From Candidatus Acidiferrales bacterium (GTDB lineage Bacteria; Bacteroidota; Ignavibacteria; Kryptoniales; JAKASW01): a stretch of 64,000 nt of DNA. Numbering within the stretch: the stretch's first letter is position 1; every line of letters begins with the position of its first letter. A program made the position numbers and the translations under genes. The notes under the pieces are model-generated. The model had not been told where the DNA came from, ran no database searches, and worked only from the letters and a program-made list of their open reading frames with translations. Below are positions 1 to 64,000 of this stretch, piece by piece. The stretch spans positions 1-64,000 of the forward strand of contig DATJAY010000011.1 of the NCBI GenBank assembly GCA_035515795.1, read 5' to 3'.

Positions 1-152
1 AGATGCTTCAAAATGGTCTGGAAGAGTACGACAAATCATGGGAATTGATCCAGATATTTAGCCCGAAGGAGAACTCGAAATTCATACAGGTACTTTATAG
101 GCAGAGACAATCGTCGAGTCTCAACGATGAACTATCGGCCGAGGCTTACTGA
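1..152 (+). CDS. Small conserved protein of unknown function, 3' part only
   Basis: The reading frame is open from the window edge to a TGA at 150-152; the 5' part lies outside the window. The visible 49 codons are clearly homologous to the small gene at 2938-3171: both contain the segment YDKSWELIQIF followed by PKEN. Here the frame continues after PKEN with SKFIQVLYRQRQ and about 15 more residues, whereas the second copy stops at PKEN. This copy therefore probably shows the native C-terminus. Each copy lies upstream of an FtsX-type permease gene, which suggests the pair was duplicated as a unit. No function is recognised; no signal peptide or membrane segment is visible in the part present. 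Confidence 0.55.
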   Translation, partial: MLQNGLEEYDKSWELIQIFSPKENSKFIQVLYRQRQSSSLNDELSAEAY

Positions 153-485
153 TGACAACCCACTTTTGCATCGTGGAACACGGCGTGACGTATGGTCCTA
201 GGAAGTTTGATCGAAAAGACGGGAGCCCGAAAGTGATTGTTCAACTTTCTCAGTGGTTGTGGCCTCGCATCCATGGCTGTGCGGAAATGAACACTCTCGT
301 CCGAAATCGAACGTTCAAAAAATCGTCAAATACTGGAAAGGCTTGAAAGAGGCGATTGTAGAACAGTTCTGACGGTATGTTTCTTGTACTTCATGGAATT
401 GATCGGTTGAGACAAGTTTGTTAGTAACCCGTGAACGTGTAGAAACGGTCATTGCCGATTAGTAAATGAGAATTGGAGGAATAGT
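153..485 (+). other. Intergenic stretch, no supported gene
   Basis: About 330 bases between the small gene and the first permease. A short open frame (152-346) has no recognisable family, no convincing ribosome binding site and unusual composition, so I do not call it. The last 20 bases carry the ribosome binding site GGAGG of the permease gene, 6-7 nt before its ATG at 486. Confidence 0.5.
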
Positions 486-2867
486 ATGCTGAAGAATTAT
501 TTTAAAATCGCCTTTAGAAATCTTTCACGTCACAAAGCATTTTCATTTATCAACATTGTCGGCTTAGCGGCGGGGATGGCATGTACCATATTGATTCTTC
601 TGTGGGCGCAGGATGAATTGAGCTACGATAAGTTTTTCAAGGACTCCGATCGTATCTATCTTGTGCTTCGAGGCGACCGTGCCGGGATGACGGCGGTTTC
701 GTCCAAAATGCTCGCACCCGCGTTGAAGGAAGAATTACCCGAGATAAGGAAATCAACGAGTTTCATGCAGCTTCCGGCGGGTTTTGAATTTCTGATTCAG
801 AACGGCGACAAAGGCTTTGAAGAGAACGTCTCCTTCGCGAGTTCTAATTTCTTCGACTTTTTTTCTCTGAAGCTCAAGGAAGGGAATCCGTCCACAGCGC
901 TTTCAGATCCGAACTCGATTGTCCTCGACGAGGAAATGGCGAAAAAATATTTTGGGGCTGAAGATGCCGTTGGTCAGTCGCTATATGCTTCCGCTTTTGG
1001 GCACAAGACCATGATGAAGGTGACCGGAGTTCTCGCAAAGATCCCACTGCAGTCGCAGATTCGGACTCAGATTATTCTGTCTGAAGGCTGGTTTAAGACT
1101 ATCGGGATCGACTTCGATTCTTGGTACGACGAGTCTCATTACACCTACATTGAGACCAAAGGCGACTTTGACTTTCAGACCCTCTCATCAAAGATCAGAC
1201 AATGCGAAATAAGACACTTTCCAAACCAGAACACGGAAAACCTGAGCTACTCACTCCTTCCGCTCACAAAAGTTCATTTGTTCGGCGGCAACGTCAAGTT
1301 TCTTCAGGGTACGGGAGACATTGAGTATGTCCGGATATTCGTCGCTATAGCGATCGTCATTCTCCTGATAGCAAGTATCAACTATATGAATTTGTCCACC
1401 GCACTCTCTTTGAAGAGAAGGAAGGAAATAGCCGTCAAGAAAACAATTGGAGCAAGCAGAAGAAAATTGGTGGTTCAATTCCTGGGAGAGAGCCTGATTG
1501 TTTCTTCCCTTGCATTCGTCGTGGCAGTTCTCTTCGTTGAGTTGTTCCTGCCGGAGTTCAATGCGTTGTCAGGAAAAAGATTAACGATCATGTATCTGGA
1601 TCCGTCGTTCATCCTGCTGTCGTTGGGAGTTATAATCGTCACCGGTCTCGCGTCGGGGTTCTATCCTGCTCTTTTGCTTTCTTCATTCAGTCCGATCCAG
1701 GTCTTGCGAAAACGTCTGACGCTTAAGCCCGGCAGTCTGTTTGCGCGATCAGGTCTTGTCATTTTTCAATTTGCAGCTTCCATCGCCATGATCCTGTGCA
1801 CGATCGTCGTTTCCAATCAGATGTCTTTTGTCATGAACAGCAATCTCGGTTTTGACAAAGAGAATTTGATATGCGTTCGACTGACGGCTGACGCAAACAA
1901 GAATTTTGAGTCAATGAAGAATGAACTGGAGACAAATCCTCAGGTCATTGCAGTGTCACGATCTGAGCCAGTCAGCAGCTCAATAACGAGGACCGAGGGC
2001 ATTTCATGGGAAGGGAAGCCGGCGAATGAGCAGGTACATTTCTGGGTGCTCCATTCCGATTGCAATCTGGCTGCCACTTATGAATTCCAGGTGGTTCAGG
2101 GAAGATTTTTTTCGAAAGAGTACCCGACCGACAGAACAGAAGCATATGTAATCAACGAGGCGGCAGCGAAGACGATGGGATTCAGTTCTCCGCTCAACAG
2201 GGAAGTCTACTTGTGGGGTAAGCGAGGCAGGATTGTGGGTGTGGTGAAGGATTTCCACTTCGCCTCTTTCCATACGGCGATCGAGCCTCTGATTTTCAAC
2301 ATTCCCGACAGCAATGATGAGGGTGGCCGCTACCGGGTCATGTCTATTCGGATCAAGCCCGGAAATCCGCAGGATGTTATTTCCTCCATCAACACGACAT
2401 GGCATGCGGCGATGCCTGGTGTTCCGCTCGATTACTATTTCTATAATGATTTGCTGAACAATCAATATTTTTCCGAAATGCGGATGCGTACCATCTTCCA
2501 GTACTTTTCATTCGTGTCCATAATGATCGCATGTCTTGGATTGTTCGGTCTCGCATCAATTTCCGCGGAACAGAGGACGAAAGAAGTTGGCATTCGCAAA
2601 GTGTTGGGTGCATCTATGTCTAACATTGTGTCTGCTCTTTCACGGGACTTCCTGGCATGGGTCGTTCTGTCAAACGTCGTTTCGATTCCGATAGCGTGGT
2701 ACTTCATGAGCAGGTGGCTAGAGGAATTTGCCTACAGGATATCATTGAGTTGGTGGATGTTCATTGGTGCCAGCGGCATTGCACTTTTCATTGCATCACT
2801 GACCGTGGGCGTTCAAGCGGTCAAAGCAGCGACGGCAAATCCGGTTGAGGCGCTACGTTATGAGTAG
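486..2867 (+). CDS. ABC transporter permease, MacB_PCD/FtsX type (paralogue 1)
   Basis: A 793-residue inner-membrane protein with the duplicated layout of long MacB/FtsX permeases. TM1 (about 20-41) follows a basic N-terminus starting MLKNYFKIAFRN; a periplasmic MacB_PCD-like domain (about 45-280) follows; TM2-TM5 lie at about 283-303, 336-356, 375-398 and 422-443; a second periplasmic domain spans about 450-670; and TM6-TM8 lie at 673-692, 722-741 and 757-776. Both halves carry the cytoplasmic coupling segment ending in K(K/V)xxGAS (KTIGAS, KVLGAS) that contacts the ATPase in FtsX-type transporters. The C-terminus ATANPVEALRYE is shared by all paralogues here. The start is fixed by GGAGG 6-7 nt upstream. 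No ATP-binding gene is adjacent, so the partner must be encoded elsewhere. Substrate unknown; family members export peptides, lipoproteins or drugs. Confidence 0.9.
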   Translation: MLKNYFKIAFRNLSRHKAFSFINIVGLAAGMACTILILLWAQDELSYDKFFKDSDRIYLVLRGDRAGMTAVSSKMLAPALKEELPEIRKSTSFMQLPAGFEFLIQNGDKGFEENVSFASSNFFDFFSLKLKEGNPSTALSDPNSIVLDEEMAKKYFGAEDAVGQSLYASAFGHKTMMKVTGVLAKIPLQSQIRTQIILSEGWFKTIGIDFDSWYDESHYTYIETKGDFDFQTLSSKIRQCEIRHFPNQNTENLSYSLLPLTKVHLFGGNVKFLQGTGDIEYVRIFVAIAIVILLIASINYMNLSTALSLKRRKEIAVKKTIGASRRKLVVQFLGESLIVSSLAFVVAVLFVELFLPEFNALSGKRLTIMYLDPSFILLSLGVIIVTGLASGFYPALLLSSFSPIQVLRKRLTLKPGSLFARSGLVIFQFAASIAMILCTIVVSNQMSFVMNSNLGFDKENLICVRLTADANKNFESMKNELETNPQVIAVSRSEPVSSSITRTEGISWEGKPANEQVHFWVLHSDCNLAATYEFQVVQGRFFSKEYPTDRTEAYVINEAAAKTMGFSSPLNREVYLWGKRGRIVGVVKDFHFASFHTAIEPLIFNIPDSNDEGGRYRVMSIRIKPGNPQDVISSINTTWHAAMPGVPLDYYFYNDLLNNQYFSEMRMRTIFQYFSFVSIMIACLGLFGLASISAEQRTKEVGIRKVLGASMSNIVSALSRDFLAWVVLSNVVSIPIAWYFMSRWLEEFAYRISLSWWMFIGASGIALFIASLTVGVQAVKAATANPVEALRYE

Positions 2868-2874
2868 CGCCGAA

Positions 2875-2892
2875 ATCCCGCCTCCGCGGGAT
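2875..2892 (+). repeat. Short GC hairpin after permease 1
   Basis: ATCCCGC (2875-2881) pairs with GCGGGAT (2886-2892) across a 4-nt loop, just after the permease stop codon. Similar hairpins with a TCCCGC-type left arm follow the other intact permeases. No T-run follows, so a processing or mRNA-stability role is as likely as termination. Confidence 0.5.
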
Positions 2893-2937
2893 GAAAAGTC
2901 TACGGAATGAATGCCAAAGGGAGACGAGTGAGATAAG

Positions 2938-3171
2938 ATGAAAGAAGTCAGTATTCCGCTTCCCGATTTTGTCGACAAGCAAATTGCCGAAATAGAAGTA
3001 AAAATTAACGGCAAGAAGAGACAGTACAACTTCCGTGTCGAAGCGTTCCGCTGGGAGCCGGATGACAACGAGTGGACGGTCGATGAAAAAATAAAATTAC
3101 TTCAGAGCGAGCTGGCAAATTATGACAAGTCATGGGAATTGATTCAGATATTCAAGCCGAAGGAGAACTAG
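2938..3171 (+). CDS. Small conserved protein of unknown function, probably C-terminally truncated
   Basis: A 77-residue acidic/basic soluble protein with no signal peptide, beginning MKEVSIPLPDFVDKQ and ending IQIFKPKEN. Its last third matches the partial gene at the left window edge. After the TAG stop (3169-3171) the same frame stays open for 18 more codons (KFIQVLYRQKQ and onward) to a TGA at 3226-3228, and these codons align with the continuation of the first copy, where the stop position is TCG (Ser). The TAG therefore looks like a single-base nonsense change that shortens a roughly 96-residue protein. It may be a pseudogene or a functional shorter form. The gene ends 87 nt before the next permease start; function unknown. 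Confidence 0.55.
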   Translation: MKEVSIPLPDFVDKQIAEIEVKINGKKRQYNFRVEAFRWEPDDNEWTVDEKIKLLQSELANYDKSWELIQIFKPKEN

Positions 3172-3258
3172 AAATTCATACAGGTGCTCTACAGGCAGAA
3201 GCAGTCGGCCAACGCCATCAGCGAGTGATTATTGTTAATTGAAAACTGGAGAAAGGGT

Positions 3259-5625
3259 ATGCTGAAAAATTATTTCAAGATAGCTTTCAGAAACATTCGC
3301 AGGCACAAGACCTATTCTATTCTCAATCTGACCGGGTTAGGAGTAGGAATGGCATGTGCGATACTAATTATGTTATGGATCGGACATGAGTTGAGTTACG
3401 ACAGATTCCATGCGAACGCCGCCCAAATATATCGAGTGGTCGGCAACGATGCGATTGTTAAGAAGATCGCTGTGACCTGTGGTCCGTTGGCAGAAACTCT
3501 CAAGAACGATTATCCCGATATTGTCAACTCAACGAGATACATGCCCTATTCCGGATCGCCGTTCAAGTACAAAGGTAAAACACTTAACGAAGACAAAGGC
3601 GCGTTTGCAGATCCGGCATTCCTTGAGATGTTTTCTTTCAAGTCAATCAATGGAAACCTCCTAACTGCCCTGTCAAATCCTTCCGATATTGTCATTACTC
3701 AAACCATGGCGAAGCGGTTTTTCGGTACCGAAGATCCTATCGGAAAAGCTCTCCTCGTCAATGGAAGCAGTCCCATGGTCGTATCTGCCGTGGTCGAAGA
3801 TCCTCCATCAAATTCACAGCTTCAATTCAATTTTCTCATGAACATTCTGGTCTTGAAGTACATCGGATTTCCATTTGACAATTGGTCCAATGCGGGTCTC
3901 CATACGTTTGTACAGGTCAAGAAGAATACCGACATCCGGAAATTGAATGCCCAAATCGCGGATTTGATGCCGAAGCATATCCCGGGATTTGCCAGAAAAT
4001 TGTTTCTCCAGCCGCTGACTGATATTCACCTGGGCGCGGATTATATCGGCGATCTTCCCGGGCTCGGCGACATGAAATACATCTATATTTTCTCGGCAAT
4101 TGGATTGTTCCTTATCCTTATCGCCTGCATCAACTATATAAACCTCTCCACTGCACGTGTCCTCGACAGGTCGAGAGAAGTGGGAATGCGCAAGATAGTC
4201 GGATCGAGTAAAGCCCAGCTTATCAATTACTTTCTGATTGAATCTGGAATATATGTGCTTGTTGCCGCTCTGATTGCGCTGGCACTTGTAGAATTGTTCT
4301 TGCCGGAATTCAGCCGCCTCTCAGGCACAAATCTCGTGACCAGGTATGCGGGCGCAAACTTATGGCTCGGCCTGATTGTGACAGCTTGTATCACATGTCT
4401 TCTGGCGGGTGTCTATCCTGCGCTGCGTCTCTCATCCTTGAAGCCCATCGCCGCCCTGAAGGATCATTCAATTCCGGGACGGGGAGGCGTGCTGTCTCGG
4501 AAGACACTGGTCGTCGTTCAATTTGGGCTTTCAATAATCTTGATCGCGGGAACGGCAATCGTTTATCAACAACTCAATTACATCAGGAACAAGAAACTCG
4601 GCTTCGACAAGAGCAACATCATCTATTTTCAGGCGAAAGGAAAATTCCTCCGGAATTATGACATGATGAAGAGTGACCTTCTCAGCCATTCGTCTATCGC
4701 CGATGTCACTGCAGAAGACAAATTGCTATTGAATGCCGCCAACTCGACGGAGAATCTAGATTGGGAGGGGAAGAGCAACAAAACTTACGTCAATGCGGAA
4801 TATTCTTTCGTGGATCGCAATTACTTTAAGATGCTCGACGTCAGGATGAAGGAGGGAAGAAATTTCTCTCCGAATGCAGGGGCAGATCGCGACGCTTATA
4901 TCCTGAACGAAGAAGCAGTGAAACAGATGGGCATCGAGTCTCCGCTCGGCAAAAGATTTTCGCTGAACAACAAGCCCGGTGTGATAATCGGGGTTATCAA
5001 GGATGTAAATTTCAAATCTCTGCATCAAAGGATAACACCTAGTGTGTACAGTGTCCTCGGCGATTATTCCGGTCTCTCTTTTACATATAATGGTACAATT
5101 TTGGTAAAAACGGCGGCGGGGAAGAACGGCGACGCAATTGCTTCGATAAGTAAGATATGGAAAGAAGTCAACCCTGATCTCCCCTTCGAATATCATTTCC
5201 TCGATGAGTCTATCGACAAGCAGTACTTGAAGGAGAACCAGACGGGAGAAATTTTCGGCGTGTTTTCTGCGATGGCAATATTGATTTCCTGTCTCGGTCT
5301 GTATGGACTTACTTCTTACGTCACGGAAAACCGTACCAAAGAAATTGGCATACGCAAAGTTTTAGGAGCATCTGTGCTGAACATCGTGACGATGTTATAC
5401 GGAGATTTTGCCAAATGGATATTGCTCTCGAATATAATCGCATGGCCGGTTGCATGGTACGCAATGAACAAGTGGCTGCAGGCTTTTGCCTATCATATAG
5501 ATCTTGGTCTGTGGGTGTTCGGGTTGGCAGGAATAATTGCTCTCGTCATAGCCATCGGAACTGTGAGCGTCCGCGCCATCCGCGCTGCGACGGCAAATCC
5601 GGTTGAAAGCTTACGCTATGAGTAA
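3259..5625 (+). CDS. ABC transporter permease, MacB_PCD/FtsX type (paralogue 2)
   Basis: A 788-residue permease with the same eight-helix, two periplasmic domain layout as paralogue 1. The frame is open from a TTG at 3232, but the paralogues all start MLKNYF, so the ATG at 3259 preceded by GGAGAAAGGG is the start. Coupling segments read RKIVGSS in the first half and RKVLGAS in the second; the C-terminus is ATANPVESLRYE. The 5' leader (AACTGGAGAAAGGGT before ATG) is nearly the same as that of paralogue 5, so duplications included the ribosome binding site. No ATPase gene nearby; substrate unknown. Confidence 0.9.
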   Translation: MLKNYFKIAFRNIRRHKTYSILNLTGLGVGMACAILIMLWIGHELSYDRFHANAAQIYRVVGNDAIVKKIAVTCGPLAETLKNDYPDIVNSTRYMPYSGSPFKYKGKTLNEDKGAFADPAFLEMFSFKSINGNLLTALSNPSDIVITQTMAKRFFGTEDPIGKALLVNGSSPMVVSAVVEDPPSNSQLQFNFLMNILVLKYIGFPFDNWSNAGLHTFVQVKKNTDIRKLNAQIADLMPKHIPGFARKLFLQPLTDIHLGADYIGDLPGLGDMKYIYIFSAIGLFLILIACINYINLSTARVLDRSREVGMRKIVGSSKAQLINYFLIESGIYVLVAALIALALVELFLPEFSRLSGTNLVTRYAGANLWLGLIVTACITCLLAGVYPALRLSSLKPIAALKDHSIPGRGGVLSRKTLVVVQFGLSIILIAGTAIVYQQLNYIRNKKLGFDKSNIIYFQAKGKFLRNYDMMKSDLLSHSSIADVTAEDKLLLNAANSTENLDWEGKSNKTYVNAEYSFVDRNYFKMLDVRMKEGRNFSPNAGADRDAYILNEEAVKQMGIESPLGKRFSLNNKPGVIIGVIKDVNFKSLHQRITPSVYSVLGDYSGLSFTYNGTILVKTAAGKNGDAIASISKIWKEVNPDLPFEYHFLDESIDKQYLKENQTGEIFGVFSAMAILISCLGLYGLTSYVTENRTKEIGIRKVLGASVLNIVTMLYGDFAKWILLSNIIAWPVAWYAMNKWLQAFAYHIDLGLWVFGLAGIIALVIAIGTVSVRAIRAATANPVESLRYE

Positions 5626-5630
5626 GTTTG

Positions 5631-5652
5631 CGATCCCGACTTTGCGGGATCG
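5631..5652 (+). repeat. Short GC hairpin after permease 2
   Basis: CGATCCCG (5631-5638) pairs perfectly with CGGGATCG (5645-5652) over a 6-nt loop, about 5 nt after the stop codon of permease 2. It is one of the recurring post-permease stem-loops and has no downstream T-run. Confidence 0.5.
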
Positions 5653-5732
5653 AGGGTCTGAGATATGAATGAATCCAATGAACAATCATCAATGATCATT
5701 GATAATTGGAGACCGAAAACTAGAGGAAGGGT

Positions 5733-8093
5733 ATGCTGAAGAATTATTTCAAGATTGCATTGAGGAACATTTCAAAGAACAAACTATTTTCGTTTATAAA
5801 TATCGTAGGGCTTGCGATCGGGATGGCGTGTTTTATTCTCATTATGTTGTGGGTAAAGGATGAGTTGAACTACGAGCGCTATAATAAAAATGCCGATCGT
5901 ATCTGCCGCGTAATTTGGGACATGGATGGTACTCAAATCTTTGCAACACCCGGTCCATTTGCCAACTGGTTGAAAGAAACCGTCCCAGGTATCCAGGAGG
6001 TAACCAGGGTGAACCATGATGGCAAAAAGCTTCAGTATAAGGACAAGCGACTTGATGCAGCTGCCCGCTATATTGAGCCGCGCTTTTTCGACATTTTCCC
6101 GTTCCAATTCATAAAGGGCGATCCTAAAGCAGCTTTAAACGATGTCGGCTCGATAGTTATTACTGAGAGTATTGCACAAACACTCTTTGGCGGGGAAGAG
6201 GCCATGGGCAAAACCATCACCCAGGCAGACGATCCACGTCCGCTAATAGTCACCGGAGTTGTGAAAGACATTCCCCGGCTTACACACGAATACATCAGGA
6301 AGACAGATTGCTTTCTTTCATTCGCACTCCTCCGGACTTCGCGGGACCCCGATAGCTGGTACGCGCCAAACGCGGACTATAAAACTTACGTCCTCTTGAA
6401 CAAGGGGGCTTCTTATTCGACGGTGAGCGAAAGAATGAACGCGGAGTTCAAAATATTTCTGGATAAGTATAACCCGGCCTTAAGCAGCCATATAAAGTTT
6501 TTTCTGCAGCCGATAACTAGAACACACCTATACTCCGATTTCAAGTTTGAAAATAAGGAAGGCAATATTCAATATGTGATTTTCTTTACGCTCATCGCAG
6601 CCTTCATATTGTTCATGGCATGCATCAATTTTATGAACTTGGCGACTGCGCGTTCTATAAAACGTACCAAGGAAGTCGGGTTGCGGAAGGTCATCGGTGC
6701 AAGTCGCTCTCAACTCATAAAGCAATTTCTTGGAGAATCGATCCTCATTTCCGCCATTGCTTTTGTGGTTGCCCTGGCTATCGTCGAATTGTTTCTTCCA
6801 GCATTTAGTAATTTTACCGGCAAGCCGTTATCCCTTGACTTTTCAAACATTGAGATATTTATCGGCTTGATTTGTCTCCTCATTTTTACCGGCATCATTT
6901 CAGGAAGTTATCCTGCAATATTTCTTTCGTCCTTCACTCCGGTGAAGATTTTGAAAGGACCGGATAACGTACATTCCCGTTCATCGCTGCTCCGGCGGCT
7001 GCTCGTAATTAGCCAGTTTGCCATTTCTATCGTGCTCATTATCGGGACGATTATCATATACCAACAGCTCCATTATATGAAAAACAAGGATTTGGGATTT
7101 GACAAGGAAAATCTGATCTATCTGGAGACGGAAGATTTTTCCGGCAAATACGAAGCCATAAAAAATGAATTGCTCCAGCATCCGGAGATCATTAGCGTGG
7201 CGGCCTCAGGAGATATGCTTTTGAATATCGGTACTAATAACGTTCCTGATTGGGAAGGAATGGATAAGAATGCGAAGTGGATTAGTTTCCCAAGTCTATA
7301 TGTTACCGAAGATTTTGCGCAAACGTTTAAGTTAAGAATGGCGGAGGGGAGATTCTTCTCAAAGGAGTATCCATCCGACGAGGCGGAAGGTTTTGTCATA
7401 AATGAAGCAGCCGTAAAAGCTATGCATATGCAGAATCCTGTCGGTAAACGACTGCACGCCGGTGGAAAGGAAGGCAAGATTATCGGAGTGGTAAAGAACT
7501 TTAATTTCAGGTCGCTGCGGAGTGAAGTTGAGCCCTTAATGTTATCTCTCTACGGATTTCGGCATTTGTATCTGCGCGTAAAATCCAATGATATCGGGGA
7601 GACCATTGGAATGGTGGAACAGATTTATCATAAACAATATCCTGAACACCAATTCACCGTGCATTTCTTCGATGAAGAGATTGACAAGCTGTATCAATCG
7701 GAAGGAAGAATGGAAAACATATTCGGATATTTTTCAATTCTGGCAATATTTATCGCCTGTCTCGGTTTGTTTGGGTTGGTGTCATTTGTTTCCGAGAATA
7801 AAACCAAAGAAATGGGAATCCGAAAGGTGTTGGGCGCATCTGTTGCGAATGTAGTATCGACACTCACAAAAGATTTTGTCATTTGGGCATTGTTAGCCAA
7901 TACCATCGCATGGCCAATTGCGTACTTCGCTATGAATAAATGGCTGCAGGGCTTTGCTTATCGCATCGATGAAAGCCTATGGGCGTTTATTTTAGCAGGA
8001 GGACTAACTCTTTTGATCGTACTCATTACTGTGGGCTATCAGGCCATCAAAGCTGCGACGGCAAATCCGGTTGAGAGTCTACGATATGAGTAA
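5733..8093 (+). CDS. ABC transporter permease, MacB_PCD/FtsX type (paralogue 3)
   Basis: A 786-residue inner-membrane permease of the same duplicated MacB_PCD/FtsX build: one N-terminal helix (FINIVGLAIGMACFILIML), a large periplasmic domain, a central four-helix FtsX core with RKVIGAS, a second periplasmic domain and a C-terminal three-helix FtsX core with RKVLGAS, ending NPVESLRYE. The ATG at 5733 follows AGAGGAAGGGT. It appears somewhat richer in A+T codons than paralogues 2 and 5. As for its neighbours, no cognate ATP-binding gene is present and the exported substrate cannot be deduced. Confidence 0.9.
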   Translation: MLKNYFKIALRNISKNKLFSFINIVGLAIGMACFILIMLWVKDELNYERYNKNADRICRVIWDMDGTQIFATPGPFANWLKETVPGIQEVTRVNHDGKKLQYKDKRLDAAARYIEPRFFDIFPFQFIKGDPKAALNDVGSIVITESIAQTLFGGEEAMGKTITQADDPRPLIVTGVVKDIPRLTHEYIRKTDCFLSFALLRTSRDPDSWYAPNADYKTYVLLNKGASYSTVSERMNAEFKIFLDKYNPALSSHIKFFLQPITRTHLYSDFKFENKEGNIQYVIFFTLIAAFILFMACINFMNLATARSIKRTKEVGLRKVIGASRSQLIKQFLGESILISAIAFVVALAIVELFLPAFSNFTGKPLSLDFSNIEIFIGLICLLIFTGIISGSYPAIFLSSFTPVKILKGPDNVHSRSSLLRRLLVISQFAISIVLIIGTIIIYQQLHYMKNKDLGFDKENLIYLETEDFSGKYEAIKNELLQHPEIISVAASGDMLLNIGTNNVPDWEGMDKNAKWISFPSLYVTEDFAQTFKLRMAEGRFFSKEYPSDEAEGFVINEAAVKAMHMQNPVGKRLHAGGKEGKIIGVVKNFNFRSLRSEVEPLMLSLYGFRHLYLRVKSNDIGETIGMVEQIYHKQYPEHQFTVHFFDEEIDKLYQSEGRMENIFGYFSILAIFIACLGLFGLVSFVSENKTKEMGIRKVLGASVANVVSTLTKDFVIWALLANTIAWPIAYFAMNKWLQGFAYRIDESLWAFILAGGLTLLIVLITVGYQAIKAATANPVESLRYE

Positions 8094-8101
8094 ACTTGAA
8101 A

Positions 8102-8121
8102 TCCCGCCTTCGCAGGAGGGA
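8102..8121 (+). repeat. Imperfect GC hairpin after permease 3
   Basis: TCCCGCCT and AGGAGGGA pair with one mismatch over a 4-nt loop, about 8 nt after the stop of permease 3. It belongs to the recurrent set of hairpins after the permease genes. Confidence 0.4.
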
Positions 8122-8174
8122 GTCCATGAGATATGAGTAGGAAATACGAGGAGCACTGAAAACAGGAGAACGGT

Positions 8175-10589
8175 ATGCTGAAAAATTATTTGAAGATGGC
8201 ATTTAGGAATCTACTTAGACACAAGACCTTCTCTGTCATCAACATCGTCGGTCTTTCCATCGGTATCGCTGCATTCTTTTTGATAATTCAATACGTCACA
8301 TACGAACTCAGTTATGACAGTTTCAATAAAAATGGGAATAGAATTTATCGAATAAGAGATGATCGCATTTACACCGACAAGCATGACAAGAGCGCTGGCT
8401 GTCCACCGGCACTCGGTCCGACACTCAAGAAGGAATTCCCTGAGATTCTCGAGTCTGCAAGACTGCGTGGCACAACCGTTGTGTTTGTGGACAAGGATAA
8501 AAGAATTTCCGAGAATGTGGATAAGATATACTATGCCGAACCATCTTTTCTCAGAATATTTACATTCACTATGTTGGAGGGTGACGCGCGATCTGCCCTG
8601 GAGGACCCCTATTCTGTGATTGTCTCCAAATCGGTGGCAGAAAAATACTTTGGAGATGAGAACCCCGTCGGCAAGGTAGCCACGTTGGAGGACGACTATG
8701 GAACGCATGGCTACAAAGTTACAGGGGTATTCAAAGATGTGCCGCATAATTCCCACATTAAGTTCGATATGCTGCTTTCCTATAAAACGCTTGTTGCCCA
8801 GAATAGTCAGGCCGAGTACTATTGGGGTTGGAACGCGTTTAACACCTACGTTCTGCTTTCTCCTAATACTGATGCCGCAGCGCTCCAGGCAAAATTTCCC
8901 GCGATGGTGGAGAAGTACAAAGACTACGGAGATTCCTACAAGCGCGAATATCTTCTTCAGCCATTGAAGGATATACATCTCCATTCCAACCTGCGCTTCG
9001 AACCTGAAGTAAATGGAGATGCAAGAACCGTACAGTTTTTGTCGATCATAGCGGCATTTGTTCTCATCCTTGCATGGGTGAACTATGTCAATCTATCGAC
9101 TTGCAGATCGATGACTCGTGCAAGGGAAGTCGGTGTCAGGAAGGTATTGGGTTCTAATCGCTTCCAACTTGTCAAGCAATTCATGACCGAATCCATTCTG
9201 CTAAATACTATTGCGGTAGTCATGGCAGTCGGCATAGATGAGATCGCGTTGCCTTTCTTCAGCAGAATGACGGGAGACCCTCTGTCTCTTGGTTTGTTGA
9301 AGAGCAATTTGACCCTCCTCGTTTCGGTGTTTGCACTTGGAACCTTTTTGTCAGGACTTTATCCTGCATTCATACTTTCATCATTTAGTCCCCTTGCCGC
9401 TTTTAGGATCGTGCGCGGAAGGTTATCAAGAGGGATCGATTTGCGGAAAGGGCTCGTCATTTTCCAGTTTGCCATCTCTATTATCCTAATTGCATCAACC
9501 GCCATCGTGTATCGACAGGTCATGTTCATGCGCAATCAGGACTTGGGTGCAAACATAGACCAGGTGTTGGTATTGAAGGCACCAAGGATAACGGGCAACT
9601 ATATTTCAAGCTGCAATAGTTTCAAAGATGCACTAATGACATTCCCTTCGGTGAGAAACGTGTCCTCGTCGTCGACCATACCGGGAAGAGATTATTCAAA
9701 TTTTGCCAGTGACATACGGAGTCAAAGCAGTCAACCCGGTATGGGGACACAGGGCGTGTTCATAGATGTGGACGAGAATTATTTCAGTTTATATCAAATA
9801 CCGTTGGTTGCAGGCGAGAATTTTTCCCGTGAGTCGAGGCTGAGTAGAGAAGTCATTCTGAACGAGGAGGCAGTAGAAACATACGGGTTTCAAAATCCCA
9901 AAGACGCTGTCGACAAAAACCTGGTGCTAGGTGGGATTGACGGTCGGATAGTGAAAATAATCGGCGTGACCAAAGATTACCACCAGAGATCGCTCAAGAG
10001 CGCATTGCAGCCTGTCATTTTTGATCCAATCTATGCATCGGATATCAACCTTGCGAGATATTTTTCCATCAAGGTCGCTGGTGGGAATATCAAACAGACT
10101 ATGGACCAGATCAAAGCCAAGTGGGACGAGTTGTACCCGGACCAACCGTTCGAATATTATTTCCTCGACGATCTTTTCGACTCTCAGTATGAATCCGATC
10201 AACAGTTTGGGGAGGTCTTTGGTTTGTTTGCTTTTTTGGCAATCCTGATCAGCTGCATAGGGTTATTGGGAATGGCCTCCTATGCCAATGCTCAAAGGAC
10301 AAAAGAAATTGGGATTCGAAAAGTGGTGGGCGCATCCATCGGAGATATCATGGTTATGCTTATCACAGACTTTGCCAAGTGGGTAATGCTGGCAAACGTT
10401 ATCGCGTGGCCCGTGGCCTACTACGCGATGAAAGTGTGGCTGCAAGGATTTGCATACAAGGCTGATCTGAGTCCCTGGATATTCATCGTTTCAGGACTGA
10501 TCGCTTTGATGATTTCGATGCTGACTGTCGGCTTCAATACGGTCAAAGCCGCGACGGCAAATCCGGTCGAGAGTCTGCGGTATGAGTAA
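8175..10589 (+). CDS. ABC transporter permease, MacB_PCD/FtsX type (paralogue 4)
   Basis: An 804-residue member of the local permease family, the longest copy. The N-terminal helix is VINIVGLSIGIAAFFLIIQY; the first periplasmic domain ends near residue 285; coupling segments are RKVLGSN in the first FtsX half and RKVVGAS in the second; the protein ends NPVESLRYE. The ATG at 8175 is preceded by AACAGGAGAACGGT. In the N-terminal part (FxxIxY and ELSYDSFNKN) it groups with paralogue 5 rather than 1-3, so the array contains at least two subfamilies. No ATPase gene is adjacent. Confidence 0.9.
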   Translation: MLKNYLKMAFRNLLRHKTFSVINIVGLSIGIAAFFLIIQYVTYELSYDSFNKNGNRIYRIRDDRIYTDKHDKSAGCPPALGPTLKKEFPEILESARLRGTTVVFVDKDKRISENVDKIYYAEPSFLRIFTFTMLEGDARSALEDPYSVIVSKSVAEKYFGDENPVGKVATLEDDYGTHGYKVTGVFKDVPHNSHIKFDMLLSYKTLVAQNSQAEYYWGWNAFNTYVLLSPNTDAAALQAKFPAMVEKYKDYGDSYKREYLLQPLKDIHLHSNLRFEPEVNGDARTVQFLSIIAAFVLILAWVNYVNLSTCRSMTRAREVGVRKVLGSNRFQLVKQFMTESILLNTIAVVMAVGIDEIALPFFSRMTGDPLSLGLLKSNLTLLVSVFALGTFLSGLYPAFILSSFSPLAAFRIVRGRLSRGIDLRKGLVIFQFAISIILIASTAIVYRQVMFMRNQDLGANIDQVLVLKAPRITGNYISSCNSFKDALMTFPSVRNVSSSSTIPGRDYSNFASDIRSQSSQPGMGTQGVFIDVDENYFSLYQIPLVAGENFSRESRLSREVILNEEAVETYGFQNPKDAVDKNLVLGGIDGRIVKIIGVTKDYHQRSLKSALQPVIFDPIYASDINLARYFSIKVAGGNIKQTMDQIKAKWDELYPDQPFEYYFLDDLFDSQYESDQQFGEVFGLFAFLAILISCIGLLGMASYANAQRTKEIGIRKVVGASIGDIMVMLITDFAKWVMLANVIAWPVAYYAMKVWLQGFAYKADLSPWIFIVSGLIALMISMLTVGFNTVKAATANPVESLRYE

Positions 10590-10597
10590 CGTCGACG

Positions 10598-10612
10598 TCC
10601 GCCCCGGCGGGA
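10598..10612 (+). repeat. Short GC hairpin after permease 4
   Basis: TCCGCC and GGCGGGA form a small stem a few bases after the stop of permease 4, in the same position as the hairpins after the other permeases. The pairing is short and the call rests mainly on its recurrence. Confidence 0.35.
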
Positions 10613-10738
10613 TTGAGTTCTTACATTATGCATATATATGACGCTTGCGGCATGGAGAAGTCGAGATATGAGCAGGGTGGATACTATAATAGAAACATCT
10701 TCAAAACACAAAATGCGGTAGTCAAAGGAGGTATACAA

Positions 10739-11425
10739 ATGAAATCGCTAATTCTTTTTTTCTGTATCACATCATATTCGTGTGCATTCGCTCAAACGAA
10801 TTCAGATACTCCAGGCACTCGGATTAAAGTAGAGAGTCTGAAAAAGGGTGAATTAAGTATCTGGGACGTCTTTCAACAAAGGCGTTCAGTAAGAAAATAT
10901 AAACCTGATCCTATCCCGCCTGAAGATATATTAAAAATAATCGATGCGGCACGCATGGCTCCTACATCGGGGAATCAGCAGCCATGGAAATTTTTGATCA
11001 TAACGGATAAAAACAAGATAAATGAGATGAAGGATGCCTGCATTAAAGAGACAATAGAGTATTTAAAGAAAAACAACGAAGAGATAGACACTTCTAAAAA
11101 AGAAGAGATTACAAATGTGTTCAACGATTATTTCTCCGCCCCGGTTTATATAATTGTTTTGACGGATAATAATTCAATCTATTCATCTTATAACCACTGG
11201 GATGGACCGTTGGCTGCCGGATACCTGTTGCTTGCTGCAAGAGCTTTAGGGTATGGAACGGTCTTCATAACAGATTCGGTCCCTGAGAGTGTCACAAAAG
11301 AAGTTTTCAATATACCGGATAATTATATAAGAGTCTGTATTACTCCCGTCGGTATTCCTGTTGAATGGCCGCCGACACCTAAAAAGAAACCACTGAAAGA
11401 ATTTATCATAAATGAAACCTTTTGA
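10739..11425 (+). CDS. Exported nitroreductase-family protein
   Basis: A 228-residue protein of the FMN-dependent nitroreductase fold. After a signal peptide (MKSLILFFCITSYSCAFAQ, cleavage after the AFA/Q region near residue 18-19) comes the family's N-terminal motif RRSVRKYKPDPIP, then AARMAPTSGNQQPWKF (FMN phosphate and dimer-interface region), and a C-terminal GYGTVFITDSVPE helix region. The frame is open from 10613, but the ATG at 10739 has a strong ribosome binding site (AAAGGAGG) and starts the signal peptide, so it is chosen. Most nitroreductases are cytoplasmic; an export signal is unusual and would require flavin loading before Tat export or in the periplasm, although this signal looks Sec-type rather than Tat. 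Codons are visibly richer in A/T (many ATA, AAA) than the flanking permeases, which suggests a separate origin. Substrate unknown. Confidence 0.85.
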   Translation: MKSLILFFCITSYSCAFAQTNSDTPGTRIKVESLKKGELSIWDVFQQRRSVRKYKPDPIPPEDILKIIDAARMAPTSGNQQPWKFLIITDKNKINEMKDACIKETIEYLKKNNEEIDTSKKEEITNVFNDYFSAPVYIIVLTDNNSIYSSYNHWDGPLAAGYLLLAARALGYGTVFITDSVPESVTKEVFNIPDNYIRVCITPVGIPVEWPPTPKKKPLKEFIINETF

Positions 11426-11442
11426 GGATTTATCGTTAATAG

Positions 11443-11592
11443 CCTTTGTTCTCAAGAAATACTTTAGACTTGAGTGTTCGGGTATCTGCAGTGTAGGGTC
11501 TCATAGCGTTTGTCATTGCACCGTTGACCGCCGGCTCACACACGATCAAGGCTGCGACGGCAAATCCCATAGAGTCATTACGTTATGAGTAG
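11443..11592 (+). pseudogene. Decayed 3' end of a sixth FtsX-type permease
   Basis: The frame ending at the TAG 11590-11592 translates to GLIAFVIAPLTAG followed by SHTIKAATANPIESLRYE, an obvious match to the C-terminus of the neighbouring permeases (paralogue 4 has SGLIALMISMLTVG and then VKAATANPVESLRYE). Upstream in the same frame, DLS at about 11467-11475 also aligns, but a TAG at 11494-11496 interrupts the homology, and stops at 11437-11442 end it. No start codon, ribosome binding site or upstream transmembrane half remains. About 45 codons of an original ~800 survive, so most of the gene was lost by deletion, perhaps when the nitroreductase gene was inserted. Confidence 0.8.
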
Positions 11593-11713
11593 GATATAGA
11601 TGGTGTTGACCTTCGACCACGATGGAGCAAAGGGCAACAGAGAAGGCTTGGATTTGCAGACGTTGGGTAATTCCAACGACATCTGCATCGATAATAGCAA
11701 ACAAGGAGACAAC

Positions 11714-13618
11714 ATGAATTCTTTGTCGAAGTCAATTGTTTCGATCATTTTCCCTATTTGCTTGTGTGTAAATCTGACCCTGTTCGCTCAGTCAAGAAAT
11801 ATCGAGTTTGATTCCACTTCATGGAATTTTGTGAACGCTAAGGTGACGGATTTTCAAGGGAAAAGAGCAATGACAGGTGCCGCATTACTAAAAGATGTTG
11901 TTTTCACAAACGGCATCATCGAGACTGATTTGTGGGTTGATGGTTCCCGCTCATATCCGACTATTGCATTCAGATTTCAATCGATTGATGAGTACGAACA
12001 TGTGTATGTCAGGCCTCATCGGGCTGGTCTGTATGACGATGCAATTCAATATGCTCCCGCGTTCAATGGCCAGGCTTGTTGGCAATTGTACTATGGAAAA
12101 GGCTGTACAGCAGGGTCGGATTTCTCGCCTCATAAATGGCTCCATCTAAAATTAGTTGTAAAAGATACGGCAGCACAATTTTTTATCGACGACATGACAA
12201 AGCCTGCTCTGGACATTAACACACTTGCTCATGGAATAAGTAGAGGAGCGATCGGATTATCGACTAACGGTTCAAATAATTACTTCTCAAATTTCAAATT
12301 GGATATCACCGATTCGGTTGAGTTGAGCATTAAAGATAGATCGATGCCTGTCATGGGAAATATCACTGACTGGGAAATCTCGAAGAGTTTCTCGAAGAAA
12401 ATCATGTTCCAGACATATCCATATTTCTACAGCATCTATTATGCGGGATGGGAGAAAATAGAAGCAGAAGAAAATGGGCTTGTCAATATTTCAAGGTACA
12501 GGAGACTCGATGAAAAAAATCCACAGTTTATCTGGGCCAGGTCATACATAACCTCCGATGCTGACAGAATAATTAAAGTGGCGTTCGCATATAGTGATCA
12601 AGTCAAGGTATTCTTGAATCAAATGCCCGTATATTCCGGCGATTATGGATATCGCAGTCGAGGCAATGCCTTTACGGGGGCGCTTACGTTGAGTGATACG
12701 CTGTACCTGAATTTACGAAGAGGGCTGAACGAGATTTTTCTTTTCTCATCAGACGCTTTTGGTGGATGGGGCTTTGCCTTCGAGAGTGTCCCCGTGGTGC
12801 CGGGTGTACGTGTAAGCGACAAATATCCCGTAAAACTCTGGGAGACAGCCCAAAGTGATTTTCAGCCGGAATCGGTTCTTTACGATTCAACGGAAAACAT
12901 GATATACTATTCACAATTCGACAACACTTTTTCCAGAAGGGGCGGGCCGACAGGATACATCACGAAAGTCAACATGAAGGGCGAAATCGTAAACCTGAAA
13001 TGGGCCGATAGCCTTTACGCGCCCACAGGAATGTGTAAGTACAAAGACAAGATCTATGTTGCTGAGAGAAAATATTTGACGGCTATATCCGTTAAGACCG
13101 GGAAGATTATCAAACGATATCCGTTCCCTGATAACGTGGCATTCCCGAATGACGTCGATGTGGACGGTAAAGGAAATGTTTATATTACAAACTCAGCATC
13201 CGCAGATGATGCAACCGACATATACGTATTTAAAAGGAATCATATTGAAAGCTGGATGAAGTCAAAAGAATTATCGGGTCTTAACGGTATTCTCCTCAGG
13301 AGAAGTGAACTCATCGTTGGAAACCAGGGCAAAGGATTGCTGGAGGCAATAGATATTAATACGAAGACTATCAGAACGATCGCGTCGATTGGCTCCGAGG
13401 TTGTCGATGGCATTGAAATGACCGAAAAGGGTGATTATCTGGTTTCGAATTGGTACGGAAGCTTGTATAAAGTAACTGAATCAGGAGATGTCGTTGAGTT
13501 GTTAAATTCCAACGGGAAATTTAATATCGCCAATTTTGCATACATCTCGAACAAAAAGCTTTTACTTGTCCCAAATTTCTTAGGTGGAACTCTCCAGGCA
13601 TACGAAATTGAGCAATGA
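11714..13618 (+). CDS. Exported lectin-like plus beta-propeller protein
   Basis: A 634-residue secreted protein. The ATG at 11714, preceded by AAGGAGAC, begins a signal peptide (MNSLSKSIVSIIFPICLC, ending near LFAQ at residue 26); the open frame from 11600 is not needed. Residues about 27-200 resemble a concanavalin-A-like/LamG or DUF1080 jelly roll (pattern VFTNGIIETDLWV, then FRFQSIDEYEHVYVRPH and WLHLKLVVKDTAAQFFIDD). Residues about 230-380 form a further beta-rich region with LNLRRGLNEIFLF. The C-terminal ~260 residues have repeated blades of NHL/SMP-30 type (TGMCKYKDKIYVAE, FPNDVDVDGKGNVYITN, DGIEMTEKGDYLVSNW). There is no type IX sorting domain. A role in binding or acting on an extracytoplasmic glycan or lactone-type substrate is possible but not shown. 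Confidence 0.7.
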   Translation: MNSLSKSIVSIIFPICLCVNLTLFAQSRNIEFDSTSWNFVNAKVTDFQGKRAMTGAALLKDVVFTNGIIETDLWVDGSRSYPTIAFRFQSIDEYEHVYVRPHRAGLYDDAIQYAPAFNGQACWQLYYGKGCTAGSDFSPHKWLHLKLVVKDTAAQFFIDDMTKPALDINTLAHGISRGAIGLSTNGSNNYFSNFKLDITDSVELSIKDRSMPVMGNITDWEISKSFSKKIMFQTYPYFYSIYYAGWEKIEAEENGLVNISRYRRLDEKNPQFIWARSYITSDADRIIKVAFAYSDQVKVFLNQMPVYSGDYGYRSRGNAFTGALTLSDTLYLNLRRGLNEIFLFSSDAFGGWGFAFESVPVVPGVRVSDKYPVKLWETAQSDFQPESVLYDSTENMIYYSQFDNTFSRRGGPTGYITKVNMKGEIVNLKWADSLYAPTGMCKYKDKIYVAERKYLTAISVKTGKIIKRYPFPDNVAFPNDVDVDGKGNVYITNSASADDATDIYVFKRNHIESWMKSKELSGLNGILLRRSELIVGNQGKGLLEAIDINTKTIRTIASIGSEVVDGIEMTEKGDYLVSNWYGSLYKVTESGDVVELLNSNGKFNIANFAYISNKKLLLVPNFLGGTLQAYEIEQ

Positions 13619-13622
13619 TAGT

Positions 13623-13639
13623 TTCCCGCTCTATCGGGA
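13623..13639 (+). repeat. Short hairpin before permease 5
   Basis: TTCCCG and CGGGAT-type arms (TCCCG/CGGGA) flank a short loop a few bases after the stop of the lectin/propeller gene. Sequence and position resemble the hairpins that follow the permeases, which suggests a dispersed intergenic element in this region. Confidence 0.35.
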
Positions 13640-13714
13640 TAGGATGCCGGAATCCTTCGATTCCAAATAATGAGTGACCATTGACAACCGATAATTGATA
13701 ATTGGAGAAAGGGT

Positions 13715-16105
13715 ATGCTGAAAAATTATTTTAAGATCACTATAAGAAACCTTCTCAAGCACAAGGTCTTCTCTTTGGTGAACATCCTCGGACTTGTTGC
13801 CGGGTTGACTTGCAGTTTCTTGATAATAATCTATGTCATCTACGAGTTCAGTTACGATCGTTTCAATAAGAATGCGGACAATATATACCGGCTGGGAAGG
13901 GAGTTGACGACCGCCGAGGGAACGGTTCGGGAACCTCTTTCATGTGCGCCGGCGGCACTCGCGCTGGAAAAAGATTTGCCGGGAGTCTCGAAGGTGGTAC
14001 GGTTCCACAACGCCGGGAAGACAATCGTCAGATATGAAGACAAACAGTTCTACGAGGACCATGTTTATTACGCGGATTCTTCGGTGTTCGACATATTTTC
14101 TTTCCCGATGCTCAACGGCGATCCTAAAACGGCTTTACAAAAGCCATACGCGGCGGTCATTACACAAGACATGGCGGCAAAATATTTCGGCGGTGCTGAT
14201 CCTGTGGGAAGAACTCTGAGGATTGACAATGACCACGACTATGTAGTAACCGGCGTAATTAAGAACATACCGGATAATTCGCACATCGAGATCAATATCC
14301 TCTTTTCCTTCCAAACGCTTGTCGCGGAAAAATATTACAATCTGGAAAATTGGCTGTCGTTTGAAAATCTGACGTATGTACTTCTGAAGGACAATGTTGA
14401 CCGCAGGGAGATAGAGAAGAATTTCCCTGCACTCATCGATAAATATGTCGGCGACCAGCTCAAGGTCCAGGGGAAATCGATAAGATTCTTCCTCTTCCCG
14501 CTGACGAAAATCCATCTGTATTCCAACCTCGAAGGATATCCGCCCGGCCGCATTACTCAGGTGTACTTCTTCTTGCTCTTTGCCGTGTGCATAATCCTGA
14601 TTGCGTGCCTCAACTTCATTAACCTTACTACTGCTCGCTCGACAAGTCGTGCGAAGGAAGTCGGCATAAGGAAAGTCGTTGGCGCGGGAAGGAGTAAACT
14701 AATTTTCCAATTCCTCGGTGAGGCTCTGATTCTGAGTCTGATCTCGTTTGTGGTTGCACTGGTTCTGGTCGAGCTTGCCCTCCCGGCATTCAGCACCATC
14801 ATAGGGCAAAACCTGAAGTTCAGTTTTTCCGGAGAGCCGCTCCTTCTCCTCGGATTTTTCGGGCTTGCCCTGTTGGTGGGTGGAGCAGCGGGAAGTTATC
14901 CTGCGTTTTACCTCTCCAGGTTCAGGCCGGTTCAGGTAATGAAAGGGGAACTGACGGTCGGCAAAACGAAGACAAACCTTCGCAGCATATTTGTAGTCCT
15001 TCAATTCTTTACATCTACCGTATTTATTATTCAGACAATCGTTTTCGGATATCAAATAAGTTACATGCGCAACAAAGACCTTGGATTTAATAAAAACCAT
15101 GTGGTCGTCCTGCCGGTTGCCGATTCGGAGGTGAGGAAATCGATCCAATCATTGAAGAAAGAGTTGAGAAATTATTCTGGCGTAATCGACGTCGGAGCCG
15201 CCTCGACTCTGCCGGGATGGAACATACCGCGGACATTTGAAGTCCCGCAAGGTTACACGAAAGAGCAAATGCAGCTCATGGACGTCCTAAATGTTGATTG
15301 CGGTTTCATTCCGACTTTGAAGATCAATCTTGCCGAAGGGAGAAATTTCTCAGAGAGCTTCCCGGCGGACACGATTGGTGCACTCATCATAAACGAGACC
15401 GCAGCAAGAAAATTCGGCTGGAGCGATCCAATCGGGAAGACCATCCGTTACAGCACGGGGGAAGGTGAATTTGCGACCGGGACAGTATGCGGAGTCGTGA
15501 AGGACTTTCATCTGGCGTCGCTGTACCGTGTCATCGAGCCGCTTTGCATAAGCGATAGGCCCGCTGAACTCAACTACATTCTCGTTCGGATATCGCCGCA
15601 GAACACCGATCGGACACTCGGCTTTATCAGCGGCAAATGGAAAGAGATTTATCCGGATCATCCTTTCGAATATTCATTCCTAGAGCAAACGTTCGATCAT
15701 TACTTTCATGTCGTGGAGAAGGTACTGCAGATTTGCACCTATTTTACTCTTGTGGCGATTATCATCGCCTGCCTCGGTATTTATGCACTCGCCGCTTACG
15801 CCGCCGAACACAGGATAAAGGAAATTGGAATTCGTAAAGTGCTCGGGGCCACCACGTTCGGAATCTTCCTCAAACTGAACAAGGAGACGGCAAAGCTCGT
15901 CGTCATCTCGATAGTCCTCGCGCTAATTTTCGTCCGGCTGCCATTAATAGATCTCCACGAATTCCTTCCGTATTATGTGAAAACTGGCTTCATGGTCTAT
16001 GTGGAATCTGCTTTGCTTGTGATTGTCGTTGCGATTGCCACAATCTCTTATCAATCTATAAAGACTGCCCTGGCGAATCCGGCCGGGAGTTTACGATATG
16101 AGTGA
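13715..16105 (+). CDS. ABC transporter permease, MacB_PCD/FtsX type (paralogue 5)
   Basis: A 796-residue permease: N-terminal helix LVNILGLVAGLTCSFLIIIY, first periplasmic domain to about residue 285, FtsX core with RKVVGAG, second periplasmic domain, and a C-terminal FtsX core with RKVLGAT. The C-terminus ANPAGSLRYE is the most divergent of the set, and the last loop (FVRLPLIDLHEFLPYY) replaces the WLQGFAYR-type segment of the other copies. The ATG at 13715 follows AATTGGAGAAAGGGT, nearly identical to the leader of paralogue 2. The stop lies 24 nt before a DUF2141 gene, so the two are probably cotranscribed. Confidence 0.9.
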   Translation: MLKNYFKITIRNLLKHKVFSLVNILGLVAGLTCSFLIIIYVIYEFSYDRFNKNADNIYRLGRELTTAEGTVREPLSCAPAALALEKDLPGVSKVVRFHNAGKTIVRYEDKQFYEDHVYYADSSVFDIFSFPMLNGDPKTALQKPYAAVITQDMAAKYFGGADPVGRTLRIDNDHDYVVTGVIKNIPDNSHIEINILFSFQTLVAEKYYNLENWLSFENLTYVLLKDNVDRREIEKNFPALIDKYVGDQLKVQGKSIRFFLFPLTKIHLYSNLEGYPPGRITQVYFFLLFAVCIILIACLNFINLTTARSTSRAKEVGIRKVVGAGRSKLIFQFLGEALILSLISFVVALVLVELALPAFSTIIGQNLKFSFSGEPLLLLGFFGLALLVGGAAGSYPAFYLSRFRPVQVMKGELTVGKTKTNLRSIFVVLQFFTSTVFIIQTIVFGYQISYMRNKDLGFNKNHVVVLPVADSEVRKSIQSLKKELRNYSGVIDVGAASTLPGWNIPRTFEVPQGYTKEQMQLMDVLNVDCGFIPTLKINLAEGRNFSESFPADTIGALIINETAARKFGWSDPIGKTIRYSTGEGEFATGTVCGVVKDFHLASLYRVIEPLCISDRPAELNYILVRISPQNTDRTLGFISGKWKEIYPDHPFEYSFLEQTFDHYFHVVEKVLQICTYFTLVAIIIACLGIYALAAYAAEHRIKEIGIRKVLGATTFGIFLKLNKETAKLVVISIVLALIFVRLPLIDLHEFLPYYVKTGFMVYVESALLVIVVAIATISYQSIKTALANPAGSLRYE

Positions 16106-16129
16106 AAGAAATCTTGTCAGGAGGATATC

Positions 16130-16579
16130 ATGAAAATATTTACTGTTCTTGTCTTCGTATTATCAGTCGTTCAACCCCGCGTTTTGTTCGCGCAGGCAAA
16201 GCAAGATTCAATCACAACCGGCAGCCTGACAATTGTCGTTCAGGGACTGCGCAGCGACAAAGGGACGGTGCAAATCGGATTGTTTAACTCGGAAGAGACA
16301 TGGAAATCGGGAAAGGCGAAATTCAGAGGAGCGAAGGTCGGTATAAATGGCGGGAAAGCCATATGGGTCGTGGAAGACATTCCATACGGGATTTATGCCG
16401 TCAGACTGTTCCATGATGAGAACGGCAACGATAAGTTAGATGCGAATTTGTTTGGTATGCCATCTGAGGATTATGGTTTTTCCAACAATGCAAAAGGGAT
16501 GTTCGGGCCGCCAGGATTTGACAAAGCCAAGTTCAGTTTTGACGAAGGACATAATGAGATCATAATAACCATCAGCTGA
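16130..16579 (+). CDS. DUF2141 domain protein, exported
   Basis: A 149-residue protein with a signal peptide (MKIFTVLVFVLSVVQPRVLFAQ) followed by one DUF2141 domain. Recognisable features are LTIVVQGLRSDKGTVQIGLF at the domain start, the motif IPYGIYAVRLFHDENGNDKLD in the middle (first 20 residues shown are the family's signature region), and GMPSEDYGFSNNA with a following GPPGF segment. The AGGAGG upstream of the ATG at 16130 fixes the start; an overlapping alternative at 16102 is out of frame. The family is widespread in Bacteroidota and Proteobacteria, predicted periplasmic or outer-membrane associated; its function is not established. Close spacing after permease 5 suggests cotranscription. 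Confidence 0.85.
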   Translation: MKIFTVLVFVLSVVQPRVLFAQAKQDSITTGSLTIVVQGLRSDKGTVQIGLFNSEETWKSGKAKFRGAKVGINGGKAIWVVEDIPYGIYAVRLFHDENGNDKLDANLFGMPSEDYGFSNNAKGMFGPPGFDKAKFSFDEGHNEIIITIS

Positions 16580-16592
16580 AGAGATATTCGAT

Positions 16593-16617
16593 GGTGAGAA
16601 ACAGCCTATTTCTCACC
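16593..16617. terminator. Hairpin between convergent genes
   Basis: GGTGAGAAA (16593-16601) pairs with TTTCTCACC (16609-16617) over a 7-nt loop. It sits 14 nt after the DUF2141 stop and overlaps the last codons and stop of the minus-strand SGNH gene, so it could terminate both convergent transcripts. No long T-run follows on either strand, so efficiency is uncertain. Confidence 0.45.
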
Positions 16618-18582
16618 GACGGTTGCTCTTAATTGCTTCTCAAGCTCTGCCGCTACGGGAAAATTTGATTGCAGCTGGAGAGCTCTTTCTATTGCCTGAA
16701 GAGCCATCTGGTAATCCTTTTCACCAACGTAAGCTTCTGCAAGGTAATACCAGACCTGGGCATCACCATCATTGTAATTTAAAGATGCGGCGAGATGGCC
16801 CTTTGCTGAGTCAACCCTGTTCTCTACAAGATCGATGATGCCGAGCCACTTTTCGCAATATGCATTGGCCTGTAATTGGTTTCTTTTCGTTAAAAAGTAA
16901 TATGCTCCGTCGTAGTCTTTCGCCTTCAGAAGCATAGAGATAGCAAAATCGTAGTTGACCGGGGTGTACGGAAATTGAGTTATCAGCACGTTCATAATTC
17001 GAACGAATGAATCCATGTCTCCTCTTGAATAGTACCATAACGATGCATCCTTGTGAGCAGTCTCCCAACCGATTCTGTCCATGACTACACTATACGCAAG
17101 TGAATCGATGTAATCTTTTGGAGCAAACAATTTACAGGACGGAATTCTTTTTGACTCGCTTACGTAAGGCCAATCGTTTTTTAAATCTTTTATTCTATAA
17201 TCACTTATTACGGAATCGAGCCTCGAGAATGGGAAATTAGCAACTGTAATGCTGTCCTGCTGCTGATCTATAAGACCGAGAGGCTTCGTTTTGGGTAGGA
17301 GTTTCGCTTTTTCCATCTCGCTATAGAAAAGACTACCAATGATCTGATAGCCGCGGAGAGTCGGATGAAGGTGGTCTGTCATGAGATTGTCGCCAACAAT
17401 GTTGTCGGGACTGATTGCTTCGAAAGCCGAATCTACATTTACCACCGGACAATTAAATTCGTTCCCCAATTTACAAATTACTTTGTTGATCGCGGTCGGC
17501 GCTCTAAATCTCAGCGCATCAAGATCTTTTGCATATCTAAATAGTGAATCGGCTGTATGGTAATCTCCTTTTGCCAGCTCCCTTTTTGCCTGCATGAAAA
17601 CCGTGTCGGCACGGGGTAGGCCATCCTCGCTAATTGAAACGAATGGATACTGATCCTTCAGATTGCAGGCAAGAGTTCCTAGGATGACCGGAACATTTTG
17701 TCTCTTCGCCATGTCAAGAATGTCGGTCATGTTTCCCTTAAATTGAGCGATCCCCTCTTCATAAACTTTAGAGCCGAGGGCAATATACTGGTCTCGAGCC
17801 ATGTAGGACATCAGGGTTGCTGTTGGAAGCTGCTTCTTTTCGAAGATCCCGGTCAATCCTTTAATTGCATTTCTTAATAACTGGAACGTTCTGAACTGTT
17901 CAAGATATATGACAAGGTTGACAATGCTCGGCGACGTCCCGAATGACTCCATGGAGCCCACTCCAAGAGCACCATAGTATTCGTTATTTCCGGCATAAAT
18001 AATTATCAAATCCGGGTTCTCTTCAAGAATTCCGAACATGAAGTCTCGCAATGTATAACTGTTTATCGCTGAAATGCCACAATCGACGACCTCTATTTTG
18101 GAATCCGGATATTCAAGACTCAATCGCTGTTCAAGATATCGTGAGAATGACCCGTTCGGAATGAATGGATAACCGGCGGCAGCGCTTTCCCCGAGAACGA
18201 AAATCCGGAACGCGTTGGGCATCTTCATTTCCTCGAAAACGTCGCCGTCCGAGCGCGGAATATTCTGGACATCATGAAAATACTTGGAGGCAATGTCGGG
18301 GTTCAACGTGAATACTTTCTTGACGGGAGTTACTTCCGTTGTATAGTCGTAGCCATTCAGCTTCAGTTCTCCTTCGACGGGATTTACCCACATTGGGTAG
18401 CTGTAACCGTAGTTGAAAATCCGCAGCGCAACTTCAAGAAGCACAAAGAAAAGAATCGGAGTCAGGAGGATGACAAGATAGAAAAGTTTCCTCGTCGGAT
18501 GCTGATCGCCGGCTGTCATTGCCGCATTTGATTTTTCAGGAGATTGTTTATTCTTTTTCAGCTTATTATTAGGCTTGCGCAT
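16606..18582 (-). CDS. Membrane-anchored SGNH/GDSL hydrolase-like protein with C-terminal TPRs
   Basis: About 658 residues. A lysine-rich cytoplasmic N-terminus precedes one transmembrane helix (LFYLVILLTPILFFVLLEVA). The periplasmic region carries SGNH hydrolase blocks: FVLGESAAAGYPF (block I, nucleophile Ser in GES), GNNEYYG (Asn block) and DHLHPTLRGY (block V, catalytic Asp-x-x-His type). The C-terminal ~180 residues contain TPR-like helices (VWYYLAEAYVGEKDYQMALQ). The frame is open to a TTG at 18603; I choose the ATG at 18582, although neither has a clear ribosome binding site. SGNH proteins of this type typically esterify or de-esterify surface polysaccharides; the substrate here is unknown. 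The gene converges on the DUF2141 gene and diverges from the GH2-domain gene. Confidence 0.8.
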   Translation of the reverse strand: MRKPNNKLKKNKQSPEKSNAAMTAGDQHPTRKLFYLVILLTPILFFVLLEVALRIFNYGYSYPMWVNPVEGELKLNGYDYTTEVTPVKKVFTLNPDIASKYFHDVQNIPRSDGDVFEEMKMPNAFRIFVLGESAAAGYPFIPNGSFSRYLEQRLSLEYPDSKIEVVDCGISAINSYTLRDFMFGILEENPDLIIIYAGNNEYYGALGVGSMESFGTSPSIVNLVIYLEQFRTFQLLRNAIKGLTGIFEKKQLPTATLMSYMARDQYIALGSKVYEEGIAQFKGNMTDILDMAKRQNVPVILGTLACNLKDQYPFVSISEDGLPRADTVFMQAKRELAKGDYHTADSLFRYAKDLDALRFRAPTAINKVICKLGNEFNCPVVNVDSAFEAISPDNIVGDNLMTDHLHPTLRGYQIIGSLFYSEMEKAKLLPKTKPLGLIDQQQDSITVANFPFSRLDSVISDYRIKDLKNDWPYVSESKRIPSCKLFAPKDYIDSLAYSVVMDRIGWETAHKDASLWYYSRGDMDSFVRIMNVLITQFPYTPVNYDFAISMLLKAKDYDGAYYFLTKRNQLQANAYCEKWLGIIDLVENRVDSAKGHLAASLNYNDGDAQVWYYLAEAYVGEKDYQMALQAIERALQLQSNFPVAAELEKQLRATVGEK

Positions 18583-18860
18583 CTTAGTGTTCAGCTGCGT
18601 CAACCAGACATGGTGGTAAATATCCGGCGAGCCATTTATCGTTGTGCTTGAAGTATTCCACTAGACTGCTCGATTAAACATACCCGCCTGGTTAAGAATA
18701 ATCAAGCGCGGTATAGTCCAAAGAATTTTGCCTCAGGTAATATTTGATGGAACAATTTCGTAGTATTACCGTAGGTATGAAAGGTTTGTGGTGTGCAGAT
18801 TTTATTATGCGAGACCACGCGGTTGCTTTTGTTCCTTTTCTAAACAGTGGAGGTTGTGAA

Positions 18861-19931
18861 ATGAAATCATTAATGCTTGGAAGCTTCCTTGCAGTTTTCT
18901 TGTCGTCGAGTGTTTACTCGGTGGCGATTGCTCGAACGGACGAGAATCATCGATTATATAATTTGCGAGGCGAGTGGAAATTTCAACTGGGAGATAATCC
19001 GCATTGGGCCGAACCTAATCTCAACGACGACCGATGGGACGAAATATATGTCCCATCAACCTGGGAAGACGAAGGTTACCCCGGATATGACGGTTTTGCG
19101 TGGTACAGGAAACACTTTGATGCTTCTTCCCGCTGGATGTCGAAAGACCTGATCCTCGACGTCGGGATGATCGACGATGCGGACGAGGTATACGTTAACG
19201 GCGAGCTCGTCGGGTCAATGGGTTCGTTCCCTCCGAACTTTGTCACCGCCTATAATGTTCGGCGAAGTTATCCAATCCCTCAAGGCTTGCTCAAGCCGGA
19301 TGGTGATAACGTAATAGCCGTGCGGGTCTATGACGACCATGGAGTCGGAGGCATTACCGATGGGCCAGTGGGTATCTACGAGCGCGAATATCTTGTGCAT
19401 CCCGACATCAGCCTGCCGTCGATGTGGAAATTCAGAACAGGGGACAACATGGAATGGAAAGGAGTCGCTTACGATGACAGCGATTGGAAGAACGTCAGCG
19501 TCCCTGCATATTGGGAAACTCAAGGCTTCAAGGATTATGACGGTTATGCCTGGTACCGCGTAAAGTTCAACGTTCCGGCAGACTTTCAGGACGAGGATCT
19601 CATTTTACTTGTTGGAAAGGTCGACGATTTTGACGAAACGTACTTAAACGGGGAGCGTGTGGGAAGAACAGGGCCGATGCCGAAATATGAAATGGACCGT
19701 CCGGACGGCGATGAGTACGACCAGATGAGAGCTTATATGATTCCTGCGGGTTTGCTGCAGCCGGGGAAAGACAATGTATTGGCTGTCCGTGTTTACGATT
19801 GCTGGCTGGGAGGTGGAATATACGACGGGCCGATTGGTATCACCACCAGACACCACTATCAGAGAGACAGGCATTGGTACAGACGCGTGGAGAATTGGTT
19901 CGATCGCATTATTGAAGACATATTTAATTAG
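18861..19931 (+). CDS. Secreted protein of two GH2-type sugar-binding domains
   Basis: A 356-residue exported protein. The ATG at 18861, with GGAGG 7-8 nt upstream, starts a signal peptide (MKSLMLGSFLAVFLSSSVYS, ending near IAR). The mature protein is an internal duplication: residues ~32-185 and ~190-335 are both jelly-roll domains like the N-terminal sugar-binding domain of glycoside hydrolase family 2. Matching signatures are WKFQLGDNPHW / WKFRTGDNMEW, GYDGFAWYRKHF / DYDGYAWYRVKF, VYVNGELVGSMG / TYLNGERVGRTG and NVIAVRVYDDHG / NVLAVRVYDCWLG. No catalytic TIM barrel follows, so it is more likely a carbohydrate-binding or structural protein than a hydrolase. A basic, aromatic tail (RHHYQRDRHWYRR) ends it. 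Confidence 0.8.
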   Translation: MKSLMLGSFLAVFLSSSVYSVAIARTDENHRLYNLRGEWKFQLGDNPHWAEPNLNDDRWDEIYVPSTWEDEGYPGYDGFAWYRKHFDASSRWMSKDLILDVGMIDDADEVYVNGELVGSMGSFPPNFVTAYNVRRSYPIPQGLLKPDGDNVIAVRVYDDHGVGGITDGPVGIYEREYLVHPDISLPSMWKFRTGDNMEWKGVAYDDSDWKNVSVPAYWETQGFKDYDGYAWYRVKFNVPADFQDEDLILLVGKVDDFDETYLNGERVGRTGPMPKYEMDRPDGDEYDQMRAYMIPAGLLQPGKDNVLAVRVYDCWLGGGIYDGPIGITTRHHYQRDRHWYRRVENWFDRIIEDIFN

Positions 19932-20369
19932 GAGCTTTTCCCCTATGTCTGGCGTTACGATTTCAGAACGCTGGTGCAATAAATTTCATCGTTGACAAAC
20001 GCAGGCAAGTATTTTTCTCTGAGTGAGCAACGGCGTGATCGATAAATAAAGTTGCTTATTAAGAAAGGATTTGTCCGTTGTCATAGTCTTTCTTTTGTTT
20101 TGATAACACCTCCGAGAAACAGAAGGAATCCAACCGATTCCTTCTGTTTTATTCCCGCCTATCACTCGATTAACTCTCTGTATTTGTAGCTTACTGGCTG
20201 GTGATATTCTCTTCACGCGCAAGAGTGATTATTCCCCATTAAATAACCGCGGGTTGGCGATTCATTCCGCACTTCACAGGAATTCACTCCACATACACGA
20301 AATTATCCCGTATCATATCTCAGTAAGACATGTTGAACTTGATCAGCTAACAAATGAGATGAAAGCGAG
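19932..20369 (+). other. Intergenic stretch with one terminator-like hairpin
   Basis: About 440 bases with no supported gene. Apart from the stem-loop at 20117-20149 I see nothing recognisable; a weak start region (AAAGCGAG before ATG 20370) ends it. Confidence 0.5.
20117..20153 (+). terminator. Rho-independent-type terminator
   Basis: A perfect 14-bp stem, AAACAGAAGGAATC (20117-20130) with GATTCCTTCTGTTT (20136-20149), encloses a 5-nt loop and ends in TTTTATT on the plus strand. It probably ends the transcript of the upstream GH2-domain gene, although it lies about 185 nt past that stop codon. Confidence 0.6.
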
Positions 20370-22616
20370 ATGCAATTAATGAAGGTCAGAATGCTCGTTC
20401 AACTTTTATTGTTTCTCTCAGGAGATCTTTTTGGTCAAACGAAGTGGACAGTCATCACAGGAGCCGTCCACGATGAGAATGAATCGCCTCTTGAAATGGT
20501 AAATGTGCAGGTGGTTGGTACATATGATGGGGACGTTACGGACTCTTGCGGGAAATTTCTATTCAGAACGAGTAAGCTAAGAAATGGCGTGCTTCGAGCA
20601 TCGCTGATAGGTTATGAGTCGGTGAACCTCAAGTTGTCATTTTTAGAAAAAGACACCTTGGTTCTCAGCATGGAAATGAACGAGTTGGTCGTGAAGCTGA
20701 AGGATGTTATTGTTGCCGGAAATGCTTTCACAACAGGCGATGAGCCGAAAGCATTAACCCTTCACTCCCTGGATGTTTTTACCACAGCAGGGGCAGCGGC
20801 TGATATCTTTCGAGCGATACAAACATTTCCAGGAGTGGCCGCGATTGATGAGGGTTCGGGGCTATTTGTGCGCGGCGGCGATGTAAATGAGACAACGATA
20901 CTTCTTGACCAAGCAACGGTGGTTCATCCGTACAAGTTTGAATCACCGACGGGTGGTTTTTTCGGTACTATACCGCCGTTTCTAATCGGAGGGACGTTCT
21001 TCTCCTCGGGCGGTTTTTCTGCCCGCTATGGTAACGCACTCTCGGGAGTGTTAGCAATGGAAAGTCTGAATATGCCGTCGAAGTTGTCTTATTCTGTGGG
21101 CATCGGGCTTGCTGCCGGGTCCATCTCCGCCAATATTCCTTTGGATTCCAACTCATTCGGGATTCGTATTTCAGGCAATAAAAGTTTTACGGATGCAATG
21201 CTTCGACTAAACGGTTTTCGCAACAGGTTCACGACTCCACCGGATGGAATCGATGGCAATGTTAGTTTGATATGGAAATACTCGCCCACTGCTCAGATAA
21301 AGTTCTTCAATTTTGTCAGCTCCGATCAAATTGGTGTTCAAGTGGATGAACCTTCCTTTGCAGGCGTGTATGCTTCACGAGAGACCAATTGGTTTCAAAA
21401 TCTTCAGTGGGCCGAAGCAACCGGGCAATGGCTCTTGAAAGGGAGCCTGTCTCTCAATCGGTTTCTTACCGAGCAGGAGCTGGGAAGTTTAGACCTGAAG
21501 CCTTCGGACATTACCTACAAAGCCCGTTTCGATGCGGATGCTGATCTTGATGATGATCATCGGTTGTCGTTCGGAGCCGAGACCGAGAAAATGATCAATA
21601 GGTATGATGGAACGGTTCCCCAAAATCCGCTCGTGCTTGATCCACAGGCAAGCGTCTATACTTTAAACGAAGACTATAGCGCTGTCAGGGTGGGAGTGTA
21701 CTCAGAGGTAGAATCTGCAGTGGCGAAGAGAATAATGACAAGCGTTGGCATCAGGAGCGATTACTATACTTTGTCGAAGGAAGCCGTGGTAGATCCGCGA
21801 GTCTCGCTTCGTTACAACTTCTCGAACGAAATACATGCTCAGGCAAGTTGGGGGATTTATCATCAATTCGCTGAGCCTTACTTGTACAATCAAGTGAATG
21901 GGAATCCACAATTATCAGCACAGTCCGCACGACATTTCACTGCGGGTGCCGAATACTCTACCGAACTTCTCATGTGTCGGGTTGAAATGTATCTCAAGAG
22001 ATATTCCAATCTCGTTCTTCAGACGGAGTCAACTCACTACGCGAACCTAGGTGATGGGAGTGCATCGGGGCTAGATTTCTTTTTAAAGTATGGTGGATTT
22101 CTCATAACTCCGGTGAGCGGCTGGATATCATACAGCTATTTGCATTCTCGCCGGCTACAAGCTCGCAACCTCTCGGAAACCATCGTCTATGAGGAGGCAC
22201 CATCGTCGTTTGATATCACACATAACCTGACAGTCGTGGGAAAAATTCAGCTGATACAATTTTTAAGCTGCGGCTTGACGTTTCGATACGCGACCGGCAG
22301 ACCGGTAACGCCGATTATCGGTGCTATCCAAATTCCAGGAGAAAATTATTTTGAACCTATTCAAGGTCATATAAATTCCGAACGACTCCCTGACTTTGTC
22401 CGGCTGGACGCGAGTTTAGGTTACTTTATGCCGTTCGGCGATTCCAACTCTGCGACGTTTTACTTCGCCGTTTCCAATCTTATGAATAGAGACAATCCGA
22501 TCGACTATGAATACTCGCCGGATTATTCGCAGAAACATTTAAGGACAACAGACTACTTGCGCTCCATTTATTTCGGAGTTGTGCTCTCATTTGGTTCGTA
22601 TGGTATTGATAATTAA
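20370..22616 (+). CDS. TonB-dependent receptor with carboxypeptidase-like N-terminal domain
   Basis: A 748-residue outer-membrane receptor. A signal peptide (ending near DLFGQ, residue 23) is followed by a CarboxypepD_reg-like domain (about 27-110: ITGAVHDENESPLEMVNVQV), then a plug domain (about 125-240) with the typical FRAIQTFPGV, GLFVRGGDVNETTILLDQ and GFSARYGNALSGVLAMES segments, and a beta-barrel to the C-terminus. At under 750 residues it is short for this class, so the barrel loops are probably small. Such proteins import siderophores, cobalamin or oligosaccharides with TonB energy; no substrate can be read from the sequence. A TPR protein gene starts 30 nt downstream, so the two are likely cotranscribed. 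Confidence 0.88.
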   Translation: MQLMKVRMLVQLLLFLSGDLFGQTKWTVITGAVHDENESPLEMVNVQVVGTYDGDVTDSCGKFLFRTSKLRNGVLRASLIGYESVNLKLSFLEKDTLVLSMEMNELVVKLKDVIVAGNAFTTGDEPKALTLHSLDVFTTAGAAADIFRAIQTFPGVAAIDEGSGLFVRGGDVNETTILLDQATVVHPYKFESPTGGFFGTIPPFLIGGTFFSSGGFSARYGNALSGVLAMESLNMPSKLSYSVGIGLAAGSISANIPLDSNSFGIRISGNKSFTDAMLRLNGFRNRFTTPPDGIDGNVSLIWKYSPTAQIKFFNFVSSDQIGVQVDEPSFAGVYASRETNWFQNLQWAEATGQWLLKGSLSLNRFLTEQELGSLDLKPSDITYKARFDADADLDDDHRLSFGAETEKMINRYDGTVPQNPLVLDPQASVYTLNEDYSAVRVGVYSEVESAVAKRIMTSVGIRSDYYTLSKEAVVDPRVSLRYNFSNEIHAQASWGIYHQFAEPYLYNQVNGNPQLSAQSARHFTAGAEYSTELLMCRVEMYLKRYSNLVLQTESTHYANLGDGSASGLDFFLKYGGFLITPVSGWISYSYLHSRRLQARNLSETIVYEEAPSSFDITHNLTVVGKIQLIQFLSCGLTFRYATGRPVTPIIGAIQIPGENYFEPIQGHINSERLPDFVRLDASLGYFMPFGDSNSATFYFAVSNLMNRDNPIDYEYSPDYSQKHLRTTDYLRSIYFGVVLSFGSYGIDN

Positions 22617-22646
22617 TTATCTAATCATTTCAACAGGAGAATAACG

Positions 22647-23432
22647 ATGAAGAAAATTCGATCAAGTATCATTATCAGTTTCATCATTTTTTTATTAGCT
22701 GATATTGGATTTTGTCAAGTGAGGACAGCGGCACAAGCCATATATGAAGCGAAGGAATTAATACGGCAGGGTTCCAATTCCGCTTCAGCGGATAAACTTG
22801 AACAAGCGAGGAATATTCTCGCTCCGTTTGCCTCTGTAGGAGATCGCCAGGAACTGGCAGAATATTATCTCGGATACATAGACTATCAAATGGCAGTCGT
22901 CATAAACCAGATGGATAAAGAAAAAGCACCTGCCTACCTAGACAGTGCAGTTGACCACCTCAAAAGGGCAATTGAAAAAGATGATACCCTGGCTGAAGCT
23001 CATGCACTCCTTTCGAGTTGTTACGGCATACAGATATCTTTTTCTCCGATGAGTGGTATCTGGCGGGGGCCAAAATCCGGATCTGAAATGAGTAAAGCAA
23101 AATCGCTTTCCCCGGAAAACCCGAGAGTAGCTTTGCTTGGGGCGATAGGCACATACAATACTCCTGTGCTATTCGGAGGAGGAAAAGAAAAAGGGTTTGA
23201 AGCATTAAAAAAAGCGGCGGAGCTTTTCGATCGATGGAGAACATCGGATTCGCTCCAACCGGATTGGGGAAGAGAACAAGTCTACGCGTGGATAGGTCTG
23301 GTACATCTTGACAGGAACGAGACAATCCTCGCGTGGAAGGCTTTCGAGAAAGCACTTGAGATCAATCCAGATTATGGATGGGTAAAGTATGTCCTTATGA
23401 AAAAAGTGACATCAGATGCCGATTCACAATGA
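22647..23432 (+). CDS. Exported TPR protein
   Basis: A 261-residue periplasmic protein: signal peptide (MKKIRSSIIISFIIFLLADI, cleavage near GFCQ), then helical repeats of tetratricopeptide type (AEYYLGYIDYQMAV, DTLAEAHALLSSCYG, and AWKAFEKALEINPDYGWVKY). It follows the TonB receptor by 30 nt with the ribosome binding site CAGGAG, and it probably acts with that receptor or organises a periplasmic complex. No enzymatic motif is visible. Confidence 0.75.
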   Translation: MKKIRSSIIISFIIFLLADIGFCQVRTAAQAIYEAKELIRQGSNSASADKLEQARNILAPFASVGDRQELAEYYLGYIDYQMAVVINQMDKEKAPAYLDSAVDHLKRAIEKDDTLAEAHALLSSCYGIQISFSPMSGIWRGPKSGSEMSKAKSLSPENPRVALLGAIGTYNTPVLFGGGKEKGFEALKKAAELFDRWRTSDSLQPDWGREQVYAWIGLVHLDRNETILAWKAFEKALEINPDYGWVKYVLMKKVTSDADSQ

Positions 23433-23524
23433 TGCAGGGTGTGCTCAATTGCAATATCAAAAACAAAATAGGATTACGTAATTATGAACGTTAGCCGAAA
23501 AGCCTTCAACAAACACAAGAAAGC

Positions 23525-24097
23525 ATGAATATGAATTTTGGCATCATTCTAATCACCGTTTCCATCCTTTGGGCAGCATTGGAAATCATCTTAGCCCGAA
23601 GGAAACACTCTCAATTGACGGATAAGCGGATTGATAAATCTTCGCTCCATGTACTATGGGTCACCATTGCTATCTCCGTTAATCTTGGTATCATTGTCAG
23701 CTTTCAGCGCATCGGATATTTTGGAAATGGATCTCGAATCTTTCCGATTGCCGGTCTCACTTTTATTGTCTGTGGTCTGCTTGTTCGTTGGCTTGCCATC
23801 TTTTCTCTGAAGCATCAATTCACTGTGGACGTTTCAATCACGAAAGATCATCGCATCATCAGGAATAGAATTTATCGCTACGTGCGCCATCCGGCATATG
23901 CGGGCAGTTTGCTTTCGTTCTTTGGGCTTGGGCTGTTCTTCGCCGACTATGTCAGCATGCTCGTCATCTTTCTTCCGATATGTTTAGCTTTTCTCTACCG
24001 GATCCGTATTGAAGAGAAATTTCTTATTGATAATTTTGGTGAAGAGTATTTAACCTACTGTGCCCTAACTAAGCGACTCATACCTGGAATCATTTAA
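23525..24097 (+). CDS. Isoprenylcysteine carboxyl methyltransferase-like membrane protein
   Basis: A 190-residue polytopic membrane protein with about five helices. The C-terminal half has the ICMT/phospholipid methyltransferase signature: YRYVRHPAYAGSLLSFFG followed, after two helices, by RIRIEEKFLIDNFGEEYLTY. In this family RHPxYxG and the later E-E pair bind S-adenosylmethionine. Bacterial members methylate lipid or unknown small substrates; the substrate here is not known. The gene lies 92 nt after the TPR gene, on the same strand, possibly in the same transcript. An alternative ATG lies two codons in. Confidence 0.8.
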   Translation: MNMNFGIILITVSILWAALEIILARRKHSQLTDKRIDKSSLHVLWVTIAISVNLGIIVSFQRIGYFGNGSRIFPIAGLTFIVCGLLVRWLAIFSLKHQFTVDVSITKDHRIIRNRIYRYVRHPAYAGSLLSFFGLGLFFADYVSMLVIFLPICLAFLYRIRIEEKFLIDNFGEEYLTYCALTKRLIPGII

Positions 24098-24286
24098 ACT
24101 GGTAGCACTTTGGCTAATAGCACCCCCCCCAAAGCTCACCTTATTAAATATGCGTGTGTGAAGTCTCGGCCACGAACACAAAAGTGTTCGCTCAGTCCCA
24201 TCCGCTGTTGGAAAGGGATTATTCTTTGATGGCAGAACGGTGGTGCGTTTCTAGTGTAGACTATTGATTAATTTAGTAATTGAACC

Positions 24287-25441
24287 ATGGCTTGTGTTAT
24301 CTTTAGTATCAGGCGAATGGAAAAACAAGAAACGATGGATAATAGAATAAGAGATACTCAAATCTCTTCTTTTCAAACCACATCAGGTGAATCTTCGAAG
24401 CCTCGCATCACCAGACGTGGCGTTGGAATTGTCTTAGTTATCTGGTGTGTCTATACATTGCTCGCTGCGATTCCGTTAGCCGAATCTTATCATGTCCCAT
24501 TTTTGAGGGCATTGTATTGGCAGACATTTCAAAGCGCCGTGATGCTTGTCTTGAGTATACCGGTCTGGTTCATCGTCGTTCGTAGGATGTATGCCGCTCG
24601 GTGGTATTGGAAGGCGCTGGTGCATCTCTTTCTTGCTCCCACATACGTTATAGTGAACTACGAATATCTTTATTATTCGGTTTTTTTGTTCGGAGGAAAA
24701 GAAGCCGCCGACCCGTTGAAGACTGGTGCTGGTTGGCTTTTGTACTTCAATTTTCTCATTTATGTTTTACAGTTCGCCTTGTATCATAGCTACGAAATAC
24801 TCAGAAAGCTGCGTGTTAAAGAGAAGGCGACTTTGGAATTGCTGGCTCTCCAGAAAGAACAGGAGCTTGCAACATTAAAAGCGCAGCTCAATCCCCATTT
24901 CCTCTTCAATACGCTCAACAGCATCAGCGCCATGGCGGCGACTGATACCGAAGAAACGCGAACAATGATTGCGCAGCTTGGCGACCTCCTTCGATATGCT
25001 ATAGAAAGCTCGCAGAAAGATTTCGTGTCCTTGAAAGATGAACTTCAATTTATCCAAGATTATGTTGCTTTAGAATCAAAAAGATTAGAAGACAGGCTTG
25101 AAATAGAATTTCAGGTTGACCACTCCCTTGATTCCTTGCTGATTCCTCCGATGATTCTCCAGCCGCTGGTTGAGAACGCGATCAAACATGGAATCGCGCC
25201 CGCCGAGGATGGTGGAAAAGTATGCCTCCGCATCGGCAGACAAAAGGATCGAATAGTTTTCCAAATCTCCGACACGGGGGTCGGCATTTCCTGCGTCAAT
25301 CCGCTCGCGACCACAAATGGTGTCGGCTTGAAAAATATAGATGCCCGCCTGCGGAAAATGTACGGCGATGCGGCGCGGTTGGAGATACAGCCGCGTGTCG
25401 GGGGAGGATGCGAAGTCATGTTTGTTTTACCTTTGTCATGA
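24287..25441 (+). CDS. Sensor histidine kinase, LytS/YehU type
   Basis: A 384-residue membrane kinase. About four transmembrane helices occupy residues ~45-175, then a short coiled linker (KEKATLELLALQKEQELATL) leads to a His_kinase domain with the phosphoacceptor in LNPHFLFNTLNSI and an HATPase domain (LVENAIKHGIAP N-box, ISDTGVGI G1 box, GVGLKNIDARL G2 box). It has no extracytoplasmic ligand domain, so it senses through its membrane part. Other possible starts are ATGs at 24317 and 24335; no clear ribosome binding site decides. It overlaps the response regulator gene by 4 nt (ATGA), so the two are translationally coupled partners. Confidence 0.88.
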   Translation: MACVIFSIRRMEKQETMDNRIRDTQISSFQTTSGESSKPRITRRGVGIVLVIWCVYTLLAAIPLAESYHVPFLRALYWQTFQSAVMLVLSIPVWFIVVRRMYAARWYWKALVHLFLAPTYVIVNYEYLYYSVFLFGGKEAADPLKTGAGWLLYFNFLIYVLQFALYHSYEILRKLRVKEKATLELLALQKEQELATLKAQLNPHFLFNTLNSISAMAATDTEETRTMIAQLGDLLRYAIESSQKDFVSLKDELQFIQDYVALESKRLEDRLEIEFQVDHSLDSLLIPPMILQPLVENAIKHGIAPAEDGGKVCLRIGRQKDRIVFQISDTGVGISCVNPLATTNGVGLKNIDARLRKMYGDAARLEIQPRVGGGCEVMFVLPLS

Positions 25442-26190
25442 AGAAAAACATTACCGCTATACTCGTTGATGATGAACCCCTTGCGCGAAAGCTCGTAAAA
25501 GAATACCTCTTGGATTTTCCTGCCATCAGGGTCATTGGAGAATGCAAGAATGGCAGACAGGCCATCAAAGCGATCAATGAGTGCAAGCCCGATCTTATGT
25601 TTCTCGATATTCGTATGCCCGGCATGGATGGATTCGAAGTTTTGGAACACCTCGATCACTTGCCTCGTATCATTTTCACAACTGCCTATGGCGACTATGC
25701 ATTGAAAGCTTTTGAAATGAACGCTGTCGACTATCTTCTCAAGCCGTATGACCGTAAAAGATTTTCACGGGCAATTCACAAAGTTCTTGACAGAAACTTA
25801 AGAGCCGGCGATGAGATAGAGCGAATCGTCGCCATGCTGCAGCATACGAAATTGCACGAGGGATATCCTGCATGCATCTTTGTGCGTGTCGGTAGAAAAA
25901 TTGTTTCCGTCCAGTTGAGCGATATTGCGTGGATCGAAGCCGATGGTGATTATTCCCAGCTCCATACTGCAGGCGGTACTCATCTATGTAATTTAAGCTT
26001 GAACGCTCTTGAACGGCGGCTGGATCGTTCGCGCTTTTTACGGGTGCACCGTTCTTATATTATTGCAAGTAATTCCATTGAACACTTAGCCGGTGACGGT
26101 GAAGGGGGATACATCGCACTATTGAAAGATAAATCCAGGGTTAAAATAAGCCGGACGTACGCGGCGAAGATACGTCAGTATATTTGGTAG
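25438..26190 (+). CDS. LytTR-family response regulator
   Basis: A 250-residue regulator: N-terminal receiver domain (ITAILVDDEPLARKL with the acidic pair, phosphoacceptor Asp in KPDLMFLDIRMPG, Thr in IIFTTAYGDYALKAF and Lys in VDYLLKPYD) and C-terminal LytTR DNA-binding domain (IAWIEADGDYSQLHT, RFLRVHRSYII). The frame extends upstream to 25222 inside the kinase gene, but the ATG at 25438 overlapping the kinase stop begins the conserved receiver domain. It should be phosphorylated by the upstream LytS-type kinase. Its targets are not identifiable. Confidence 0.9.
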   Translation: MKKNITAILVDDEPLARKLVKEYLLDFPAIRVIGECKNGRQAIKAINECKPDLMFLDIRMPGMDGFEVLEHLDHLPRIIFTTAYGDYALKAFEMNAVDYLLKPYDRKRFSRAIHKVLDRNLRAGDEIERIVAMLQHTKLHEGYPACIFVRVGRKIVSVQLSDIAWIEADGDYSQLHTAGGTHLCNLSLNALERRLDRSRFLRVHRSYIIASNSIEHLAGDGEGGYIALLKDKSRVKISRTYAAKIRQYIW

Positions 26191-26235
26191 TAGAAACTCG
26201 GCGGCGGTGTCGGATTTACTGATTTTTTTCTTACC

Positions 26236-26269
26236 GTGTAAACCTCACTCTTAGGAGTGAGGTTTACAC
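26236..26269. terminator. Perfect 15-bp hairpin between convergent genes
   Basis: GTGTAAACCTCACTC (26236-26250) pairs perfectly with GAGTGAGGTTTACAC (26255-26269) across the loop TTAG. It lies between the ends of the regulator gene (plus) and the prolyl oligopeptidase gene (minus). A T-run lies before, not after, the stem on the plus strand, so this is not a textbook intrinsic terminator; bidirectional termination or 3'-end protection is inferred from position. Confidence 0.5.
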
Positions 26270-26326
26270 AGAATGTCTGTTACAAAATCGTCTTAGCAGC
26301 TTCACGTCTTTGCTTTCGTCAAGACA

Positions 26327-28552
26327 TTAATGACGCAATGCAGCAGGCGGGTCCTTTATTCCGAGATTGTGTGCCATGAAAGCCAGCACGTCTGCAGCCT
26401 GCGCGATCCGTTTGTCTGTCGGCATATAGCCATGACTTGTCTTTGTTTCAACCCTGATCAGCACCGGATTGTTGCAGGCTTGATTATGCTGCATTTGTGC
26501 AATGAACTTGTACGAGTGACTCGGAACGACTCTGTCATCATGGTCTGCAGTCGTGACGATTGTCGGTGGATAACATATACCTGGCCTGACGTTCTGGACC
26601 GGGGAATACTTTATCAAGTACTGGAAATCGGTCGAGTCATCCGACGAGCCGTATTCAGGTACCCAGCCGACACCTGCGGAAAATTTCTGGTAGCGTAACA
26701 TGTCCATTACTCCTGCTCCGGCGTATGCGGCGCCGTAAAGATCGGGTCGCTGGGTTTCGCAGGACCCGACTAGCAGACCGCCGTTGGAATAGCCTTCAAT
26801 GCCTAATTTGGGAGTTGAAGTATATTTCTCCTTTATCAGAAACTCTGCCGCAGCGATGAAATCGTCGAATACGTTTTGTTTCTTCTCAAGCATCCCGGCG
26901 TGATGCCATGTTTCGCCGTATTCTCCGCCGCCCCGAAGATTCGCTACAGCGTAAACTCCTCCCATTTCGAGCCATGTAACATTTGTAATGCTGAAGGCCG
27001 GCGTTATGCTGATGTTGAAACCTCCGTAAGCATAAAGAAGCGTTGGGTTGGTCCCATCTAACTTGATTCCTTTCTTTGCCGTGATGAACATCGGAATTCT
27101 TGTACCATCTTTCGACTGGTAGAAAACCTGTTTTGTCTCATACCCCTTCGGGTCAAAGTCGACGTGAGGCGGCTGGAATGTGACATCCTTGCCGGTCTTG
27201 AAATCATGACGAAATACTGTGGTCGGATAGAGAAACGATGTGTAAGCATAGAAGAGCTCCGGAGTATCATAACGCCCGGTCAATCCATCGACTGTACCGA
27301 TGCCCGGAAACTTCAGTGTCCCATCATGTTTTCCGTTGAGCGAGTAAAATTCCACCTCACTTTTTGCATCGACAAGATACCTCACTACTATTTTACCCCC
27401 CGCGAGAAGCGATTGCTCTATAACATTCTTGGCTTCGGCGATAACCATCTTCCATCCTATTGAATCCGGTTTACCGATGTCAAATGAGACAATTCGACGA
27501 TTGGGTGCGTCGAGTGTCGTCTGCATGATTATTTTTGTTCCCACATTTCCCAGGGGATAATATTCGGCATTATCGATTCCGAACAAAGGTTTTACCGGTG
27601 AGGAAAGATCGGGATGCTTCGGATCTTTGAGATCGACATAGAAGACCTTATTCTTTGATTCGGTCCCTTTGTTCAAATAGATGAACAGAAATCTGCCATC
27701 GTCTGTAACGCCTCCGCTTACATACCAGCCCGGGTAATCCTTCAAATCGTAGAACATTTTATCTTCGGTTTGAGGAGTCCCGACCTTGTGATAAAAAAGC
27801 TGCTGTCCGACCGCCTCGGTGGTCAAGACCTCGCCATTTTTCGGTTCAGGAAATCTGGAGTAGAAAAAACCTCCGTTGTCATTTGTCCATGATAACCCTG
27901 AGAATTTTACCCAGTGAACGGTGTCTGGAAGATCCTTCCCGCTTGCCAGATCTCTGACGTGAAGTTCCTCCCAATCTGATCCACCTTGTGAGATTGCGTA
28001 ACAAAGGAGTTTGCCATTCGGCGAGGCCTGGTAATCCAGCAAAGCTAACGAGCCATCGGGCGAAAGTTTGTTCGGATCAAGAATCATTTCCGGCTTTGAG
28101 GCCAAGGATTTCTGTCTGAAGACCGGACTTTGATTTTGAAGTCCGGAGTTTTTGCTGTAGAAAAGTAATCCGCCTTCCCGGTTAGGCACGCCGACTTTCT
28201 CGTAATTCCAAAGTTTGGTAATGCGGGCGCGTATTGAATCTCGAATCGAAATTTTGTCCAGATAGTCGAAGGTTATCTTATTTTCTGCCTCAACCCACGC
28301 GTCGACAGCGGGGCTTTCCTGGTCTTCCATCCATTGATATGGCGCCGGAACTTTCGTCCCGAAATAGTTCTCGACAAGAGTATCCCTTCGTGTGACGGGA
28401 TAGTTCAGAGGTTGACTTTTGATCAGTAGGGGGAACATGGTAATGGCCACAGTTGTTGCTAGTTTCACTTGGGTTGTTGAAAAATTAAAGAACAAAAACC
28501 TGTTGAACTTTTGCAAATGTTTGCTGACATTGTGGAACGATGGAACCGGCAT
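26327..28552 (-). CDS. Prolyl oligopeptidase family serine peptidase
   Basis: A 741-residue peptidase of family S9A. An N-terminal hydrophobic segment (LATTVAITMFPLLI) suggests export or membrane anchoring. It is followed by the cap-proximal motif DTLVENYFGTKVPAPYQWME, a seven-bladed propeller (about 120-450) and a C-terminal alpha/beta hydrolase domain. Catalytic residues visible are Ser in GYSNGGLLVG, Asp in DHDDRVVP and His in KTSHGYMP. Such enzymes cleave short proline-containing peptides after Pro. The frame is open to 28657, but the ATG at 28552 preceded by AAGGAG at 6 nt is the better start. The gene is divergent from the NAD(P)-binding protein gene. Confidence 0.92.
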   Translation of the reverse strand: MPVPSFHNVSKHLQKFNRFLFFNFSTTQVKLATTVAITMFPLLIKSQPLNYPVTRRDTLVENYFGTKVPAPYQWMEDQESPAVDAWVEAENKITFDYLDKISIRDSIRARITKLWNYEKVGVPNREGGLLFYSKNSGLQNQSPVFRQKSLASKPEMILDPNKLSPDGSLALLDYQASPNGKLLCYAISQGGSDWEELHVRDLASGKDLPDTVHWVKFSGLSWTNDNGGFFYSRFPEPKNGEVLTTEAVGQQLFYHKVGTPQTEDKMFYDLKDYPGWYVSGGVTDDGRFLFIYLNKGTESKNKVFYVDLKDPKHPDLSSPVKPLFGIDNAEYYPLGNVGTKIIMQTTLDAPNRRIVSFDIGKPDSIGWKMVIAEAKNVIEQSLLAGGKIVVRYLVDAKSEVEFYSLNGKHDGTLKFPGIGTVDGLTGRYDTPELFYAYTSFLYPTTVFRHDFKTGKDVTFQPPHVDFDPKGYETKQVFYQSKDGTRIPMFITAKKGIKLDGTNPTLLYAYGGFNISITPAFSITNVTWLEMGGVYAVANLRGGGEYGETWHHAGMLEKKQNVFDDFIAAAEFLIKEKYTSTPKLGIEGYSNGGLLVGSCETQRPDLYGAAYAGAGVMDMLRYQKFSAGVGWVPEYGSSDDSTDFQYLIKYSPVQNVRPGICYPPTIVTTADHDDRVVPSHSYKFIAQMQHNQACNNPVLIRVETKTSHGYMPTDKRIAQAADVLAFMAHNLGIKDPPAALRH

Positions 28553-28632
28553 CTGAATCTCCTTTTTCTTATCAATAGACATAATATGGTCTGCAAAAAT
28601 TGATGTTGCAAGGTTAGGAGGTAAAATAATCA

Positions 28633-29277
28633 GTGAAAATTGCATTATTTGCGGCAACGGGTAGGATTGGATCCAAAATTCTTATGGAAGCTCTGAACCG
28701 CAGACACAAAATCACTGCGATTGTTCGTCGTCCTGAAAAGTTGACGCTGTTGCATCCTAACCTGACGGTCGTGCAGGGAGATGTCCTCGATGAAAACGTG
28801 GTGGCGAATCTTGTCAAAGGACATGACGTAGTAGTCAGCGCATACGGACTGGGATCTTCAAGTCCGGCCGACTTTTCGCTGTTCAGCAAAGCAGCGCAGT
28901 CGTTGATCAACGGTACCAAGAAAGCCGGAGTGAAGCGGCTGATCAATGTCGGCGGAGCAGGGAGTCTTTACGTCGCACCCGGCAAACAATTAGTAGATAT
29001 GCAAGGATTTCCGGAATCATTAAAGGAAGCCGCCTCTGCCCAGCGCGATTCTCTTGAGGTTTTTAGGAAGGAGAAAGAGCTCAATTGGACGTTCTTCAGT
29101 CCGGCAATAATCGTGGAGAATGGCGATCGTACGGGAAAATTCCGCATTGGTAAGGATGAGCCAATTTTTGATTCCAAAGGTGAAAGCAGGATATCGATCG
29201 AGGACTACGCGGTCGCCTTGGTTGACGAAATTGAAAATCCGCATTTTATTCGTCAGCGGTTCACGGTTGGCTACTAA
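28633..29277 (+). CDS. NAD(P)-binding Rossmann-fold protein (NmrA/COG2910-like)
   Basis: A 214-residue atypical short-chain dehydrogenase-like protein. The N-terminus has a dinucleotide-binding motif (ALFAATGRIGSKI, a variant of GxxGxxG) and RRPEK as the likely adenosine-phosphate contact. Further landmarks are VVQGDVLDENVV, VVSAYG and RLINVGGAGSLY. It starts with GTG at 28633 with GGAGG about 12 nt upstream. Members reduce flavins or quinones or act as redox sensors; the substrate is unknown. A DoxX gene begins 31 nt downstream in the same orientation, a common pairing in redox or thiol-stress modules. Confidence 0.82.
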   Translation: MKIALFAATGRIGSKILMEALNRRHKITAIVRRPEKLTLLHPNLTVVQGDVLDENVVANLVKGHDVVVSAYGLGSSSPADFSLFSKAAQSLINGTKKAGVKRLINVGGAGSLYVAPGKQLVDMQGFPESLKEAASAQRDSLEVFRKEKELNWTFFSPAIIVENGDRTGKFRIGKDEPIFDSKGESRISIEDYAVALVDEIENPHFIRQRFTVGY

Positions 29278-29308
29278 CTGGACTAAATCACAAGCTAGAG
29301 GTATTGAC

Positions 29309-29716
29309 ATGAACGAACTCGGTCAGAGTTTCGGCGGACTGCTCCTTAGAATTACAGTGGGAGGATTACTGCTGTTCCATGGTGTATCAAAGCTCACGCA
29401 TGGCGTGGCATGGATGGCTGGCCCGCTTGAGGCATTCCATCTTCCTTTTTTTGTAGCTTACGGAGTTTTCGTGGGCGAAATCGTTGCGCCTATTCTGATA
29501 ATACTTGGTATCTGGACTCGTCCGGCTGCGCTCGTGATCGCCTTCGATTTGTTCATGGCCGTCATACTCGTTGCTCGTCATGGAGTGGCTCATCTCAGCC
29601 CGGGCGGCGGGTGGGGGATAGAATTAGAAGCGCTCTATTTGCTCACTGCGTTGACGCTTTTCTTCCTCGGCGCTGGGAAGTTTAGCGTGGCAGGTGCAAA
29701 CGGAAAATGGAATTGA
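29309..29716 (+). CDS. DoxX family membrane protein
   Basis: A 135-residue inner-membrane protein of four helices: LLLRITVGGLLLFHGVSKL with the family's GxxxxxHGxxKL signature, FVGEIVAPILIILGIWTRPA (second signature, GxxxE near the start of the helix), ALVIAFDLFMAVILVARHG, and a final LYLLTALTLFFLGAGKFS. The long open frame starts at 29120 inside the previous gene; the ATG at 29309 begins the conserved region. DoxX proteins are linked to quinone or sulfur redox and oxidative-stress defence. It is probably cotranscribed with the NAD(P)-binding protein. Confidence 0.88.
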   Translation: MNELGQSFGGLLLRITVGGLLLFHGVSKLTHGVAWMAGPLEAFHLPFFVAYGVFVGEIVAPILIILGIWTRPAALVIAFDLFMAVILVARHGVAHLSPGGGWGIELEALYLLTALTLFFLGAGKFSVAGANGKWN

Positions 29717-29794
29717 AACACGCGTACCTGTAACTTGTTTGCATGTTCCCCCGTACGGTTCTCCGGGTGCATATTGAGATAATGAAATGAGAAG

Positions 29795-30727
29795 ATGAAC
29801 CGGGTAAATGTGATTACCGTCCAGCAAGTTACAAAAAAATTTCCCTCCGTTGTCGCTCTCGACAAAATAACTCTTGAAATCAACGAGCAGGAATTTTTCG
29901 GGCTGCTCGGACCGAATGGTGCAGGTAAGACGACATTGATGAGCCTGCTCGCAGGGTATCTTAGCGCCGATGAGGGTACAATTGTAGTTAGTGATCAGGT
30001 GATATCGCAGGCCAATCTTGAATTGAAGAAAGAGATCGGTTTTGTACCACAATCGATTGCGCTGTACGATGAGCTCAGTGCCCAAGACAATCTTGAGATG
30101 TTCGGGGGTCTTTATGATGTGGAGTCCGGAATTCTGACTGAGCGCATCAGGGAGAAGCTGAATGCCGTCGGATTGTATGAAAGACGCAAAGACAAGGTCA
30201 AGACATTTTCGGGAGGTATGAAGCGACGGTTGAACATAATAGCAAGCCTGCTCCATGATCCCAGAATTCTGCTGTGCGACGAGCCGACAGTCGGTGTGGA
30301 TCCGCAATCGCGCAACGCAATCTTTGATTACCTTGAAACCCTTAACCGGCAAGGTAAAACGATCATTTATACTACTCATTACATGGAAGAGGCCGAAAGA
30401 CTTTGCAGTAGAATTGCAATCATCGATCATGGAACCATCATAGCGATCGGAACTACGGATGAACTATTAGAGAAGCTCCCCTATGATGAGACGATCGTGA
30501 TAGCGAAAAACCCTTCGACTCTTAAGCACCTGGAGCTGTTCCATGAGTTTGGTGAACTTCTCGAAGAAGACGACCATTTTGAATTGAAACCGACAAATGG
30601 GTTCACCCTTTCAAGGTTTTTCGCCAAGGTTGAAGAAAAAGGCTTGAAGTACAGCTGGATCGAGTTGCATCGCCCGACACTTGAAGCTCTTTTCTTGCAG
30701 CTTACCGGCAGGAGTCTTCGAGATTGA
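29795..30727 (+). CDS. ABC transporter ATP-binding protein (ABC-2 exporter)
   Basis: A 310-residue ATPase. Walker A is GPNGAGKTT (about 43-51), the Q-loop follows (VPQSIALYDE), the signature is FSGGMKRRLN, Walker B is ILLCDEPTVGVDP, and the switch His is in IYTTHYMEEAE. The C-terminal ~80 residues form the accessory domain seen in drug/polysaccharide or DrrA-like exporters. The stop overlaps the TTG start of the permease gene (TTGA), so the two subunits are translationally coupled and form one exporter. Substrate unknown. Confidence 0.93.
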   Translation: MNRVNVITVQQVTKKFPSVVALDKITLEINEQEFFGLLGPNGAGKTTLMSLLAGYLSADEGTIVVSDQVISQANLELKKEIGFVPQSIALYDELSAQDNLEMFGGLYDVESGILTERIREKLNAVGLYERRKDKVKTFSGGMKRRLNIIASLLHDPRILLCDEPTVGVDPQSRNAIFDYLETLNRQGKTIIYTTHYMEEAERLCSRIAIIDHGTIIAIGTTDELLEKLPYDETIVIAKNPSTLKHLELFHEFGELLEEDDHFELKPTNGFTLSRFFAKVEEKGLKYSWIELHRPTLEALFLQLTGRSLRD

Positions 30728-32037
30728 AACCGGTAATTCAACTTTTCAAGAATTCGTATCGAGTTTTCCTGAACGACCGGGTGGCAGTCCTGCTGACATT
30801 CATCGTCCCCTTGGTTCTAATGTTTATCTTTGGCTCGATTTTCAACGGCGGTGGTGAGGGGCCGCAGGGAATACCAATTGCTGTTCTAAGCCAGAGTAAT
30901 TCCGATGTCGTAAACAGAATCATTTCTACTCTGGATACCATGAAGGCCTTCCGAGTTGTCGACTCGGTGAAGAATAATCAAGGAAAGTTGATCCCGTTCG
31001 ATACGACTTCGATCAAAGAATACGTCAAAAACGGGAAGGCCACCGCCGGCATTCTCTTTCCCGCCGATGCTTACACCGATACATCTTCCGCTCTTCAGCT
31101 CAAATTTTACTATGATCCCAAAAATGACATGGAGATGCAGACAGTCGAGGGATTGCTCCAGGAGGCGGTCTTCAGCCACTTCCCATCGATCATTGCTCAA
31201 AGCGGCTTTCGTCAGGCAAGAAAGTTTCTCGGCACGGACTCGGGTCAGGCATTCAACAAGAAAATAGCATCTGTTGTCGGGAAATATTTTAAAATCGACA
31301 CTGGCATTTTTCTTCATCCAGACCGATGGATCGCCGCCCGATCCGACAGCGACACCTCTAAGACGAATTCAAATTTTATGAACAACATCGTAAGGATCGA
31401 CAAGGAACAGGTGGTCGGCGAAAAGCTGAAAAACCAATGGGCAACGAGGACCATCGGAGGATGGGCGCTGACTTTCCTTCTATTTGCCCTTACCGCCTCT
31501 TCGTCATCTCTCTTTGATGAAAGAAAGTCAGGACTGATGCTGAGGATACTCACGTCGCCCGTATCGCGTGTTCATATTCTCTGGAGCAAATATTTATTCA
31601 ATATGTCACTCGCGATCGTTCAGTTGCTTCTCATGTTTGTCGTGGGGTGGTTGATGTTTCAGGTCGACATATTTTCTAATTTCCTGAATCTTATGTTGAT
31701 AATTATCTCTGCTTCAACAGCATGCACGGCGTTCGGAATGCTTCTCGCCGCTGTCTCCAAGACTCGCCAGCAGGCTAACGGACTGGGGACTCTGTTGATT
31801 CTGACAATGAGTGCGATCGGCGGTGCATGGTTCCCGACATTCCTAATGCCATCCGGAATTCAATTCATCAGCAAACTCACCTTCGTCTACTGGGCAATGG
31901 ACGGATTTCTTGAAGTGCTTTGGAGGGGAGTTGGTACCGTCGATATCCTACCACACATCGGAATACTCTTGGGCATTGGTGCCGTGGTCAATGCTGCAAG
32001 CGTGTGGCAATTCAAGAGAGGAGACATATTCTCATAG
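30724..32037 (+). CDS. ABC-2 type transporter permease
   Basis: A 437-residue membrane subunit: one N-terminal helix (VAVLLTFIVPLVLMFIFGSI), a large extracytoplasmic domain (about 40-240), and five C-terminal helices (TIGGWALTFLLFALTASSSS, then the ABC-2 signature region ERKSGLMLRILTSPVSR). It starts with TTG at 30724, overlapping the ATPase stop by 4 nt. This is the YhhJ/DrrB-like ABC2_membrane_3 class, which exports drugs, lipids or peptides. It should assemble with the ATPase encoded immediately upstream. Confidence 0.9.
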   Translation: MKPVIQLFKNSYRVFLNDRVAVLLTFIVPLVLMFIFGSIFNGGGEGPQGIPIAVLSQSNSDVVNRIISTLDTMKAFRVVDSVKNNQGKLIPFDTTSIKEYVKNGKATAGILFPADAYTDTSSALQLKFYYDPKNDMEMQTVEGLLQEAVFSHFPSIIAQSGFRQARKFLGTDSGQAFNKKIASVVGKYFKIDTGIFLHPDRWIAARSDSDTSKTNSNFMNNIVRIDKEQVVGEKLKNQWATRTIGGWALTFLLFALTASSSSLFDERKSGLMLRILTSPVSRVHILWSKYLFNMSLAIVQLLLMFVVGWLMFQVDIFSNFLNLMLIIISASTACTAFGMLLAAVSKTRQQANGLGTLLILTMSAIGGAWFPTFLMPSGIQFISKLTFVYWAMDGFLEVLWRGVGTVDILPHIGILLGIGAVVNAASVWQFKRGDIFS

Positions 32038-32154
32038 GTTGGTCAGGATGACTCGTTGCTTTGATCTGTGAAATAAAAATTTGATTTGCCAGGGTTCGTT
32101 GATCTTTTTTGAAGGTTTGTTCATATTAACAATGACTCCATTGGATAACAAAAC

Positions 32155-32937
32155 ATGAAAATTCCGATTTATCAAGTCGATGCGTTTACAGACGAGAAGT
32201 TTCACGGTAACCCGGCGGCCGTTTGTATCCTGCAAGAATGGATTTCCGACGGCAGCATGCAGAAAATTGCCGCAGAGAATAATCTCGCGGAGACTGCATT
32301 TGTGGTGGAGAAGAATCGAAACTTTGAACTAAGATGGTTCACCCCTGCGGTGGAAGTTGACCTATGTGGACATGCTACCCTTGCGACCGCATATGTTTTC
32401 AAGGAGCACCTGGGCTACCAGCCTGAAGAGATCGCTTTCAAAACAAAGAGCGGAATCCTCAAGGTCATTTTTGGAGGGAACATCATGTCAATGATTTTCC
32501 CGAGTCGACCGGGTATCGTTGTAGAGGCGCCTCAAGAGCTTCTTGAAGGCATAAAAATTAAGCCGTCGGAAGTATTAAAATCAGTGGAAGATTTCATGGT
32601 TGTTCTGAGAAGTGAAGACGAAGTGAGTGAGCTCAGACCTGACCTCGACCTGCTCAAAAAATTGGATTGCCGCGGGACAATTGTGACCTCACGAGGGAAC
32701 GAAGTCGACTTTGTTTCACGCTTCTTTGCCCCACAAGCAGGAATACCAGAAGACCCGGTCACGGGTTCTTCTCACACGACGCTTATTCCTTATTGGTCCA
32801 GGAAATTGAACAAGAAGAGCATGACAGCGCTGCAGATTTCACAAAGAAGAGGAAAGCTTTTCTGTGAAGACCTTGGCGATAAAGTGAAGATTGCAGGCAA
32901 AGCGTTGACGTATATGATAGGGGAAATAAATTTATAA
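32155..32937 (+). CDS. PhzF family isomerase-like protein
   Basis: A 260-residue cytoplasmic protein of the PhzF/diaminopimelate epimerase-like fold. Motifs: IPIYQVDAFTDEKFHGNPAA at the N-terminus, NNLAETAFV with the catalytic Glu, RWFTPAVEVDLCGHATLATA, and near the C-terminus EDPVTGSSHTTLIPYW. Family members catalyse isomerisation in phenazine synthesis, but most bacterial homologues have no known substrate, and no phenazine genes are present here. At 260 residues it is slightly short of the usual ~280. Confidence 0.9.
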   Translation: MKIPIYQVDAFTDEKFHGNPAAVCILQEWISDGSMQKIAAENNLAETAFVVEKNRNFELRWFTPAVEVDLCGHATLATAYVFKEHLGYQPEEIAFKTKSGILKVIFGGNIMSMIFPSRPGIVVEAPQELLEGIKIKPSEVLKSVEDFMVVLRSEDEVSELRPDLDLLKKLDCRGTIVTSRGNEVDFVSRFFAPQAGIPEDPVTGSSHTTLIPYWSRKLNKKSMTALQISQRRGKLFCEDLGDKVKIAGKALTYMIGEINL

Positions 32938-32952
32938 CCCAGCTGAGGCAGC

Positions 32953-33645
32953 GTGAGAAAAAGAAAAGGAAAGGCGAAACACAGGGCTGAACCCACAGAA
33001 AAGAAAGAGTGCTTTGCAGATCAGAACCTAACAGAAGACTTCACACGCCATCTTTTTTTTGAACCGGTTACCAAGGGGAACTGGGATAAGTTCGTGGATC
33101 TTTTCGGGGAAAAGGGTGCTTGCGGGAATTGCTGGTGCATGTATTACCGCGCAAAGAAAACAGATTTTGTCAAGGGGAAAATCAAGAATGGAAACCGGGA
33201 TGCAATGAAAAAGATTGTCTGGTCTGGCAGACCGGTCGGACTCCTCGCGATTTACGGGCACAAGGCGATTGCGTGGCTTGCGCTTGCTCCACGGGAAGAT
33301 TTCCTCAAACTTGAGAGTTCACGGGTCCACAAACGAATTGACCAAAATCCTGTTTGGGCGATACCATGTACTTTCATTCACAAAGACTATAGGCGACACG
33401 GAGTGTCTGTAGCGCTTCTTAAAGGCGCGATTGAGTACGCAAAGAGCGTTGGAATAAAAATACTCGAAGCGTATCCAGTCATCCCAACACAGAAAAAATG
33501 GCCCGACTCGTTTTTGTGGGTAGGGATTCAAAAGTCATTCGCGCGCGCAGGTTTCGAGATTGTCGATACGACTTCGAGGTCGAGGCCAATGATGAGGTAC
33601 TACGTCGATAAACGGGTGAAGAAGTCTGCAAAGAGAGACTCTTGA
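32953..33645 (+). CDS. GNAT family N-acetyltransferase
   Basis: A 230-residue protein with a basic N-terminus (RKRKGKAKHRAEPTEKKE) and a GNAT domain. The segment GACGNCWCMYYRAKKTDF, with its clustered Cys and Trp, is characteristic of a GNAT subgroup; the acetyl-CoA binding motif region is IPCTFIHKDYRRHGVSVALL. It starts with GTG at 32953, 15 nt after the PhzF stop, so the two are probably cotranscribed. Acceptor unknown. Confidence 0.8.
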   Translation: MRKRKGKAKHRAEPTEKKECFADQNLTEDFTRHLFFEPVTKGNWDKFVDLFGEKGACGNCWCMYYRAKKTDFVKGKIKNGNRDAMKKIVWSGRPVGLLAIYGHKAIAWLALAPREDFLKLESSRVHKRIDQNPVWAIPCTFIHKDYRRHGVSVALLKGAIEYAKSVGIKILEAYPVIPTQKKWPDSFLWVGIQKSFARAGFEIVDTTSRSRPMMRYYVDKRVKKSAKRDS

Positions 33646-33690
33646 GTCTCGCTATCTTTCATGAGTGTTTACTAGGGTAAAAGGAATACT

Positions 33691-33888
33691 ATGCTGTACA
33701 TTTTGGCATTTTTTCTTCCGCCGGTCGCGGTTCTCTTCAGCGGGAAACCGATACAGGCGCTATTGAATTTCTTCCTATGCTTTCTATTGTGGATTCCTGC
33801 CGTGATACATGCCCTCCTTGTTGTGCATGATCATTACGAGGATAGGCGAGCAAGAAAAATCATCAGAGCAATCGAACGTAATTATTAA
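33691..33888 (+). CDS. Small Pmp3/YqaE-like membrane protein
   Basis: A 65-residue protein with two membrane helices, matching the Pmp3/YqaE plan: AFFLPPVAVLF (PPxAV motif) in helix 1 and LLWIPAVIHALLVV (PxxIHA motif) in helix 2, then a charged tail. Such proteins are found in the plasma membrane and linked to salt or cold tolerance and membrane potential. The start follows AAAGGAATACT. Confidence 0.7.
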   Translation: MLYILAFFLPPVAVLFSGKPIQALLNFFLCFLLWIPAVIHALLVVHDHYEDRRARKIIRAIERNY

Positions 33889-33910
33889 AGCAAATCAGGA
33901 GGCCGACAAA

Positions 33911-34375
33911 ATGAAAACTGCAAAACAGTTGTTAGCGACGGCGGCCGGACTTAGTTTCGCTGTCGCGTTGTTTCAACTCGTCGTGACATTCTCAATACCA
34001 TGGAGTTTATATTTCGGTGCGCCGCCGTCCGTGGTTTCCAAACCCCTCGTGCTTTATGCAAGCGGGACTATTGTGGCTATTATCTTTTTTATCTTCGGTT
34101 TATATGCGCTTTCGGGGGCACACATGATTCGCCGCGTTCCGTTACTGCGCACGGGACTTGTGACGATCATGGCCTTGTACACAATACGTGGACTCCTCTT
34201 GGTCCCTGAAGTGTTAACATATATCTACAATCCGAGAGGAGCCGCCATTTTTCCAAAACCTGCACTGTGGTCATCTGCAGTTTCCCTGATCATCGGGATT
34301 ATATATTTGGTCGGTATGATAACCGGCTGGGGTGAGTTACCGACGAAGCGGCAGTCAGCTCTGCCAAAGGCGTAA
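33911..34375 (+). CDS. Four-helix membrane protein of unknown function
   Basis: A 154-residue protein with four predicted helices (LLATAAGLSFAVALFQLVVT; LYASGTIVAIIFFIFGLYAL; LRTGLVTIMALYTIRGLLLV; SAVSLIIGIIYLVGMITGW). The ATG at 33911 is preceded by CAGGAGG at 9 nt; the open frame from 33809 overlaps the previous gene and is not used. It lies 22 nt after the Pmp3-like gene, likely cotranscribed. I do not recognise a characterised family. Confidence 0.65.
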   Translation: MKTAKQLLATAAGLSFAVALFQLVVTFSIPWSLYFGAPPSVVSKPLVLYASGTIVAIIFFIFGLYALSGAHMIRRVPLLRTGLVTIMALYTIRGLLLVPEVLTYIYNPRGAAIFPKPALWSSAVSLIIGIIYLVGMITGWGELPTKRQSALPKA

Positions 34376-34505
34376 TAAAAACTGGAGACACAGATTTTCT
34401 AAAATATTGTTCCGCTTCATTCGTCTTTAGAAATAGATGCGCCAGGAAGGACCGGTTCAGGGGAGCGACGATAGTTCTTTAAGAATTTGTTGATGAATAT
34501 TCTGC

Positions 34506-34536
34506 TTGACAAAATCATGCGAAACAGTTAATTTGG
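34506..34536 (+). promoter_or_regulatory. Candidate promoter for the TetR/RND operon
   Basis: TTGACA at 34506-34511 is followed after 17 nt by TAATTT (34529-34534) and a G, close to both the sigma-70 -10 box and the Bacteroidota TAnnTTTG box. It lies about 120 nt upstream of the chosen TetR start. Confidence 0.35.
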
Positions 34537-34622
34537 AAACGGATTATACGAATATCGTTTTCCGCGTGGAAAGTGCAGCAAAAAGCTGCATTTTTTTGGC
34601 TGTGAAAGGAAACGACATAAAC

Positions 34623-34640
34623 ACGAACCGTTTCGTTCGT
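34623..34640. promoter_or_regulatory. Inverted repeat, possible TetR operator
   Basis: ACGAAC (34623-34628) and GTTCGT (34635-34640) form a perfect 6-bp inverted repeat with a 6-nt spacer, 15 nt before the TetR start codon. The position fits autoregulation by the encoded repressor; binding is inferred. Confidence 0.35.
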
Positions 34641-34655
34641 AGAGAAAGGATGACA

Positions 34656-35306
34656 ATGTCAAGCGACGAAATAGAGAGAAGGGAAAGAATCATTGCGAAG
34701 GCGGAAGAGATGTTCCTTGAACATGGGTATTCAAGGGTGACAATGGAGGAGATAGCTTCCAGCCTCGGAATGAGCAAGAAAACTCTGTACAAATTCTTCC
34801 CGAATAAGGAAGCGATATTGCGCGAGCTAGTCTCTCAGAGGCAGTGTGAGTTCACGGAGCGGATCGATGAAATATGGCAACAGGCAGACATAGATTTCGT
34901 CGGGAAGTTAAGAAAGACTCTTGATTTTTTTGCCGAGCGGACTTCACGGGTCAATCGTTTTCACGATCTGCAGAAACAGATCCCTGATCTCTGGAAAGAA
35001 ATCTGTGCCTTCAAGAATGAAAAAGGCACGGAGAAAATTCGTCAGCTCCTGTCAATAGGATTTGAAAGCGGCATCATCAGGAATGACCTGGGACGTGACA
35101 TCATAATTCTGCTTTATACGAACGCCGTCGAATCGATGATGAATCCCGAACTGTTGTCGGAACTACCTTACAGCGGCCCGCAGATTTTCGAAGCTATTTC
35201 CAAGATAGTCTTCGAGGGAATCCTATCAGAGGAAGGAAGAAAGAAATATGTTTCATACGGAACCGACGAGAAACAAAGCCAAGTGAATAATGCCGTCGAA
35301 AATTGA
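34656..35306 (+). CDS. TetR/AcrR family transcriptional regulator
   Basis: A 216-residue repressor-type protein. The N-terminal helix-turn-helix is typical: AEEMFLEHGYSRVTMEEIAS, then GMSKKTLYKFFPNKEAIL. The C-terminal ligand/dimer domain begins near residue 60. The frame is open from 34506, but homology starts after the ATG at 34656, which has GAAAGGA 5 nt upstream. It precedes the membrane fusion protein and RND pump genes on the same strand, the usual arrangement for a pump regulator. Confidence 0.88.
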   Translation: MSSDEIERRERIIAKAEEMFLEHGYSRVTMEEIASSLGMSKKTLYKFFPNKEAILRELVSQRQCEFTERIDEIWQQADIDFVGKLRKTLDFFAERTSRVNRFHDLQKQIPDLWKEICAFKNEKGTEKIRQLLSIGFESGIIRNDLGRDIIILLYTNAVESMMNPELLSELPYSGPQIFEAISKIVFEGILSEEGRKKYVSYGTDEKQSQVNNAVEN

Positions 35307-35500
35307 GTGGAAGAATATTCCGAGTTTCTCTTCATTAAACGGTCTGCGCGAAGAATTTGAGAACAAATTAGATAGATAAAGTCAGATACGGAAAGAGAAA
35401 GCCGGGGATAAGTACAAAGGTTTTCTATCCGCTTTACATCGTCCCGTAGGTACAGAGAGAGGTCAAGATAATTCTGAAGATTAAAAGGTCGAGGTGACAA

Positions 35501-36550
35501 ATGAATAAAATAAAAATATATTCGGTCGTTACGGTTGTGTTCGCTCTTATCGTGGTCGTATTGTTGCACAACCGCTCCCAAATAAAAGCGGAGACAAAGA
35601 AGTCGACGCTTGATGCATACACTGTCAGCGTTGCGACGGTCGACAAGAGAGAAATCGCAGACAGCATCGATATCGTCGGGACCATAGATGCCAACAACGA
35701 TGTCGCCATAGTTTCCGAAGCACAGGGAAAGGTAACAAAAGTTTTTGCCGATGTAGGTGATTACAGAGCCGCCGGTTCTGTACTAATACAGATTGACGAC
35801 GAGCTTGCTTTGGCTGCAATGAATGCCGCAAAAGTTAATTTTGAAAAAGCAAAGAAAGATCATGAAAGATTCCAGGAACTATATAAAGACAAAGCGGTCA
35901 CAGATGCCCAGCTCGAAAACGCGGAGCTCGCCTACGAAACCGCCGACGATCAATATGTAGTGGCACGACGTCAGTATGAAAATACAAGAGTTACGGCGCC
36001 TATCTCCGGAATCGTTACCTCACGGGTAGTCGATGTCGGCACTTATGTAAACAGCAAGACGGTTGTCGCTGACATCGTGGACATTTCAAAATTGAAGACC
36101 ACCGTCAATGTGGACGAGCACGACGTTTTTGGACTCAAGGTTGGCGACAGAGTGGAGATTTCGACGGGAATTTATCCGGGGGTAAGGTTCTCAGGCTTCA
36201 TAAAAACCATCAGCGTGAAGGGGGATGCATCTCACACTTATCCTGTTGAGGTGGATTTCTCGAACGGCAAAGAACATCCGCTGAAGGCGGGTATGTTTGC
36301 TCACGTATTGTTTGCCAAAAGATTCGACGGTCAATGCCTCACGATTCCGCGTCAAGCTTTGGTAGGGAGCGTTGAAGAGCCGCAAGTATATACCGTTGAA
36401 AACGGGATCGCAAGATTAAGAAACGTCGTAATCGGTTCGGCTTATGACAATTACCTTGAAGTATTGGACGGGCTTCACGAGGGAGAAACCGTTGTTATCA
36501 ACGGGCAGAACAATCTCCAGGATGGGAGCAAGGTAAGCATTGTCGAATGA
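35501..36550 (+). CDS. RND efflux membrane fusion protein (periplasmic adaptor)
   Basis: A 349-residue adaptor of the AcrA/MexA (HlyD_D23) family. One N-terminal membrane segment (VVTVVFALIVVVLLH), a split lipoyl domain (VAIVSEAQGKVTKVFADVGD and TRVTAPISGIVTSRVVDVGT) around a short helical hairpin, a beta-barrel domain and a C-terminal membrane-proximal domain (IPRQALVGSVEEPQVYTVEN). It has no lipobox. The start follows GAGGTGACAA. The RND pump gene starts 50 nt downstream; together they form the inner-membrane part of an efflux system. Confidence 0.9.
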   Translation: MNKIKIYSVVTVVFALIVVVLLHNRSQIKAETKKSTLDAYTVSVATVDKREIADSIDIVGTIDANNDVAIVSEAQGKVTKVFADVGDYRAAGSVLIQIDDELALAAMNAAKVNFEKAKKDHERFQELYKDKAVTDAQLENAELAYETADDQYVVARRQYENTRVTAPISGIVTSRVVDVGTYVNSKTVVADIVDISKLKTTVNVDEHDVFGLKVGDRVEISTGIYPGVRFSGFIKTISVKGDASHTYPVEVDFSNGKEHPLKAGMFAHVLFAKRFDGQCLTIPRQALVGSVEEPQVYTVENGIARLRNVVIGSAYDNYLEVLDGLHEGETVVINGQNNLQDGSKVSIVE

Positions 36551-36599
36551 TCGACACTTATGAAAATGAAAATGAATAAGTTGAAAAGGGATTCTTGAC

Positions 36600-39500
36600 A
36601 TGACGATAACTGAATTAGCGATAAAGAGGCCGACCTTGATCGTGGTGATATTCGGCGCGCTCGCGTTGCTCGGACTGTTCAGCCTGACGAGATTGAATTA
36701 CGAGCTTCTTCCGAAAATCACGCCGCCCGTACTGACGATCTCAACGATTTATCCGGGAGCTTCTCCAAATGAAGTGGAAAACTCCGTGACGAAGCCGGTG
36801 GAGGATGCGGTTTCTTCATTGGACCAGATCGACGACATCACCTCGCGGTCTAATGAGGGAGTTTCTTTTGTGATGATTCAATTCCGGCAATCTGCCGACG
36901 TAAACACGCAGATGCAGCTGGCACAACAGAAGATCGATCAGATCGTAAGCACGCTTCCGGCGGGAGTAAAGACCCCGACAATTTCGAAGTTTGAGCTTGA
37001 TGCAATTCCGGTGTTGAGAATGGGGGTCACGAGCAATATGCCCTCCACGCAGTTTTACCAGTTCATAATCGACAGGATTCAACCGAGACTTTCGGAAGTC
37101 CCCGGCGTAGGTCAGGTCACGCTGGTCGGCGGGGATGAAAGGGAAATCCGCATCAACCTGAATGCCGATAAGCTGAAGGCATATGGATTATCTATTTTAC
37201 AGGTGTTGAATGTAATTCAAAATTCCAACGTTGATTTTCCCACCGGCAAACTTGAGAACAATAGCAATCAGTTGGTTGTCCGTCTTGCGGGAAAATTTTC
37301 CTCGGTGGATGCTATTAGAAATCTTATTATTGAAAAATCAAATGGTGGAGGTGATGTAAAGCTTTCAGATGTTGCTGACGTTGAGGATGGTCATAAAGAA
37401 TACACCACCATCAATAGAATTAACGGCGTGACGTCTGTCGGCATTCTTGTACAAAAACAAACAGATGCAAACGCCGTGGATGTCAGCAGAATGGTGCGCG
37501 CCGAGTTGGGCAGGATCGAAAAAGACTACCGTGCGCAAAATATCAGGTTTAATATTTCCCAGGACGCTTCTCAGTTTACGATAGATGCGGCAAACGGCGT
37601 GAAGTTCGATCTCATGCTCGCCGTCGTTCTGGTCGCAGTAGTCATGCTTTTGTTTCTCCATAGCGTTCGCAACTCATTTATAGTGATGCTTGCCATTCCG
37701 GCGTCGATACTTTCCACTTTCGTGGTCATGTACGCTCTCGGGTACACCCTCAATTTGATGACTCTGTTAGGGCTATCTCTCGTCGTCGGCATTCTTGTGG
37801 ATGACTCGATCGTCGTCATAGAGAATATTCACCATCATCTCGAAAAGGGGGAAGAGCCGAGAGTCGCGGCAGTCAAAGGAAGGAATGAAATTGGATTTGC
37901 CGCATTATCGATAACCATGGTCGACGTGGTGATATATGTTCCGCTTGCGCTGACCAGCGGATTAATCGGCAACATAATCCGTGAGTTTTCTGTCGTCGTG
38001 GTAATCTCGACTCTGCTCAGTCTTTTCGTCTCGTTCACCGTAACCCCGCTCCTCGCTTCGAGGATCAGTAAAATCGAAGAGATGACAGATGGAACTCTCA
38101 TCGGGAGGTTTGCACTGCAATTTGAAAAATATTTCCGCAGGATCATTGCGAATTATCTTCAGGTATTGAAATGGAGTTTGAACAACCGATGGAAAGTTGT
38201 GACGATCTCAGCCGTGCTGTTTTTCGCAGCGCTTTCACTCGCTCCGCTTGGATTCATAGGAGCGGAATTCATTACCCAGTCCGATAGAGGTGAGTTTGCC
38301 GTTACTCTTGAGACCCCGTCAGATTACTCGCTCGACAATACAAACTTTGTAACCGAGAAAGTAGAAAAATATATCAACAACCTTCCGGAAGTGAAAAGCG
38401 ATTTTGTGCAGGTGGGCGCATCAAACGAAGGATTGATAGGACAAACGTCAAATAACAGCTCAGAGCTTGATGTTGAGTTGGTTCCAAAAGAAGAACGCAA
38501 AAAGTCTACTGACGAGGTAGGAGAGGAAATTAAAAACTTTGCCTACCAAATTCCCGGAGTGAAAGTACGTGTTAATCCCATCGGACTTTTCGGAACCGCA
38601 AATCAGACACCGATTCAATTAATAGTCAACAGTTCCAATCGCGAAGACGTCTTGAAATCCGCCGAGATACTCGAGAGAGTTGTCAAATCGATTCCTGGAA
38701 CAGCGGACGTTCGCCTGTCCACCGAGGCCGGGAATCCCGAAATGAGAGTAGATATAGACCGCCAGAAACTTGCGAACTTCGGGCTCTCGATCGTCGACGT
38801 CGGCGCGGCTCTGCAGGTAGCAATGCAGGGAAATGATGATGCTAAATTCCGGGACGGAAACGACGATTACAATATTCTTGTCTCCCTGGACAAATTTGAC
38901 AGATCGAAGATTTCCGACTTGAAGCAGATGACATTCATAAACAATCGCGGACAGTCTATCCAGCTTCAACAATTCGCCGGCGTCTACCAATCGACGGGTC
39001 CGACTTCATTGCAAAGGTTTGACCGGGTGAATGCGGTTACAGTTTATTCTCAGGTTATCGGCCGGCCCACCGGAAGTGTCGGAGAGGATATTAAGAATGC
39101 GATGGCCAAAGAAAAGATTCCTTCCGGCGTTGATATTGCTTATTGGGGAGACCTCAAGAACCAGTCGGATGCCTTCGGGAGTCTCGGGCTGGCACTCGTT
39201 GCGGCAATCATCTTTGTCTATTTGGTAATGGTCGCTTTGTACGATTCTTACATCGATCCGTTTGTGATCCTTTTTTCCATACCGGTAGCCATGGTGGGGG
39301 CGTTCCTTGCACTTGCATTGACGATGAAATCCTTAAACATATTTTCCATCCTGGGAATAATAATGTTGGTCGGACTGGTAGGCAAAAATGCGATTCTGCT
39401 TGTTGACCGTACGAACCAGAAGAGACGAGAAGATGGACTCTCAATTTATGATGCACTGATCGAGGCGGGCGAGAGTCGAATAAGGCCGATCTTAATGACA

Positions 39501-39743
39501 ACGACCGCGATGGTAATCGGAATGCTGCCGCTTGCTCTTTCGACAGATTCGGGTTCGGAGTGGAAGACCGGACTCGCATGGGGAATTATCGGCGGACTTC
39601 TCAGCTCAATGTTTTTAACATTGATCCTCGTTCCTGTGGTGTATGTAATAGTTGAACGAGTGCAGTTGAGAATCAAAGTGCTATTCGCGGGGAGGAAGAA
39701 AGAAACTGTCCGTGAGCTTCAACCGGAGGTCGTGAAAGGCTAA
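36600..39743 (+). CDS. RND family efflux pump permease (HAE1-like)
   Basis: A 1047-residue inner-membrane transporter of the AcrB/MexB type with twelve helices and two large periplasmic loops. The proton-relay Asp pair is in VGILVDDSIVVIEN and the relay Lys in VGLVGKNAILLVDR. The N-terminus ITELAIKRPTLIVVIFG is typical. The protein is driven by proton motive force and exports hydrophobic compounds with the adaptor encoded upstream. No outer-membrane channel gene (TolC/OprM type) is present, so the pump must use one encoded elsewhere. Confidence 0.93.
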   Translation: MTITELAIKRPTLIVVIFGALALLGLFSLTRLNYELLPKITPPVLTISTIYPGASPNEVENSVTKPVEDAVSSLDQIDDITSRSNEGVSFVMIQFRQSADVNTQMQLAQQKIDQIVSTLPAGVKTPTISKFELDAIPVLRMGVTSNMPSTQFYQFIIDRIQPRLSEVPGVGQVTLVGGDEREIRINLNADKLKAYGLSILQVLNVIQNSNVDFPTGKLENNSNQLVVRLAGKFSSVDAIRNLIIEKSNGGGDVKLSDVADVEDGHKEYTTINRINGVTSVGILVQKQTDANAVDVSRMVRAELGRIEKDYRAQNIRFNISQDASQFTIDAANGVKFDLMLAVVLVAVVMLLFLHSVRNSFIVMLAIPASILSTFVVMYALGYTLNLMTLLGLSLVVGILVDDSIVVIENIHHHLEKGEEPRVAAVKGRNEIGFAALSITMVDVVIYVPLALTSGLIGNIIREFSVVVVISTLLSLFVSFTVTPLLASRISKIEEMTDGTLIGRFALQFEKYFRRIIANYLQVLKWSLNNRWKVVTISAVLFFAALSLAPLGFIGAEFITQSDRGEFAVTLETPSDYSLDNTNFVTEKVEKYINNLPEVKSDFVQVGASNEGLIGQTSNNSSELDVELVPKEERKKSTDEVGEEIKNFAYQIPGVKVRVNPIGLFGTANQTPIQLIVNSSNREDVLKSAEILERVVKSIPGTADVRLSTEAGNPEMRVDIDRQKLANFGLSIVDVGAALQVAMQGNDDAKFRDGNDDYNILVSLDKFDRSKISDLKQMTFINNRGQSIQLQQFAGVYQSTGPTSLQRFDRVNAVTVYSQVIGRPTGSVGEDIKNAMAKEKIPSGVDIAYWGDLKNQSDAFGSLGLALVAAIIFVYLVMVALYDSYIDPFVILFSIPVAMVGAFLALALTMKSLNIFSILGIIMLVGLVGKNAILLVDRTNQKRREDGLSIYDALIEAGESRIRPILMTTTAMVIGMLPLALSTDSGSEWKTGLAWGIIGGLLSSMFLTLILVPVVYVIVERVQLRIKVLFAGRKKETVRELQPEVVKG

Positions 39744-40146
39744 TGCATGTAAAGGAAAGCGTGCGGTGAGGTTAGGCGTCATCGAAAAGGTCGACGGCGG
39801 CATTCAATAGTTATGATTCGACTGCCACTCTGACTCTCGTGTCCTAATTTGAATCCTATTTCGGATTGGAATCAAATTAACCACAAGGACCGTCAGGCGT
39901 CACTGAGGTTTTGATAACTCCAGACTGCCTTGCACCGCTTTGCCTTACTGGCGATCAACGTAACTCTTCATGTTTGGACTAAATCAAAATTGGATACTAT
40001 CGGGGGGTATCTTCGCTTGAATATTAGCTATCGCTGCTATAATTTCTCGTGTATGATCCCGTCCATGAGAGTCTAGAAGTCTTCGCGGCGCTACAGGTTG
40101 GTTTCGGGAAAGCATTTTCAGACTTAGAATGTTGGGAAGGAGTTTT
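39744..40146 (+). other. Intergenic stretch upstream of the LacI gene
   Basis: About 400 bases without a supported gene. An imperfect stem near 39845-39877 (AATTTGA with TCAAATT, plus ATCC with GGAT) could end the RND transcript. A small inverted repeat GATAC/GTATC (39993-39997 and 40007-40011, 9-nt spacer) lies about 135 nt upstream of the LacI start and could be an operator; support is weak. Confidence 0.35.
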
Positions 40147-41178
40147 ATGGGCTCAAGAGTTACTATATTGGATGTCATGCGTGAGGCCGGAGTGGGCATC
40201 GGCACAGTCTCCCGCGTGCTGAACAACTCTCCGCACGTCAGTCAGGAAAAGAGGAAGCGCGTTATGGAGGTTGCAAAGAGGCTAAATTATCAGCCGCATA
40301 CTTATGCTCAGCGGCTTGCGCGCCGCCAGGCTGAAACAATTTCTGCTATCATTCCCTTTTTCTCTACCTATTTCTTTGCGACCGTGCTTCATGGAGTACA
40401 GGATAGAAGCTCAGAGTTTGGCTATGACCTGGTGCTTTACGGCGTCAACCATGTGGATCAAATGGAGTCTCACATAAGCTCTGCGCTTCAGCGGGGAAAA
40501 GTTGATGGCCTCCTTTTTTTCTCGATGAAGCTCCCGCCTAAGACTGTACCACGATTGAAGGAATCCAAACTCCCGGTTGTGCTGGTTGACACCTCTCTTC
40601 CGGAATTTGATTCTATATCAGTTGCTAACGCCGAAGGCGCCTATACGGCGGTCAGACATCTGATACAGCTTGGTCATCGTTCGATCGGTATGATTGGTGC
40701 CCGATCGGTGAGCACTCCCGCGACTGAGAGACTCGATGGTTATAAACGGGCTCTCAATGAACAGGGGCTCGTTTTCTGCGAAGACTTGGTGAAGGTTGGA
40801 AATACTATAAAGTTTGACGGCTTCAACCGCGAAGCGGGTTATGAGGCCATGGTCGAGTTTATTAAGATGGGTAGTGACATGCCGAGAGCTTTTTTTATTT
40901 CGTCTGACATACAGGCGATGGGCGCCATTGCCGCGCTCACCGAAAACGGTTTCAGCGTGCCGGAAGACGTCGCAATCGTGGGGTTTGACGACATCGAACT
41001 CGCTGAATACTTCAAGTTAACTACCATGCGCCAGCCGATGTACCAGATGGGAGCACTTGCTGTTGAACGTCTCGTGAAGAGGATGTCGTCCCCCGACATG
41101 GAAATTCTTCACACCACATTTTCGCCAACATTGGTTGTCAGAGACAGCTGTGGTGCCTTGAACAGGAGCCGCGATTAG
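40147..41178 (+). CDS. LacI family transcriptional regulator
   Basis: A 343-residue regulator: N-terminal LacI helix-turn-helix and hinge (VTILDVMREAGVGIGTVSRV, then LNNSPHVSQEKRKRV and AKRLNYQP), followed by a periplasmic-binding-protein-like effector domain (ISAIIPFFSTYFFATVLHG, VDGLLFFSMK, GFDDIELAEYFKLTTMRQP). The ATG at 40147 is chosen over 40129 because GGAAGGAG lies just before it and the HTH begins immediately after. It stands 150 nt upstream of bioB, but a LacI protein regulating biotin genes would be unusual; LacI members normally sense sugars, so the target may be elsewhere. Confidence 0.9.
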   Translation: MGSRVTILDVMREAGVGIGTVSRVLNNSPHVSQEKRKRVMEVAKRLNYQPHTYAQRLARRQAETISAIIPFFSTYFFATVLHGVQDRSSEFGYDLVLYGVNHVDQMESHISSALQRGKVDGLLFFSMKLPPKTVPRLKESKLPVVLVDTSLPEFDSISVANAEGAYTAVRHLIQLGHRSIGMIGARSVSTPATERLDGYKRALNEQGLVFCEDLVKVGNTIKFDGFNREAGYEAMVEFIKMGSDMPRAFFISSDIQAMGAIAALTENGFSVPEDVAIVGFDDIELAEYFKLTTMRQPMYQMGALAVERLVKRMSSPDMEILHTTFSPTLVVRDSCGALNRSRD

Positions 41179-41182
41179 TTTT

Positions 41183-41220
41183 TCCCCACCTTTTGCCGAT
41201 AACCGGCAAATGTCGGGGGA
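41183..41220 (+). terminator. Stem-loop between the LacI gene and bioB
   Basis: TTTGCCG (41192-41198) pairs with CGGCAAA (41204-41210) over a 5-nt loop, and flanking TCCCC and GGGGGA can extend the stem. It lies just after the LacI stop and about 115 nt before bioB. It may terminate the LacI transcript or act as a leader structure for the biotin genes; no T-run follows. Confidence 0.4.
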
Positions 41221-41330
41221 TGCTTTAGGCACAGGCAGACGGCTGACTCTCTTTAAGAATCCATCCCCAGGGATTATATTCCCATTCAAGGAATTTCTAC
41301 GAATTATTCAACAGACAGAGAGTTATACTG

Positions 41331-42323
41331 ATGGAATCAATAAATGGAGAGCTTGCTGAAGTCCGTTATGATTGGACGAACGGTGAAATAAAAAGTATTT
41401 ATAATCTTCCGCTGCTTGAATTGATTTACGCCGCAGCGACTGTCCACAGACAATACCATAATCCCTCTGAGATCCAGGTTTGTTCACTTCTATCGATAAA
41501 GACGGGCGGGTGCACGGAAGATTGTGCCTACTGTTCACAATCCGTGCATTATAATACGGGCGTAGAGGTACAGTCGCTTCTTTCGTTCGATGAGGTTTTA
41601 AGGAAAGCGGAAAGCGCAAAGTACGCGGGCGCGACTAGATTCTGCATGGGGGCGGCATGGCGCGAGGTTCGTGACAATAAGGATTTCGACCGCGTATTGG
41701 AAATGGTAAGAGCAGTGAACGATCTCGGGCTCGAAGTGTGTGCCACTCTCGGAATGATTACTGAAGCTCAAGCACTGAAGCTCAAAGAAGCAGGATTGTA
41801 TGCTTACAATCATAACATTGACACTTCGGACGCGCATTATAAAAAGATAATTACGACTCGGACGTACCAGGATCGTCTGGACACAATTAAAAATACGCGG
41901 AAGGCGGCTATCACTGTCTGTTGCGGCGGCATCATCGGAATGGGAGAATCTATGGACGACCGCATCGCCATGCTGATGACGCTTGCCAATCTCAATCCGC
42001 ATCCGGAATCGGTTCCTATAAATGCACTAGTTCCAATCGAAGGGACGCCGCTGGAAGGTCAGGAACGGGTAAATGCGTGGGAATTTGCCAGGATGATTGC
42101 GACGGCAAGAATTGTCATGCCCAGATCTATCGTTAGACTTTCGGCAGGAAGACTTCAGCTTTCCCAGGAGGCTCAGGCGCTTTGTTTCCTTGCGGGAGCG
42201 AATTCCATTTTTGCCGGCGACAAGCTGCTGACTACTTCAAACCCCGCTCTCGATGAAGATGCAAAATTATTATCTGTGCTGGGGGTAAGACCGAGGAAAC
42301 CATTTGAGTCCATTAACGGATGA
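41331..42323 (+). CDS. bioB: Biotin synthase
   Basis: A 330-residue radical SAM enzyme that inserts sulfur into dethiobiotin, the last step of biotin synthesis. The [4Fe-4S]/SAM motif is [19 protein letters not shown] (CxxxCxxC). Other family landmarks are [32 protein letters not shown] and [13 protein letters not shown]; the Arg/Asn/Cys residues that hold the [2Fe-2S] cluster fall in [20 protein letters not shown] and IVRLSAGR. Length is normal. The ribosome binding site is weak. It begins a plus-strand run of biotin genes. Confidence 0.97.
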
Positions 42324-42365
42324 CGAAACGGTGGATAAGTAAATTATTTATCGTGGAACGAACCG

Positions 42366-43925
42366 GTGGCTGAAAAGAACGGGATGACATCATCAAACAA
42401 AAATGAGCGACTGGACATCCGGATCTCTTTCGTTTTGTTGATGCTCGCTGGCGTGTGCATATTCATGACGGAGAATCGTGACGGGGAGTTCGTCGCCGGA
42501 GGAGGGCTGTACGGCGGTAATTCTTTTCACTGCCTCGCCATCTCTAATAACCTCATGACCGGTGATCATCCTCTATTCATGTATGCAAGCAAGGAGCTGC
42601 ATCATGGTACGCCCGTCTATGATGCTTACAACAGATTTCCAATATTCCCTTTTCTACTTACCGGGTTACTGACGCATCCTTTTGAGCACAGCTTGGCACT
42701 GCAAACCTATGCAGCGCGCCAGTTGATGAATGTCTTTTTCTTCCTGACTATCGTAGCGGTGTTCCTGTTGGTGCAAAGGCTTGTGGGGAACAAGTACGCG
42801 GCGCTCGTAGTTACACTAGTGGCACTCTCATCATACTATATGCTTTCCTATCATGACATGATCTTCAATGACATCCCGGCGCTCTTGGGTTTTGTTGTGG
42901 CGCTGCATGGAGTGGTGATGGTACAAAAATCGAGTTTAAGAATCTCGAATGTTTTGTTTTATTCTTTGCTCCCCGTAAGTTTCGGATGGCAACCATACGC
43001 AGTTTATGCCACATGGCTTTTGATAGATGGAACAGAGCTTTTGTTTGGCGGGACGGGTCCGGTAAAGAAGAGATTTTCGACATTTGTTAAGCGGCCTTCG
43101 TTTGTCATTACAGGTGTAGCATTGCTCTGGGGTGCGCTGGTGCTTGGGCTGCAATTGTTCAACGAATGGAGAATTGTAGGCGGATCATTTGCAGATTTGC
43201 CAAGCGTAAACAGTGCACTCTGGAGAACAGGAATCGCCTCGGCACAGGGACACACACAGTTCTTATGGACATTTGACTGGGCCAGCTACCTTCCGGCGCA
43301 GGCACATGCGATGGCGTTAATGCTTATTCCATTCTGGCCGGTTCTGCAGGTCGAACCGGGCACGAATGCTTCAGCCCTCCTCGTGATATCACTGGTTGCT
43401 TACAGTGTGCTGAGGTACATGAAGGACAAATCTGCCGCGAATAAAGTTCACGTCGTGATGATTTTTTCGGGTTTGTTGTGGACATTTCCGATGAAGAACT
43501 TTGTGGCTCTCCACGAATTCCAATCTATTTTCTACGTAGGGTTTGCAGTTAGCGTGTATACGACGCTTCTCTCGCTATTGCATTTTAATTTGTCCTCGTG
43601 GCGACTTCTTGCGGTAGATATCTCTCTGGCTTTTCTTATCGCGCTCTCTATGTTCAATCATCTTCAAACTCAGTCTTCGGACATGAATCGGATTACGGCC
43701 GAATTTCAGAACATTCGTGAGTTCTTGCCACAAAATGGAAAAGTCTACGTCGATGGCGATCGCCAGCGAATGTTAGCATCCCATGCAATTGATTTTTTTC
43801 TCGCCGGCTGCTGGCTCACGCCGCCTCAGGAGGCTGACTACGTCGTTTCTCAGAGATCCGATTATGGTGGAGAGAAGCTGACTTTTAATTCTGAATTCAA
43901 CTTGTTTAAAGCATCAGGCAAGTGA
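42366..43925 (+). CDS. GT-C-like polytopic membrane protein within the biotin cluster
   Basis: A 519-residue protein with about ten to twelve helices. The long first luminal/periplasmic loop (GGNSFHCLAISNNL, then HHGTPVYDAYNRFPIFPFLL) followed by helix pairs resembles GT39/ArnT-type glycosyltransferases of the GT-C fold, but I see no firm family signature and the usual acidic DE/ED catalytic pair is not obvious. The start is GTG at 42366 or the ATG at 42384. It lies 42 nt after bioB and only 1 nt before the bioF start codon, so it is transcribed, and probably translated, with the biotin genes. A role in biotin metabolism or transport is not known for this family. Confidence 0.6.
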   Translation: MAEKNGMTSSNKNERLDIRISFVLLMLAGVCIFMTENRDGEFVAGGGLYGGNSFHCLAISNNLMTGDHPLFMYASKELHHGTPVYDAYNRFPIFPFLLTGLLTHPFEHSLALQTYAARQLMNVFFFLTIVAVFLLVQRLVGNKYAALVVTLVALSSYYMLSYHDMIFNDIPALLGFVVALHGVVMVQKSSLRISNVLFYSLLPVSFGWQPYAVYATWLLIDGTELLFGGTGPVKKRFSTFVKRPSFVITGVALLWGALVLGLQLFNEWRIVGGSFADLPSVNSALWRTGIASAQGHTQFLWTFDWASYLPAQAHAMALMLIPFWPVLQVEPGTNASALLVISLVAYSVLRYMKDKSAANKVHVVMIFSGLLWTFPMKNFVALHEFQSIFYVGFAVSVYTTLLSLLHFNLSSWRLLAVDISLAFLIALSMFNHLQTQSSDMNRITAEFQNIREFLPQNGKVYVDGDRQRMLASHAIDFFLAGCWLTPPQEADYVVSQRSDYGGEKLTFNSEFNLFKASGK

Positions 43926-43926
43926 C

Positions 43927-45078
43927 ATGACTGATATAGAGGAAAAGCTTCAGAAGGCACTTGAACAGAGGGAGAGCGATCATTCACTCCGGAGTCTTCC
44001 TGACGAACATAGGGGTACACCAAGCGACAGACTTATAGATTTCTGTTCCAATGACTACCTGGGATTTTCCCGTTCTGAAATTCTCCGCGAAAAAATTTTG
44101 CAGGCAGAGAGGCTATATGACGATGCACGGATCGGCTCGACGGGCTCGCGACTCATATCGGGAAATACTCGGTTATGTGAAGAACTTGAGGATCAAATTG
44201 CAAAATTTCACCACGCTGAAGCGGGGTTGATCTTCAATTCCGGTTATGATGCGAATGTCGGGATTTTTTCCAGCATGCCGGAAAGAACCGACACGATTCT
44301 CTACGACCAACTTGTTCATGCTTCGATCAGGGACGGAATAAGATTGAGTTACGCACGCAGTTTTTCATTCAGACACAATGACCTCGCAGAACTGGAAAGG
44401 AGACTCAACGCGGCGACTGGAAATATTTTTGTCGCTCTCGAGTCCGTATACTCGATGGATGGCGACTGTGCGCCGCTCGTCGAGATATCGGAATTGTGCG
44501 GTCGGTTTGATGCAAATCTGATCGTAGATGAAGCGCACGCAACCGGCGTGTTCGGGGAAAAAGGCGAAGGAAAAGTTGTTGAGCTTGGAATAGAAGAAAA
44601 GATTTTTGCGCGGCTTCATACATTTGGGAAGGCACTCGGCTGTCATGGTTCCATCGTGGTGGGTTCTGAGATTCTTCGCTCATATCTCATTAATTTTGCG
44701 CGCTCATTTATCTACACAACCGCTTTGCCTTTCCATAGCCTGGTTGCCGTCAAGTGCGCATACGAAATGTTGGGCTCGGACCCCCGCCCACTCCATTGCC
44801 TAAGAAATCGCATCTCTTACTTCAAGAAGAAGACTCCCAAATCATTGGCAGAGAGAATGATCCAAAGCGACAGTGCGATTCAATCCCTTATCATCCCTGG
44901 CAATCCCGTCGTCAGAGAATTCGCCGATCAGATCCAAAAAGCGGGCTTCGATGTCCGCCCGATATTGCACCCGACTGTTCCGAGCGGGTCAGAGCGGCTG
45001 CGGATTTGTCTCCATTCATTCAATCAAGAATCGGAAATCGACGGATTGATCGAGACTCTATCTTCACAATCGTCATGA
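43927..45078 (+). CDS. bioF: 8-amino-7-oxononanoate synthase
   Basis: A 383-residue PLP enzyme that condenses pimeloyl-thioester with L-alanine, the first dedicated step of the biotin ring pathway. Motifs: DFCSNDYLGFSRSE, IGSTGSRLISGNTRLCEELE, VDEAHATGVFGEKG (PLP-binding Asp and His) and the Schiff-base Lys in HTFGKALGCHGS. It overlaps bioD by 4 nt (ATGA). The neighbouring bioD and bioA genes make the assignment firm over related alpha-oxoamine synthases such as Kbl. Confidence 0.94.
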   Translation: MTDIEEKLQKALEQRESDHSLRSLPDEHRGTPSDRLIDFCSNDYLGFSRSEILREKILQAERLYDDARIGSTGSRLISGNTRLCEELEDQIAKFHHAEAGLIFNSGYDANVGIFSSMPERTDTILYDQLVHASIRDGIRLSYARSFSFRHNDLAELERRLNAATGNIFVALESVYSMDGDCAPLVEISELCGRFDANLIVDEAHATGVFGEKGEGKVVELGIEEKIFARLHTFGKALGCHGSIVVGSEILRSYLINFARSFIYTTALPFHSLVAVKCAYEMLGSDPRPLHCLRNRISYFKKKTPKSLAERMIQSDSAIQSLIIPGNPVVREFADQIQKAGFDVRPILHPTVPSGSERLRICLHSFNQESEIDGLIETLSSQSS

Positions 45079-45701
45079 GCAGGATTTTTGTAACCGGGAT
45101 TGGAACGGGGATAGGAAAGACGTTTGTATCTGCCATACTTGTGGAGGCTCTGCATGCGGATTACTGGAAACCAGTTCAGTCGGGGGACCTGGATAATTCG
45201 GATACGATGACGGTGCGGCGACTGATCTCGAATCCGGTTTCCGTTCTTCATCCGGAAGCTTATCGCCTGACGCACGCGCTCTCCCCGCATGTAGCTGCCG
45301 AGATGGACGGCATTGAGATAGACCTGGAGAAAATTCGCTCTTTGATTCCTATCGTCAAAGATCGCCATCTTATCATCGAAGGCGCCGGTGGCGCAATGTC
45401 GCCGGTCAATGGTTCTTCGGTAGTACTTGATCTAATCGAGCTTCTCGAAGCTGAAACCGTTATCGTTTCAAGGAACTATCTTGGGAGTATCAATCATACG
45501 CTTCTTACCATAGACGCAATAAAACGAAGAAGAATATCCATTCGAGGTTTGATCTTTAACGGAAAGGAAGAAAAAGCCTCGGTTGATTTTATCTTGAAAC
45601 ATTCCGGCGCGAGTCTTCTCGGATCCGTCGGTGAAGAAAGGGTCTTAGACAAGAATGCCGTGAGCAAATATGCTGGCACATTCAAGGGAATATTTAAATA
45701 G
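45075..45701 (+). CDS. bioD: ATP-dependent dethiobiotin synthetase
   Basis: A 208-residue enzyme that carboxylates 7,8-diaminopelargonate to dethiobiotin using ATP. The P-loop is VTGIGTGIGKTFVSAIL; YWKPVQSG carries the substrate-binding Lys; HALSPHVAAE and IEGAGGAMSPV are further BioD signatures. The ATG at 45075 overlaps the bioF stop, and the stop abuts the bioA ATG directly, so translation of the three is probably coupled. Confidence 0.95.
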   Translation: MSRIFVTGIGTGIGKTFVSAILVEALHADYWKPVQSGDLDNSDTMTVRRLISNPVSVLHPEAYRLTHALSPHVAAEMDGIEIDLEKIRSLIPIVKDRHLIIEGAGGAMSPVNGSSVVLDLIELLEAETVIVSRNYLGSINHTLLTIDAIKRRRISIRGLIFNGKEEKASVDFILKHSGASLLGSVGEERVLDKNAVSKYAGTFKGIFK

Positions 45702-46985
45702 ATGAACCTTTCCGAGCGCGACAGCAAAGTCATTTGGCATCCTTACACGCAGATGCAAACTGCGGAACTTCCGGTTGCGATCGTTCGCGGTGAAGGCGCG
45801 CGCTTGTATGATGAGGACGGAAAAGAGTACATTGATGCCATCTCGTCATGGTGGGTGAACGTTCATGGCCATGCAAATCGGTATATCGGGCAGAAAATCC
45901 ACGAGCAGCTTCAGGTTTTAGAGCATGTTATATTCGCCGGGTTCACACATCAACCTGCAGTCGAGCTTGCGGAGCGTTTGATAAAAGTCCTACCTCAAAA
46001 TCAGTCGAGGATTTTTTATTCCGACGATGGCTCAACGGCGGTCGAAGTCGCGGTGAAGATGGCATTGCAATACTGGTACAATCAGGGAATAAACAAAAAG
46101 ACAATTGTTGCTTTTCGAAACTCATATCATGGAGACACGTTCGGCGCGATGTCGGTAAGTGAGCGTGATATTTTTACCGCGCCATTCCGGGATTTGTTGT
46201 TTGATGTGGCCTTTATTGACGCACCGCTAAAAGGGATTGAAAGAGAATCTCTTGATCAGCTGGAACGTGAACTGCAAAAGGAAAATGTAGCTGCATTTAT
46301 TTTCGAGCCGCTTCTGCAGGGTGCCGGCGGGATGATTGTCTACGAAGCTCCGCCTTTGGACGAGCTCATTTATTTTTGCCGCGAAAAAGGAATACCGACA
46401 ATTGCCGACGAAGTTCTGACGGGATTCGGCAGGACAGGAAAATTTTTTGCATCCGATTATCTAAAAAACAAACCGGACATCATTTGTATGTCGAAGGGTA
46501 TTACAGGCGGCACGATGCCTTTTGGTGCGACTTCATGTACGGAAAAAGTCTATGAAGCCTTTCTGTCCGATGACAGGAAAAAGACTTTCTTCCACGGCCA
46601 TTCTTACACGGGGAATCCTGCAGCATGTGCCGCGGCCCTTGCAAGTCTCGATCTGTTCGAGAAACCCGGGACGTGGGACAATATCCGGAGAATCGAATCG
46701 AGCCACCGGGAATTCCTTTCAAGAATTCGTAATCATCCCATTGTGGAGAAACCACGACAGATCGGAACGATCATGGCATTCGACGCGAAATGCGGAGAGC
46801 AGACATCATATCTGCACTCATTGAGGGACAGGATGAGTCATTTCTGCTTGACCCACGGCGTTATCATCCGGCCTCTCGGAAATATTATTTATTTTATGCC
46901 GCCATACTGTATTACGGATGAGGAGTTGAGCAGAGTTTATTCCACGATACAAGCCATGTTGCTTGAGATTGACAACTTGAAATGA
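45702..46985 (+). CDS. bioA: Adenosylmethionine-8-amino-7-oxononanoate aminotransferase
   Basis: A 427-residue class III aminotransferase that uses SAM as amino donor to make 7,8-diaminopelargonate. Landmarks: WHPYTQM near the N-terminus, ISSWWVNVHGHANRYI with the tandem Trp typical of BioA, SYHGDTFGAMSVS, IADEVLTGFGRTGKFFA with the PLP-contact Asp, and the Schiff-base Lys in ICMSKGITGGTMP. It starts on the base after the bioD stop. Confidence 0.95.
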   Translation: MNLSERDSKVIWHPYTQMQTAELPVAIVRGEGARLYDEDGKEYIDAISSWWVNVHGHANRYIGQKIHEQLQVLEHVIFAGFTHQPAVELAERLIKVLPQNQSRIFYSDDGSTAVEVAVKMALQYWYNQGINKKTIVAFRNSYHGDTFGAMSVSERDIFTAPFRDLLFDVAFIDAPLKGIERESLDQLERELQKENVAAFIFEPLLQGAGGMIVYEAPPLDELIYFCREKGIPTIADEVLTGFGRTGKFFASDYLKNKPDIICMSKGITGGTMPFGATSCTEKVYEAFLSDDRKKTFFHGHSYTGNPAACAAALASLDLFEKPGTWDNIRRIESSHREFLSRIRNHPIVEKPRQIGTIMAFDAKCGEQTSYLHSLRDRMSHFCLTHGVIIRPLGNIIYFMPPYCITDEELSRVYSTIQAMLLEIDNLK

Positions 46986-47033
46986 TTATTTTTTCAGAGC
47001 GTTTGATCTGAGTTATGAACAGGGAGATTTAAA

Positions 47034-47690
47034 ATGAATATCTCATTTGCCGGTAAACTAGAGGCTGTTTTGCTTCTGATGGTTTCGTTCGTTGCCCTGT
47101 CCTGCAAATCTGACAATACTCTCGTCGCTCCAACTTTAACGACGTCGATTGTAACAGGATTGTGGATCACCAACTCGTCTGGCCCAACTCCGATTGCGGT
47201 ATGGGGAAATCCGTCGGATGGTTCCGGGTCTGGAAGTGGGGGATTCGGATTCAATGGGGGCATCAATGAGAGATCTGACAGTATTGTGGCGGGGATCCCA
47301 AGGTATTTTGTATTTCATATTCCCTATCCAAATCCTGCTCCGGGTGTGACAGAGTTTGTGTTTGATTTGCCAATTCAATCGGTCGTTGATCTCTGGATTG
47401 TAAAGGCTCGTTGGGTCGGTGAGCAAAGTTCTGATGAGACGCTCGAAGGAAGTGCTACGACAATTACACCGGAGAGGAACACGGTAAAGATCTTTCTTCG
47501 CAGCAATCTAATGTATGCGGGCCAGCATACTGAAACGTGGAGCGGCACTGACGATAACGGGAGGCCAGTGCCCGCCGGCTTTTATAGAGTGTATTGGCGC
47601 GTCAATGGGTTCTTAGCATTTCACGACATCTTTTTATATCGGCAGTTGTCGGACTTACCTATTGATCTTCGAAAAATCACGGATGTTTGA
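47034..47690 (+). CDS. Lipoprotein with FlgD-like C-terminal domain
   Basis: A 218-residue predicted lipoprotein: signal peptide with a lipobox (FVALSC, Cys near residue 24), a glycine/serine-rich stretch (GSGSGSGGFGFNGG), and a C-terminal beta-sandwich that resembles the FlgD/T9SS-associated Ig-like fold (HTETWSGTDDNGRPVPAGFY). The motif FHIPYPNPAPG also recalls the YPNP segment of the sorting domains. The start follows GGGAGATTTAAA. It stands 48 nt after bioA but has no obvious link to biotin. Confidence 0.6.
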   Translation: MNISFAGKLEAVLLLMVSFVALSCKSDNTLVAPTLTTSIVTGLWITNSSGPTPIAVWGNPSDGSGSGSGGFGFNGGINERSDSIVAGIPRYFVFHIPYPNPAPGVTEFVFDLPIQSVVDLWIVKARWVGEQSSDETLEGSATTITPERNTVKIFLRSNLMYAGQHTETWSGTDDNGRPVPAGFYRVYWRVNGFLAFHDIFLYRQLSDLPIDLRKITDV

Positions 47691-47729
47691 TTTACGCATA
47701 TAATTGTTGTAACTCGAAAGGAGAATTGA

Positions 47730-48245
47730 ATGAAAAAGTATTATTTGTTCTTCTGCACGATTGCTCTTCAATGTATTCTTGCGGTGAGTACGTTCGCTCA
47801 AGACAGTAGTTCGACTCCGACTTATGGACTGACCGCTTCATTTCAAAGCAGCCAGCTTGACATACTTGTTCCTATCTGGGTCAGCAAAATGGTTTCGCTT
47901 GCCCCTGCCGTGGGACTGGCGTGGGAAGATGGCACAGGTGCCGACCTTCACATAGGAATTGTCCCGCGTTTCTACCTGACAAAGAAAAAAGTTTCACCAT
48001 ATCTGGGGCTACAAATCGCAATGCTTAAGATCATCCCTGCAGGAGGAGCGGGAGTTGCGTCGACTACCGATTGGCTCGCCGGACTGGCATTTGGCGGAGA
48101 ATATTTCTTTGATGAGCATTTAAGTTTTGGCGTGGAGTCTCAAGCTAATTTCACTTATTCTGATCAGAACTCATCTCGATTCGGAAACCCGGGAAAAACG
48201 AATCTCAACACTGCAGCTGCAGTCTTTGCGACGGTATATTTCTAA
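47730..48245 (+). CDS. Small outer-membrane beta-barrel-like protein
   Basis: A 171-residue exported protein: signal peptide (MKKYYLFFCTIALQCILAVS, cleavage near TFAQ) followed by alternating-pattern strands (YGLTASFQSSQLDILVPIWV, DLHIGIVPRFYLT, YLGLQIAMLKII, LAGLAFGGEYFF, FGVESQANFTYS) and a terminal aromatic (VYF), as in eight-stranded OmpW/OmpA-like barrels. GAAAGGAG precedes the ATG. Function unknown. Confidence 0.6.
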   Translation: MKKYYLFFCTIALQCILAVSTFAQDSSSTPTYGLTASFQSSQLDILVPIWVSKMVSLAPAVGLAWEDGTGADLHIGIVPRFYLTKKKVSPYLGLQIAMLKIIPAGGAGVASTTDWLAGLAFGGEYFFDEHLSFGVESQANFTYSDQNSSRFGNPGKTNLNTAAAVFATVYF

Positions 48246-48305
48246 AAAATATTCGAGTATCTTCGCGGCTCGTGATCTCCATGTGGTCGATTGAGATGGC
48301 GGATA

Positions 48306-49511
48306 ATGAAAAACTCTGACAAACATATTGCGATTACCGGCATGGGATCGATCTCTCCGCTCGGCGCGTGCCGCGATGATGTGTGGAAAACCTACGAACG
48401 GCGGAAAAGCATGATTAAGCCGAAGGTCTTCAACGGTGAGCAAGTGCCCGTTGGAAGTCTTTGCGATGGATCGGAAGAAATCATCGAATCGATTCGGCAT
48501 GAGAATCCAGACTATAGAAACCTTGATAGGACTGTCATCATGGCGATCTATGCGGCACGTGAAGCCGTCAGACAAGAGGGTTGGGATAAATCTGATCCGT
48601 CGCGCACCGGCATAAATATCGGCTCTTCCAGAGGAGCAACAGAACTTCTTGAGAAGAGACACTCAGAGTATCTTACCAATCCATCTCAACGCCTGTTCCC
48701 CCTCACTTCGCCGACCACCACACTCGGTAATATCTCAAGCAGTGTTGCCCATGATATTGAAGTCGACGGTCCGACGATCAGCCATTCTGTTACATGCAGC
48801 ACTGCACTTCATGCGGTATTCAATGGAATAGCGTGGATGCGCGCGGGAATGGCCGATAGGTTCATTGTCGGGGGAGCGGAGGCACCGCTCACGGGGTTTA
48901 CTATCGCGCAGATGAAGTCTCTCAGGATTTACACGAATGAAGTCGACGCGGTCTACCCATGCAGACCATGCTCATCCGAATCTCCGCTCCATGATACATT
49001 AACGCTTGGAGAAGGGGCCGCTCTTTTTACACTCGAAATGCTGAACGATGGCGAATTGGTAGATAAAAAAGTACTTGGAGTCATTGACTCGGTTGGTTAT
49101 GCCCAGGAAAATTCAAAGACGCCGACTGCGATTACAGAGGAGGGGAGCGCATTGCGGAGATCGATGAAGATGGCACTGGAAAACATGGCGACCACGTCTT
49201 CTGTCGACATGGTAATTCTTCATGCGCCCGGTACCGTGAAGGGCGACGCCAGCGAGCTGACAGCTGTCAAGACGATATTTGGAGATAACTTGCCAGTTCT
49301 CGTCTCGAACAAGTGGCTTATTGGGCACACCTTCGGAGCATCGGGAGCGTTAAGTCTTGAATTTGCGCTTCTCATGCTGGCAGGGAATTGCTACGTCGAT
49401 TTTCCTTATCCGGTTGTCTTTAAGAATGAAAGCAAGCTGATCAAAAAAATTATGATTAACGCTGCAGGCTTCGGGGGAAATGCAGCGAGCTTAATCGTAT
49501 CACTGGTTTAA
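48306..49511 (+). CDS. Beta-ketoacyl synthase (KAS II-type)
   Basis: A 401-residue condensing enzyme of the FabF/KAS II type. The Cys-His-His triad is visible: nucleophile Cys in SHSVTCSTALHAVFNG, His in ILHAPGTVKGDASE and His in LIGHTFGASGALSLE. The N-terminus IAITGMGSISPLGACRDDVW is typical. The ORF can be read from a TTG at 48291, but the ATG at 48306 fits the family. As the cluster lacks bioC and bioH, this enzyme may help build the pimeloyl chain; alternatively it is a general or secondary-metabolism ketosynthase. No acyl-carrier protein gene is adjacent. Confidence 0.88.
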   Translation: MKNSDKHIAITGMGSISPLGACRDDVWKTYERRKSMIKPKVFNGEQVPVGSLCDGSEEIIESIRHENPDYRNLDRTVIMAIYAAREAVRQEGWDKSDPSRTGINIGSSRGATELLEKRHSEYLTNPSQRLFPLTSPTTTLGNISSSVAHDIEVDGPTISHSVTCSTALHAVFNGIAWMRAGMADRFIVGGAEAPLTGFTIAQMKSLRIYTNEVDAVYPCRPCSSESPLHDTLTLGEGAALFTLEMLNDGELVDKKVLGVIDSVGYAQENSKTPTAITEEGSALRRSMKMALENMATTSSVDMVILHAPGTVKGDASELTAVKTIFGDNLPVLVSNKWLIGHTFGASGALSLEFALLMLAGNCYVDFPYPVVFKNESKLIKKIMINAAGFGGNAASLIVSLV

Positions 49512-49635
49512 CGGAAACAATTAATTTCTGTGCTACCTGTTCTGCCCGTACACCGAGTAGCTTCAGCGCGAAGTCCTGCCAACGCGATTACCGTATCTTT
49601 GTGGAAAAATCTAAAGTCGACAAGCTGCTCGAAGC

Positions 49636-50196
49636 TCATTCTTCTTTCAAAGGATGAGCGATCTTTTCACTGTACGTCTTGAAATCGAAGCCGTGGAAGA
49701 ATGGGCTTTCCTGATTGTGACACTTTGTGCAGGTTTCCTCAGCCGGCATGAGTAGCCCGACTTGAGCTCCATCTGTTTTCTTGGTGTGAATGTCTTTCAT
49801 GGTCGACATCTTCCAGTAGTCGCTTCCTGCACCATGACATGTCTCGCATTGAACACCTTGCGTCGGGTCGAAGGAAGCCTCGAACGCACTTGCGGTCAGG
49901 CCGTATCCTGTTTCATGACATTTCAAACACTGCGGTGCTTTCTGTGGATCATCTATGCCGCGCGCCTTTGCAACACTTTTTGCCGTGTCGGATGCAAGAT
50001 CAATGAAAGCATGTGCGTGCTTCGATGCTTCCCAGATCTTAAACTGTGCGCCGATCTTATCAGCACTGTGACACAGTTTGCATTTTCCCGCTCCGACAAA
50101 TTTGTGCGTGCTGTCAGGGGTCGGTTGTGCAAATGAAAGACTTACTCCAAGCATAAACATGAATGCGAGAATCAACAGAGCTATGATTCGTTTCAT
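49636..50196 (-). CDS. Tetraheme cytochrome c (c554-like)
   Basis: A 186-residue periplasmic electron-transfer protein: signal peptide (MKRIIALLILAFMFMLGVSL, ending near SFAQ) and four CxxCH heme-binding motifs (CKLCH, CLKCH, CETCH, CTKCH), with spacing and HETGY/HGAGSDYW context like cytochrome c554-type domains. Its start overlaps the stop of the 11-heme cytochrome gene by 4 nt, so it is the last gene of the Rieske/cytochrome b operon and probably accepts electrons from that complex. Confidence 0.88.
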   Translation of the reverse strand: MKRIIALLILAFMFMLGVSLSFAQPTPDSTHKFVGAGKCKLCHSADKIGAQFKIWEASKHAHAFIDLASDTAKSVAKARGIDDPQKAPQCLKCHETGYGLTASAFEASFDPTQGVQCETCHGAGSDYWKMSTMKDIHTKKTDGAQVGLLMPAEETCTKCHNQESPFFHGFDFKTYSEKIAHPLKEE

Positions 50197-51665
50197 CGAT
50201 TAGATTTCCTTTCTATTTGTCTAATCTTCAGATATAAAAGTATTACTAAGAAGGTGATTGCTAGCGTGGCGACGCCGAGGCCCTGCCGCCTGAAATAATA
50301 TTCGTTAATGGCACTCAGGGCGCTTTTCTGTGCTTCGGCAACTATTTTCAGCCCCGGCTTTGCGGCATCTTTCAAAGGTGCCAGTTCAAATGCGTGAACC
50401 TGAACCCGAGATTCGACCAGCGATTGGTTCGCGTCTTTCAAAGAATAACTTGCATCTGAAACATCCATCCCTAAATTCTCAGCGCGCGAGATAAGATTTA
50501 AGGCACTGTTCTGGCCCATCGTTACACTGTCCAATATCGTCTTTATTGCTGAGATATCGGCAGCGGCGGAGTCTGAAGGCTTGTGGCATTGAGAACACAC
50601 CGCTCCGCCTGTCAAGCCGATCATATCGTCGCTTGGCGGTTTCACGAGATGGTTGCTATGGCACACCACGCAACCCGGAAGCTTCGCCTTGGTGAACACG
50701 GCGAAGTGCGGACTCTTGTCAAACAGGTCTGCATTTGTTGGATGGCATGTCCCGCATACGGATGCGACGGAAGAGAAACCGGGCGGAACTGCTCCGTGAT
50801 TTCCATGGCATGAGTTGCATGCGGGCGCACTCAAATTAGAATTCTGAAGCAATGCCACACCGTGAACGCTCCTTTTGTAATTATCGTATTGATCCGTGGG
50901 AATATTATACCGGGCCATGTATGATTTGTTGCTATGGCACTTTGCGCAAGTTTGTGGAATGTTAGTCGGGTAGACCGGAGAGCGTGGATCTTTCACCGAT
51001 CTGATAAGGTGATTGGAATGGCAGCTCACGCAAGTTGCGGGCTTCGGATCGCCGGCCTTGTTCCTTTCACCGTGAACGCTGGTCAGATATTTTTCATATT
51101 GATCGACCGGGAGCCCCGGATTGAACTTCCGCATGTAATCGGAATTGCTGTGACACTTTGCGCAGGTGGCCGTGACCTTAGTCGGGTAAACGGGCGAGTG
51201 AGTATCACTGATTTTCGATATGTTGTGGATGCCGTGGCAGGAGGTGCATTGAGGGCCATCGCTGCTTTGCGTCAGTGCTCTGCCGTGTATGCTCGACATG
51301 AAATCATCCATCACATCGTCCAGGTGAAACTTGGTCTTGAAAATTGTCTTCTCGGGTCCGTGGCATTTCCCGCACATCTGTGGGATGCCGGATTGCTTTG
51401 GGACTCCGACATATCCCTTTGACGGGCTCATGGCCGCGTCCTGGTCATCGAGAGCCGGGTCGCCGCCGTGACAATCTGCGCATGTGACACCGGCTTTGTA
51501 GTGAACGTCGTTCATGTATGACGCAGCTTCACTGCTGCCGATGTCATTGTGGCAGCTAAGACATTTGTCAACTACCTGTTTTTCCTGACTGTACGTCGTC
51601 GAGTGAAGAGGAATCACAATCAGAGTGAAGAAAACAAAAAGGACTGCGATACTTTTCATCTTCAT
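50193..51665 (-). CDS. Membrane-anchored 11-heme cytochrome c
   Basis: A 490-residue protein with a signal peptide (ending near TYSQ, residue 26) and eleven CxxCH motifs: CLSCH, CADCH, CGKCH, CTSCH, CAKCH, CVSCH, CAKCH, CNSCH, CGTCH, CVVCH and CSQCH. Repeated HG or HF residues between motifs (SSIHGRA, TSVHGER, RSVHGVA) are likely distal axial ligands. After the hemes comes a helical domain (about 370-455), then one C-terminal membrane helix (GVATLAITFLVILLYLKI) and a short basic tail. It overlaps cytochrome b upstream and the tetraheme cytochrome downstream by 4 nt each. It takes the place normally held by cytochrome c1 or f as the electron acceptor of the Rieske protein (inference). Confidence 0.9.
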   Translation of the reverse strand: MKMKSIAVLFVFFTLIVIPLHSTTYSQEKQVVDKCLSCHNDIGSSEAASYMNDVHYKAGVTCADCHGGDPALDDQDAAMSPSKGYVGVPKQSGIPQMCGKCHGPEKTIFKTKFHLDDVMDDFMSSIHGRALTQSSDGPQCTSCHGIHNISKISDTHSPVYPTKVTATCAKCHSNSDYMRKFNPGLPVDQYEKYLTSVHGERNKAGDPKPATCVSCHSNHLIRSVKDPRSPVYPTNIPQTCAKCHSNKSYMARYNIPTDQYDNYKRSVHGVALLQNSNLSAPACNSCHGNHGAVPPGFSSVASVCGTCHPTNADLFDKSPHFAVFTKAKLPGCVVCHSNHLVKPPSDDMIGLTGGAVCSQCHKPSDSAAADISAIKTILDSVTMGQNSALNLISRAENLGMDVSDASYSLKDANQSLVESRVQVHAFELAPLKDAAKPGLKIVAEAQKSALSAINEYYFRRQGLGVATLAITFLVILLYLKIRQIERKSNR

Positions 51666-52735
51666 CTCGCTCCTATAGTTGTCATAATGATTACATACAG
51701 AATTACGGCTATCCCCGCGTAGTTTATGATTCTGTTTCGATTCCCCTTTGGTGTCTTAGAGTCCCAAAACGGAACCAGAAACCAAAGAAGCCCGGCGGCA
51801 CCGAAAAGAGTAATGCCCACGACCTCGCCGTCAAGTGCGAGAATCTTGCCAGGAAAGAATTTCAACGACTGAAACATAAAGAGGAAATACCACTCCGGCC
51901 TTATGCCAAGCGGCGCCGGAGCGAACGGATCTGCTTTGTTGCCGATCTCCCATGGAAAATAGACTGCGAGTATGGCGAGGACGTTTAGAACAATAAGCCA
52001 GAGAAGAACGTCGCGCAAGACAAAGTTCGGGAAAAACGGTATGTACTTTTTCTTTGAATCCGGGTGAGCCTTCCATGATTCGGGCTCGCTTATTCCCTGC
52101 ACTTGTATGAACAGCAAATGAACCCCCAGAACGATGGCAAATATTGCAGGGAAGACGGCGACATGTAAACCGAAGAAACGCGTCAAAGTCGCTGTCGTGA
52201 CATCCGATCCATTTCGAAGCAGTTCCATCATCGGCTCGCCGATAATCGGTGCAACGCCCACGATTTCTGTTCCCACTTTTGTCGCAAAAAAAGAGAGCGT
52301 GTTCCACGGCAGGAGATAACCGCTGAATCCGAACGCCAACGAAAGCGCAAGAAGAAGAAACCCAGTGTACCATGTCAGCTCCCTGGGCGCCCGGAATGCT
52401 TTCGTGAAGTAAACTGAAAACATGTGGATGAAGATCGACAGGATCATCAGATTGGCTGACCAACTGTGAATCGATCTGATGAGCCAACCGAATTGAACTT
52501 TTGTCACGATAAAACGGACGCTTTCGTAAGCCGTCTGTGCGCCCGGTTGATAATACATGAGGAGGAGAATCCCGGTAATCACCTGGACGATGAAAAGGAA
52601 AAGACTGACCCCGCCGAAATAATACCAGAATGAGCCTTTGAAACTTGGGACTTTCTTTTCCCTTGAGAAATGCTGGAGTATGCTGAGGTTGTAACGCTCA
52701 TTGAGCCAATGCCATATTTTAGATTCTTTGTCCAT
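51662..52735 (-). CDS. Cytochrome b, fused b6/subunit IV type
   Basis: A 357-residue membrane subunit of a quinol-oxidising bc complex with about seven or eight helices. Heme-ligand His pairs: IHSWSANLMILSIFIH in helix B (13 residues between) and LHVAVFPAIFAIVLGVH in helix D (14 between, the spacing typical of cytochrome b6 rather than mitochondrial-type b). The quinol-oxidation motif PEWYF is present (GIRPEWYFLFMFQ), so the subunit IV part is fused to the b6 part. It lies 9 nt after the Rieske gene and overlaps the 11-heme cytochrome gene by 4 nt. Confidence 0.93.
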   Translation of the reverse strand: MDKESKIWHWLNERYNLSILQHFSREKKVPSFKGSFWYYFGGVSLFLFIVQVITGILLLMYYQPGAQTAYESVRFIVTKVQFGWLIRSIHSWSANLMILSIFIHMFSVYFTKAFRAPRELTWYTGFLLLALSLAFGFSGYLLPWNTLSFFATKVGTEIVGVAPIIGEPMMELLRNGSDVTTATLTRFFGLHVAVFPAIFAIVLGVHLLFIQVQGISEPESWKAHPDSKKKYIPFFPNFVLRDVLLWLIVLNVLAILAVYFPWEIGNKADPFAPAPLGIRPEWYFLFMFQSLKFFPGKILALDGEVVGITLFGAAGLLWFLVPFWDSKTPKGNRNRIINYAGIAVILYVIIMTTIGAR

Positions 52736-52744
52736 CGCCTCTCC

Positions 52745-53191
52745 TCAACTCTTAGTCACGATGACATCATCGCCTTTAACTGCCACCTTGTATTCCTGCA
52801 GCGGCCTTGGCGGCGGACCGGCGACGTTTCGGCCGTTGAGATCATATACTCCGCCATGGCACGCACAGAATATTTTACCCATATCCGGGCGGTACTGTAC
52901 TGTGCACTGGAGGTGGGTACAGACGGCGCTGAAAGCCTCCAGCTTGCCGTCGGGAGTATTGATGAGGATAGCTGGCTCGTTGCCGAATCTAAATACTTTT
53001 CCCTGGTTCGGCTTCAAATCTTTGACAGAGCCGGCAGTAACACTCGTCGGAGTGGCTTCCGTCTGTTCCGGCACTCTGAAATAAGCAATAATCGGATAGA
53101 GAACCGAGCCGAGCCATGCAATGACTCCGAGTCCGAGTAAATAATCAAGGAATGTTCGCCGCGATATCTTCTCATTTCCAGGACCATCCAT
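52745..53191 (-). CDS. Rieske iron-sulfur protein
   Basis: A 148-residue subunit with a twin-arginine-type N-terminus (ISRRTFLDYLLGLGVIAWLG), which acts as signal anchor, and a C-terminal Rieske domain with the two [2Fe-2S] ligand boxes CTHLQC and CACHGG, followed by the usual proline loop (GPPPRPLQEYKV). It transfers electrons from quinol at the cytochrome b Qo site to a c-type cytochrome. It is the first gene of the four-gene operon; the ATG at 53191 is preceded by AAAGGA-type purines. Confidence 0.94.
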   Translation of the reverse strand: MDGPGNEKISRRTFLDYLLGLGVIAWLGSVLYPIIAYFRVPEQTEATPTSVTAGSVKDLKPNQGKVFRFGNEPAILINTPDGKLEAFSAVCTHLQCTVQYRPDMGKIFCACHGGVYDLNGRNVAGPPPRPLQEYKVAVKGDDVIVTKS

Positions 53192-53508
53192 CCTTTAGAA
53201 TTTCCTTTTTGAATTGTTAATCCAGCGGAACAAGCTGGTACAGTGTGTTGATTCCTTCAAACGAATGCCAAAGCGAAAACTTGCTGATCCGGGACAGGGC
53301 GACATGATCCGGAACGAACAAAGGGGATCATCGTGAACGATTGTTCTTCTATTTGCATCTCATACCGAACTTGGAGTCGTTTAATCAACGAACGTGCCGA
53401 TGAAAGGTAATAAATTCATTCGCATTGCGCAACCTTAGATTTTGCTTGCGGCATATTGTCGCCGGGTCGGAAAACAACGAGGAGAATCTCCACGAACGAA
53501 TTCTGCGT
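53192..53508. other. Intergenic stretch upstream of the Rieske operon
   Basis: About 315 bases that should hold the promoter of the minus-strand Rieske/cytochrome operon and the 3' end of the DUF2339 transcript. I see no convincing promoter box, terminator or RNA gene. Confidence 0.4.
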
Positions 53509-55146
53509 CTAGTCTTTTTTAATGTTCGACTTCATCTTGACACGCGCGTATATAAACGAAACGACGAGCAAGACAATGCCGAGTACCATGAAAGATACAA
53601 TACGAAAGACGGGTTCGAGTTTCGTCGTTCCTATCACAAGCAGATAGAGCGCCGTTCCGAGAAAAGTCAACAGCGCCATCCATCTATATTTTATGTTCTT
53701 CAATATCAGGCTGATAATGTAATAGATTATCGCCACACCGAGCCATGATAGACTCACAAATTCTGTCGGGACAGTGTGGTATAAAGCGTAAGGGATGATC
53801 AAGAAGGCAGATACAAGATAAGCATTCCGCATCAGATCCGTCTTGAGCTCTAATCTGTGCCTTTGCCAGTTAAGGACGCGTGCGCTGAGGAGCGCCACGA
53901 CACCGAAGCTGATACCCGTGATGCTGACGGTGCCCGCCAGGGTTAGGTAGGCAAGAAAGATCAACACGTATATGATGAAATTGGTTACCACTATGAATTT
54001 GGATCTAAACCAAACTGCCGTGGATACGACGAGAAGACTTTGCCAGCAAAGCCAGATGAAGAAATCGGGAGTTTTGAAGCCTGCCACTATTGCTACGCTA
54101 AGCGCGGCATAACCCGTCATCGCGTAGAAGAAAGTCCGGAACCTGCTGTTCAGCTGTGTCCAATATGTCGCGGCAAGAATGATAAACAAGGTAGAGGCGA
54201 TCAAGTTAGAGGAGGGAAGTCGATCTTGGAATTTTGTTACCGTGATGATGAAATAAAGACCATATCCTCCGAGGCAATTGAGAATCGAACTCAGGAGTAT
54301 TACGCTGTCCTCTTTGATGTTTTTCCCGCGCAGGTAACTCGCAGTTGCGAAGATCAGTATCCAGAGAAGAACAAGGAGAGCTGCGACGAAAGATGATCCG
54401 CGAAGCTCAACTCGATTGCCAATCAGCGGATTGTTGATGAACCAGATGAAATGAGCCAGGTATGTCGATACAATTCCATAGACGACAAGACTGTGCCATC
54501 CATTTTTGACCGCTAGGTAAACCGTCACCGCAGCCACAACAGCTGTAATCATGAAAAAAGGAAGATCCATGTTTGCCAATAGCGCGGTTACATATCCCAT
54601 AGTTAGACTGACGGCGGCGAGATAGATAGACTTTCTGGAAAGTGAAATGGTCAGGCTAACCGCACAGACGAAAAGGAGCAGAGCGATCTCGACAATCAGG
54701 GCCTTTAGTGCGGGGTCGTTCGTCAGAAAATGAAGCCGTAGTGTCGCGAAGAACAAGAGAACGAGTCCGCTTCCGAGGAGGTAGCCCGCAATGAATGGAG
54801 ATGACCTGCTAAGATATCGGCACAGAAGAAGCACAGCCATGGCGAGGGCACACCCTAGTGCCGGGGCAAACAGCGGACTAATGCTTCGATACGGTTGAAG
54901 GAGGAGAAAGACCGCGCCCGTTATTAAAGCAACAATCCCAACCTTCGCGAACCAATAGAGACCGATCTGCAGCTCAAGTGTTTCTTTCAATGGCGTGTTG
55001 TCGGCAGTCGGTGCGTCGAGTTTCTGCTCGAGTCCGATGGGCTGCAGGTTGAGGCGCTGCTCGATGCGGGAGATTCTCTCCTCAAGATTTGCGAGAATCT
55101 GGCTCAACAACTCAAAGCTTTCCGGTTTTGTTTCTTGATCGCTCAT
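53509..55146 (-). CDS. DUF2339 multi-spanning membrane protein
   Basis: About 545 residues. The N-terminus is soluble with a short coiled coil (ILANLEERISRIEQRLNLQP), then an unbroken series of about fifteen hydrophobic helices runs to a basic C-terminus. The pattern, including YWFAKVGIVALITGAVFLLL followed by SISPLFAPALGCALA, matches the DUF2339 family of large polytopic proteins of unknown function. The ATG at 55146 with TTGGAG at 8 nt is preferred to the upstream start at 55164. No functional link to the neighbouring bc operon is shown, although both lie on the same strand. Confidence 0.8.
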   Translation of the reverse strand: MSDQETKPESFELLSQILANLEERISRIEQRLNLQPIGLEQKLDAPTADNTPLKETLELQIGLYWFAKVGIVALITGAVFLLLQPYRSISPLFAPALGCALAMAVLLLCRYLSRSSPFIAGYLLGSGLVLLFFATLRLHFLTNDPALKALIVEIALLLFVCAVSLTISLSRKSIYLAAVSLTMGYVTALLANMDLPFFMITAVVAAVTVYLAVKNGWHSLVVYGIVSTYLAHFIWFINNPLIGNRVELRGSSFVAALLVLLWILIFATASYLRGKNIKEDSVILLSSILNCLGGYGLYFIITVTKFQDRLPSSNLIASTLFIILAATYWTQLNSRFRTFFYAMTGYAALSVAIVAGFKTPDFFIWLCWQSLLVVSTAVWFRSKFIVVTNFIIYVLIFLAYLTLAGTVSITGISFGVVALLSARVLNWQRHRLELKTDLMRNAYLVSAFLIIPYALYHTVPTEFVSLSWLGVAIIYYIISLILKNIKYRWMALLTFLGTALYLLVIGTTKLEPVFRIVSFMVLGIVLLVVSFIYARVKMKSNIKKD

Positions 55147-55662
55147 TTGTGCTTCTCCAATCATTCTGCCCCGTCTTTAATATGCCCGAACTTTCACCGT
55201 CGGGATGTCAGGATTCACGAGTGAGGAACTTTGCCAGTCAAACAGGCATAAGAACCGGCGAGTTTAGTTTAGATGATAATAGAAGTGACGCATCGGATTT
55301 TTGCGTTAGCAAAGGCCGGTATCCTCCAATCTTGATGGTTCGCTGCAAATCGGACTGACGTTGAAAATATTAGTGAACGATTGAGCAATTGTCAAGGTTT
55401 CCATGGTGGTTAGACTTCGACTAAATCTGTGGTACTAATGACCGACCGCATATTGATTGGCGAGGTCATTCCGATTAAATTTCATCTGGATTTGATTGAC
55501 CCCTGCTTGCGGGATATTTGAGAGAAGAATATTTTTTGGCGTAAGAATTTTCTCATGATCAATTATGCGGGCTGTAACTTTGATCCTTTTTCCACGTTCA
55601 ATATAAATGAAACTTTGGGCTGCTAAAACTAATGTGTGACTTTCCGAAATCCAGATGAATTC
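55147..55662 (+). other. Intergenic stretch upstream of the radical SAM operon
   Basis: About 515 bases between divergent genes; it should contain both promoters. T/A-rich segments occur near 55500-55630, but I see no box pair that I would defend, no RNA gene and no short peptide gene with a good start that could be a RiPP precursor. Confidence 0.4.
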
Positions 55663-56856
55663 ATGATTAAAAGGGCCAGCACTTTTTCCGTCATCCGTGC
55701 GCTTGCTTCAAATGTAAACCAGATACGTGTGAAGCCATCCATCAATTGGTTTTTCATTAAGTATCTCCGCAAGTTCAATATCATCAACGTAGGCGGGAAA
55801 CTCATCATTCATTCGCATCTACCGCCGATCAATAGTAGAGCCTACAAACGGTTCATCGCCGAACATCTGCTCAACAAAAATGCCGGCCCATCGCACGCGC
55901 AAATCGGAGTGACCAACGCGTGTCCGCAGGATTGCGAATACTGTTACAGCAAAAACAAAAAAGGGAAGGTGATGGAAACCGGGACGATCATCCGGCTGAT
56001 AAACGATCTGAAGGAGATGGGCGTCTTCTGGATCGGATTCACCGGCGGCGAGCCGCTTCTCAACAAGGACATCGTGCGAATTGTGGAAAGCGCAAGCGAT
56101 CGGTGCGCCGTGAAACTTTTCACAACCGGAAGCACGCTGACGGAACGACTCGCTCGCGATCTGAAGAACGCAGGTCTCTCTTCGGTTTCCGTCAGCTTAG
56201 ATCATTGGAAAGAATCGGAGCACGATAAGGTGAGACGATATCCGGGTGCATTCAAGATTGCGTTGAATGCATTGGAGGTGTTCAAGAGCATCGGAGATAT
56301 CCATGTCGGTATTTCGGCGGTACTTTCAAAAGAAATGGTACGACGGCGGCAGGTCGAGGAATTTCTGGGATTTCTTGAGAAACTCGAAATCCACGAAGCA
56401 TGGCTGAGCGAATCCAAGCCTGCAATCCCACAGATGTGGAATGACAATTTTGTAATAAATGAAGAAGAACGCCTCGAGCTCTGCAAGTTGCAAAATGAGT
56501 ATAACAAAAGAGGACGGATGACTGTCAATTATCTCGGCCACTTTGAATGCAAGGAACATTTCGGCTGCGCGGCAGCAAACAAGATGATCTATATAGATGC
56601 GTGCGGCAATGTGAGTCCATGCGTGTTCATGCCGGTCTCCTTCGGGAATGTGAACCAAGAATCAGTTCGGGACATCTATAGTGATATGAAGCGTCGATTC
56701 CCCACAGAGAATCGGTGTTTTGTCAATGCTAATTATCCTCTCCTCCGGAAAAATTATCATGACCGGCTGCCGTTGAGCGAAGAGGAGACGCTGGCCATGA
56801 TGGAAGAAGCCAGGTTCGCTCCCATGGCGAAGTTTTTTCAACTTCATTACACGTGA
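55663..56856 (+). CDS. Radical SAM/SPASM-like protein
   Basis: About 397 residues. The radical SAM cluster motif is ACPQDCEYCYSKNKKGK (CxxxCxxC); the GGEP motif that contacts SAM appears as IGFTGGEPLLNKDI; VSVSLDHWKESEHDKVR follows. The C-terminal part has a SPASM-like Cys set (HFECKEHFGCAAANKM, IDACGNVSPCVFMP and ENRCF) that should bind one or two additional [4Fe-4S] clusters, as in peptide- or cofactor-modifying enzymes. The ATG at 55663 is chosen; a GTG at 55636 is possible. It begins a tight operon with a membrane protein, an uncharacterised protein and a flavoprotein. Substrate unknown. Confidence 0.88.
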   Translation: MIKRASTFSVIRALASNVNQIRVKPSINWFFIKYLRKFNIINVGGKLIIHSHLPPINSRAYKRFIAEHLLNKNAGPSHAQIGVTNACPQDCEYCYSKNKKGKVMETGTIIRLINDLKEMGVFWIGFTGGEPLLNKDIVRIVESASDRCAVKLFTTGSTLTERLARDLKNAGLSSVSVSLDHWKESEHDKVRRYPGAFKIALNALEVFKSIGDIHVGISAVLSKEMVRRRQVEEFLGFLEKLEIHEAWLSESKPAIPQMWNDNFVINEEERLELCKLQNEYNKRGRMTVNYLGHFECKEHFGCAAANKMIYIDACGNVSPCVFMPVSFGNVNQESVRDIYSDMKRRFPTENRCFVNANYPLLRKNYHDRLPLSEEETLAMMEEARFAPMAKFFQLHYT

Positions 56857-56863
56857 GGGAGAC

Positions 56864-57274
56864 ATGACACTGGCAATCTATAGGTACGTCAGCATCATCA
56901 TGGCGATAATCTTTGGCGTCGTAGGAATTCTTTTCTTGTTCATGAGCAGCGACGTTCTCGTCTTTTTTAATCGGATGTCGGGTTTGCTCGGCATGGAGCA
57001 GGGCGAATCCGCCGGAGAACACTTCTATGTCATCCTCGCGGTTGCATACATGTATGTCGTGGCGCTCCTTGCATTTCTGATGTACCACGACCCGAGAAAT
57101 GCCTCGTTTCCTTTTATTCTTTTCAACGCGAAGGTTGCGAGTTCGATCGTGTCGGCAGCTACTTTTCTGTTCGGCAGGCATTTGCTCATATATATTACAA
57201 ATTGCATCGTCGATGGATTAATCGGTCTAATGGTATTTGCGATGTACCGATGCGTAAGGAGAGTTTGTCAATGA
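56864..57274 (+). CDS. Four-helix membrane protein of unknown function
   Basis: A 136-residue inner-membrane protein with four helices (IIMAIIFGVVGILFLFM; FYVILAVAYMYVVALLAFLM; ILFNAKVASSIVSAATFLF; LIYITNCIVDGLIGLMVFAM). It has no Cys or His pattern that suggests cofactors. It starts 7 nt after the radical SAM stop and overlaps the next gene by 4 nt (ATGA), so it belongs to the operon and may hold the pathway at the membrane. I do not recognise a family. Confidence 0.65.
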   Translation: MTLAIYRYVSIIMAIIFGVVGILFLFMSSDVLVFFNRMSGLLGMEQGESAGEHFYVILAVAYMYVVALLAFLMYHDPRNASFPFILFNAKVASSIVSAATFLFGRHLLIYITNCIVDGLIGLMVFAMYRCVRRVCQ

Positions 57275-57816
57275 ACTTTCGACTTTATTTGATGAAACTT
57301 TTTCTGCCGGTAAATTTGAAGAAAGAAAAACTGCATGAATTGTTTGGAGTGACCGCCGCGGCATTTCAGACGACTCCTCCTGTCGTAGAAGGGCTGCGTT
57401 TCAATGATCTTCTTCAAGAGTACGCTACATTTACGCGCGCAGCCGCAATGCAACAAATCATCAAGGGGGAAGATGTGAGTCTGGTGATGCAGCGATTATA
57501 TGATGGAGCGTACCGCATCGGCGAGGAACTGCGCGAGGAGATGAGAATTCGTTCGAGGAAGGACGCGATGAAGGCAGCAAGACTGCTGTATCGCGCCATG
57601 GGAATAGATTTTCACTGCAGCGGCTCGGGTGAAGTGGGAATCGCGCGTTGCTATTTTAGCACCTTCTACCCGCCCGAGGTATGCTGGATAATTTCATCTC
57701 TGGATGAAGGGATTATTGCCGGTCTGACAGATGGCGGAAGGCTATGGTTTGTCTCGCGAATCACGGAGGGAAATAACTCGTGCGTTGGACAAATTGAGTT
57801 TTTAAAGAACCCATAG
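57271..57816 (+). CDS. Uncharacterised protein, weakly like ATC-hydrolase/V4R-type domains
   Basis: A 181-residue soluble protein. The N-terminal half is helical (LLQEYATFTRAAAMQQIIKG, VMQRLYDGAYRIGEELREEM); the C-terminal half is mixed alpha/beta with conserved-looking Cys residues (FHCSGSGEVGIARCYFS, PPEVCWIISSLDEGIIAGL, and a closing GNNSCVGQIEF). The closing Gly-Asn-x-x-Cys-x-x-x-Phe strand and overall plan recall L-2-amino-thiazoline-4-carboxylate hydrolase-like and 4-vinyl-reductase-like ligand-binding domains; this is a weak visual resemblance only. The ATG at 57271 overlaps the membrane protein stop; the flavoprotein gene starts 2 nt downstream. Confidence 0.5.
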   Translation: MNFRLYLMKLFLPVNLKKEKLHELFGVTAAAFQTTPPVVEGLRFNDLLQEYATFTRAAAMQQIIKGEDVSLVMQRLYDGAYRIGEELREEMRIRSRKDAMKAARLLYRAMGIDFHCSGSGEVGIARCYFSTFYPPEVCWIISSLDEGIIAGLTDGGRLWFVSRITEGNNSCVGQIEFLKNP

Positions 57817-57818
57817 GC

Positions 57819-59111
57819 ATGAAGAAGGCAATAGTCGTCGGTACCGGTGCAGGGGGTGCCACGGCGGCAAAAGAGCTATGCGGCAAATTCGATGTGACGA
57901 TCATAGAGGCTGGAGGAAAATTTCATCCCTTCGGAGTTAGCCTGGAGTTTCTCGGAAAAGCGAGACATACGGGACTCTTCTTCGATGAACGGGAAATCCA
58001 GTTCATGTTTCCGGCGATGAGGATTCAAAAGACCGCGGATCGGATGTCTCTCGTGAAAGGAATCGGGTTAGGAGGAACAACGACACTTGCTACGGCAAAT
58101 GCTGTAAGATGCGACGGCGAACTTAAAGCGATAGGCATTTGCCTTGATGAAGAATTTGAGGAGCTCAAGAATGAAATCCCGATAACTACGGAGCACAGTG
58201 AAATCTGGAGAAGGTCGACCCGCCGGCTCTTTGAAATCTGCGAGGAGATGAACCTTGATCCGCAGGTGATGCCGAAAATGATCGACTATAAAAAATGCAA
58301 ACGGTGCGGCCATTGCGTCCTCGGTTGCCCGGAGGGCGCGAAGTGGGACACACGACAGTTCATCGATGAAGTCGTCTCACGCGGCGCGCTTCTTGAGACG
58401 AACTGCAGAGTTAAACAGGTGGTGATTTCACACGGCAAAGCGACCGGCGTCATGGTACAGCAGGGATGGCTCAAGAAATTCCTGCCTGCGGATCTGGTCG
58501 TACTTGCTGCCGGAGGATTCGGCACTCCGATTATCCTTTCAAACTCCGGAATCGAGATCGAACCGAGACTTTTCGTTGATCCTGTTTTATGCGTGGCCGC
58601 GGAAAGCAAGGGAGTATTCCAAAACAAAGAAGTCCTTATGCCGTTTGTAGTTCAACGGGAGCATTTTATCATTTCTCCGTATTTCGATCAGCTGAGTTTC
58701 TTCTTTAACCGTGATTGGAGAATCCCCGCTGAAAATATCGCCTCGTTGATGGTAAAACTCGCAGATGAGAATGTCGGACGCTTAAATGATGGAGCCTTCG
58801 AAAAGAATCTGACCTCTCTTGATAAGGAGAGGCTCCGCGGGGGAGTCGAGATTTGTGCGGAGATACTCTCGAGATTTGGAGTCTCGAAAGAAAATATATT
58901 TTTAGGAACCTTGAACGCCGGTCATCCCGGTGGCATGCTGCCGTTGACGTCACTTGAAGCGGAAACATTTCATCATGGTCGTCTGCCGGAAAACCTGTAC
59001 ATTGCCGATGCGACTCTCTTCCCGCGCTCGCTCGGCAATCCGCCGATCCTTACGATCATGGCCATGGCAAAGCGTGTCAGCAGGCTCTGCGTCGAAAAAT
59101 TCGCGGCATAA
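57819..59111 (+). CDS. GMC-type FAD oxidoreductase with ferredoxin-like cysteine cluster
   Basis: A 430-residue flavoprotein. The N-terminal FAD-binding motif is AIVVGTGAGGATAAKEL (GxGxxG) with the ribose-binding Glu in VTIIEAGG; GIGLGGTTTLATANAV is the second GMC signature. A segment at about 158-175 has four Cys (CKRCGHCVLGCPEGAKWDT), as in ferredoxins and some alcohol-oxidase-type GMC proteins. The C-terminal region TLNAGHPGGMLPL and ADATLFPRSLGNPP matches the GMC C-terminal domain, whose catalytic His is plausibly that of AGHPGG. It should oxidise an alcohol or similar group. It is the last gene of the radical SAM operon. Confidence 0.85.
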   Translation: MKKAIVVGTGAGGATAAKELCGKFDVTIIEAGGKFHPFGVSLEFLGKARHTGLFFDEREIQFMFPAMRIQKTADRMSLVKGIGLGGTTTLATANAVRCDGELKAIGICLDEEFEELKNEIPITTEHSEIWRRSTRRLFEICEEMNLDPQVMPKMIDYKKCKRCGHCVLGCPEGAKWDTRQFIDEVVSRGALLETNCRVKQVVISHGKATGVMVQQGWLKKFLPADLVVLAAGGFGTPIILSNSGIEIEPRLFVDPVLCVAAESKGVFQNKEVLMPFVVQREHFIISPYFDQLSFFFNRDWRIPAENIASLMVKLADENVGRLNDGAFEKNLTSLDKERLRGGVEICAEILSRFGVSKENIFLGTLNAGHPGGMLPLTSLEAETFHHGRLPENLYIADATLFPRSLGNPPILTIMAMAKRVSRLCVEKFAA

Positions 59112-59122
59112 ATTCCCTCTTC

Positions 59123-59153
59123 TTGGAATTACAACATGGAACATCTATATTTG
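59123..59153 (+). promoter_or_regulatory. Bacteroidota-type promoter
   Basis: TTG at 59123-59125 and TATATTTG at 59146-59153 match the Bacteroidota -33/-7 consensus TTG-(19-21)-TAnnTTTG with a 20-nt spacer. The predicted transcript would have a leader of about 130 nt before the ATG at 59290. The spacer contains CATGGAACATC, also found in the promoter region near 63714. Confidence 0.65.
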
Positions 59154-59289
59154 TGGAGTGAGATAATTCCCAAACGAATTGTTTGTAAGCCCCAATTCAT
59201 CTCACTGGGTAAAGAAAGTTGGCTGCTCACGGGTCAGGTGCGAATGCGGGATCCTCCGGAAGGGCGAGAATCATTGAAAGGAAATTATC

Positions 59290-61365
59290 ATGGCATCACT
59301 TCGTTCGTTTCTTATTATTGCTTCGCTGTCTCTCGTGTTTACAAGTTCTTTGTTCGCGCAATGGGTTCAGACTAATGGACCTTACGGCGGCGAAATCAAA
59401 TGTTACGCTTTAAGCGGGACGAATATCTTTGCCGGGTCCTGGGGCGGCGGCGTTTTTTTGTCAACCAACAGCGGCACAAGCTGGACCGCTGTCAGCTCCG
59501 GGTTGACGAGCCGTGATATCTGCGCGCTTGCCATCTCGGGAACAAACCTGTTCGCAGGAACCTCGGATGGCGGCGTCTTCTTGTCGACAAACAACGGTGC
59601 GAGCTGGAGCGCTGTGAATTCGGGATTGACGAACCTTAATGTTCGCACACTTGCCGTCTCAGGCACGGATCTCTTTGCGGGGACTGCCGACGGCGTCTTT
59701 CTCTCTACCGATGGCGGCACAAGCTGGACGTCAGCTGGGCTGACGAGTCGCAGCGTTACCGGTCTTGTCGTCAGCGGTTCGTATTTAATTGCGGGAACCG
59801 ATGGAGGCATTTTCAGATCAACCGATGGTGGAACAAGCTGGACCCTTCAGACCTCAGCTACATATTCTTATGTCTCCGCATTCGCGGTTTCCGGCGCGAA
59901 AATTTTCGCAGGGTACCAGAGCGGTACGGTTCTTCTCTCTACAGATAATGGATTAAGCTGGACTCAATTAGATACGGGCTTCACATGGAATCCCTATTTT
60001 CCGCCGCAAGTCTCCGCGCTTGCAGTGAGCGGAGCCAATATTTTTGCCGGACTTTCGACGGGCGGACTTATCTCATCCACCGACAACGGGACAACATGGG
60101 CCCTTACCGGCGCAGGTCTGCCGGACGCCGGTATCAATGCTATCACCATATCAGGACCAAATATTTTTGCAGGAACAGACGACGGTGCCTTCCTTTCCAC
60201 CGATAGCGGGGCAAACTGGATCCGAATCGACAGAGGCTTGATGAACGCTACCGTGAGTGCGCTGGCCGCCGCAGGGGATTATCTTTTCGCCGGAACTTAT
60301 CCCGAGGAAACAGGCGTTTTTTGCACATCGGATGGCGGCACAACATGGACTTCAACCTGCACAACTTCTTCACATGTGAATGCTCTTGCTGTTTCGGGGA
60401 AGAATCTATTTGTCGGCACCGATGGAGGCATGCTGAGTTCCACCGACAACGGGACGAGTTGGACTGACATAACCGCGGGATTAACCAGCAGTGCTATCTT
60501 CAGTCTCGCCGTCGAGGGCACGAATCTATTCGTCGGAACCGACGGCGGAGTCTTTCTTTCCACCGACAATGGCACAAGCTGGACTGCAGTTAATTCAGGC
60601 TTGTCGAACGTTTCTGTCAACGCTTTTGCTGTACGCGACTTGACTCTCTTTGCGGGATCTTCAAGCGGAGGCGTTTTCCGGTTGACCAACGGCAGCGCAG
60701 GCTGGGTTGCCGTCGATTCAGGCCTTACGAATCAGTATGTTTATGCGCTTGCAGTTTTAGGTTCAAATGTTTTTGCGGGGACTTGTGGCGGTGGTGTTTA
60801 TCTCACGGCTAACGGCGGCAAGAGCTGGACGCCAGTTCGTTCAGGCTTGACTAACGGTGTCGTGTTGTGCTTTGCCGTCTCAGGCACGAATCTCTTCGCG
60901 GGAACCTGCGGAAGCGGAGTGTTCCTCACGACGAACGGAGGCGCTAGCTGGTCCGCAGTCGATTCAGGATTGACTAGCAGTTTCGTCTATTCGCTTGCAG
61001 TCTCCGGTTCGAATCTCTTCGCAGGGACTGAAGGTGGAGTCTGGAGGAGGCCGCTGTCTGAGATGATTACCGATGTCAAGGTCAATGGAGACAATGTTCC
61101 GCTGCAATTCTCACTCCGCCAGAATTATCCTAACCCGTTCAATCCTTCAACCACCATCGGCTATGACCTGCCTTCCAACAGCTTCGTCTCATTGAAAGTT
61201 TACGATGTGCTCGGAAGGGAAATCGAGACATTGGTGAATGAGCACCAGGTTGCAGGAACTCATTCGGTGACGTTCAACGCAAGCAGCTTGCCTAGCGGAG
61301 TGTACTTCTATAGACTGCGAGCGGGGAACGAAATTGAAAGCAAGAAATTAGTCCTGATCAAGTGA
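59290..61365 (+). CDS. Secreted Asp-box beta-propeller protein with type IX sorting domain (copy 1)
   Basis: A 691-residue exported protein. Signal peptide MASLRSFLIIASLSLVFTSS, ending near LFAQ; then 13 repeats of about 42-46 residues, each with an Asp-box (STDNGTSWT and variants) followed by a SGLT-V-ALAVSGTNLFAGT-like strand pair. One repeat (LTNGSAGWV) is degenerate. Thirteen units fit two beta-propellers of six or seven blades. The C-terminal ~85 residues are a type A T9SS sorting domain (QNYPNPFNPSTTIGYDLP, LKVYDVLGREIETLVN, GVYFYRL, ending KKLVLIK). The start follows GAAAGGAAATTATC. The protein is probably secreted to the cell surface; its ligand is unknown. Asp-boxes stabilise blade turns and do not imply sialidase activity; no catalytic Arg triad is visible. 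Confidence 0.88.
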   Translation: MASLRSFLIIASLSLVFTSSLFAQWVQTNGPYGGEIKCYALSGTNIFAGSWGGGVFLSTNSGTSWTAVSSGLTSRDICALAISGTNLFAGTSDGGVFLSTNNGASWSAVNSGLTNLNVRTLAVSGTDLFAGTADGVFLSTDGGTSWTSAGLTSRSVTGLVVSGSYLIAGTDGGIFRSTDGGTSWTLQTSATYSYVSAFAVSGAKIFAGYQSGTVLLSTDNGLSWTQLDTGFTWNPYFPPQVSALAVSGANIFAGLSTGGLISSTDNGTTWALTGAGLPDAGINAITISGPNIFAGTDDGAFLSTDSGANWIRIDRGLMNATVSALAAAGDYLFAGTYPEETGVFCTSDGGTTWTSTCTTSSHVNALAVSGKNLFVGTDGGMLSSTDNGTSWTDITAGLTSSAIFSLAVEGTNLFVGTDGGVFLSTDNGTSWTAVNSGLSNVSVNAFAVRDLTLFAGSSSGGVFRLTNGSAGWVAVDSGLTNQYVYALAVLGSNVFAGTCGGGVYLTANGGKSWTPVRSGLTNGVVLCFAVSGTNLFAGTCGSGVFLTTNGGASWSAVDSGLTSSFVYSLAVSGSNLFAGTEGGVWRRPLSEMITDVKVNGDNVPLQFSLRQNYPNPFNPSTTIGYDLPSNSFVSLKVYDVLGREIETLVNEHQVAGTHSVTFNASSLPSGVYFYRLRAGNEIESKKLVLIK
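61138..61196 (+). repeat. 59-bp block identical to 63374-63432
   Basis: Within the sorting-domain coding region of copy 1, 59 consecutive bases are identical to those at 63374-63432 in copy 2, while flanking bases differ at silent and replacement sites. This points to recent recombination or gene conversion between sorting-domain segments. Confidence 0.8.
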
Positions 61366-61420
61366 GACGGTGGGTTTGAACTTCTATTTCAATTAAATTC
61401 TTAAGAAAGGAGAAGAGGGT

Positions 61421-63622
61421 ATGTGGACAGCTCGTTGGATTTTGTTTGTTTGCCTTGCCACGATGCTGCAACCGAAGTTGCACGCTCAATGGTTTTCAAC
61501 AACGGGGAGCTTTGGTTCTATAATCACCTGTTTAGCGATCAGCGATACGGATATCTTTGTCGGAACACAAACCGGTGTTTTTCTTTCAACCAACGATGGA
61601 CTGACATGGACCGCGGAAAATTCTGGATTGCCGACAAATTTCGATTCCGGAATTCTTGCCGTAAGCGGCGATACCCTGTTTGTCTCAGAATATACCGACA
61701 TTTTTCGCTCCAGCAATAGCGGCTCAAGCTGGAACGCTATCAACTTTTCGTTCACTACCGGCGCCAGCTCGATTGCCTTTAGCGGAAAAAATATTTTTGT
61801 TGGGACGTGGGGGGGCGGCGGTATTTATCGTTCAACCGACAACGGAGAAAACTGGGCCCCAATCAATAACGGAATAGTCATAGATACCACGGCTCCTCAA
61901 CAGAGTGTAAACGTGCTGACGATCTGTGGCGCAAACCTCTACGCCGGAACTTCCTGGGGTGGCGTTTACAAATCAACAGACAACGGCGACACCTGGACTG
62001 CTACAGGGTTAACAAAAGCAAATGTACTAACCATGATTGCAGCCCCGAACGGAAGTATCTACGCGATAACGGATTTCACGAATCTCGATGGCATTCATGT
62101 TGGAGGCAACATTCTTCTTTCTACTGACGCTGGCGCCACATGGACCGAGATTGATTCCGGACTGGGAAGCAACTATGCAATGTCGCTTGCAGCGGTCCGG
62201 ACCACTCCGGGCGGAATGGATCTTTTTGTCGGGACGGGCAGCAGAGGCGTTTTTCTTTCTACAGATAATGGCGGATCATGGATACAATCTGGATTGCCAA
62301 ACACATGGATTACTGCCCTCGCTGCAAGTTCCGATGTAACAGGAGGCACGAAGTTGATTGCCGGTGATTTTAGCGGCGCCATAATGGGAGGCAGCGGTGA
62401 TGTCTTTCTCACGACAGATAACGGGAGAAATTGGAGGACGAGCACCGTCAACACTCCTGTCAGCGCTCTCACTATGAGCCCCAATGGTGTGGGTGGAGCC
62501 GATCTCTACGCTGACGCAGCGATGCTTTTTCTCCATAGTTCAGATAATGGTACAAGCTGGACAGCCACCGGATTTCCTAAGATGGCATTCACTCCACCAT
62601 TGGCTATCTTTCCTTCGTCGGATGGGTCGGGCGGGGCCGCTATTTTTGTTGGGATCGACAGCGTTTTCCATTCGACCGATAACGGTACGAGCTGGAGAGC
62701 AACCGCTGATTCTGGTCTGAATATCTTAACAGGCTCAAGCATTTCTTCCCTAGCAGCCTGCGGAACGAGCCTTTTTGCGGGTCTTAGCGGTAATGGCGGA
62801 ATTTTCCTTTCGACAAACTACGGTGGAAGCTGGTCACCTGTCCCCGGACTGCCGAGGTGTGACGTAGCTTCGTTTGTCTCATGTAGCGGTAACCAGTTTG
62901 TGGCCACAGACTCGGGCGTTTATCTCTCGACGGACAGCGGCAACAATTGGTTAGCGGTCAATTCCGGATTAAAGAATCTGGATGTCAACGCTCTTGCAGT
63001 GATTGGTGGTAATATCTTTGCCGGCACTAACGGCAACGGCGTTTTCCGCAGTACTAATGACGGGGCCAATTGGATTGCCGCAGGCTTGAAGACTTTGGAC
63101 GTCTGCGCTTTTGCTGCGGTCGACTCGAGCCTTTTCGCCGGAACTTCCACAGGCGGTGTTTATCTCAGTACGGACATGGGAGCACATTGGAATCCGGTGA
63201 ATAGCGGGTTGACTAACAGTGTCATCAACGCTCTCATCCAAAATGGCAAGAATATTTTTGCCGGGACGGGAAGCGGAATATGGCGGCGGCCCCTTTCGGA
63301 GATGATAACCAGCGTCAATGAACGTACACAGCTTCCCGCGAGTTTTGCACTCTTTCAAAATTATCCTAACCCATTCAATCCTTCAACCACCATCGGCTAT
63401 GACCTGCCTTCCAACAGCTTCGTCTCATTGAAGATTTATGATGTGCTTGGAAGAGAAGTCGAAACGTTGGTGAATGAACGCCAGGCAGCAGGGAGTCATT
63501 CAGTCACGTTCAACGCTTCCAATTTACCTAGCGGAGTGTACTTCTATCGCTTGCAGGTCATAGATCCCGTTCGCGGGACCGGGAGCTACACAGCGACAAA
63601 GAAACTTTTACTGCTGAAATAG
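61421..63622 (+). CDS. Secreted Asp-box beta-propeller protein with type IX sorting domain (copy 2)
   Basis: A 733-residue paralogue of the preceding gene: signal peptide (WILFVCLATMLQPKLHAQ), 13 Asp-box repeats (for example STDNGENWA, STDNGDTWT, STDSGNNWL), the same linker (IWRRPLSEMIT), and a T9SS sorting domain (QNYPNPFNPSTTIGYDLP to KKLLLLK). The repeats are more divergent than in copy 1, with several extended loops (TTPGGMDLFVGTGSRG, SDGSGGAAIFVG). It lies 55 nt downstream of copy 1, with AAAGGAGA upstream of the ATG, so the two are probably cotranscribed. Confidence 0.88.
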   Translation: MWTARWILFVCLATMLQPKLHAQWFSTTGSFGSIITCLAISDTDIFVGTQTGVFLSTNDGLTWTAENSGLPTNFDSGILAVSGDTLFVSEYTDIFRSSNSGSSWNAINFSFTTGASSIAFSGKNIFVGTWGGGGIYRSTDNGENWAPINNGIVIDTTAPQQSVNVLTICGANLYAGTSWGGVYKSTDNGDTWTATGLTKANVLTMIAAPNGSIYAITDFTNLDGIHVGGNILLSTDAGATWTEIDSGLGSNYAMSLAAVRTTPGGMDLFVGTGSRGVFLSTDNGGSWIQSGLPNTWITALAASSDVTGGTKLIAGDFSGAIMGGSGDVFLTTDNGRNWRTSTVNTPVSALTMSPNGVGGADLYADAAMLFLHSSDNGTSWTATGFPKMAFTPPLAIFPSSDGSGGAAIFVGIDSVFHSTDNGTSWRATADSGLNILTGSSISSLAACGTSLFAGLSGNGGIFLSTNYGGSWSPVPGLPRCDVASFVSCSGNQFVATDSGVYLSTDSGNNWLAVNSGLKNLDVNALAVIGGNIFAGTNGNGVFRSTNDGANWIAAGLKTLDVCAFAAVDSSLFAGTSTGGVYLSTDMGAHWNPVNSGLTNSVINALIQNGKNIFAGTGSGIWRRPLSEMITSVNERTQLPASFALFQNYPNPFNPSTTIGYDLPSNSFVSLKIYDVLGREVETLVNERQAAGSHSVTFNASNLPSGVYFYRLQVIDPVRGTGSYTATKKLLLLK
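63374..63432 (+). repeat. 59-bp block identical to 61138-61196
   Basis: Partner of the identical block in the sorting-domain region of copy 1; it covers the codons for FNPSTTIGYDLPSNSFVSL. Confidence 0.8.
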
Positions 63623-63630
63623 GAAAGAGT

Positions 63631-63686
63631 ACTCACCCCCATAGACCCCCTCTCTACATGGTAGAGAGGGGGTCGGGAGGGTGAGT
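63631..63686 (+). terminator. Long perfect-stem hairpin after the propeller genes
   Basis: GACCCCCTCTCTAC (63644-63657) pairs perfectly with GTAGAGAGGGGGTC (63661-63674) over a 3-nt loop, and outer arms ACTCACCC (63631-63638) and GGGTGAGT (63679-63686) extend it. A T-rich stretch (TTGTTCTCTTCTT) follows. It lies 8 nt after the copy 2 stop and probably ends that transcript. The C/G-rich palindrome may alternatively be a dispersed repeat element. Confidence 0.6.
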
Positions 63687-63701
63687 TAGCTTGTTCTCTT
63701 C

Positions 63702-63730
63702 TTGACATTGCATCATGGAACATCTATACT
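63702..63730 (+). promoter_or_regulatory. Candidate promoter for the terminal lipoprotein gene
   Basis: TTGACA-like TTGACATT begins at 63702 and TATACT lies at 63725-63730, a 20-nt gap after TTG. The segment CATGGAACATCTATA (63714-63728) is identical to the promoter region of the gene at 59290. The leader to the TTG start at 63933 would be about 200 nt. Confidence 0.5.
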
Positions 63731-63932
63731 CACAATAGTTGGTTTACCGCCCACACGTCAGTACAGGCGGGATTTTCCAGAAGGGCGGGAAGAAACCAGA
63801 GAAGGAAAATGTAATTGAAAAGTCAGGGAATTGGCAGAAACCAATAGACTTACAAGAGTCCGGTTGTTATTACGGAACAGAGTACGTGCTCGGAATATGC
63901 CGCATTCGATCAACATTCTAAGGAGATTTAAA

Positions 63933-64000
63933 TTGCAAAGAATAATCGCGTATTTAGCCGTCTTCTTAATGATAGTTGTCTTTGGATCGTGCAACAAAAG
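63933..64000 (+). CDS. Lipoprotein, 5' part only
   Basis: The ribosome binding site AAGGAG, 8 nt before a TTG at 63933, opens a frame that runs off the window end. The 22 visible codons read MQRIIAYLAVFLMIVVFGSC and then NK: a lipoprotein signal peptide with lipobox FGSC (Cys at about 20). The mature protein lies outside the window, so function is unknown. It has its own promoter candidate that shares sequence with that of the first propeller gene. Confidence 0.6.
   Translation, partial: MQRIIAYLAVFLMIVVFGSCNK

Follow-up and report, generated by a model that had tools for sequence, protein, structure and literature searches.

An additional gene within a biotin operon

The stretch of DNA analysed here (hereafter the window; 64,000 nucleotides of contig DATJAY010000011.1 from the Candidatus Acidiferrales bacterium assembly GCA_035515795.1) contains a biotin operon. 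Its enzymes and their order are those of the standard bacterial bioB-bioF-bioD-bioA operon, but one additional gene lies between bioB and bioF, the sole such case among the 16 intervals read (the window's included). The features are as follows:

41331..42323, + strand: bioB, biotin synthase (TIGR00433, 407.8 bits, cut-off 225)
42324..43926, + strand: extra segment relative to related operons, consisting of a 42-nt leader, the putative passenger gene and a 1-nt spacer (the bioB and bioF match ends lie 16-186 nt apart in 6/6 genus-mates; junction DNA compared by eye)
42366..43925, + strand: putative passenger gene, encoding a 519-aa polytopic membrane protein that is at most weakly GT-C-like (ORF and homologue alignment; PMT match in the G011 homologue only)
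43927..45078, + strand: bioF, 8-amino-7-oxononanoate synthase (best model TIGR00858, 347.8 bits, below the cut-off of 426.45; follows bioB in relatives too)
45075..45701, + strand: bioD, dethiobiotin synthase (TIGR00347, 123.3 bits, cut-off 83.3)
45702..46985, + strand: bioA, DAPA aminotransferase (TIGR00508, 557.7 bits, cut-off 405)

Thus, bioB, bioD and bioA passed their NCBIfam equivalog cut-offs and bioF scored below its own. The start of bioD was set by eye at an ATG overlapping the bioF stop codon (the listed ORF begins at 44754). In the ORF list of the window, the membrane-protein ORF runs on the + strand from a GTG start codon at 42366 to a stop at 43925 (519 codons), being separated by 42 nt from the bioB stop codon (ending at 42323) and by 1 nt from the ATG of bioF (43927). 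These coordinates confirm the first-pass annotation, which had placed a 519-residue polytopic protein between bioB and bioF, one base before the bioF start codon. Judging from this position, the gene is probably co-transcribed and expressed with the biotin operon. Consensus promoter matches in the region 41100-44100 numbered 7 versus 3.6 ± 2.0 in shuffled sequences, an excess from which nothing firm can be drawn. The GC content of the gene (0.476) was close to that of the window (0.470), and a foreign signature is therefore absent by this measure; neither a target-site duplication nor a mobile element was seen around 42324-43926. The window genome holds a single copy of the gene.

The ORF encodes a conserved membrane protein

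Two full homologues were found, one in G011 from the same genus (52% identity over nearly the full length) and the other in G642, a class-mate from another family (51% in the alignment). The pairwise protein identities were 51.0% between the window genome (G000) and G011, 51.7% between the window genome and G642, and 45.9% between G011 and G642, while the BioB proteins of G011 and the window genome share 73%, well above the 51.0% of the membrane protein. In pairwise comparisons of the three family members, silent sites were saturated (pS 0.79-0.88) and pN was low (0.30-0.35), indicating that the protein is under purifying selection. Homologues at 51-52% identity with such limited amino-acid change identify a real gene rather than a chance ORF. 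The three-member alignment contains the invariant stretches Y[DN]AYNRFP[IV]FPFL, FNDIPALxGF, LGLQLxNEWRIVGG, MLIPFWP and FQSIFY. At the Kyte-Doolittle threshold used, six hydrophobic segments were found in the window copy, which is therefore polytopic, with eight in the G011 copy and seven in the G642 copy.

Related biotin clusters lack the gene

Eight of the 13 genus genomes contain bioB (the window's included). G005 was dropped from the count of bioB-bioF intervals because its bioB and bioF run into the ends of contigs. In all six genus-mates with both genes on one contig (G001, G002, G009, G010, G011 and G012), bioB and bioF are adjacent, with their match ends 16-186 nt apart and no membrane-gene match between them (tblastn, E ≤ 1e-5). 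The outgroup sample comprised 87 genomes outside the genus, nine of which, all class-mates, had bioB at E ≤ 1e-60; in 9/9 of these, no more than about 130 nt separates the bioB match from the start of the bioF match, and no membrane-gene match was found in the bioB-bioF stretch. The first-pass annotation had raised the question of whether the order bioB-membrane protein-bioF is conserved in other genomes, and the answer is no, the gene being missing from 15 of the 15 readable related clusters. Nor does the gene co-occur with biotin genes across genomes, since it is missing from these 15 operons and present in G642, where no bioB match was detected.

In a FastTree phylogeny of bioB plus bioF, the nine class-mates fell outside the genus, and the window genome branched first within it (support 0.815). 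Because the window genome is perhaps the first branch, the genus-mates alone cannot decide between gain and loss; given the outside position of the nine class-mates, however, the simplest history is that the gene was inserted once, on the branch leading to the window genome. On grounds of parsimony, insertion is thus probably the correct reading over repeated loss.

Other copies of the gene lie at different loci

The G011 copy is located on contig 6, behind a Memo-family gene (PF01875), whereas the bio operon of this genome is on contig 9. This locus (L003:8306-9922) is an insertion polymorphism, with the gene present in G011 and missing from the near-identical G005, although the DNA of the two genomes around the Memo site is 96-98% identical. 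The Memo C-terminus reads YLK in five of the eight other genus genomes read (G005 included) and YLKH, YLKK and YIR once each; that of G011 uniquely ends in YTTN, and the first possible start codon (TTG) of the membrane gene overlaps the Memo stop codon. The lack of the gene in G005, together with a deviant Memo end in G011 only, indicates that the G011 copy is a derived insertion.

The G642 copy adjoins a Mutator-family transposase (PF00872). Four membrane proteins further along G642 were scanned: one passed the PMT_2 cut-off, another matched PMT_2 and a TMEM260-like model below cut-off, and two matched neither. No bioB match at E ≤ 1e-20 was found in G642 (scored 90% complete, though a single contig) or in its congeners G200 and G605. 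At the matching place in G200, a remnant of the last 26 codons was found (L094, G200:C1:606404-606490; 92% DNA identity over 77 nt), which shows that loss by deletion also occurs.

The family is sparse

At E ≤ 0.001, the family was present in two of the 13 genomes of the genus, three of the 391 of the class and one of the 80 of G642's family. In a phylum sample of 395 genomes, a two-member profile matched only the window genome itself at E ≤ 1e-8. In a sample of equal size, a three-member profile at E ≤ 0.01 matched five genomes: the window genome, G200 through its remnant, and three others in which the matches were short and weak (E 0.003-0.008). Scans of genome contigs gave no match in the first round and one locus in the second (record JAJYIT010000032.1, taken as the contig of G011). 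The gene had no match in plasmids, in IMG/VR viral contigs or in PADLOC, and only short, chance-like matches came up when the inserts were searched for repeats and target-site duplications. This membrane-protein family is sparse and uncharacterised and has no link to biotin.

Relationship to GT-C glycosyltransferases

The description of the protein as GT-C-like in the first-pass annotation is plausible but weak. In its favour is a match of the G011 homologue to PF02366 (PMT; residues 117-210, profile positions 82-176), which scored 22.7 bits, the value of the curated cut-off itself (E 8.5e-5), so that one of the three family members reached the cut-off, exactly at threshold. Against it, neither the window copy nor the G642 copy had a PMT match; the sole Pfam match of the window copy up to E = 10 was at chance level (E 0.92), and PF02366, when searched against the window genome, hit another gene and not this one. 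The family had no NCBIfam match, and a sequence search of the PDB gave chance-level matches only.

When a two-member profile was compared with the ORFs around the PMT matches of the genus, the best match was a PMT-matching protein in the same region, at 5.5 bits, a hint at most. A three-member profile compared with eight PMT-matching genus proteins performed no better than an RND control (the profile is thin, Neff 1.7); these eight were drawn from 12 PF02366 matches, leaving out the G011 homologue, a match in a short frame and two divergent proteins. Comparison with three proteins encoded near the G642/G200 locus, among them two orthologues of one PMT_2-type protein, gave nothing above chance. 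AlphaFold2 reached a mean pLDDT of 40.4 with one sequence and 35.6 with two, too low for use, and a Foldseek search of the two-sequence model against the PDB returned 0 matches at E ≤ 0.001, a model of such low confidence making matches meaningless.

GT-C enzymes carry one or more conserved acidic catalytic residues in the first external loop. In the eight aligned PMT-matching genus proteins, this loop contains an invariant D-E pair. At the positions of the first-loop acidic residues of G011 (ND...D), the window copy has G and H and G642 has S and H, with the register uncertain. Like the PMT and PMT_2 glycosyltransferases (PF02366 and PF13231; GT-C fold, GT39-like), members of this family are polytopic and about 520 residues long; unlike them, the window and G642 copies have no profile match, the acidic first-loop positions appear to be replaced in the window copy and no profile-profile link was found. 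A glycosyltransferase activity is suggested by the borderline PMT match of the G011 homologue. From sequence, our best guess, somewhat favoured, is that the family represents divergent envelope glycosyltransferases. A polytopic protein outside the GT-C group, such as a transporter or flippase, is the less probable but serious alternative. It would fit the lack of a PMT match in two of three members, the outcome of the RND control and the NCBIfam and PDB searches; the threshold match of G011, the best profile match (5.5 bits though it is) and, in our reading of the alignments, a length of about 520 aa and an extended loop following helix one, both reminiscent of GT-C proteins, all speak against it. 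Such a protein would likewise be a passenger, a matter independent of the GT-C question.

The membrane gene as a probable passenger of the biotin operon

The absence of the gene from the biotin clusters of 15/15 readable relatives and the location of both homologues elsewhere indicate that it is almost certainly a hitchhiker with no part in biotin synthesis. We consider it very likely (probability about 0.9) that the ORF is a passenger inserted between bioB and bioF, a single gene of a rare family that is probably co-transcribed with the operon and has a function apart from biotin. The observation is real and its meaning ordinary. Of the two options in the first-pass annotation, the passenger gene is therefore supported, while a role in handling a biotin precursor is not, given that G642 has no bioB match and the G011 copy lies away from the bio operon. 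Also in favour of a passenger, the window protein is as close to that of G642 from another family (51.7%) as to that of the genus-mate G011 (51.0%). According to this scenario, a single gene would have entered between bioB and bioF, in the direction of the operon, in the lineage of the window genome, and the operon would merely lend its transcription to an unrelated gene. The protein's own job would most likely be in the cell envelope, where it may, like GT-C/PMT-type enzymes, use a polyprenyl-phosphate carrier as the donor in sugar transfer.

Several observations run counter to this reading. With one base between it and bioF, the gene is packed as closely as is usual for co-selected genes, and the insert has no foreign GC signature, target-site duplication or mobile element. 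The passenger reading is also weakened by the loss through deletion in G200, the G005 bio operon being unreadable at contig ends, and the 90% completeness of G642. A biotin-pathway gene, that is, a membrane protein that handles, imports or modifies a precursor (pimelate or KAPA) in this lineage, would account for the gene's place within the operon, a single base from the bioF start, as well as for the purifying selection; nevertheless, it is extremely unlikely, as the gene is missing from all 15 related bio operons read, occurs in G642 where bioB is undetectable, sits away from the bio operon in G011, and accompanies an operon whose other genes are bioB, bioF, bioD and bioA. It is also very unlikely that the gene was ancestral in the bioB-bioF interval and was lost many times in relatives. 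The G200 remnant documents one loss in the family and the window genome may branch first in its genus (support 0.815), but the gene would have had to disappear from the remaining lineages of the genus and from each of the nine outgroup operons read, and the intervals of the six genus-mates contain no match to the gene (tblastn, E ≤ 1e-5).

Within the passenger reading, the family might consist of promoterless single-gene membrane proteins that spread as a bare ORF and lodge tightly behind a host gene of the same direction, although we regard this as unlikely. The host gene would be bioB in the window and Memo in G011, where the insertion would have replaced the last codons of Memo. Recognizing a passenger removes a false lead, namely that biotin synthesis includes a novel membrane step, and illustrates cleanly that genes packed tightly in one operon need not serve the same pathway. 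With no NCBIfam match and one borderline Pfam match, the family may be a diverged offshoot of the envelope glycosyltransferases.

Other genes around the operon

A FabF-like beta-ketoacyl synthase gene (48291-49511 in the window) was found after bioA in 6/6 genus-mates and on a G005 contig. It is therefore this ketoacyl synthase, not the membrane gene, that forms a conserved addition to the biotin cluster; as a speculation, it might be the source of the pimeloyl chain. A LacI-family regulator is encoded upstream of bioB in the window (40129-41178) and behind the ketoacyl synthase in 4/6 genus-mates, and was not observed in the regions retrieved for the remaining two; it is possibly a regulator of the cluster that moved in one lineage. 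Between bioA and the ketoacyl synthase, the window contains two ORFs (47034-47690, with a weak flagellar-hook-assembly-like match at E 0.013, and 47730-48245). Neither had a tblastn match (E ≤ 1e-5) in the eight genus-mate stretches searched, and the window operon may thus have acquired further genes.

Follow-up and report, generated by a model that had tools for sequence, protein, structure and literature searches.

What do a radical SAM enzyme (rSAM), a small membrane protein (4TM), a 181-residue protein (p181) and a GMC flavoprotein (GMC) do together, and do they form a redox cofactor system of the mycofactocin type? A preliminary description raised this question for a 64,000-nt stretch of contig DATJAY010000011.1 (hereafter the window), where it saw a four-gene operon whose members must act together, perhaps to produce or consume a modified small molecule at the membrane. 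The reading frames and coordinates confirm the operon (Table 1). The spacings between the genes are 7, -4 (an ATGA overlap) and 2 nt, and judged by this arrangement the four genes form one contiguous, translationally coupled unit on the + strand (55663-59111). Promoter-like matches in the intergenic region upstream are not above those in shuffled sequence.

Table 1. Features of the operon and its upstream region in the window
Feature	Position	Strand	Remarks
Radical SAM enzyme gene (rSAM)	55663..56856	+	397 aa; ORF
Four-helix integral membrane protein gene (4TM)	56864..57274	+	136 aa; ORF
p181 gene, V4R/ATC_hydrolase/Bet3-fold protein (predicted)	57271..57816	+	181 aa; ORF
GMC-type FAD oxidoreductase gene	57819..59111	+	430 aa; ORF
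Intergenic region, divergent DUF2339 gene to operon; expected promoter region	55165..55662	.	no conserved peptide ORF

Scanning contigs with a single GMC sequence gave no matches, and the homologous loci were found by an alignment-based scan. Outside the genus, 31 of 76 loci keep the order rSAM-4TM-p181-GMC. Their genes are closely packed, most often with -4 overlaps, and the order is seen in KSB1, Calditrichota, Aminicenantes, Acidobacteriota, Spirochaetota, Clostridia, Atribacterota and Bacteroidota MAGs. The proposal that the genes act together, which was staked on conservation beyond close relatives, therefore holds. The cassette occurs in about ten bacterial phyla, mostly from anaerobic habitats, and in 72-73 of the 76 non-congeneric loci p181 immediately precedes GMC. 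Chance adjacency or lineage-specific junk is ruled out by the cross-phylum conservation and the invariant catalytic residues. The p181 family is single-copy in all 18 genomes tested. A search of 396 genomes of the phylum for GMC and p181 gave good scores in the genus only, so the cassette is rare within this sample. It travels between species as one block, and the copy in the window was acquired horizontally; a plasmid search returned one distant Photobacterium GMC, without p181.

The loci fall into two classes. Class I, to which the window belongs, carries rSAM and 4TM. Most other loci (class II, n=37) combine p181 and GMC with a PS_pyruv_trans gene, whose product is a CsaB-like pyruvyltransferase relative, and with a NAD_binding_4/AMP-binding fusion of a fatty-acyl reductase and an AMP-ligase, in which the motifs TGxTGFLG, YExSK and YTSGTTG are intact; these loci lack rSAM. 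The two front ends are mutually exclusive at the level of the genome: none of 26 class I genomes has a full-length fusion, and none of 22 class II genomes has rSAM. Monophyly of the class II GMC proteins is rejected (AU test, p-AU 3e-212), and in loci L043 and L050 the new front end lies downstream rather than upstream; the partnership was therefore assembled more than once, and the front ends were swapped repeatedly. Because of the mutual exclusion and the repeated swaps, we regard p181 and GMC as a core served by either of two interchangeable front ends. The natural exchange of rSAM for an acid reductase sharply limits the function of the shared core.

We examined the two core proteins. GMC matches GMC_oxred_N (1.9e-20, 74 bits against a cut-off of 23), and its C-terminal domain matches weakly (17.4 against 24.6). 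The FAD-site glycines G8, G10 and G13 are conserved, and the catalytic-type histidine H369, C258 and a ferredoxin-like CxxCxxCxxxC motif (C160, C163, C166 and C170), which also gives a Fer4 motif match, are kept in all 83 homologues. The earlier identification of a GMC oxidoreductase with a cysteine cluster is thus correct, and the motif suggests that a [4Fe-4S] cluster is present. For p181, C127, C138 and C171 are kept in 72 of 72 sequences, and S142, D145 and R163 are also invariant. The AF2 model (pLDDT 83.7) shows an alpha/beta fold with a C-terminal three-cysteine cluster, and Foldseek matches it to Bet3/TRAPPC3 (one entry palmitoyl-bound), to PoxR/MopR sensor domains and to V4R (E-values about 1e-3, TM about 0.5); this predicted kinship of fold is good, but weak for the transfer of function. 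The profile search proposed for p181 returned ATC_hydrolase (hhalign probability 73%, E 3e-5; controls under 0.5%). PF14196 matches 4 of 7 members of the p181 family, all below the curated cut-off (E 0.017 at best), p181 of the window itself has no PF14196 match, and neither has genome G000 in a profile search. We take p181 as a divergent protein of the V4R/ATC_hydrolase superfamily by its predicted fold and, V4R domains being thought to bind hydrophobic ligands (PMC2253512), as a predicted holder of a hydrophobic ligand. A PDB sequence search with p181 gave a glucocorticoid-receptor zinc-finger match only, which we judged spurious.

The rSAM matches Radical_SAM (PF04055, 2.4e-21) and SPASM (PF13186, 3e-7). 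It contains a CxxxCxxC motif (C87, C91 and C94) and the auxiliary-cluster cysteines of the twitch/SPASM subgroup (CX9-15GX4C...C; C302, C320 in GX4C, and C352), all six invariant in 33 of 33 homologues, and an N-terminal extension of ~80 residues with an invariant HSHLPPxNSxAY. It had been described as a SPASM-type radical SAM enzyme; the radical SAM assignment and the SPASM match stand, but the C-terminus reads as a single-cluster twitch type rather than a full SPASM domain because it has only three invariant cysteines among the 33 homologues. By its model scores the rSAM is not specifically close to known lipid rSAMs: the Tes model gives only 51.8 bits, and the TIGR04053, NirJ2, GeoRSP, AhbD and MoaA models score higher. 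In 4TM, residues F17, F35, Y62, K90, N113 and D117 are invariant. A Pfam search matched no family, and the AF2 model (pLDDT 92.6) had no fold match by Foldseek in the PDB, so 4TM is a predicted four-helix membrane protein without known relatives. Of the two proteins first said to fit no known family, 4TM keeps this status and p181 loses it.

The cassette most likely acts on a greasy, lipid-like molecule in a redox step that is linked to the membrane and has not been described, and the small molecule at the membrane that was first suggested is probably right. More specifically, with a probability of roughly 0.4, an anaerobic flavin/Fe-S enzyme and a V4R-type substrate holder redox-process a long-chain lipid alcohol or aldehyde. 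In this scheme, p181 would bind the hydrophobic, probably long-chain lipid-type alcohol or aldehyde and present it to GMC, which would transfer hydride between FAD and the carbon of the hydroxyl or aldehyde group, with H369 as the base, and the electrons would leave through the putative [4Fe-4S] cluster of GMC to an anaerobic carrier. The substrate would be made from a membrane lipid by rSAM and 4TM in class I, and in class II by the acid-activating AMP-ligase/NAD(P)H reductase fusion and the CsaB-like pyruvyltransferase relative, although a lipid alcohol/aldehyde scheme offers no obvious role for a pyruvyltransferase-like partner, and the acid used by the fusion could be a non-lipid. We infer the lipid nature of the substrate and the direction of the GMC reaction, as well as substrate carriage by p181 and the equivalence of the two front-end products. 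It is tentatively conceivable that the cassette belongs to an undescribed anaerobic pathway for a modified membrane lipid (e.g. ether-, aldehyde- or hydroxy-type) in many phyla, where rSAM and 4TM would do in some bacteria what the acyl-activating reductase fusion does in others, both supplying one shared V4R-GMC finishing enzyme. Searches of the literature for this set of genes found no description of this cross-phylum, single-copy, horizontally mobile redox cassette, which pairs a predicted V4R-fold protein constantly with a flavoenzyme and adds a membrane-protein family without known relatives. If its product is a lipid, the cassette bears on the unusual membrane lipids of anaerobic bacteria that are used as environmental biomarkers.

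The neighborhood of the cassette bears on where the substrate comes from. In five congeners, rSAM is immediately preceded by a TonB receptor gene, sometimes with a 4-nt overlap; a sixth (L018/L058) keeps a C-terminal remnant match before rSAM, and L016 an internally deleted remnant. The substrate could thus be imported rather than taken from the membrane, and the cassette might take up and modify, for catabolism or detoxification, an exogenous hydrophobic compound (steroid, terpenoid or aromatic), with TonB import in diderms followed by cassette redox chemistry. The relation of GMC to cholesterol oxidase and MftG and a CrtI-like FAD enzyme that adjoins the cassette in three class I loci agree with uptake, but we consider it unlikely: the receptor stands alone in two congeners (this genome and G404) and is absent from the cassette loci of other phyla, many hosts are monoderm Clostridia, and the class II front end, with acid activation and reduction, looks biosynthetic. 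We also reject the receptor as an obligate part of the cassette on its distribution.

The lipid redox reading gives p181 the role of substrate holder. A ligand-sensing regulator of GMC, rather than a carrier or enzyme subunit, would fit the mainly sensory V4R/PoxR/MopR domains (PMC2253512), but is improbable for a protein without an effector domain that is coupled 1:1 with GMC and keeps its invariant Cys/Ser/Asp/Arg set. Still more doubtful is the modification of a tetrapyrrole (heme or bilin), in which rSAM would act on a side chain, p181 would bind the macrocycle and the receptor of the congeners would import heme. NirJ2 and AhbD are among the best rSAM model scores, and the V4R fold is named after bacteriochlorophyll 4-vinyl reductase. 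In addition, tolI, annotated as ATC_hydrolase, sits in the tolyporphin cluster (PMC8401325). Against this, the rSAM similarity is that of a generic rSAM core, an acyl-AMP ligase/reductase in place of rSAM makes no sense, and no tetrapyrrole genes were recognized among the recurring neighbors.

The weakest alternative is the suggested RiPP-derived system, in which rSAM would modify a peptide and GMC would re-oxidize the resulting cofactor, and it is largely refuted. As in mycofactocin clusters (PMC11778925), an rSAM with a C-terminal auxiliary-cluster domain and a GMC flavoprotein share one cluster (there MftC and MftG), and the MftG models, with homology in the GMC C-terminus, are the best, though weak, NCBIfam matches of GMC. 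However, the scores are far below the cut-offs (MftC TIGR03962, 68.5 against 265 bits; MftG TIGR03970 and TIGR04542, 33.9 against 387 and 36.9 against 400 bits). The analogy fails because no precursor peptide was found: as first noted for the window, none is visible, and in 27 class I loci the 900 nt before rSAM hold no conserved small ORF, while downstream one is common to only one pair of close relatives. The absence of an RRE protein is likewise borne out by the lack of RRE/PqqD matches, and MftA, MftB, the peptidase and the glycosyltransferase are not seen. In most congeners the place upstream is taken by the TonB receptor gene. Half of the wider family (37 loci) has the p181-GMC core without any rSAM and with the acyl-activating reductase fusion instead. 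GMC further differs from MftG in its added CxxCxxCxxxC motif and its tie to p181.

Among other known systems, cholesterol oxidase and choline dehydrogenase share with GMC the FAD GxGxxG motif, an HPxGG-like catalytic-His region and a GNPP..T C-terminal motif, whereas GMC adds the ferredoxin-like motif, the invariant C258 and the constant p181 neighbor. The likeness of p181 to V4R, ATC_hydrolase (PF14196) and TRAPP Bet3 lies in the predicted fold, the profile and weak PF14196 matches and the three-cysteine cluster, which is common to V4R and ATC_hydrolase (PMC5847659); p181 differs as a distinct family below the PF14196 cut-off, found only beside this GMC and in loci without ATC-hydrolase context. 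The myxobacterial ether-lipid operon elb (PMC9131029) has no described GMC, V4R or rSAM, and class I, including the window, lacks FAR-ACS altogether: the genome of the window has no FAR-like protein (best PF07993 match 57.9 bits, ~340-aa frames), and among its relatives only those of class II carry an ElbD-like FAR-ACS. The class II fusion lacks the ACP and acyltransferase domains of ElbD (FAR-ACS-ACP-AT), but by domain description it has the same order of FAR followed by acyl-ligase on one polypeptide as the N-terminal half of ElbD.

In the window, the ORF analysis agrees with the preliminary description: four contiguous genes, on the + strand and separated by 7, -4, and 2 nt, encode a radical SAM enzyme (rSAM), a four-helix membrane protein (4TM), a 181-aa protein (p181), and an FAD oxidoreductase (GMC). 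The BNR/Sortilin-like genes downstream were not seen among the recurring cassette neighbors in other loci. A contig scan with the GMC alignment yielded 174 relatives, of which the best 80 were fetched and examined; the scan relied on a pair of GMC peptide patterns, so its count underestimates abundance, and more distant members escape it. HMM searches of the flanks of the fetched loci (local E-values are relative to those loci) show that the order rSAM-4TM-p181-GMC is kept in 31 of the 76 non-congeneric loci, many with -4 overlaps. These loci belong to Bacteroidota, Calditrichales, KSB1, Aminicenantes, Acidobacteria, Spirochaetes, Atribacteria, Bacillota (including Ca. Formimonas warabiya and Dethiobacter), an Ignavibacteriae MAG, and others. 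These loci are mostly from MAGs, so individual taxon labels may be wrong; the cross-phylum pattern is not in doubt.

Cassette genes and neighbors in the window, and CrtI-like neighbors in homologous loci
Feature	Location	Strand	Remark
Radical SAM (rSAM)	55663-56856	+	ORF
Membrane protein (4TM)	56864-57274	+	ORF
p181	57271-57816	+	ORF
GMC	57819-59111	+	ORF
DUF2339 gene	53509-55164	divergent from cassette	upstream neighbor
Two tandem paralogous BNR/Sortilin-like repeat proteins	59290-63622		downstream; type IX sorting/secretion tails
CrtI-like gene	L033
CrtI-like gene	L035:5226-6773
CrtI-like gene	L044:4305-5801

Most loci without rSAM and 4TM (class II, as opposed to class I) carry the p181-GMC pair beside two genes, one for a CsaB-like polysaccharide pyruvyltransferase and one for a ~930-aa protein that fuses a "male sterility"/thioester-reductase domain to an AMP-ligase, motifs intact. 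Their hosts are Lachnospiraceae, other Clostridia, Chloroflexi, and Bacteroidales, and the pair lies downstream of the two genes, but upstream of them in two loci (L043 and L050). No full-length fusion was found in the 26 class I genomes searched, where matches were mostly ordinary acyl-CoA ligases, and no rSAM homolog at E<=1e-60 in the 22 class II genomes searched, while the same family was readily detected in class I loci. The GMC tree requires several switches between the classes, and a constraint tree uniting class II GMCs is rejected, indicating that the front ends were swapped more than once around a constant core of p181 and GMC. The p181 family is single-copy in 18 of 18 genomes; L075 (1-1054) is the only locus with >1 kb upstream of GMC that lacks a recognizable p181 there. 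In a group of Clostridia (L080, L086, L089, L090, L095, L099, L100, and L102), the class II cassette is followed, downstream of GMC, by a gene whose product looks on inspection by eye like a DtxR/MntR-like regulator, which hints at metal- or iron-linked regulation. At three class I loci, a gene for a CrtI/carotenoid-isomerase-like FAD enzyme lies directly or nearly 5' of the cassette.

Within the family, which is one genus, the block is present in 7 of the 12 other genomes, with identical gene order and 52-60% identity for rSAM and GMC; one of the seven, L021, is without the 4TM gene. In L021 (9401-10807), a truncated rSAM is fused in frame to p181, and in L022 (9054-9437) p181 has an internal deletion of about 60 residues; both may reflect decay or assembly error. 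In another congener (L017:4198-4761), a 187-aa protein with an export-like N-terminus, a CGVGC motif, and a weak DUF6144 match is encoded directly 3' of GMC. A TonB-dependent receptor gene (~832 aa) lies immediately 5' of rSAM in five congener loci, overlapping its start by 4 nt in some. Directly before the cassette in L016 (8910-9155), only the two ends of the receptor are left, the signal peptide and first repeat being joined to the C-terminal tail "...VYQFTILPVIGIEAEF" in a different reading frame, and L018/L058 shows a match to the receptor C-terminus ahead of rSAM. Congener G404 has the receptor and no cassette. The window cassette is without a receptor gene; in the same genome the receptor stands alone (C12:198877-201342; L133:8836-11346), with no cassette remnant, adjoining an agmatine-deiminase-like gene as in relatives. 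Both the rSAM and GMC trees unite the window copy with L023 (Bacteroidetes MAG CTSoil_038) with strong support, apart from the congeners, and forcing it with the congeners is rejected (p-AU 4e-4 and 1e-6), indicating that the genome probably gained the cassette horizontally, most likely as a block and at a new site.

Pfam and NCBIfam assign rSAM to Radical_SAM plus SPASM and the fourth gene to GMC, and neither reaches an equivalog model. The likeness to mycofactocin drawn in the preliminary description does not hold: its model cut-offs are missed by far, no conserved precursor peptide lies beside the cassette in 27 loci, and the class II core exists without any rSAM. Six Cys are invariant in rSAM, whose C-terminus is twitch-like, as are C160/163/166/170, C258, and H369 in 83 of 83 GMCs, and C127, C138, S142, D145, R163, and C171 in 72 of 72 p181 proteins. 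The AF2 model of p181 (pLDDT 83.7) best matches Bet3/TRAPPC3, archaeal TRAPPC3, PoxR/MopR sensors, and V4R in Foldseek (E about 1e-3, TM about 0.5). Four of seven p181 family members touch ATC_hydrolase (PF14196) below the cut-off, and hhalign against true PF14196 proteins gives E 3e-5 (controls, 0.15-0.4). A three-Cys cluster like that of p181 has been noted in V4R and ATC hydrolase (PMC5847659), and hydrophobic-ligand binding is reported for V4R (PMC2253512). The 4TM protein, with invariant K90/N113/D117, is confidently modeled as four helices (AF2, pLDDT 92.6), with no PDB relative by structure and no Pfam family by sequence.

From these features we infer a chemistry in which p181 would hold a hydrophobic molecule for GMC and the front end would supply it. 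Electrons could leave or enter via a putative GMC Fe-S cluster, a route suited to the mostly anaerobic hosts. In class I, rSAM and the membrane protein may deliver, from a membrane lipid, a group equivalent to that of class II. The class II front end gives the strongest hint to the supplied molecule: acid activation followed by NAD(P)H reduction would yield an aldehyde or alcohol, fitting the alcohol/aldehyde reaction of GMC. The domain order of the class II fusion is the same as the FAR-ACS order of ElbD in myxobacterial ether-lipid synthesis (PMC9131029).
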